Shown piece after piece: positions 1-32,156 of a stretch of 32,156 bases of DNA. Source of the DNA: Acidobacteriota bacterium (GTDB lineage Bacteria; Acidobacteriota; Terriglobia; Bryobacterales; Bryobacteraceae); assembly GCA_005808865.1 (NCBI GenBank), contig SYKU01000056.1:1-32156 (forward strand), in the 5' to 3' direction. The translations under genes and the position numbers were made by a program. Below the pieces are notes generated by a model. It searched no databases. It worked only from the letters and a program-made list of their open reading frames with translations, and was not told where the DNA came from. Position 1 is the first letter of the stretch, and each line of letters begins with the position of its first letter.

Positions 1-71
1 GGGCTGGCGTCCAGTGTGATCGGCTCCCGGCTAAGAGCCAACGAATCTTAACCGAGATTTCTTAACGTACC

Positions 72-478
72 TCACGGGCCAAGCCTCTGAAAACACGGAT
101 CATTCTGAACTACTTGTGGCTCTGCCATAGGAGTTCTGAGATTAGTGACCTTCTCAACGAGATTGATCTTTCCGGCGGCTGCGCAGCTCCTGATCGCATC
201 GCGGGCCGCTGGTGGGATCGAATCGAGCGCGACCCGTTCTTCGACACTTACAAGATTTCTGCTCTCGTCGAAAGGAACGCCTCTGCCGCGGCCGTTGACC
301 TTGAATTCGGCTTCATACAGGGGCTTTCCGTCTTCGACTTCTATGGATAAGCCTTTGAACGCGGCGATCCCTCGCTGCCCGGCAGCCGGGAGATCCTTCA
401 TCCTGACCTTGGTCTCCGTGGCTGTGTCCGCGCAGAACGCACGGTCAGGATCAGCGCCAGGATCAGGTACTGATCCAT
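72..478 (-). pseudogene. PepSY-like secreted protein, signal peptide separated from body by a frameshift
   Basis: ORF 72..401 (-) reads LYEAEFKVNGRGRG..VSVEERVALDSIPPAARDAIRSCAAAGKINLVEKVT, PepSY-like/PASTA-free small repeat style. Upstream ATG at 478 gives MDQYLILALILTVRSA in a different frame; the body frame continues upstream as CADTATETKVRMKDL. Confidence 0.55.
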
Positions 479-482
479 CGAC

Positions 483-1664
483 CTACTCCCGCGCATGGTT
501 CGCGTGTTTCGGCGCTTGATAGCGAACGCTGAGATGTGGTGTCTCAAGGCGCGCATGATTCTGGATTTTCGACGTCAGGCAGCTTTCGAGTGCGCCACTC
601 ACGATGAGCGTCCGCTCGACCGGATAGGGCGCCACGCCGGTTCCGAACATCTCCTCGATCTTGCTCACAAGACACGCCGAATAGGTCACGTTCGGCACGG
701 GCGAAAGAAAGAACTGCGTGGACTGGATGCCCATGCCCTTGACCCTTGCGGCGAACGTGTAGTCGCTCTGGACGCCATTCAGCATGAGGAGCGTGGTGCG
801 CAGGCCGTCGTTGCGCTCGATGAAATAGGCCGCGGGATTCTTCGCCAGCTTGCGGGCCTCGCCGCTCGCCACCATTTCCTGCGTCCGCCCGTCCGCTACC
901 GTCAACCCTTGCGGCGTGTCGCTGCGCGAAAGAGCCGCCGTCAGCAGTTCTTTCGACCAGCGCCCGTCGTCGCCCGCTTTCCAGACGTCGTCACCTTCGA
1001 TCAACTGAACAGACTTGACGCCGGACTCACCGCCCTTGCGCCGCTCAACCATACACTGCATCGCTTCCAGCGCGTGATAATCCATAGGGTCCGAACCGCC
1101 CACTCCAACCATGAGCGCGTCCTGAATCTCGCAATTGAGCGGCAGTTCGATATCCGGCAGCCGCCACGTGACCGGAAGCGAAGAGCCGGCGAGCATGGGG
1201 AACTTCAGGCGCTTCGAGCAGTCCACCATCCACTTGGCCTTCTCGAAACTGTAGGAGAGATGTTTGTCGTTGTACACCGGAACGGCGCGCCCGTCCTTTT
1301 CGAACACGTCGACGCACTGCTTGAAGAATTCGTGGCGCGGGTAAAGCACCTGGCCTTTCTCGTTCTTCGGGTAGTCGCCATGTTCCCCGATGAGGAGCAC
1401 GGCATCGACCGCGAGCTTTTCACCGCCGCAGCGCAGCGTTTCGGCGATGGTGGGATAGACCTTGAATCCAAATTCCCTGGCGCGCTCTTCACTCTGATCG
1501 CCTTTCGGCTTTTGATCGACGTAGAGAGACACCACTTTCATGTCCGGTTTGTGCCACCGGCCGGCGAGTGGATAGCCGACAAGAAAACGATCCGCCATGT
1601 GCTGCGCGTGAGAAAGGTAGCGGTAGATGGTCGTGACAACGGCAATGCGTTTGGATTCGGGCAT
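483..1664 (-). CDS. conserved hypothetical protein, paralog of the upstream gene, no signal peptide
   Basis: MPESKRIAVVTTIYRYLSHAQHMADRFL...; start chosen at 1664, just after the stop of the upstream gene (1667), rather than the long ORF start at 2153. Collinear homology with 1667..2932. Confidence 0.85.
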   Translation of the reverse strand: MPESKRIAVVTTIYRYLSHAQHMADRFLVGYPLAGRWHKPDMKVVSLYVDQKPKGDQSEERAREFGFKVYPTIAETLRCGGEKLAVDAVLLIGEHGDYPKNEKGQVLYPRHEFFKQCVDVFEKDGRAVPVYNDKHLSYSFEKAKWMVDCSKRLKFPMLAGSSLPVTWRLPDIELPLNCEIQDALMVGVGGSDPMDYHALEAMQCMVERRKGGESGVKSVQLIEGDDVWKAGDDGRWSKELLTAALSRSDTPQGLTVADGRTQEMVASGEARKLAKNPAAYFIERNDGLRTTLLMLNGVQSDYTFAARVKGMGIQSTQFFLSPVPNVTYSACLVSKIEEMFGTGVAPYPVERTLIVSGALESCLTSKIQNHARLETPHLSVRYQAPKHANHARE

Positions 1665-1666
1665 GG

Positions 1667-2932
1667 CTACGTTCTCCAGAAAGTTGACTCTTTGGCGGCC
1701 TGGTAACGGACAGCGAGGTGCGGCGTTTCGATTCGCGTCTGGCCGCGGAAAATGCTTTCGACACCCGCGGCCGTCAGTCCAGTGGTGAGCAGCGTGCGCT
1801 CCACCGGATAGGTTGGCTTGCCCGTGAGGAACATCTTCTCGAAATTGTTGACGAGCGGGCTGAAGAAGTTCGCAAGCGTCGTGCGGCCGTCGGGCATTGG
1901 CAAATACATCTGCGTCGAGAACGGGTCCCTGCGCCCGTCGAGCCGCGCCGCGAAATTGAAATCGCGGACCAGTCCGTTCATCAGAAGGATGGTGGACATC
2001 AGTCCGTCGTTGTGTTCGTAGCGGTAAGCGACGGGCTGCTTGACGATACGGCGCATGTCCGCATCCGTGGGGAAGATGTTGTTGAATCCTTCGCGGGAAG
2101 GCGTGAGTGTGTGGGAGCGGCAAAGCGCGGATTCCATGAGGTCGCGCGGCCAAACGCCGTCCCCGAGCGCCTTCCAGAACGCGTCGCCCTTATAGGCCTG
2201 GAGCCACTTCACGCCGGTTTCGCCTCGCTTTCGACGCTCCACCATGCACTGCAAGGTCTCAAGCGCGTGGTAATCGTAACTGTCGACGCCGCCATAGGCG
2301 ACGCAGACGGCTTCCCTGATGCGCGAGCCGAGAGGCATTTCGAGCGACGGCGTTCGCCACGTTACCGGCAGACTCGAACCGGCCATGAAGGCGAATTTCA
2401 TTTCGCGCGAGGTGTCGTACATCTCCTTCGCCCAATCCCAATTCCAGGAGAGATGCTTGTCATTGAACAAAGGCACGGAGCGCCCGCTCGACTTGTACAC
2501 GTCCACGATCTTCTTGAAGAACTCGTAACGCGGATACTGCGTTTGTCCCTTCTCATTGCGCGGATACTTGCCGTGCTCGCCGATCAGGATGACGCCGTCG
2601 ACCGCCAGTTTGCTCCCGCCAAGCGTGAGCGCTTCGGCGATGGAAGGGTACATCTTCATGGACGGGAACCGCGCCACGCGCTCCTTACTGAATTCCACCG
2701 CCGGGAACTGATCGACGTAGATCGAGACCAAGTCCATTTCCGGTTTGTGATGGGTACCGTTCCAGCCGTAGCCTTCAAGGAACCGGTCCACGATGTGCTG
2801 CGAGTGGGAATGCTTGAAGTAGGTAGTGCAAATGGCCGCGAGTTTGGGCCGCTTGGGCCCGGCGCTCGCGATACTCCCGACTCCCACGGCGAGCGGGGCA
2901 ACCGCAATCAGTTCTCTCCGTGTCATGTTCAT
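1667..2932 (-). CDS. conserved hypothetical protein with Tat-like signal peptide
   Basis: MNMTRRELIAVAPLAVGVGSIASA..., then LAVDGVILIGEHGKYPRNEKGQ..DKHLSW..MAGSSLPVTWR..DYHALETLQCMVERRKRGETGVK; clear paralog of 483..1664. Confidence 0.9.
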   Translation of the reverse strand: MNMTRRELIAVAPLAVGVGSIASAGPKRPKLAAICTTYFKHSHSQHIVDRFLEGYGWNGTHHKPEMDLVSIYVDQFPAVEFSKERVARFPSMKMYPSIAEALTLGGSKLAVDGVILIGEHGKYPRNEKGQTQYPRYEFFKKIVDVYKSSGRSVPLFNDKHLSWNWDWAKEMYDTSREMKFAFMAGSSLPVTWRTPSLEMPLGSRIREAVCVAYGGVDSYDYHALETLQCMVERRKRGETGVKWLQAYKGDAFWKALGDGVWPRDLMESALCRSHTLTPSREGFNNIFPTDADMRRIVKQPVAYRYEHNDGLMSTILLMNGLVRDFNFAARLDGRRDPFSTQMYLPMPDGRTTLANFFSPLVNNFEKMFLTGKPTYPVERTLLTTGLTAAGVESIFRGQTRIETPHLAVRYQAAKESTFWRT

Positions 2933-4182
2933 TAAGCCTTCTCCAGTACGATGACGGTGTCGTTCGGATCGCGCCCCGCTTGCGGGATTCGCAATAGGAG
3001 CCCGCCACTCAGTTTCGACATTTCGACGGGGGCGCCGGTCGCCAGCATCTTTGCCGACTTGACGTTAGGAAGTCTCGACAGCGCCAGCAGTTCGCTATTC
3101 AAATCGAGAACGTGAACGAAGATCCTGCCGCCTGTCTGCGTGGTAACGCCCCAGGAGTCAGGCTGCGTTGGGCCGCCGCGAGTCCCATAGAGCGATTCGC
3201 CGTTCCTGCTCAACCACCCGCCGATGGCGCGCAGGCGTTCGACAAACTCCGCCTGGATTGTCCCTTCCGGCGTGGGTCCGACGTTCAGCAGGAAATTGCT
3301 GTTGTGTCCGGCGGCGCGCGCCAGGAAATGGATCAGGTCCCTGGTGCTCTTGAACTGCTTGTCCTTGGCGGTATAGCCCCAGGCTTTGTTGATTGTGTCG
3401 CAGGATTCGAGCGGCAGTTTCCCGATTTCCGAGTCTTTGTAGAAACCCGCGGTGTGCTGGCCGGGCAGGTCCTTTTCAAACATCTGAAAATCCTCGCCGT
3501 CGAACGGTTTGCGATGGTGATTGTTGCCGACGAGGGCCGCCGGCTGAAGGGAGTGAATGAGCTTGTAGGTCTTTTCCAGCCGCCAGTCCGCGGTAGGCTT
3601 GTCCCACCAGCCGTCGAACCAGATACTGGGCATCCATGTAATCGAGATAGCGATTGAAGTCTCCGGAGGGCGCGCGTCCGGCGGCGAGACCCGTGCGGCC
3701 GAGAGTTGAGTAGCCGGGATGATGCCAATCGAGGTGCGAATGGTAGAAGAAGAGCTTGAGGCCCTGCTTTCGGCACTCCCCGGCAAGCATCTTGAGCGGG
3801 TCCTTTTTGTAGGACGTCGCGTCGACAATGTTCCACTTGCTCTGCTTCGTGCCCCACATGGCGAAACCGTCGTGGTGTTTGCTCGTAATCGTGATGTACT
3901 TCATGCCGGCGGCTTTGGCGAGCGAGACCCACTCGGCGGCGTTGAACGCGGTGGGTTGAAGCGCGCGGGCAACTTCTCGTATTCGGCCTTGGGAATCTTC
4001 CGATTGTTCATGACCCACTCGCCATCGCCGAGGACGCTGTAGACGCCCCAGTGAATGAACATGCCGAATTTGTTGTCCTGAAACCACTGGCGCATTTTCA
4101 GATTGGATTCGGGGGGCTTGTAGGTTTGCGAGGCCAGGGGGATGGCGAGTAGAAGCAGAGATGCGAATCGGGAGGAGCGCAT
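2932..4182 (-). pseudogene. alpha-L-fucosidase (GH29), disrupted at two points
   Basis: N-term in ORF 3901..4182 ([46 protein letters not shown]), middle in ORF 3476..4255 ([46 protein letters not shown]), C-term in ORF 2932..3828 (IWFDGWWDKPTADW...GHNSNFLLNVGPTPEGTIQAEFVERLRAIGGWLSRNGESLYGT). Confidence 0.9.
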
Positions 4183-4334
4183 ATGCCGCTACTGTAGCAA
4201 ACCGGGCACAGGCACGCGACTCGCGCGGCCCTTTTCCTGCCCATTTCCCGCCCAATCCCGTCTTATCAAGCTTTCGCAGCGGCGCCTGGCGTTATCAACA
4301 GCATTGCTCCGTGCTTTGTAAACGCGCACTATTC

Positions 4335-4340
4335 TATAAT
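4335..4340 (+). promoter_or_regulatory. TATAAT -10 box 6 nt upstream of the cupin ATG
   Basis: TATAAT-ccagaa-ATG; perfect -10 hexamer, too close for a normal 5'UTR. Confidence 0.6.
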
Positions 4341-4346
4341 CCAGAA

Positions 4347-4757
4347 ATGAAACTTGCACTCGCGGCTGCCGTTCTTCTCGCGCTGGCGCCCGCGGCGGAA
4401 AAGCGCTCCGTTCAGCTCAATGCCGCGAACGTGAAATGGGTTCCGATGAATCTGCCCGGTGTGCCGGCGGGATTGCAGCAGCGGCTGCTTCATGAGAATA
4501 AACAGAACAAGCTCACGTCCGCGCTGGTCCGGTTTCCCAAAGGTTTCCGTGAGCCGCGCCACTACCATACGACTTGCGGCCACTCGATGTACATCCTGAA
4601 AGGGAAGTTGAAGTCGCCGGACGGCGATCTCACTCCGGGTACTTTCAGCTACGCGGCCGTTAACGAACGCCACGGACCGTTTCTCGCGGAGGAGGAAACC
4701 GAGTTTCTCTTCTACACAGACGGCCCGTTCGATTTCTTCGTCGAAGATAAGAAATAG
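4347..4757 (+). CDS. secreted cupin-domain protein
   Basis: MKLALAAAVLLALAPAAEKR signal peptide; EPRHYHTTCGHSMYILKGKLKSPDGDLTPGTFSYAAVNERHGP cupin motif. Start after TATAAT. Confidence 0.8.
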   Translation: MKLALAAAVLLALAPAAEKRSVQLNAANVKWVPMNLPGVPAGLQQRLLHENKQNKLTSALVRFPKGFREPRHYHTTCGHSMYILKGKLKSPDGDLTPGTFSYAAVNERHGPFLAEEETEFLFYTDGPFDFFVEDKK

Positions 4758-4792
4758 CGCCCGCGCCGCACCGCTGTGCTATTTTCCGATTG

Positions 4793-5908
4793 ATGGATAT
4801 TTCCACGTTCAGCTTTCCCACGACGATCCGGTTCGGGGCCGGCGCGTCCTCTCAGCTTCCCGCGGAACTCGCGCGTTTTGGCGTTTCGAAGCCGTTCCTG
4901 GTCACCGATGGCGGCCTTCTCCGGACTTCCGTTTTTGGGCGAATTCAGGCGCTTATTCCGCACGCCACCGTGTTTAGCGCCGTCGACCCGAACCCGACGG
5001 AGCGCAACGTTTTGGATGGCGTCGAAGCATACCGTGCGGCCGGCTGCGACGGAATTGTAGGGCTCGGCGGCGGTTCGCCGCTCGACGCCGCGAAAGCCAT
5101 CCGGCTCAAGATCACGCACGCCCTGCCTCTTGAGGACTACGACGACAACATCGATGGCGGAAGCAGGATCCACGCGGATCTCCCTCCATTCGTGGCGCTC
5201 GCGACAACTTCCGGAACGGGAAGCGAAGTAGGGCGTTCGGCCGTCATAACCATTGCCCGCACCAACCGGAAGACCGTGATCTTCAGCCCGCACTTGATCG
5301 CCGGTGTGGTGCTGAACGACCCCGAGCTTACGCTCGATCTTCCGCCTTCCGTTACCGGCGGCACGGGAATGGATGCATTCACGCACAACGTGGAAGCGTA
5401 CATCTCCAAGGGTTTCCACCCGATCTGCGACGCGATCGCGCTCGGTGGCGCGAGGCTCTGCTGGGACAATCTCCCGGCCGTCATGCGAAACCCTCGCGAC
5501 CTCGAAGCCCGCGCCAACATGATGATCTCCTCGATGATGGGCGCGATCGCATTTCAAAAAGGGCTCGGCGCGGCCCATTCGCTCGCGCACCCCCTCTCGA
5601 CCGAGTTCGGCATGCATCACGGAACGGCAAACGCCGTGGTCCTGCCCTATGTGCTTGCCTTCAACCGCCCTGCGGCGGAAAAGCGGCTGGCCGAGCTCGC
5701 CGGTCAGTTCGGCGGCGGAGACGTTGTCGAACGAGTGCATGAACTCAACCGAATCTCGCTCGTGAAACCACGCCTGCGCGACTACGGAATTTCGGAATCG
5801 GCGCTGCCGAAGCTGGCGGCCAAGGCGATTGAAGATGGCTGCCACCAGTTGAATCCACGTCCGTGCACGGAGGCCGATCTGCTCGCACTCTACCGCGAAG
5901 CGCTATAA
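4793..5908 (+). CDS. iron-containing alcohol dehydrogenase
   Basis: GLGGGSPLDAAKAI, ATTSGTGSEVGRSAVI, GGTGMDAFTHNVEAY, GAAHSLAHPLSTEFGMHHGTANAVVLPYV Fe-ADH motifs. Confidence 0.95.
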   Translation: MDISTFSFPTTIRFGAGASSQLPAELARFGVSKPFLVTDGGLLRTSVFGRIQALIPHATVFSAVDPNPTERNVLDGVEAYRAAGCDGIVGLGGGSPLDAAKAIRLKITHALPLEDYDDNIDGGSRIHADLPPFVALATTSGTGSEVGRSAVITIARTNRKTVIFSPHLIAGVVLNDPELTLDLPPSVTGGTGMDAFTHNVEAYISKGFHPICDAIALGGARLCWDNLPAVMRNPRDLEARANMMISSMMGAIAFQKGLGAAHSLAHPLSTEFGMHHGTANAVVLPYVLAFNRPAAEKRLAELAGQFGGGDVVERVHELNRISLVKPRLRDYGISESALPKLAAKAIEDGCHQLNPRPCTEADLLALYREAL

Positions 5909-5924
5909 TCTGGCAGAGGCCGCC

Positions 5925-6566
5925 GTGCGGTACCGGATACTTGCTCTAGCCATTCTCTTTGCTCTCGTCTCGGGCGCCAAGACGAAGAAGACTCCCGTGG
6001 GCGCCGCGGAAAACGACGACGCGGGCATCTCCGCCACGCTCCTGTCCGAGGAGGAACTGAAGGAGAAGTTTGGCTCGAATCTGGGCGGTTTTTATGTCGT
6101 CGTCGAGGTGACCGTGTCTCCCAAGACGAAGCCGTACACGATTAACCGCGACGACTTCGTTCTTCGCACGGATCGCGATGGTGAAAAGTCCAGACCCTTC
6201 GCACCAACGCAGATCGCGGGCAAAGGCGCGCTGATCGTCTCACAATCCGGCGGAGGGCGCGGCATTATGGCTGACAACAACGGGCCCATGTGGGGCGGGT
6301 ACCCGGGCGGAGGACGTCCGCAGCGCATGGGCGGCGACGGCGTCGGCAGTTCCAGCGAATCGGAAACCCAGACCAGGGTGGTGAGGGGCCAGGATAAAGA
6401 GAATCCAGTGCTGGCCGCGCTTACCGCAAAGATTCTCCCGGAAAAGGAAGTGAGCGAGCCGCTGGCCGGTCTGCTCTACTTTCCCATGGAGCCCAAGCAA
6501 AAACCGAAGGAGCTGGAACTGATCTATACAACTCCGGCAGGCAAATTGAACCTGCGATTCCGGTAA
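5925..6566 (+). CDS. hypothetical secreted/lipo-like protein
   Basis: GTG start; MRYRILALAILFALVSGAKTKK signal-like; Gly-rich central linker; no recognised domain. Confidence 0.65.
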   Translation: MRYRILALAILFALVSGAKTKKTPVGAAENDDAGISATLLSEEELKEKFGSNLGGFYVVVEVTVSPKTKPYTINRDDFVLRTDRDGEKSRPFAPTQIAGKGALIVSQSGGGRGIMADNNGPMWGGYPGGGRPQRMGGDGVGSSSESETQTRVVRGQDKENPVLAALTAKILPEKEVSEPLAGLLYFPMEPKQKPKELELIYTTPAGKLNLRFR

Positions 6567-6627
6567 GGTTCAGAGCGGTGAAGGCGCCGCCGTTCATTCG
6601 CCACCTGCGACCGGGTACAATGAGCGA

Positions 6628-7131
6628 ATGATTCGAACACAGACCGTTTTGGATTCATGGAAGACGATCCGGGCAGACACGGCGCAGGCGCTGGAAGATT
6701 TCCCCGCGGCCGACCTGGATTTTCGAGCCACACCCGAACTCATGACGTTCCGGGATCTCGCCCGTCACTGTCTGGATGCCGGCCACGCCCTCACAGGCAT
6801 GATGCTCGCAGGCGTCGATGACATGGCCGTACCGGAGTTTCGTGAGATGGTTTCGAAGTACGTTTATGGCTTGCCCCCGGACGCTGACCAGGCCGCCATC
6901 GCCGGCGCCCTTCGCGAATCCGTCGAAGTGCGCGCCGCGGAACTCGCCGCCAAACCAGCGGAATATTTCGCGGAGATGATGACGCGTTTCGACGGCCAGC
7001 GGGTCACCCGCCTTGAAATGCTTCAGTTCGTTAAGGAGCACGAGTTGACGCACCGTTCGCAAATGTTCATGTACCTCAGGCTAAAGGGCCTTGTCCCCGC
7101 GACCACGCGCCGGCGTCAGGCGAAGAAATAG
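6628..7131 (+). CDS. DinB-family protein
   Basis: SWKTIRADTAQALEDFPAADLDFRATPELMTFRDLARHCLDAGHALTGMM...EHELTHRSQMFMYLRLKGLVPATTRR; DinB four-helix bundle pattern with metal-site His. Confidence 0.85.
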   Translation: MIRTQTVLDSWKTIRADTAQALEDFPAADLDFRATPELMTFRDLARHCLDAGHALTGMMLAGVDDMAVPEFREMVSKYVYGLPPDADQAAIAGALRESVEVRAAELAAKPAEYFAEMMTRFDGQRVTRLEMLQFVKEHELTHRSQMFMYLRLKGLVPATTRRRQAKK

Positions 7132-7215
7132 CCCCGGCGGCGATGCCGGCATGCTTGTATCTGGACTTTTTTTTAGATGGCTTTTCTTACATAATATTGG
7201 CTTGGAGGCGAATCA

Positions 7216-7446
7216 ATGGTGACTTGTCCAGAATGCAGCGGCGACATTGACGTCGATGAAGAGGATATCGACGAGGGCGAAACGATTAGCTGTGGCGAGT
7301 GCGGCACGGATCTGAAGGTCGTTGGCGTCAAACCCCTCGAGTTGGAGTCCGAATCCGAGGATGAAGAAGAGGACGAGGACGATGACTTCGACGATGAAGA
7401 CGACGAGGACGAGGATGAGACCGAAGACGACGAAGACTGGAAGTAG
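7216..7446 (+). CDS. LysW-like zinc-ribbon protein with extended acidic C-terminal tail
   Basis: MVTCPECSGDIDVDEEDIDEGETISCGECGTDLKVVGVKPLELESESEDEEEDEDDDFDDEDDEDEDETEDDEDWK; CPEC/CGEC zinc ribbon and VVGVKPLELE as in LysW carrier proteins. SD-like GGAGG upstream. Confidence 0.8.
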   Translation: MVTCPECSGDIDVDEEDIDEGETISCGECGTDLKVVGVKPLELESESEDEEEDEDDDFDDEDDEDEDETEDDEDWK

Positions 7447-7453
7447 GGGCCAG

Positions 7454-7801
7454 TTGGTCGCTCTCGTTTTCGGGGCAGCGCTTGTGGCCTTCGCGGGAAC
7501 GAAAAGCAAGCAGACGGAATTTGCGTTAATTTCAGGATCTGTCTTCCGTGAACCTGGCTTTTCGGTGCGAGGCGCCGAAGTCGTGCTGCTGCCCGGCGCG
7601 GAGGGAAAGAAGCTGAAGGTAAAGAGGATGCAAACTGTCACGGACGGGCGAGGTGAGTTTGTCTTTCGGGTGCCCGCGGCGCCGGCAGGTTATACTGTAA
7701 AGGTCAAGGCTGCGGACCTCACGCCGCAGGAGAAGCCCGTGTCGGTCACGGGCGATGAACGAGTCGATGTGACCTTCCTCCTGTCGCCCGCATCCAAGTA
7801 A
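7454..7801 (+). CDS. secreted carboxypeptidase-regulatory-like domain protein
   Basis: TTG start in frame with ORF 7322..7801; ISGSVFREPGFSVRGAEVVLLPG...TVTDGRGEFVFRVPAAPAGYTVKVKA. Confidence 0.7.
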   Translation: MVALVFGAALVAFAGTKSKQTEFALISGSVFREPGFSVRGAEVVLLPGAEGKKLKVKRMQTVTDGRGEFVFRVPAAPAGYTVKVKAADLTPQEKPVSVTGDERVDVTFLLSPASK

Positions 7802-7816
7802 CCGGGAGATTTCAAC

Positions 7817-8176
7817 GTGATTCGCAAACTCACTCTACTGTCCCTTCTAATGCTTGTGGCCGGGGTTTCCCTGGTGGCTCAAAGCAAGAAAAAGGGCGAG
7901 GACGAGAAGGTCCGAACGGTGCATGGGACCGTCACGGACGCGGAGGAGAAGACCGTCGCGGGGGCCGTGGTCCAACTCAAGAACACGAAAACGCTTCAGA
8001 TCCGTTCCTTCATCACGCAGGAACACGGAACCTACATGTTTCATGGTCTCGACCGGAATCTGGACTATACGCTTAAGGCGGAATTTCAAGGGACCGTCAG
8101 CCCAGTGAAGACGCTCAGTACGTTCGATAACCGGCCAAAGCCCGTGATCAATCTTCAATTGGGACCGATGAAATGA
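7817..8176 (+). CDS. secreted carboxypeptidase-regulatory-like domain protein
   Basis: MIRKLTLLSLLMLVAGVSLVAQS signal; VHGTVTDAEEKTVAGAVVQLKNTKT..RSFITQEHGTYMFHGLDRNLDYTLKAEFQG. Confidence 0.8.
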   Translation: MIRKLTLLSLLMLVAGVSLVAQSKKKGEDEKVRTVHGTVTDAEEKTVAGAVVQLKNTKTLQIRSFITQEHGTYMFHGLDRNLDYTLKAEFQGTVSPVKTLSTFDNRPKPVINLQLGPMK

Positions 8177-8742
8177 GGCGCGGGTTGCCGCTGGTGCTGC
8201 TCGTCTTTGCGCCGCTACTGGCTGATGCCGGCGGCATCGGGACGAAGCTGACCGATTTTGCCCTGACAGATCTCGACGGCAACACCGCGGCGGTAGTGCT
8301 TTCGAGCGGAATTACGGTGGTCACCTTTTTCTCGACGCGATGCCCGGTCTCGAACGACTACAACGAACGAATGAACCGGGTCTACGCGGATTACAGCGCG
8401 CGCGGCGTAAGATTTTTCTTCGCGGATGCAAACGCGAACGAGCCGGCCGAAGAGGTGCGTGCACACGCGAAGCAGGCCGGATTCAGTTTCCCCGTATTCC
8501 GGGACGCGACCAGCGCGGCAGCGGACCGGCTCGGCGCGGGACTTACTCCCGAGACGTTTGTCATCGACGCATCTGGCGTCCTGCGTTATCGCGGTTCGAT
8601 CGACGATTCCCGAAACCCGGCCCGCGTTCTGAATTCCGGTCTGCGCTCGGCGCTCGATGCCGTCCTTTCCGGCGAGAAGGTTGAGCGAACTGAAACCAAA
8701 GCGTTCGGCTGCACCATTAAGCGCGCCAAGGGAGCGCTATAG
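8173..8742 (+). CDS. redoxin/TlpA-like thioredoxin-fold protein
   Basis: GTKLTDFALTDLDGNTAAVVLSSGITVVTFFSTRCPVSNDYNERM...LTPETFVIDASGVLRYRGSIDD; ATGA overlap with upstream stop. Confidence 0.85.
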   Translation: MRRGLPLVLLVFAPLLADAGGIGTKLTDFALTDLDGNTAAVVLSSGITVVTFFSTRCPVSNDYNERMNRVYADYSARGVRFFFADANANEPAEEVRAHAKQAGFSFPVFRDATSAAADRLGAGLTPETFVIDASGVLRYRGSIDDSRNPARVLNSGLRSALDAVLSGEKVERTETKAFGCTIKRAKGAL

Positions 8743-8743
8743 A

Positions 8744-9211
8744 GTGCGCTCCGCGGTGCTGCTGCTCCTGTGCTCCTCCGCTTTTTCGGCGGAAGGACTG
8801 AAGCCGCTCGATGAAACGGGCTACAAGAACCTTCTCTCCTCAAAGAAGGACAAGGTGGTTCTGGTCGATTTCTGGGCTACCTGGTGCGCCCCGTGCAGAG
8901 CCGAGATGCCCGCGCTGGCCGCGCTCGATACAAAACTGCGGTCCAGGGGCTTCGTGCTCATCACCGTTTCAGTCGATGAGCCCGAGGCCGAAGCGGACGC
9001 TCAGCGGCTGCTGGTGAAGAACAACGTCGCGTTTCCAGCCTATGTGAGGCGGGCAAAGGACGACGAGAAGTTCATCAATTTCGTCGATCCGAAGTGGAGT
9101 GGCGCGCTGCCGGCGCTTGTTCTTTACGACAAGACGGGCAAGAAAGTGAAGTTGTTTGTGGGCGAGACTCACGCCGACGAAATCGAACGCGAAATTCGCA
9201 AGCTTTTGTAG
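8744..9211 (+). CDS. thioredoxin-family (TlpA-like) protein
   Basis: GTG start 8744; VVLVDFWATWCAPCRAEMPALAALDTKL with WCAPC active site. Confidence 0.9.
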   Translation: MRSAVLLLLCSSAFSAEGLKPLDETGYKNLLSSKKDKVVLVDFWATWCAPCRAEMPALAALDTKLRSRGFVLITVSVDEPEAEADAQRLLVKNNVAFPAYVRRAKDDEKFINFVDPKWSGALPALVLYDKTGKKVKLFVGETHADEIEREIRKLL

Positions 9212-9883
9212 GCAAGGCCGGCGATGAGGGCGTCGGCCCGCGAAGATTGGCGCTTTGTTTCGAGGTGAGTACAGTGGTTCGCGGCCGGAATATTCTCAGT
9301 CGCCGCGCGAGTCGTCCGTCCCTCTAACTCCTGGGCGAAATCTTTGGACTTCGCCGCCCGATGCCGTCCTTAGATGTGCTGGCTCCAGAGAGTTGCAGCG
9401 GACGATGGTCTTCGCCACCTATGGCGTCGCCCTGACGGGGGCAATCCGGCGCATTCTCCCGTCCTCGAAGTTCAGTACGAGGGCACGGCCCGGAGCCGTC
9501 AAGGGTTGAAGAAACTCGCCGATGCAGGAAGGAATGCGTTGCGTGGTTGATCTGTTCGCGCACCCTACTACAAACTCCGAGCCAGCCTCTTTGCTCATGC
9601 TGATCCCGGACGCCCTTAGTTTGACATAGACGTCACAGTTCCTCAGCGGACGTAACTTTCGCGCGGTCCGGCCGCGTCGTGTGAACTACACTGGGGCCCT
9701 TCCGGGCGGCGACTTCCAAGCGCCGGCGTCTCTGCTGGAAGGGCGAGCGTCACCGTGATCTGGCGGTTGGCGGCGCGCGCGGGTTTGCCTCGTCAAACAT
9801 AGTATGATCATGTGAACTGGATCAGACCGAACCGGGGCCGTTCTCGCTCGAAAAATCGGCCATTCTTAGAAAATGAGGTTGGT

Positions 9884-12800
9884 ATGCGTCACATCACAAT
9901 TCTCCTGACTTTGCTTTTTTCCACCACCGCTTACGCGCAAGAGTTCCGCGCCACGCTCAATGGCTTGATCTCCGATCCGCAGGACGCGGTTATCGCCGGT
10001 GTCAAGGTTACCGTCACCAACGCGGACACGGGGGCGAAATTCGAGACAGCTTCCGATGGCGACGGTCTCTACACGATTCCATTCCTCGCTCCCGGAGCCT
10101 ACAGGCTTTCGGCGGAGCACGCCGGCTTCAAACGCTATCAACGAAGCGGGATACAGGCCGGGTCCAACGAGCGGGTGCGGGTCGACATCAAGCTGGATGT
10201 CGGACAGGTCTCCGAGACCATCAGCGTTACCGCGGAAGCGCCAATCCTACAGACTTCGAGCGCCTCCACCGGACAGGTGATCACCACCCGGCAGATCGAG
10301 AAAATGCCGCTGGCCGGCCGAACACCTCTCGCGATGGCTCAGATTGCCTTCGGCGTGACGCCGACCGACGACCCCCGGTTTACGCGGCCTTTCGACAACG
10401 CCGGCCCTTCCGGTTTCTCCATGGGCGGCGCCCCCTCGCGGAGCAACGAACTGCTGATCGACGGTGCGCCCGATTCCACGGGGAACAATCGCGTGGCCTA
10501 CAATCCGCCCGTTGACGCGGTGGCGGAGGTGAAGGTCGAAAGCTTTCAGTCCGATGCAGCCTACGGGCACACGGGTGGAGGCACGGTAAACGTGGTGCTA
10601 AAGAGCGGAACCAACTTATTTCACGGAAGCCTTTACGAGTTCAACCAGAACTCAGCGTTTAATGCGACACCGTTTTTCACCAATAAAGCCGGCGGCAAGA
10701 AACCAGTGAGCCGCTTCAACCAATACGGGGGCAGCGTGTCAGGTCCAGTGCTGATTCCGAAGGTGATTGATGGCCACAACAAATTGTTCTTTTACTTCGG
10801 CTATGAAGGCGTGAAGGATGCTCTTCCAGCCCCTGCGACCGGAACAGTGCCTACGGCGGCGCAACGCAACGGGGACCTCTCGGGACTGCTCGGCGTGGGG
10901 GGGGGCTCTATCAGGTTTACGATCCATCGACGGGCGTAGTTGAGGGGGCGCGCGTGCGCCGGGCGCCATTCGCCAACAACATGATACCCGCCAGCAGGAT
11001 TTCTTCGATCGCGAAGAATTACCTGCAATACTATCCCGACGCCAATCAGGCCGGCAGAAGCGACGGTCAGGACAACTATGTTTCCCTTACCAATGGCGAG
11101 CGCAATGATTTCTACAACTACATCGGCCGCCTGGATTTCAATTTCTCAGACCGTCACAAGGCATTCTTTAACGCGCGGCATAACTTCAGAAACGGGCAGG
11201 GAAGCAACGGACTGGGCCGCTCGCTGATCGACAACCCAACGGCCGGAAACGGTCTTCAGCGCATCAACTGGGGCTTCATGGTGGACGACGTCTACACGCT
11301 GACTCCCACCTTTATCGTGAATACGCGGGTCAACTGGACGCGGTTCGTCGAACCGCAGCGCAATTTCTCGCTGGGATTCGACTCCACAACCTTAGGACTA
11401 CCGGCCTCGTTAGCTCAGAACGCCACGCGGCGCATCTTGCCCCGCATCCGGTTTTCACGCTTCACCGGCGTCGGGGACAGCGGCGGTACCGAATTCCCCT
11501 ATGACAACTTCCAGATATTCGAAAGCTTTACCAAGATCCTGGGCAGGCACAGCCTGAAATTCGGCGCCGATTTGAGGCAACTTCGCGAGTCGCAGATCAG
11601 CTTCGGATTGTCGAATGGCGATTTCGCATTCGGAACCAACTGGACGCAGGGACCGCTCGACAACTCGCCGTCCGCTCCATTGGGCCAGGATTTGGCGGCC
11701 TTCCTTCTGGGATTGCCCACCGGCGGCTCGTTCGATATCAACGCCGCCCGGACCAACCAGAACAAATATTTTGCCTTCTTCCTGCAAGATGATTTTCGCG
11801 TCAGAACAAACCTCACACTGAACCTGGGCCTGCGGTACGAGGCCGAAACGCCGACGACAGAGCGCTTCGACCGGACCGTCAACGGCTTCGACCCCACGGC
11901 CGTGAATCCGATCACCGCACGCGCCGTGGCCGCGTATGCGAGGGCCCCGATCCCCGAAGTTCCGGCCGCTCAATTCAAAGCCACGGGCGGACTGCTCTTT
12001 GCCGGCGCCAACGGCCGGGGCATCTACTCCACACCCAAGAAGAATTTTTCACCGCGCTTCGGCTTCGCCTGGACGCCCGCGGCGCTCGGAAGCAAGAACG
12101 TACTCCGCGGCGGTATCGGGATATACTATTTCAACTACGGAATCATCGGAAACAATCAGCCCGGCTTTAGCCAGTCGACGCAGATCGTGCCTACGCTGAA
12201 CGGGTTCCTCTCGCCAAACTCTACGCTGGCTAACCCGTTTCCTTCCGGCCTGGATCTGCCCGTAGGCTCGAAGGATGGATCCGGCACTTTTCTGGGCCGC
12301 TCGCTGAGCATCTACAATCCGAACCCGAGCTACCCCTATTCAGTACGCTGGCACCTGTCGGTCCAACGCGAGCTTGCCAGGAATCTCGTGGTCGAAGTCG
12401 GGTACCTGGGGAACAAGGCAGTCAAGCTTCAACTCGACCACCAGCTCAACCATGTTCCGCTGGAATTTCTCAGCAATTCGCCGGTCCGCGACCAGGCAAA
12501 TATCGACCGCATGACGGCAAACGTCGCCAATCCTTTCGCGGGTCTGATACCGGGCACCGGGTTGAACGGCTCCCTGGTGGGGCGAAACCAGCTCGTCCGG
12601 CCATTGCCCCAATTCACCGGGCTCTCGGTGCAGCAGCGCAACGATGGATCTTCCCATTTCCACGCCATGGACGTACGAGTCGAGAAGCGCTTTTCGCATG
12701 GGCTTCAGGTCGTCTCGAATTTCCAGTGGGCGAAGCTGCTTGAACGCCGCAGCCGGCTCAACGACGCAGACCCGTTCCTGGAAAAGCGCATCGCGGCGGA

Positions 12801-13323
12801 AGACCGGCCGTGGCGGCTCGTGGCGAGCGGCAGCTACGACCTTCCGTTCGGACGAGGGAAGCGCCTCCTGAGCGGCGTACGCGGGGTGAGCCGTCAACTC
12901 GTCGACGGGTGGAATATCAACGGCATCTTCACGGCGCAGCCGGGCGCGCCGCTCGGTTGGGGCAACTTGATCTATTTGGGTGGACCGCTGAATGTTAATT
13001 CGCACCGAGTGGACGGCGCGTTTGACACAACGCGATTCCTTCGCGCGGCCAACCAGCAGCTTGACTGGAACCGCCGAACCTTTCCGACAAGGTTCGCGAA
13101 TCTTCGCGCGGACGGAGTGAATCAGATCGACTTTTCGATAATCAAATCGTTCTACATCACTGAGAAGGTGGAATTCACGTATCGCTGCGAGTTTTTCAAT
13201 TCGACGAACCGGCCGATATTCTCCGCGCCGAATCTGGGCCCAACGGCAACGAACTTCGGAGCCATTACGAATCAGGCCAACCAGCCCCGGCGAATTCAGA
13301 TGGCTCTGCGTCTGGTTTTCTAG
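9884..13323 (+). CDS. Oar-like TonB-dependent receptor with N-terminal carboxypeptidase-regulatory domain, frame interrupted at a G9 tract
   Basis: ORF 9812..10939 (signal MRHITILLTLLFSTTAYAQ, ATLNGLISDPQDAVIAGVKVTVTNADTGA, plug) continues in ORF 10954..13323 (beta-barrel, ends IQMALRLVF). Frames rejoin if G9 at 10897-10905 is changed by +1/-2 (GLYQVYDPSTGVVEGARVRRAPFANNMIPASRIS). Confidence 0.9.
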
Positions 13324-13439
13324 TTCGTGAGGCCGGGGTACTGGCGGGAATTAAATACGGGTGTGCCGCGTGGCACCTATGCCGCGGGGTCGCGGCGGCC
13401 GGTGCGGGCGAATGGCCGTTGTCATGTTGGTGGTCAGCG

Positions 13440-13743
13440 CTGGCGCAGGCACCCCAAAACGACCGGCTGCGTCACGGATCCGAGCGGCGGCGTTGTGCTG
13501 CAAGCGCACGTGACCGCCGAGAACGTTGACACTGGCGTGCGCGCGAAACCGCCGCCAACCAAACTCCCCGCAGCCCGGCAATTACCGCATGCAAGCGCAG
13601 AAGGACGGCTTCAGGCCGTTGACGCGCAGCGGCATCCTCTTAAAAGGCCAAGGAGAAGGACCGCATCGACTTCCCGCTCCAGATCGGCAGGGTTGCGCAG
13701 ACCGTCATCGTGCGATTCCAGCGCCGCCGGCGCGAGAGAGTGA
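13440..13743 (+). pseudogene. fossil N-terminus of a carboxypeptidase-regulatory/Oar-like receptor
   Basis: Across three frames: GCVTDPSGGVVLQAHVTAENVDTGVRAK / SPQPGNYRMQAQKDGFRPLTRSGILLKGQG / DRIDFPLQIGRVAQTVIV; order matches the start of 9884..13323. Confidence 0.8.
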
Positions 13744-13756
13744 ATTATGATAAGTC

Positions 13757-14590
13757 ATGTACCTCTCTCTCCAAAGCACGCTGGTAGCCGGCCGGCTGAA
13801 GTGGACTGAATTCGCACAGCTCGCGCACCACGTGGGCTTTCCGGGTACCGATGTGGCGACCATGCAAGCGATGGAGCACGGTATGGCCCCGTCCAAGGCG
13901 CTGCTCTCGAACCTGAATTTGAAGCCGGCGGTGTGCAGCCTGCCGGTCGAGTGGCGGAAAGACGAAGAGACCTTTCAGCGGGAGCTTCGGCAACTGGAAC
14001 CAGCGGCGAGATTCGCGGCGGGAATCGGTTGCCCTCGCATAAGCACCTGGGTGATGTCGTCGAGCGAACTGCCGAAAGCAGAACAGCGCGTAATCTGGAA
14101 AAAGCGATTCCAGGCGATGGCCACGATACTCGCGCCGTTGAATGTGCGCCTGGGTCTCGAATTCCTCGGCCCTCTTCACATTCGGAAGCGATTTCCGTAC
14201 GAGTTCATCTGGCGCATGAACGAGATGCTGGATTTCGCCAAAGAATGTGGTCCGAACGTAGGTTTGCTGCTCGATTCGTGGCACTGGCATCACGCGGGCG
14301 CAACCACGTCGGATATTGTCGCGGCGGGCCGCGAGAACATTATCAACGTCCAGGTAGCTGATTCCCAGCCGCTCGCTCCCGAAAAGATCGTCGATAGCGA
14401 AAGACTGATGCCCGGAGAAGGCGTGATCGATTGGAACGGCTTTTTCGGCGCATTGAAGAAAATCGGATACGAGCATGGAATCAGTCCCGAGGTTTTCGGA
14501 CGCGGGTTGAAAGACATGACGCCGGAGGCCGGCGCGCAGCTCGGATACGACACGTCGCTTGCCGTGATGAAGAAGGCGGGAGCCGCTTGA
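13757..14590 (+). CDS. sugar phosphate isomerase/epimerase (xylose isomerase-like TIM barrel)
   Basis: RLGLEFLGPLHIRKRFPYEFIWRMNEMLDFAKECGPNVGLLLDSWHWHHAG...ENIINVQVADSQP..RLMPGEGVIDWNGFFGALKKIGYEHGISPEVF. Confidence 0.85.
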   Translation: MYLSLQSTLVAGRLKWTEFAQLAHHVGFPGTDVATMQAMEHGMAPSKALLSNLNLKPAVCSLPVEWRKDEETFQRELRQLEPAARFAAGIGCPRISTWVMSSSELPKAEQRVIWKKRFQAMATILAPLNVRLGLEFLGPLHIRKRFPYEFIWRMNEMLDFAKECGPNVGLLLDSWHWHHAGATTSDIVAAGRENIINVQVADSQPLAPEKIVDSERLMPGEGVIDWNGFFGALKKIGYEHGISPEVFGRGLKDMTPEAGAQLGYDTSLAVMKKAGAA

Positions 14591-15498
14591 GGCTTGGCTT
14601 GAATCTGGCGTCTCTGCTGACCGAACAGGTGAACGCGGCTTCGGAGGGCATCGACACGCTGCCCACCGAAGGCGTTCTCGAAGTGATCAACGCCGAAGAC
14701 CGGAAGATCGCGGATGCCGTGAAGCTTGAGATTCCGGCGATCGCGAAAGCCGTGGACGCGATCGTCGAAGCGATTCGGGGCGGCGGCCGATTGTTCTACA
14801 TCGGCGCGGGAACGAGCGGCAGGCTGGGAGTTTTGGACGCGTCCGAGTGTCCGCCGACTTTCAACGCGGCTCCGGACCTGGTGCAGGGAATTATCGCAGG
14901 CGGAGATGGTGCGCTTGCGCGGGCAACTGAAACCACGGAGGACGATCCGGCGATCGGAGCACGCGACTTGAAGGCCCGCGGCTTCACGAAGCGAGACGTC
15001 CTGGTGGGCATTGCCGCGAGCGGGCGCACGCCTTACGTCCTCGGCGCAGTGGAAGAAGCGGTCCGCTGCGGAGCAGTAACGGTAGGCATCAGTTGCACAC
15101 CGGACTCCGAATTGTCCGCCGCGGTCGCAATTCCGATCGCGCCGCTTGCGGGTCCGGAAATTCTCGCCGGGAGCACTCGCATGAAGGCCGGCACCGCGAC
15201 GAAACTCGTGTTGAACATGCTGACGACCGCGACGTTCATTCGGCTGGGTTACGTTTACGGCAACCTGATGGTGAACGTACAGCCGAAGAACAGGAAGCTC
15301 GTGGACCGGGCGCGTCGCATCATCGCACAGGCCGCGGGCGTGGACTACGAGCAGGCGGGAACGCTGCTCGAGGCTTCCGGAAATCAGGTGCGCACGGCGA
15401 TCGTGATGTCGCGCGGGGGCACCGGGCGCGCGGAAGCGGAGCGGCGCCTTGCGGCATGCGGTGGGCATATTTCCGAGGCACTCAATAATAATGGATAA
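14587..15498 (+). CDS. murQ: N-acetylmuramic acid 6-phosphate etherase
   Basis: FYIGAGTSGRLGVLDASECPPTF, GIIAGGDGAL, GIAASGRTPYV, EILAGSTRMKAGTATKLVLNMLTT; TTG start overlaps upstream TGA (TTGA). Confidence 0.95.
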   Translation: MRLGLNLASLLTEQVNAASEGIDTLPTEGVLEVINAEDRKIADAVKLEIPAIAKAVDAIVEAIRGGGRLFYIGAGTSGRLGVLDASECPPTFNAAPDLVQGIIAGGDGALARATETTEDDPAIGARDLKARGFTKRDVLVGIAASGRTPYVLGAVEEAVRCGAVTVGISCTPDSELSAAVAIPIAPLAGPEILAGSTRMKAGTATKLVLNMLTTATFIRLGYVYGNLMVNVQPKNRKLVDRARRIIAQAAGVDYEQAGTLLEASGNQVRTAIVMSRGGTGRAEAERRLAACGGHISEALNNNG

Positions 15499-16744
15499 AT
15501 TCGTTATCAAAGGTGGGGTTGCACTCCACGGCGAAATCGCAACCAGCGGAGCGAAGAACTCGGCGCTCCCGGTACTCGCCGCGACGCTGCTGACGTCTGA
15601 ACCGGTATCGCTGCGGCGAATTCCGAGGGTGCGCGACATCCGCACCATGCTGAAGCTGATCGAGAACATAGGCGCGCGCGTGGAGGTTTCCGGCGACACG
15701 GTGCGAATCGAGGCTGGCGAGATTGTGTCGCCGGAAGCGCCCTACGAGTTGGTAAAGACGATGCGAGCGTCGAGCCTCGTCCTGGGCCCACTAGTGGCGC
15801 GGGCTGGCCGGGCGAGGGTCTCCTTGCCCGGTGGTTGCGCGATCGGAGCTCGCCCGGTAAATCTGCACCTCTCGGGCCTCGAACAGTTAGGGGCGCGCAT
15901 TCATCAGGTTCACGGATACATCGAGGCGGAGGCGCCGGGAGGACTGCGGGGCGCTCCCATCCAGTTCGACCGTATCACAGTGACCGGCACCGAAGATCTA
16001 ATGATGGCTGCCGTGCTCGCGCGAGGCGAGACCGTTCTCGAGAACGCGGCGCGGGAGCCTGAAGTTCTGGATCTCGCCGAACTACTTATCCAGATGGGCG
16101 CGAAGATCGAAGGCGCGGGGAGTTCGACGATTCGCATTCAGGGCGTCGCGAGACTCGGCGCGGCTGCACACACGATCATCAGCGACCGGATTGAAGCGGG
16201 GACGTTTCTTGTGGCCGGCGCGATGACGGGCGGCGATCTGACAGTCACCAACTGCGTTCCCGAACACCTTGGAGCACTCATTGGAAAGATGCGTCAGGCA
16301 GGCATCGGGATCGAGCAAACGGGCACGGGCGAGTTGCGGGTGAGAGGGACGCGCGCGCTACGGTCCGTGGATATGACGACCGAGGAGTATCCCGGATTCC
16401 CGACGGACCTGCAGGCGCAATACATGGCGCTGATGACGCAGGCCGAGGGCATTGCGATCGTGAAGGAAAACATCTTCGAGAATCGCTTCATGCACGCGCA
16501 GGAGTTGGCGCGGATGGGCGCGAATATCCGGCTCGAGGGGCGGCAGGCGATCGTCGCGGGGCCGCGGGAGTTGAGCGGAGCGCAGGTGATTGCGTCCGAC
16601 CTCAGGGCAAGCGCGTCGCTGGTGCTGGCGGCACTGGTGGCGCGCGGTGAAACCACGATCGACCGCGTATACCACATCGACCGGGGTTATGAGAAGATCG
16701 AGGAAAAACTGGCGGGCGTGGGTGCGCAAATACGGAGAGCGTAA
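15491..16744 (+). CDS. murA: UDP-N-acetylglucosamine 1-carboxyvinyltransferase
   Basis: MDKFVIKGGVALHGEIATSGAKNSALPVLAATLL..MRASSLVLGPLVARAGRARVSLPGGCAIGARPVNLHL (active-site Cys kept)..ENIFENRFMHAQELARMGA..DLRASASLVLAALVARGET. Confidence 0.97.
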   Translation: MDKFVIKGGVALHGEIATSGAKNSALPVLAATLLTSEPVSLRRIPRVRDIRTMLKLIENIGARVEVSGDTVRIEAGEIVSPEAPYELVKTMRASSLVLGPLVARAGRARVSLPGGCAIGARPVNLHLSGLEQLGARIHQVHGYIEAEAPGGLRGAPIQFDRITVTGTEDLMMAAVLARGETVLENAAREPEVLDLAELLIQMGAKIEGAGSSTIRIQGVARLGAAAHTIISDRIEAGTFLVAGAMTGGDLTVTNCVPEHLGALIGKMRQAGIGIEQTGTGELRVRGTRALRSVDMTTEEYPGFPTDLQAQYMALMTQAEGIAIVKENIFENRFMHAQELARMGANIRLEGRQAIVAGPRELSGAQVIASDLRASASLVLAALVARGETTIDRVYHIDRGYEKIEEKLAGVGAQIRRA

Positions 16745-16749
16745 TCGCT

Positions 16750-17118
16750 ATGGCACATAATTCAGGATTTCTGAAACTGGTAAACGAAGCGAAGTCACGG
16801 ATCAGGCAAATCGATATCGAAGGCTACAAGCGAATGCTTGCGGAAGGCGAGAAGCACGTGCTGGTGGACATCCGCGAAGAGAGCGAGTGGGCGGCGGGAC
16901 ATGCCGCGGGCGCGATCTACATCGGCAAGGGCGTCATCGAGCGCGACGCCGAGACGAGGGTTCCGGACAAGAGTACCAGGCTCGTGCTGTATTGTGGCGG
17001 CGGGTTCCGGTCCGCGCTTTCGGCTGATGCGTTACAGCAGATGGGATACACGGACGTAATCTCGCTCGACGGCGGCTGGCGGGCAATTCAACAATCGGGT
17101 TTGCCGCTCGAGAAATAG
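16750..17118 (+). CDS. rhodanese-domain protein
   Basis: VLVDIREESEWAAGHAAGAIYIGKGVIE..RLVLYCGGGFRSALSADALQQMGYTDVISLDGGWRAI with CGGGFR active loop. Confidence 0.93.
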   Translation: MAHNSGFLKLVNEAKSRIRQIDIEGYKRMLAEGEKHVLVDIREESEWAAGHAAGAIYIGKGVIERDAETRVPDKSTRLVLYCGGGFRSALSADALQQMGYTDVISLDGGWRAIQQSGLPLEK

Positions 17119-17122
17119 AGGT

Positions 17123-17467
17123 TTATTTCGGAAGGGGCCAGGAGTGCTCCCGTTCGAGCTTCTGCCAAGCCTGGGAAACGAGGCGCGCCTTCTTCACGTT
17201 GAACGTGCCCCGCTGAACGTATTCGTTGGTGAAATCGTTCCACGCTCTGACGAAGTCCATCATTTTCTCGTGAAAGCGGCGAAGATCTTCCGCCGCGGCC
17301 CGGCGCTTCGCGTCTTCCATGCGTGCGATTTCCATTCGGGACGTGGTGTCGAAAACGCGTTGAGTCGCCGTGGGAACATCCTGGGCATGGATGCCGCAGA
17401 CGCAGATCGCTCCGGCGAGGACGCGTGCGGCGTGTCTAATTGTTACGGGTGAACCTATCGCGATCAC
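17123..17467 (-). CDS. hypothetical small secreted protein
   Basis: Likely GTG start ~17467 with signal-like RVLAGAICVCGIHAQ, then helical FHEKMMDFVRAWNDFTNEYVQRGTFNVKKARLVSQAWQKLEREHSWPLPK. Confidence 0.6.
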   Translation of the reverse strand: MIAIGSPVTIRHAARVLAGAICVCGIHAQDVPTATQRVFDTTSRMEIARMEDAKRRAAAEDLRRFHEKMMDFVRAWNDFTNEYVQRGTFNVKKARLVSQAWQKLEREHSWPLPK

Positions 17468-18173
17468 AGGAAAAATCTCTCGTTCAGAAGCTAACACGGA
17501 GGGCCCTTGATACGGCCCGCGGAGAACGCCGGCAGGACGCTGAAAGACCGTGAATTCAACGGATTGGACTCGGAACAAAAATTTCCTTTCGATTGTGACT
17601 GGCTGGTCTATGGCTGAATTCCGAAGCTGGATCACGGGACCTGGAAATCGCGCAATTCCGCTTCAGGTTGGGAGAGTGGCCTGCATGACTCTCAGGCCCC
17701 AGGCTTATCCTGCCTCTGCGTGGCGAGGGGCGCCGAGCCGCAGTTTAGACGGTGGGACAACGGTAGTCCTGAAGCACGTCCGGGTTGTTGCTGCGTACCT
17801 CAACGGTTCGCGGAACGGGTTCCAGATACGCTTGCGGCTGTATGCCTTACTTGAAAGACATGATGTAACCGGCGCCTCGTTGGGGCCTTCCCATAGCTCG
17901 AACGGCCCGCGTTTCACCAGCACAAGGCCAAAATGAGGCCGAGGGGAAAAGTTCGGATCCGAAGGCGGTTCTCGGCGAGGCGCCCGCGGAGATGCGGAGT
18001 CCCGTCGACCGGCGACAAAGCGATTTCGCGCATTGCCGGAGCCGCGTGGCACCGATTCCGGCTGACAACCCTGACGCCGGGCCAGTCCGATCAGCCGTGC
18101 AGAGCAGGGCAATCGCCCTAATCAGTCGAAACGCCCGGAAAGTCCCAATCCGTGCGGTTGCAACGCTCCAATC

Positions 18174-18779
18174 TCAGCCGTGACACTGCTTGCAGGCCAG
18201 TTCCTTCGACATCTTCAGGAACAGCCTTGCGGTTCCGCCGTGTGGACTGTGGCACAACTGGCATTCCTGAAGCACCTCCGCGTTATGGCTATGTATTTCC
18301 GTGAATGGCTTTGGATCATGGCATCCGAAACAACTCGCGGAAGCCCCTGCCTGCTTGAACGCCCAAGCGCCCTGCTTTACGGCGTGACAGGTTTCACAGC
18401 CCGCGCCGGGAGGATGGATTCTGAACGGCGCAAAGCCCTCAGGCGGCTTCGGGCCGGCGAAAAAGCCGATCTTTTCTTCGCCCGCGGCGGTTACCAAGAC
18501 CACCTCGTGGGGTCCACTCGCCACGGTGACCGCCGCGAACAACACGTTGGGCGCGGGTTGCGCGCCGGGAACCGCTTTCCCGTCGAGGCGAAATTCCGCT
18601 TTTCCGGCTGTGCGGGCTATCAGAACCAGTGGTCCTGGGGCGAGAGAAGAGCGGTTCATAGGACGCAGGATCTTCGGACCGGGCGGGTCTTCCGCCAGAC
18701 ACAGCCAGACGCCGGCGAGCAAAACAATCGTCAGAAGGCGCGCTGTATTTCGTGTCTGAACGCCGAATTCGCGCGCCAT
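18174..18779 (-). CDS. multiheme cytochrome c (doubled-CXXCH type, 4 CXXCH)
   Basis: Signal peptide plus CETCH, CFGCH, CQLCH, CKQCH in the C-terminal ~75 aa. Confidence 0.9.
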   Translation of the reverse strand: MAREFGVQTRNTARLLTIVLLAGVWLCLAEDPPGPKILRPMNRSSLAPGPLVLIARTAGKAEFRLDGKAVPGAQPAPNVLFAAVTVASGPHEVVLVTAAGEEKIGFFAGPKPPEGFAPFRIHPPGAGCETCHAVKQGAWAFKQAGASASCFGCHDPKPFTEIHSHNAEVLQECQLCHSPHGGTARLFLKMSKELACKQCHG

Positions 18780-19370
18780 TTACGCGGCCCCGCCGCGAAG
18801 GAAGGCGATTTCAAGGCTGAGCTTGTCAAACCGCGCCAACAACCCGGCGCGCTGCCGTTCCCCGGCGGGCGGTTCGTTCCCTTCAATTAGAAAACGGCCG
18901 CCTGGTTCGATCACGCAGCGCTTGACTTCCGAGAGCTTTTCGAAGCCCTGCCGATGGGCCGCCGCCGGCAGCTCCGGCGCTGTTAGCAGCTCCTTGGCCA
19001 GCGCGTTTTGCCTGAGCCGCCCATTCTCTATGAGTGCGGCGGGGGTGCCCTCCAGAATCTGGTCGAGCCGCCTGTGCCTGAAGACGAACCGCACTACGAG
19101 GTAATTGAAAGCCATCAGGGAGAACGCGCCAATCCATCCTCCCGTCACTGAATTGCCGTTCCCGATGATCACGTTCTGTACGGTATTGGACAGGCACAGC
19201 AACACCACCAGATCGAACGGATTCAATTGGGCCGGCTCGAGCTTCCCGAAGAGACGCAGGAACAGCACCATCACGGCATCAACCAGAATCGGCCGCGCGA
19301 TCTTCTCAAGTACCGGGAGCTGGAGCCCGAACATTCCGGACGCCATCGAGTTCAACCAAAACGTTTCCAT
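18780..19370 (-). CDS. DUF421/YetF-like membrane protein
   Basis: LRLFGKLEPAQLNPFDLVVLLCLSNTVQNVIIGNGNSVTGGWIGAFSLMAFNYLVVRFVFRHRRLDQILEGTPAALIENGRL. Confidence 0.9.
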   Translation of the reverse strand: METFWLNSMASGMFGLQLPVLEKIARPILVDAVMVLFLRLFGKLEPAQLNPFDLVVLLCLSNTVQNVIIGNGNSVTGGWIGAFSLMAFNYLVVRFVFRHRRLDQILEGTPAALIENGRLRQNALAKELLTAPELPAAAHRQGFEKLSEVKRCVIEPGGRFLIEGNEPPAGERQRAGLLARFDKLSLEIAFLRGGAA

Positions 19371-19482
19371 CCGCGTCTCCTTTTGATCGCTTATTCATCG
19401 TATTCGTTGCGTCGATCTCAGTCCACCCGGCCGCGCGGGGTGAACTGTAACCGAATTCAGCCGCGAACGTTAGTATAACTGC

Positions 19483-19689
19483 ATGCGCGCATTGAGCCCT
19501 GCCCCTGATTGCAGTCCTCTGGGCGATTGCTGCGGTTGCTGCGGAAATCCCCGCCGGGGCAGAACTCCACGTCCGCCTGAAGACTAGAGTGTCGACGGCC
19601 TCGTCGAAGGCGGGCGACCGTGTAGAGGCGGTCCTGATTGCGCCGGCCGTTGCGGCTGCGGGCGCCGAGCTTGGTGGTCCAACGGCCTA
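19483..19689 (+). pseudogene. truncated secreted-protein N-terminus
   Basis: LIAVLWAIAAVAAEIPAGAELHVRLKTRVSTASSKAGDRVEAVLIAPAVAAAGAELGGPTA*, out of frame with the only nearby ATG (19483). Confidence 0.55.
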
Positions 19690-20233
19690 AGAGAACCGTG
19701 CGTACTGGCGGAGACATTCTAGCGCGCGCTTTGGGAGGCGTGTGTTGATCGGGAGTAGTGTGTTTCGTCCCCAGCGAGTGATGTGATTCTGTTGCGGTGT
19801 TTATGAAGACTGAAGACTGCTATTAATGAGCTTAGCCCCAGGCCTGCGTAGACGTTGGTTCGGAAATCGGAATACTGATTTGTCCGGGCCATTGTTTCAG
19901 TGTCGACCACGTGATCGTTCGCACCTGCCGATATAGGAATGGCCGCATCGCTGATATGATAGCGGACGGCATGGTCTCATGCGCGGGTGATTTCCCCTTA
20001 ATAGCTGCAGTTTGACGGAGGCGGCTCGGGGTTGCCGTGAATCGTCGAGGGGTTACCAGACTACTGAAATCACGGATTCAGAGCCAAGTACTGGCGAGAT
20101 TTCGTGGCTCTTTGCCGTGCGTGGAGGCGTGCGACGTCGAGGACTGGATTACGGCCGGAAGCAACTCCAAGGTCGCCGAGGTAGGCTCCCCAGTAAGAAC
20201 GAATTGGCGCGTGGCAAGCAACCATAAGGCATT

Positions 20234-20254
20234 CATGGCAAATCAATTGCCATG
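20234..20254. repeat. perfect inverted repeat CATGGCAA-ATCAA-TTGCCATG
   Basis: 8-bp arms, 5-nt spacer, 46 bp upstream of the TPR gene start. Confidence 0.8.
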
Positions 20255-20299
20255 CCAGAATTTGCACCAGATCCGAAGTGAATTGGAGGCGAAGCGGAA

Positions 20300-21406
20300 G
20301 TGACGTGCATATCAACGTTTAGCTATCAGCTTTCCGTCCGGGTCCTGGCAGCCGCTTCGCTCTGCCTGGCATTTGCCACCGGGCAATCCTCCGAGGGCGA
20401 GGTACAGTACCGGCGCGGGGTTACTCTCTTGCGGGAGAAGAAATTCGCAGAGGCCGCCGGACAACTGGAGGCAGCGGCCAGACTTAGTCCTGGGGTGGCG
20501 CCGGTGTGGTTGGCGGTGGCGCATGCGCGCTTGGAAACCGGTCGGGTGGCGGAGGCCCGAGCTGCCGCCGCGGAGGCCCGCAAACTGGGTGCAGCCGATT
20601 CCAATATCGCGCGCGGGCTGGCAACGTTTTATCGTCAACTGGCAAAGAAACTGCTCGCGGCGCGCGAACCCTCCGGGGCGGTGGAGGCGTGGCAGGAAGC
20701 GATTGCACTTGCGCCGGGGGACGCGTCGCCGTATGCGGAACTCGCCGGACTTTTCCTGGATCACCGAACGCCCGAGCCGGCCATCGCGGTCCTCACCGCG
20801 GCTTTAGCGCGCATTCCCAACGATGCTGATCTGCTTCGCCTGCAAGGGCTCGCGCACTATGCGGCCGGCGAGAATGCCAAAGCCATTGAGGCGTTTCTGA
20901 GATTGATGGATTTGGCCCCGGACGCCGAAGAAAGCTACACAACCGTGGAAACTCTGTTGCCCGAGGCCGGCGATCAGCTTCCCGGCATTACGGCGAGGCT
21001 TCGGCGGTATTCCTCGGCGCGCCCATCGAGTCCCGTGGGCCACTTTCTTTTGGCGCAGGCACTGGCGGTTTCCGAACCCGGAACAAGTCAGATTGAGACG
21101 CTGCTGCGCGAAGCCATTCGCGTGGAGCCGAAGTTCTGGCCGGCGCACTTCGAAGTCCATAAGGCATTGCTGGCGCGTGGAGCGGTTAGAGACGCAGCAG
21201 GCGCGCTTGAGCGTGCCGTGGAGTTGAATCCCGATTACGCTCCCGCGCGTTACGCGCTGGCGCAAGTCTACGCGGCATTGGAGGACCGGATTCGAGCGGC
21301 GGCCGAGCGGCGGGCACATCATGCGCTTGTCACCAGGGAGCGCGAAGCCGCGCAGGCTCGAACCGCGGCCATGCCTCCGTTGCCCTACAAGCTACTCAAG
21401 CGCTGA
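20300..21406 (+). CDS. tetratricopeptide-repeat secreted protein
   Basis: Signal-like N-terminus; repeated TPR helices (YRRGVTLLREKKFAEAAGQLEAAARLSPGVAPVWLAVAHARL..., ALERAVELNPDYAPARYALAQVYAAL). GGAGG 11 nt upstream of GTG. Confidence 0.9.
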   Translation: MTCISTFSYQLSVRVLAAASLCLAFATGQSSEGEVQYRRGVTLLREKKFAEAAGQLEAAARLSPGVAPVWLAVAHARLETGRVAEARAAAAEARKLGAADSNIARGLATFYRQLAKKLLAAREPSGAVEAWQEAIALAPGDASPYAELAGLFLDHRTPEPAIAVLTAALARIPNDADLLRLQGLAHYAAGENAKAIEAFLRLMDLAPDAEESYTTVETLLPEAGDQLPGITARLRRYSSARPSSPVGHFLLAQALAVSEPGTSQIETLLREAIRVEPKFWPAHFEVHKALLARGAVRDAAGALERAVELNPDYAPARYALAQVYAALEDRIRAAAERRAHHALVTREREAAQARTAAMPPLPYKLLKR

Positions 21407-23125
21407 TTTGGCCAACGGCCGTTTTTCCAGGACGCCCTTGCCCTGGCGGATCTTGACGCGGTGGTTGGCCGGGAGATTGTCGAGGGTCTCGACCTTGCCG
21501 TCCGGCCAGCGGATGGTGGCGCGTTCCACTGAGGCCGCCGCGCCCAAACCGAAATGCAGGACAAAGTCAGACTGCGAGGCGTAGCTGGATCCGCTTCTAA
21601 CTTCGTCGCCCTGCCTGGCGCCGCCCGACTCGATGGTCACGCGCGCGCCGATGGTCCCAGCGTCGATGAGGATCGCGTTGCCCGCGGGTGCGTAGTTCTT
21701 TAACACGCTCGGCGGCGCGTTCATGTTCACAACAACAACTTCGAGCGTGCCATCGCCGTCAAGATCCCCGGTGGCGAGCCCGCGCGACGCGAATGGTTCG
21801 CGCACGCCATGGCCCGCCGCCGCCGTGACGTCCGCGAACACGCCGCTGCCGGCGTTCCAGTAGAGGAGCTTGGGCTGTCGGAAGCGCTCCGCCGTCTTGC
21901 GGGATTCCATCTCCGGATAAATATGACCGTGGGCCATCAGGATATCCTTGCGTCCGTCCTGATCGGCGTCGAGAAAGCTGACGCCCCAACCGACGTAGTT
22001 GGTGTGCACGCCAAGTCCCGCCGCGAACGTCGTGTCGATAAAGAAGCGGCCGCCTTCGTTGCGATAAAGCGTCGGGGTTTCGTCCATGAAGTTGGTTTTC
22101 ACGATGTCCATGCGGCCGTCGTTATCGTAGTCGCCCGCCGCCACGCCCATGCTGCCCAGTTCCTGCCCGGCTTCGCCATAAGCGGCGCCCGCCTCCACAG
22201 CGATGTCGGCGAACGTGCCGTTCTTCTGATTCGCGTACAAAATCCCCGGGGTGGAATCGCAGGCCACGTAGATGTCCGGCCACCCGTCATCGTCATAGTC
22301 GGAGACAACAACGCCGAGGCCGTAGTGCAGGCCGCCGAGCGTAATCCCCGCCTCCTTCGACATATTGCGGAATCGCCCCTTGCCGTCGTTGCGATAGAGC
22401 AGATTCGTGCCGGAGGCAAAGCCGCGCGGGCCACAGAAGACGGGGACGCCTTTCCAGAAACAGAAGGGGTTGGCTCCGGGCACGGCGGCTTTCTTGAGGT
22501 CGAACGCCAGGTAGTTTGACACGAACAGGTCGAGCGCGCCGTCGCGGTCATAGTCGAGGAAGGCGCAGGCGGCGGACCAGCGCTCATCCGCGGGAACCAT
22601 GCCCGTTTCGCGCGTGACCTCGCGAAACACGCCGCCACCGAGATTGCGATAAAGGCTGTTGGCGCTTCCGTAGTAGGTGACAAACAAATCGGTCCATCCG
22701 TCGCCGTCGTAATCGCCCGCGCAGACGCCTTGACCCCAACCGGTCCGCGAAATACCAGAACGGGCCGTGATGTCCTCGAACTTGCCGCCGCCTTTGTTGC
22801 GGTACATGCGGCTGACTGGAGCAGCGCCTTCGATGCGAGCTCCGTTGACGAAGAAGACGTCTGGCAGGCCGTCGTTATCCAGATCCGTCACAGCTACGCC
22901 GTTGCCGGTCATCTCGAGAATGAACCGCTTCTTCGCCACCCCGCCGTAGACAGTGGGCGCGGTGAGCCCGGCGGCAGCGGCTATGTCTCGATAGTCAAAC
23001 GCGGGAGCCGCGTGAGCCTTGGCTTTCGGCGACGGGCGCGCAACGGTTTTGGCGGCGCTCCCCATGCCTTGCGCAAACAGCGCTCCGGGCGCCAGCACAA
23101 AGATCAGGAGAGCGAGGCCAGGCAC
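21392..23125 (-). CDS. FG-GAP repeat / ASPIC-UnbV domain (CRTAC1-like) protein
   Basis: Repeated VTDLDNDGLPDVFFVNG, GDYDGDGWTDLFVTYYG, DYDDDGWPDIYVAC and C-term ASPIC-like VTIESGGARQGDEVRSGSSYASQSDFVLHFGLGAAASVERATIRWPDGKVETLDNLPANHRVKIRQG. GTG start at 23125 overlapping upstream TAG. Confidence 0.93.
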   Translation of the reverse strand: MPGLALLIFVLAPGALFAQGMGSAAKTVARPSPKAKAHAAPAFDYRDIAAAAGLTAPTVYGGVAKKRFILEMTGNGVAVTDLDNDGLPDVFFVNGARIEGAAPVSRMYRNKGGGKFEDITARSGISRTGWGQGVCAGDYDGDGWTDLFVTYYGSANSLYRNLGGGVFREVTRETGMVPADERWSAACAFLDYDRDGALDLFVSNYLAFDLKKAAVPGANPFCFWKGVPVFCGPRGFASGTNLLYRNDGKGRFRNMSKEAGITLGGLHYGLGVVVSDYDDDGWPDIYVACDSTPGILYANQKNGTFADIAVEAGAAYGEAGQELGSMGVAAGDYDNDGRMDIVKTNFMDETPTLYRNEGGRFFIDTTFAAGLGVHTNYVGWGVSFLDADQDGRKDILMAHGHIYPEMESRKTAERFRQPKLLYWNAGSGVFADVTAAAGHGVREPFASRGLATGDLDGDGTLEVVVVNMNAPPSVLKNYAPAGNAILIDAGTIGARVTIESGGARQGDEVRSGSSYASQSDFVLHFGLGAAASVERATIRWPDGKVETLDNLPANHRVKIRQGKGVLEKRPLAKSALE

Positions 23126-26100
23126 TAAAAAACGAACTTCAGCGCGAACTGAACCAATCTCGCGTTCACTGTGGTGCCACGGATCAGGCCGTAATTGGGC
23201 GAATCGAGAGCCGTGGTTGGGTCTCCGAAATTGGCGTGGTTGAAAATGTTGAACGCTTCGGTGCGGAATTGCAACGCGTAGCGTTCCGTGATCCGGAAAT
23301 CCTTGAACAGCGAGAAATCGAGATTCCACTGGCCCGGACCGCGGAACATCCCGCGACCCGAATTGCCGAAGGTTCCAGGGGTGACGCGCGTAAATGCCGC
23401 GGGGTTGATGTAGGAGTTCAAATTCTGCTTGGTGGAATTTCCATTCACAGCCGAGTGCACCAAAGGCACTCCCGCATTCACATTGGCGAACAGATTCGTC
23501 GCCGTCGTCGAAACCGTCGATCCGCCGATGCCCCGGCCGCTATCGCGGTCTGTCACCGTCAGCGGGGTACCGGACTGCGCAACCAGGAACCCGTTGATAG
23601 ACCATCCGTTGAAAAGCGCCTTGCCGGCGGCGTTCTGGAACGGGCTGGGCAAATCGTGGTTGAAGACGAAGGTCAGGCGTTGGGGTCGGTCAAAGTTAGC
23701 CGGCCCGCGGGCGCGGGAGAAGTCGTTCCAAGGCACGGCAAACAGAGAGGTGAAGAACCGGTTTCCTTCGCCGCCATTGCTCAACGTCTTCGCGACGGTG
23801 TAGGCGAGCTGGAAGTTCGTCTTGGCGACACGTTTCTTGAGCGTCAACTGAAAAGAGTGATAGCTGGAATCGCCGTTCTGCGCGGTGATCGGCAGATCGC
23901 CGAAGCCGGGATAAAGGCGCCGCAGCGCTACTCCAGGGACCAGGGGCGCGCCACCCACCGGGATCAGCGGATTAAAGTTGCGCTGGGCCATGAGGTGCGT
24001 CCCTTTCGTGCCGATGTAGGCGGACTCGATCAGCATATTGCCGGGAAGGTCGCGCTGAATCGAAAAGTTATACTGCCAGGCGTTGTCAGTTTTGACGCGG
24101 CGCTCGGTGCCACGCACGGAGCGTTCCTCGGAGGCGGACAACGGGAATGGAACAAGTCCCGGCTTATGTCCGGGGTTCACGTAGGTCCAGTTGTCCGGCA
24201 CATTGGGAACACAGAGCACGGCGCGCGCACAGGTTGCGGTGACTTCCGTATAGGTCGGCGGATTCTGAAAGGCCTGCTGTGCAATCTGGCCGGTACGCAG
24301 ATCGAAATAGAGTCCGGCGCCCGTCCGGAATACCCACTTGTCGCCCAGCCTCCAGGCAATCCCGATGCGCGGCATGAAGTTGTTGAAATCGCCGTCAAGC
24401 GTATTCTTGGGAACTCCGCCGATTCCGCCCTGTACGAGGCCGGTGCTTTCCAGCGTGCCGTCGATGCCCTTGTAGCGATCCGGCCAGAAATTCAGCATGT
24501 TCAGGTTGTAGGCGGCGGCCTGGAAATCCATCTCGTACCGCATCCCCCAAGTGACGGTGACATCCTTGTGCAGCTTCCAGTCGTCGTTGATGAAGAAGCT
24601 GTGCAGATGGCTGCGCAGTTTCAACTCCCCGCCGATGTTCACAACGTCAGCCGCGCCGAAGGTCTTGGTGAACGGCAGCGTAAGGAGAAAGTCGGCGTAC
24701 TCGTCGCCGCGCGCACCGCCCTGCCCGGTACCGATGTTCTGGAACTGGAACCTGCCGCGCGTTTGCAGGTTATTCTGCGGATTGAGCAGGGCGGCCTGAG
24801 TCTCGCCGCCGAACCGGAAGTTGTGTTTGGACTTGGTCCAGGTAAAGGTGGCGCCGCCCGTATACCGGTCAATAAAGTCAGACCAGTGGGCTTGATTGCC
24901 AAAATTGATGTAGTTGGCGATCTCGATCCGCGGCATCCCGGAGGCTTCGCTGGCGTTGGTGACGCCTGGAATCGGATTCAGGCCGACGCTCTTGGGATCC
25001 GTGCGGTTTTGCCCGAAGGTGAACTGGTCCGTGTAGTCGCCGCTGAAACGCGTTTCCATCACAAGGGTCGGGGAGTACAAGTGGGTGTGCGCCAAGCCCC
25101 ACGTGTGCTTTTCTCGATTGGCGAAATTACCGAAGCCTGGCAGGCCAAGACCGAAAGGCGCAAGGTCTTTCTGAAAACTCTCAAACCAGCGGCCATTAAA
25201 CAAGTCCTTGTCGCCCTGGCGATGATCGATGCGGATCGTGTACTGGTTCAGGTCGGTCGGTTCATTCTGGAAGGCCTGATAGTTGTTCGCCGAACCGTCG
25301 GAGTTGTTTGGCTGTGGGAAGAAAGTATCCGAGATCTTCTTTGACGTGGCATTGATACGCGACGCCGGTATCGTGTTGTTCGGAAACAGCGCGCCAGCCT
25401 GCGGATCGTAGATGGGCGTGGCGAAAATGCCCTGGCGCTGCGCATCGGTTGGCGTTCGGGCGAGCAGTCGCGCTCCGCCGCCGTTCCCGTTGCGTTGGCG
25501 TGAACTTTCCCACCCGCCGAAAAAGAACGTGCGGTCGCGGATGATCTTGCCGCCCACATTGGCGCCGTACTGATTCTGGTTGTTCGGGCGGCGTTCGGGG
25601 AAGAAAAAGGGGCGCGCGTTCATCTTGGTGTTGCGCAGGAACTCATACACCGTCCCATGCAGTTGGTTGGTTCCGCTGCGAGTAGTCACGTTGATGACCG
25701 ATCCGGAATTGCGGCCGAACTCCGCGCTGTAAAGGCTGGTGAGGACCTTGAACTCACTCAGAAACTCGATGCTGGGCGTGCCGTCGCCATCCGGAGCGTT
25801 GTTCAACTGGTTGGTGGTGGGAACGCCGTCCACCAGCAGGTTGTTGCTGCCCCGGCGCGCGCCGTTGACGCTGACGCTGTCGCTGCCTGTGCCGCGGTTG
25901 TCGGCGTTCATGATCGCGCCCACCACGCCCGCCGAGATACCCAGGATCTGCGTGAAGTTTCGTGTGGCTAGCGGAATCGAGGTGATCGTGCGCCCTTCCA
26001 CGACGTGCCCGATCGTCGCCTGTTCGCTCTGCAGCAGCGGCGCGACGGCCGTCACCGAGACCGTTTCGGTCACCGCGCCGACGGTCAGCTTAACGTCCAG

Positions 26101-26412
26101 ACGCAGACGCTCGGATGTGTTGACCCGCATTGCATCGACCAGATACCTCTGGAAACCGCTGTGCTCCACCGTGACGCGGTAGCGCCCGGCGCGCAGCAGC
26201 GGCAGCAGGAATTCCCCCGCGTCGTTAGAGGCCGCGCGGTACTCCGCCGCCGTGTCCAGATTCGTGGCCACTATATTCGCAGCCGGAACCACGGACCCGG
26301 TGTTGTCGCTCACAGTGCCGGTAATCGACCCGGTAATTTCCTGCGCCGGAGCAACAATCGCCGCGAGCGCCAAGACCAATAGCAGGCGAGACACGAATCG
26401 TAACGTCATCAC
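23125..26412 (-). CDS. Oar-like TonB-dependent receptor with carboxypeptidase-regulatory domain
   Basis: 1095 aa, signal LLLVLALAAIVAPAQ, ITGSITGTVSDNTGSVVPAANIVATNLDTAAEYRAASNDAGEFLLPLL, plug, C-terminal FALKFVF. Confidence 0.95.
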   Translation of the reverse strand: MMTLRFVSRLLLVLALAAIVAPAQEITGSITGTVSDNTGSVVPAANIVATNLDTAAEYRAASNDAGEFLLPLLRAGRYRVTVEHSGFQRYLVDAMRVNTSERLRLDVKLTVGAVTETVSVTAVAPLLQSEQATIGHVVEGRTITSIPLATRNFTQILGISAGVVGAIMNADNRGTGSDSVSVNGARRGSNNLLVDGVPTTNQLNNAPDGDGTPSIEFLSEFKVLTSLYSAEFGRNSGSVINVTTRSGTNQLHGTVYEFLRNTKMNARPFFFPERRPNNQNQYGANVGGKIIRDRTFFFGGWESSRQRNGNGGGARLLARTPTDAQRQGIFATPIYDPQAGALFPNNTIPASRINATSKKISDTFFPQPNNSDGSANNYQAFQNEPTDLNQYTIRIDHRQGDKDLFNGRWFESFQKDLAPFGLGLPGFGNFANREKHTWGLAHTHLYSPTLVMETRFSGDYTDQFTFGQNRTDPKSVGLNPIPGVTNASEASGMPRIEIANYINFGNQAHWSDFIDRYTGGATFTWTKSKHNFRFGGETQAALLNPQNNLQTRGRFQFQNIGTGQGGARGDEYADFLLTLPFTKTFGAADVVNIGGELKLRSHLHSFFINDDWKLHKDVTVTWGMRYEMDFQAAAYNLNMLNFWPDRYKGIDGTLESTGLVQGGIGGVPKNTLDGDFNNFMPRIGIAWRLGDKWVFRTGAGLYFDLRTGQIAQQAFQNPPTYTEVTATCARAVLCVPNVPDNWTYVNPGHKPGLVPFPLSASEERSVRGTERRVKTDNAWQYNFSIQRDLPGNMLIESAYIGTKGTHLMAQRNFNPLIPVGGAPLVPGVALRRLYPGFGDLPITAQNGDSSYHSFQLTLKKRVAKTNFQLAYTVAKTLSNGGEGNRFFTSLFAVPWNDFSRARGPANFDRPQRLTFVFNHDLPSPFQNAAGKALFNGWSINGFLVAQSGTPLTVTDRDSGRGIGGSTVSTTATNLFANVNAGVPLVHSAVNGNSTKQNLNSYINPAAFTRVTPGTFGNSGRGMFRGPGQWNLDFSLFKDFRITERYALQFRTEAFNIFNHANFGDPTTALDSPNYGLIRGTTVNARLVQFALKFVF

Positions 26413-26740
26413 TGGACCCCTCTATACCACCAGATTTTCGGACTGGATGCGATTCTGGCAAAGTTCTGCGCCGATGTCAAGGGCCTGTGTGAGTCTCGTC
26501 CAATCACCGGCTTTTCAACGCCCTTCTGCCAGATCCCCGCACGGCAACTCGGTCTCCACATGCGTCTCACGCGGCTGCGGGCCCAGTGCCGCGATGCGCT
26601 CCGCTTCCGCATCGAGCCGCAACCCATCAGGCTCTGCTGCAAATTCTGGCTTGTCTCAAATTTCGGCCGCTATCATGTCGATTGATGCCCGTGGTGGCGC
26701 GGAGTTCGAATCCAATCGCAATCTCTTGCGGTTGTATAAG

Positions 26741-26889
26741 CCTGAAATCCGAAGTTGCAATCATTTCAAAGACTATCCGACGTATTTTGAATGGTTTACG
26801 CTGTGGAAAGCCAACTTCGGCGAAGTTGGCTTTCCAGCCTGCAAGCCGCTTAAAATAATTGGTTTAAGTGTCAAACTTCGGATTTCAGG
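26741..26889. mobile_element. MITE-like non-autonomous element, 149 bp
   Basis: 16-bp perfect terminal inverted repeats CCTGAAATCCGAAGTT (26741-26756) / AACTTCGGATTTCAGG (26874-26889); flanking 5-bp direct repeats ATAAG (26736-26740, 26890-26894). Confidence 0.85.
26804..26836. repeat. internal palindrome of the MITE-like element
   Basis: TGGAAAGCCAACTTC-GGC-GAAGTTGGCTTTCCA, 15-bp perfect arms, 3-nt loop. Confidence 0.9.
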
Positions 26890-26967
26890 ATAAGACACTC
26901 GGCGTGCAGGCAAGACATGATCGTGCCGTAAGCCCTCCTATTCTGGCGTTCTGGGTATTATGGAATT

Positions 26968-27204
26968 ATGGCAACGAGGAAAATGACCTTCAGCGTACCC
27001 GAGCCGTTGGCCGTGCAGCTTCTGCGCAGAGTTGCCTCACGAGACCGTTCGCGTTTCGTAAGTGAGGCCTTGGCTGCACGACTGGAAGCGCGCGACCTCG
27101 AGTTAATTCGCGCCTGCGATATTGCGAATCAGGATCTGGATGTGGCCGAAATCGAGAAGGAGTTTGACGGAATTCGCGACGGGATGGCGGAACCATGGAA
27201 GTGA
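26968..27204 (+). CDS. antitoxin of MazEF/PemIK-like pair
   Basis: MATRKMTFSVPEPLAVQLLRRVASRDRSRFVSEALAARLEARD... RHH-like; overlaps toxin start. Confidence 0.8.
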   Translation: MATRKMTFSVPEPLAVQLLRRVASRDRSRFVSEALAARLEARDLELIRACDIANQDLDVAEIEKEFDGIRDGMAEPWK

Positions 27205-27530
27205 TCCCGGAGCGTGGCGAGATCTGGTGGGTGGCGCTCGATCCCACGCTCGGGTCGGAGATTCGTAAGACACGCCCCTGCGTTGTGATTTCAGTGAAGG
27301 TTTTAAATCAGAAGCGAAGGACGGTAATCGTTGTACCGCTGTCGAGTTCGCCGAAGGCCAGCCCCCCGATCCTGATCCCGATCTCCTGCGAAGGGCGCCC
27401 TGCAGTGGCGGTCAGCGACCGAATCCGGGCAGTGGCAAAGGAACGCCTGCGTAGTCGACTGGGCCAAGTCACAGCGGACGAGTTGGCTGCACTTGAGGGT
27501 GGCCTCAGGCAAATCATGCAGCTTGGATAA
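27195..27530 (+). CDS. MazF/PemK-family toxin
   Basis: RGEIWWVALDPTLGSEIRKTRPCVVISVKVLNQKRRTVIVVPLSSSPK..ISDRIRAVAKERL; canonical MazF fold motifs. Confidence 0.92.
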   Translation: MEVIPERGEIWWVALDPTLGSEIRKTRPCVVISVKVLNQKRRTVIVVPLSSSPKASPPILIPISCEGRPAVAVSDRIRAVAKERLRSRLGQVTADELAALEGGLRQIMQLG

Positions 27531-27534
27531 CGCG

Positions 27535-27677
27535 GAGCCGTGCCGCAAGCGTTTGCCTCCGCGGCGTTTCGAACTTTTGCGTCCGTGACAGGAGGCGTAG
27601 CGCTTTTTATAGATCGCGGCTCCGTCCTGAGCGTAAAGAACCGGAAGCATGAAAGCAAGCAGACACACGTTCCGCAT
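27535..27677 (-). pseudogene. cytochrome c remnant
   Basis: MRNVCLLAFMLPVLYAQDGAAIYKKRYASCHGRKSS...: signal peptide plus heme motif YASCH (first Cys absent), then frame loss. Confidence 0.65.
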
Positions 27678-27764
27678 TGGCATTTCCTTTCGCATTATCT
27701 AAGGCCGGATTCCGGCCCGGAATCCTAGGTCCAAAAAAAACGCGTGCGCTACAATGGTTCGACT

Positions 27765-30413
27765 ATGCCACTCGCCCCCGGCACGCGATTTGGCCCATAT
27801 TCCCTCACCTCCATGATCGGCGCAGGCGGCATGGGCGAAGTTTACAAGGCGCGCGATTCCCGGCTGGAGCGGGACGTGGCCATTAAGGTTCTCCCCGCAC
27901 GATTTGCCGAGCAGCTCGCCATGCGGCAGCGCTTCGAACGCGAAGCCCGATTGATATCGATGCTGAATCACCCGCACATTTGTGCGCTGTACGATGTGGG
28001 CGATCAAGACGGGATCGCGTACCTCGTGATGGAGTATCTGGAAGGCGAGCCGCTCGACCGCCGGATCGCGCGGGGCCCGATGCCCCTCCACGAAGCGCTT
28101 GAAGCGGCGATTCAGATCGCTGGTGCGCTTGATCAGGCGCATCAGAAGGGCCTCATTCACCGCGATCTCAAGCCCGGTAACGTGATGTTGACAAGCGCGG
28201 GCGCCAAGCTGCTCGATTTCGGCCTGGCGAAAGCGGTCGCCTCTCCGTCAATCGCCGCGAGCGACGCGACGCTGACGAACAATCTGACAATTGTGGGCTC
28301 GATCGTCGGAACGCTTGCGTACATGGCGCCAGAGCGGCTGGGGGGCAAGGATGGTGACGCGCGGGGCGACATTTTCGCGGCAGGCGCGGTCATCCACGAA
28401 ATGCTGACTGGCAAGCGCGCCTTCACCGGAGACAATCAGGCCAGCATTATCACCGCGGTCATGTCGACCGAACCGCCGCCGGTTTCGCAGACGCAGGTGG
28501 TCGCCTCTCCGGCGCTCGACCGGGTCGTGCGAAAGTGCATGGCGAAGCAACCCGAACAGCGCTGGCAGACTGCGCGCGACTTGATGAGCGAGCTCCAGTG
28601 GATTGCTTCGAGCGGCGGAACGGCGCCGGCCGTCGTGACTGAACCCACGGCTCCGCGGCAGAAAAGCTGGATGCGTTGGGCGTCGTGGGCGGTGGCGGGA
28701 GCATCGCTGGCGGCTCTTGGCGGAGTCCTCCTCTTCAACGGCAGGGAAGCGAAACTCCTGGTGCCCGGACAGGTACGGCTCGAATTCCTTCCTCCCGCCA
28801 AGACGCAGCTTCTTCGGATCGACATCCCCACGCCATCGCCGGACGGCCGCCGCATCGTGTTCTCTGGCCACAGTCCAGGACGCAAACCTCAATTGTGGAT
28901 TCGGAATTTGGACTCGGCCGAGGCCCGCCCCATCCCCGGAGCAGAGGGTGGCGTGCTGCCGTTCTGGGCTCCAGACAGCCGCAGGATTGGGTATCTCGGA
29001 GACGACCGCAAACTTTGGGCTGTCAACCTGGACGGCGGTTCACCAGCACCAGTTACCGACGTTGGCCTGAACTTCGGTGGCGGCACGTGGAACCAGGACG
29101 ACGTGATCGTTTTCGGCAACTCCGGCAAGCTAATGCGCGTCGCCGCCAGTGGCGGTTCACCCGCGCCGATCCCGGTCACCGGATCGTGGTTCGCCTATTG
29201 GCCTGCGTTCCTTCCCGACGGCAGGCATCTGGTCTTCAACGCCAACTCGGGCGATCAGGCAAGCGCGGCAGTGTTCGTGCTTCCCTTGGCCGGCGTCGAA
29301 CCGAAACGCCTTCTGCAGGGCGACTCCAAGATCGTGCCGGACCGGCCTGGCTGGCTGCTGTACAACCAGGGAGCCATCCTGTTCACCCGGCCGTTCAGCA
29401 CCTCCAAGCTCGCTTGGGACGGCCAACCAACGCAGCTTGCCGGCGGTTTGTTCACCTTCGGCACTGACACGGCCGGAGCCAGCTTCTTCGGCTCGTGGAA
29501 CGGAGTGATTGCCTATCGAACCGGAACAACGGCCCAAGAACGCCAGATGGTTTGGTTTGACCGGTCAGGACAACGCGTGGCCGTGACGGGCGAACTCGGC
29601 GGTTACTCCAATCCCGCGCTTTCCCCAGATGGGCGTTGGCTAGCTGTGTCCGTGGAGGATCCGCGGGTGGGCAAACGCGACATTTGGGTCTACGATCTCA
29701 AGCGAGGGACTTCGACGCGATTGACGTCGGATCCTGGGGACGAATTGAATCCCGCCTGGTCGCCGGATGGCAGGCGCATCGCATTTACCGCGTCCAGGAA
29801 ACAGGGGCAGCGCGAGGTCTACATCCTCGACGCGATTGGCGCGGGTGAGCCGGAACAGATCAGCAGTGGCGATGGACTGAAAAATGTCGAGCAATGGACG
29901 CCGGACGGGAAGTACCTGCTGTTCAACGAAGATACGCAGCAGAATGTCGATCTTAAGTTGCTTGCCCTCTCGGCCGGCCGTGGTGTGACGCCGCTGTTTC
30001 CTTCCCGGTTTCGCGAGGACATGGCGCGGGTTTCGCCTAATGGCCGGTGGATCGCGTATTGCTCGAATGAGTCGGGCAGGAGCGAGATCTATGTGAGGGG
30101 GTTCGACCCGGCCGGCGCCGGCGGCGGCCGCAAGTGGCTCGTTTCGACGGACGGCGGCACCGAACCCGAGTGGCGCCGTGACGGCAAGGAGTTGTTCTAC
30201 ATCCGCGGAGATAGGCTCACGTCCGTCGATGTTTCCACCGCGGGGCCGGAGTTCGACGCGGGTACACCCAAGCCGCTGTTTGAGAAAATCCTGGGCGAGC
30301 AGCGGCGGAACCGGTTTCTGGCTTCGCCGGACGGGCAACAGTTCCTCATGGTGCTGCCGCCGGAGGACCAGTCGAGGTCGGCCATCCAAGTGATTCTCGA
30401 TACGCCCCGCTGA
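27765..30413 (+). CDS. Ser/Thr protein kinase with TM segment and C-terminal PD40/TolB-like beta-propeller
   Basis: [74 protein letters not shown]; repeated [50 protein letters not shown]. Confidence 0.95.
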
Positions 30414-30540
30414 CGCCAGACCGGAGGCATACGCCCGCAGGCAGAGGCCAGTCCTTTGAGCAGAAGGCAACGAAAGCCTCCCTGGCTTAGTCTTGGTGGA
30501 AGCCGATCAGTTTGGTACCTCCGTTAGGACAGAGTAACGA

Positions 30541-30607
30541 TAGTCGCCAGGGGGCGAGCGATCCTGGTTGGACGTCTGAGAGGGGCGTCGGTCCACCCTA
30601 CGCCGTT
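30541..30607. repeat. intergenic direct repeat, copy 1
   Basis: TAGTCGCCAGGGGGCGAGCGATCCTGGTTGGACGTCTGAGAGGGGCGTCGGTCCACCCTACGCCGTT; near-identical to 30831-30898. Confidence 0.9.
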
Positions 30608-30830
30608 TTGTGAGAGCTTCAATTCCTCACGGTCTCGGAAAGCCAGGGAAACAACAGCCCTTAGGAACCTACTTCGAGCCCAAGAGCGCAATCAGGCCGC
30701 CAGCTAAAGTACCTCGCCAACTCAAGCCATCATGGCCACCAGCGAACTGCCGGTAGGGCAAGAATATACTTGACTGTACGCACGGTGGTGTGGCAGGAGT
30801 CGGCGGGTGACCGCCGCCCCTGTGCCGATC

Positions 30831-30898
30831 TAGCCGCCAAGGGGCGAGCGATCCTGGGTTGGACGTGTGCGAGGGGCGTCGGTCCACCCTACGCCGTT
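30831..30898. repeat. intergenic direct repeat, copy 2
   Basis: TAGCCGCCAAGGGGCGAGCGATCCTGGGTTGGACGTGTGCGAGGGGCGTCGGTCCACCCTACGCCGTT. Confidence 0.9.
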
Positions 30899-31120
30899 CG
30901 GGAGAAAACGGTTTCCGCATGGTGCCGCGGTCCGCTTGGTAGGCCCAAAAGGAAATTTCCCAGAACGGGACTTCCCGCCCGCATCGCCCAAATCCGAGCT
31001 TTGTACGAGTAGCGCGTAATCCGGCCACAATGGCGGGCGAGGCCACATCTTCCGAGTGGCCGAGTTCGCGCCCATCTGATGTGGGATAGACTTGATCATG
31101 AAGCCAGCGAGGGATGCTAC

Positions 31121-32023
31121 ATGGCGAAGTATCGGCACGCGTTGCCTCAGATGCGAGGCGATTTCTTTTTAACAGATGGAGGAATTGAGACCACCCTAAT
31201 CTTCCTTGAAGGCCTAGACATGCCTCATTTCGCGGCCTTCCACTTGTTCAATACGCCACAGGGCGAAGGGGCACTGAGAAAGTACTTTCGCACCTATGCG
31301 GAATTGGCCCAAAAGCATCTCACTGGTCTCGTGCTCGAAACGCCCACATGGAGAGCCAGCTCAGATTGGGGCGACAAGCTCGGATATTCTAGAGAGGCAC
31401 TCGCAGAGGTAAACAGGAAGAGCGTTCGGCTACTTGAGGAGATCCGAGACGAGTTCGAAACCTCTCACACACCAATCGTCATTAGCGGCTGCGTCGGACC
31501 TCGTGGGGATGGGTATGTGCCCGGCAACGTGATGTCTGACATGCAAGCGGAGAACTACCATGCCTTACAGGTCGAGACATTCGCAGGCACCGCCGTCGAT
31601 CTGGTAACGGCCATCACCATGAGCTACACGGAAGAAGCCATAGGTCTTACCGGTGCGGCCCGGAGCGCGGCCTTGCCTGTGGTCATTTCCTTTACGGTCG
31701 AGACTGACGGAAAGCTCCCGACGGGCCAATCCCTTGGCGACGCAGTTAGTCAAGTTGACGATGCGACCTCCGGCTACCCGTCCTATTTCATGATCAACTG
31801 TGCCCATCCCTCCCACTTCAGCGGCGTCGTCGGAGGAAACGAACCGTGGATAGAGCGCATCCGCGGGCTTCGTGCCAACGCGTCCAGCATGAGCCATGCA
31901 GAGTTAAACGAATCACCGGAACTGGATGCCGGCAACCCGGAGGAGCTTGGTCGAGACTATGCCGCATTGAAAGGACACCGCTTGAAGTACCTCAATGTCT
32001 TCGGCGGGTGTTGTGGCACCTGA
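31121..32023 (+). CDS. homocysteine S-methyltransferase family protein
   Basis: FFLTDGGIETTLIFLEGLDMPHFAAFHLF..LVLETPTWRAS..VISGCVGPRGDGY..SYTEEAIGLTGAARSAALPVVISFTVETDGKLPTG..YFMINCAHPSHF..LNVFGGCCGT; Zn ligands C and GGCC. Confidence 0.92.
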   Translation: MAKYRHALPQMRGDFFLTDGGIETTLIFLEGLDMPHFAAFHLFNTPQGEGALRKYFRTYAELAQKHLTGLVLETPTWRASSDWGDKLGYSREALAEVNRKSVRLLEEIRDEFETSHTPIVISGCVGPRGDGYVPGNVMSDMQAENYHALQVETFAGTAVDLVTAITMSYTEEAIGLTGAARSAALPVVISFTVETDGKLPTGQSLGDAVSQVDDATSGYPSYFMINCAHPSHFSGVVGGNEPWIERIRGLRANASSMSHAELNESPELDAGNPEELGRDYAALKGHRLKYLNVFGGCCGT

Positions 32024-32156
32024 GCTATGCGCTGTAGGAGGCGTCTCGGCAAAGTGAATTGAGAGCCAACCATTTGGGGACCCCGTTATCATGGGGTGAA
32101 ACTGAAACTTTGCGGAGTCGCGAGCTTCGCAAGCCAACCGCATGGAGGCCACCCAA

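Follow-up and report, generated by a model that had tools for sequence, protein, structure and literature searches.

A 149-bp MITE family in a Bryobacteraceae genome, very probably mobilised by a resident IS1380-family IS

What is the short element with inverted ends at 26741-26889 of the window (the whole stretch of 32,156 nucleotides analysed here, from an Acidobacteriota soil bacterium of the Bryobacteraceae), and what has multiplied it? The initial annotation read it as MITE-like and guessed at an IS1380-like transposase. The evidence set out below makes it very probable that the element is a MITE of this genome, and that an IS1380-family IS resident there supplied, in trans, the transposase which multiplied it.

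Anatomy of the element

The letters of the window copy were checked at its coordinates. It is 149 bp long (26741-26889, + strand), within the size range of MITEs (about 30-300 bp, without a transposase gene). It carries no transposase gene, and the open reading frames which cross it are only mechanical; coding capacity had been judged absent from the start. The copy differs from the family consensus at 3 of 149 positions, and it appears to be intergenic. The left TIR, CCTGAAATCCGAAGTT, lies at 26741-26756 (+ strand); the right TIR (26874-26889, - strand) is its exact reverse complement. The TSD reads ATAAG at both 26736-26740 and 26890-26894 (neither with an assigned strand), as determined from the match between the flanks and from comparison of copies.

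The interior contains a central palindrome (26804-26836, no assigned strand), which forms a hairpin of two perfect 15-bp arms (26804-26818 and 26822-26836) with GGC as the loop. The palindrome holds the inner motif of the TIR, CGAAGTT, twice, head-to-head. The octamer AACTTCGG is found at 26813-26820 in the hairpin and at 26874-26881 in the right TIR. The segment TTRCGCTGTGGAAATCCAACTTCGSCGAAGTTG (26796-26835, + strand) is common to unrelated MITEs of relatives; its core matches the final codons of the IS1380 transposase, which encode PTSPKL, and this match sets the orientation of the MITE relative to the IS. The inverted ends, the ATAAG flanks, the perfect hairpin and the octamer shared by TIR and palindrome had all been described in the initial annotation and are found at these positions. 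The CTTAAA/TTTAAG pair which it also described is present in the window copy (26849-26854 and 26863-26868), but it needs a G-to-T change private to that copy. It is not a feature of the family, because the family consensus reads CTGAAA.

The folding energy of the MITE is -65 kcal/mol, against a mean of -32.7 for dinucleotide shuffles (z = -8.7). These features are well beyond chance, because the folding is strong and the same 149 bp are found 20 times at full length in the host. Directly downstream of the window copy is a gene for a PemK/MazF-type toxin (27195-27530, PF02452), preceded by a small overlapping antitoxin-like ORF (26969-27530 for the arrangement). The MITE could influence expression of the toxin gene.

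Copies and target sites

The host genome is a draft of 5.7 Mb in 493 contigs. Copies of the MITE lie on separate contigs, at about 26 sites: 20 are full-length, two are internally deleted and four are partial (on C403, C278, C437 and C201). On average, two full copies differ by 3.9%. The internally deleted copies measure 128 bp (C366, L048) and 114 bp (C393, L050); their deletions take away most of the hairpin or one of its arms, and the TIRs and TSDs of both are exact. AAGCC repeats bound the C393 deletion, a pattern typical of replication slippage.

An exact 5-bp TSD is found in 19 of the 22 two-ended copies, and its sequence differs between copies. In every one of the 22, position 2 is T and position 4 is A, which defines a symmetric target, NTNAN. 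The three copies with unequal flanks still fit NTNAN on both sides; copies that recombined with each other, or joins made in assembly, could account for them. The initial annotation had proposed to look for dispersed copies whose 5-bp flanks differ, and finding them upholds its MITE reading.

No copy occurs in any of the 60 relatives searched, nor in the two further members of the genus. Comparison with 237 more genomes from the family gave no full match; the palindrome segment alone was matched. Its spread is therefore recent and lineage-specific.

Insertion into a reading frame

The copy on C80 interrupts a reading frame. When its flanks are joined with one TTCAG retained, a 247-aa frame crosses the junction, and a homologue in genome G116 matches residues 1-246 of the joined frame at 74% identity. 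In DNA alignments, G116 (L163) and G002 (L169) are continuous at the junction, without an insert. The C80 site in these two genomes is the equivalent of an empty site. An unoccupied site had been suggested as a check on the window copy itself; the joined flanks of that copy were searched in both remaining genomes of the genus, and the orthologous region was not found there. Most joined-flank ORFs at the other copies were short or resembled GC-rich noise, and were left aside.

Three of the partial copies, each with a single MITE end, were considered as possible parent elements and rejected. The C201 copy is truncated. By our own reading of the sequence, the C278 copy has an integrase-like transposase gene inserted in it. 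The sequence adjoining the C437 copy is a separate multicopy repeat which is also found without the MITE. The C278 locus (L059:2576-4012) is thus a nested insertion, with the MITE copy split by the element that carries the integrase-like transposase. The repeat fused to the C437 copy (L061:6700-6842) occurs at about ten places in the host, mostly at contig edges, and is probably a different IS that has jumped into the MITE. Two further host elements, L057:2001-2187 (C288) and L058 (C436), start with CCTGAATTCCGAAGTT; these are apparently a second, older non-autonomous family.

A probable autonomous IS1380 partner

A search of 61 genomes of the family with CCTGAAWTCCGAAGTT yielded a two-ended element of 1513 bp in genome G018. 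It encodes a 459-aa protein which scores 244.5 bits on the NCBIfam IS1380 model (NF033539, cut-off 180 bits) and also matches Pfam DDE_Tnp_1_4 and DDE_Tnp_1. Scores on NF033539 are 244.2 bits for L103 and 239.6 bits for L108. On the models for IS1634, ISH3, IS4 and IS701, the matching transposases are far below the cut-offs. Full-length ISs in Bryobacterales/Acidobacteriota are 1500-1513 bp long and have the TIR CCTGAATTCCGAAGYT, 5-bp duplications and NTNAN targets. L103, L105 and L104 (1500-1512 bp) have the TSDs TTAAG, TTAAC and CTAAG; the flanks of the G018 element are unequal (TTTAG and CTCAG), and both fit NTNAN. The MITE has the same type of end as these ISs, a TIR starting with CC next to a 5-bp NTNAN duplication. 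The guess at IS1380 has thus proved sound, with an IS of matching ends whose transposase exceeds the family cut-off.

The host itself contains pieces of such an IS, with 89-94% DNA identity to L103. These comprise four left ends, two inner pieces (each at the start of a contig), and right ends on C96 and C2; all are cut by a contig end except the (shorter) right end on C2. The four left ends have different flanks (ataaa, cttaa, tttag and attac), so the host has at least four copies of the IS. The picture resembles that of an IS whose multiple copies have been collapsed by draft assembly. The IS is assembled as fragments only, nearly all at contig edges, and an intact transposase gene is likely to be present in the host. 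A truncated IS match is common to L106 and G001:C228; G001 belongs to the genus of the host.

The right ends of the IS in the host and in relatives are identical to the MITE TIR at 15 of 16 bases, and the right end of one IS fragment, in genome G127 (L133), has exactly the MITE variant. Only in the TIR and the palindrome can the MITE be aligned with the host IS. No IS was found which matches the MITE at both TIRs plus tens of bases inward, and a search of the host plus 60 genomes of its family found no parent IS with CCTGAAATCCGAAGTT at both ends. The search for a full-length IS sharing the TIR, proposed initially, has succeeded as far as IS1380 ends with 15 of 16 matching bases, but not for an element with CCTGAAATCCGAAGTT at both ends. 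The initial annotation had named three findings that would speak against its reading: a single copy in the genome, no IS with matching ends, and conservation together with the flanks in relatives. None of the three was found, with the qualification that an orthologous site for the window copy could not be located in the two further genomes of the genus.

A palindrome shared with transposase codons

In the ISs, the final transposase codons, CCA ACT TCG CCG AAG TTG (PTSPKL), form a perfect palindrome together with the next G. Its distance from the right end is about 100 bp. The centre of the MITE has the same core, with arms lengthened to 15 bp.

The case that the palindrome is conserved by selection on the transposase C-terminus or the mRNA end, and is a passive relic in the MITEs, is evenly poised. 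The motif does encode a conserved peptide, PTSPKL, and the palindrome does not track the TIR exactly. Strict covariation of the two was sought among the ISs and not found: in L125 and L129 the inner motif of the TIR is CGAAATT but the palindrome has CGAAGTT. There are also MITEs without the palindrome, such as the 142-bp element of G015, which has exact TSDs. On the other hand, only one of the 4608 possible spellings of PTSPKL is perfectly palindromic, and 8 of the 16 listed IS copies or ends have precisely that spelling. Among 12 ISs (near-duplicates left out), codons for the same amino acid are identical in 86% of cases in the palindrome window and in 50% gene-wide, an excess which ranks first of 377 windows. 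A passive relic also sits poorly with the retention of TTGCGCTGTGGAAATCCAACTTCGCCGAAGTTG, or a close variant, in the otherwise unrelated MITEs L114, L115, L116 and L118 and in the segment L113; in the MITEs of relatives this motif mostly adjoins the right TIR.

Such conservation at the level of codons and sequence motifs suggests that the palindrome has a role as DNA, as an accessory transposase contact or as a structure. Two observations limit this reading: in L125 and L129 the motif does not track changes in the TIR exactly, and at least one MITE family, that of G015, lacks it. A more specific proposal is tentative, and we lean somewhat against it: the IS1380 group may carry a third, palindromic recognition site for the transposase, placed within the final codons of its gene and composed of two head-to-head inner TIR motifs, which MITEs would keep as raising transposition. 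Conservation of this palindrome in the ISs lends support to the suggestion in the initial annotation that the recurring octamer marks repeated transposase-binding motifs; the motifs are putative, unproven binding sites.

Mobilisation and origin

The DDE transposase of the resident IS1380-family IS, which has near-identical 16-bp ends, would mobilise the MITE in trans. It would cut at the CC ends and join them to a staggered 5-bp NTNAN target, and direct repeats would result. We infer an intact, active IS in the host and take it to be the actual mobiliser; the palindrome may serve this transposase as an extra contact or structural site. The interior of the MITE is no arbitrary filler, since it retains a palindrome that corresponds to the 3' end of the transposase gene of IS1380. 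The MITE is hence most likely an IS of the IS1380 group that was internally deleted or reassembled, and would then have spread.

It is very improbable that a transposase of another family with CC ends and short duplications (e.g. IS5, IS701 or Tn3) mobilises the MITE. Such a source would fit the fact that no autonomous IS with CCTGAAATCCGAAGTT at each end was found in the host genome. However, ISs of the IS1380 family have the same 16-bp ends (with 0 or 1 mismatch), the NTNAN target and the internal palindrome; their transposase is above the curated IS1380 cut-off and fails those of the four other families, and the G127 fragment ends in the exact TIR. One can practically dismiss a functional element of the host (a REP- or regulatory-RNA-like repeat, or a terminator) kept for its hairpin and not as a transposon: the folding is very strong and copy C132 (L042) has a compensatory change, with both hairpin arms altered in step, but the exact 5-bp TSDs, the lineage-restricted presence and the insertion into a gene argue otherwise, an Rfam search with the MITE gave no match up to E = 1, and intrinsic terminator prediction on it made no call, a T tract being absent 3' of the stem.

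The kind of element is already known; this MITE is genuine, and in all likelihood mobilised by IS1380. In the portions of the literature accessible to our search, which did not extend to ISfinder, no description was found of a MITE family tied to IS1380. The present case supplies one linked to that family, together with NTNAN as a clean target rule of 5 bp for these ISs, and it points to a dual-use stretch of DNA that is coding and palindromic at once. End recognition in IS1380 is of general interest because one member of the family, ISEcp1, mobilises resistance genes (PMC9330008).

Comparison with known systems

The IS1380 ISs resemble the MITE in their CC-starting TIRs, 16-bp ends and 5-bp duplication. 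They differ in that they carry a transposase gene, with a product above the NF033539 cut-off, and are 1500-1513 bp long, whereas the MITE has only 149 bp and no such gene. Published members of the family have TIRs of 16 to 21 bp and duplications of 4 or 5 bp (PMC4133298, PMC2887853). ISPa33 is 1561 bp long with 16/16 TIRs and a 4-bp DR, and ISPsp9 is 1718 bp long with a 5-bp DR (PMC4133298). ISEcp1 makes a 5-bp duplication (PMC2887853); its reported target, TATGA (PMC2887853), differs from the NTNAN of the MITE.

Other IS1380-ended MITEs are found in relatives: L083/L084 (142 bp), L116 (311 bp), L118 (225 bp) and L114 (170 bp). They share with the host MITE a TIR of the IS1380 type, CCTGAATTCCGAAGT(T). 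Identical 5-bp direct repeats are a further likeness in L083, L084, L116 and L118, and the palindrome segment is another in L114, L116 and L118. Unlike the host MITE, they have unrelated interiors, some with a hairpin GGCACGGCT...AGCCGTGCC. The 142-bp MITE of G015 (L083:2256-2397 and L084:2153-2294) is a distinct element with an IS1380-type TIR and the TSDs TTTAA and TTCAA. In L116:1238-1548, L118:1316-1540, L115 and L076, the IS1380 TIR surrounds a REP-like hairpin, GGCACGGCT...AGCCGTGCC within TGTATCAG...CTGATACA; these elements are possibly composites in which IS ends are combined with a REP unit.

Beyond the IS1380 family, MITEPye1 is a MITE with IS1182-like ends (PMC11578231), and TIMEs have Tn3-type ends (PMC4133298). 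Both resemble the MITE described here: they are short, they have the TIRs of an IS or transposon family, they are flanked by target duplications, and their transcripts fold strongly (PMC11578231, PMC4133298). The present MITE differs from both in its IS1380 ends, its higher copy number, and an interior palindrome which the presumed parent IS has within its transposase gene.
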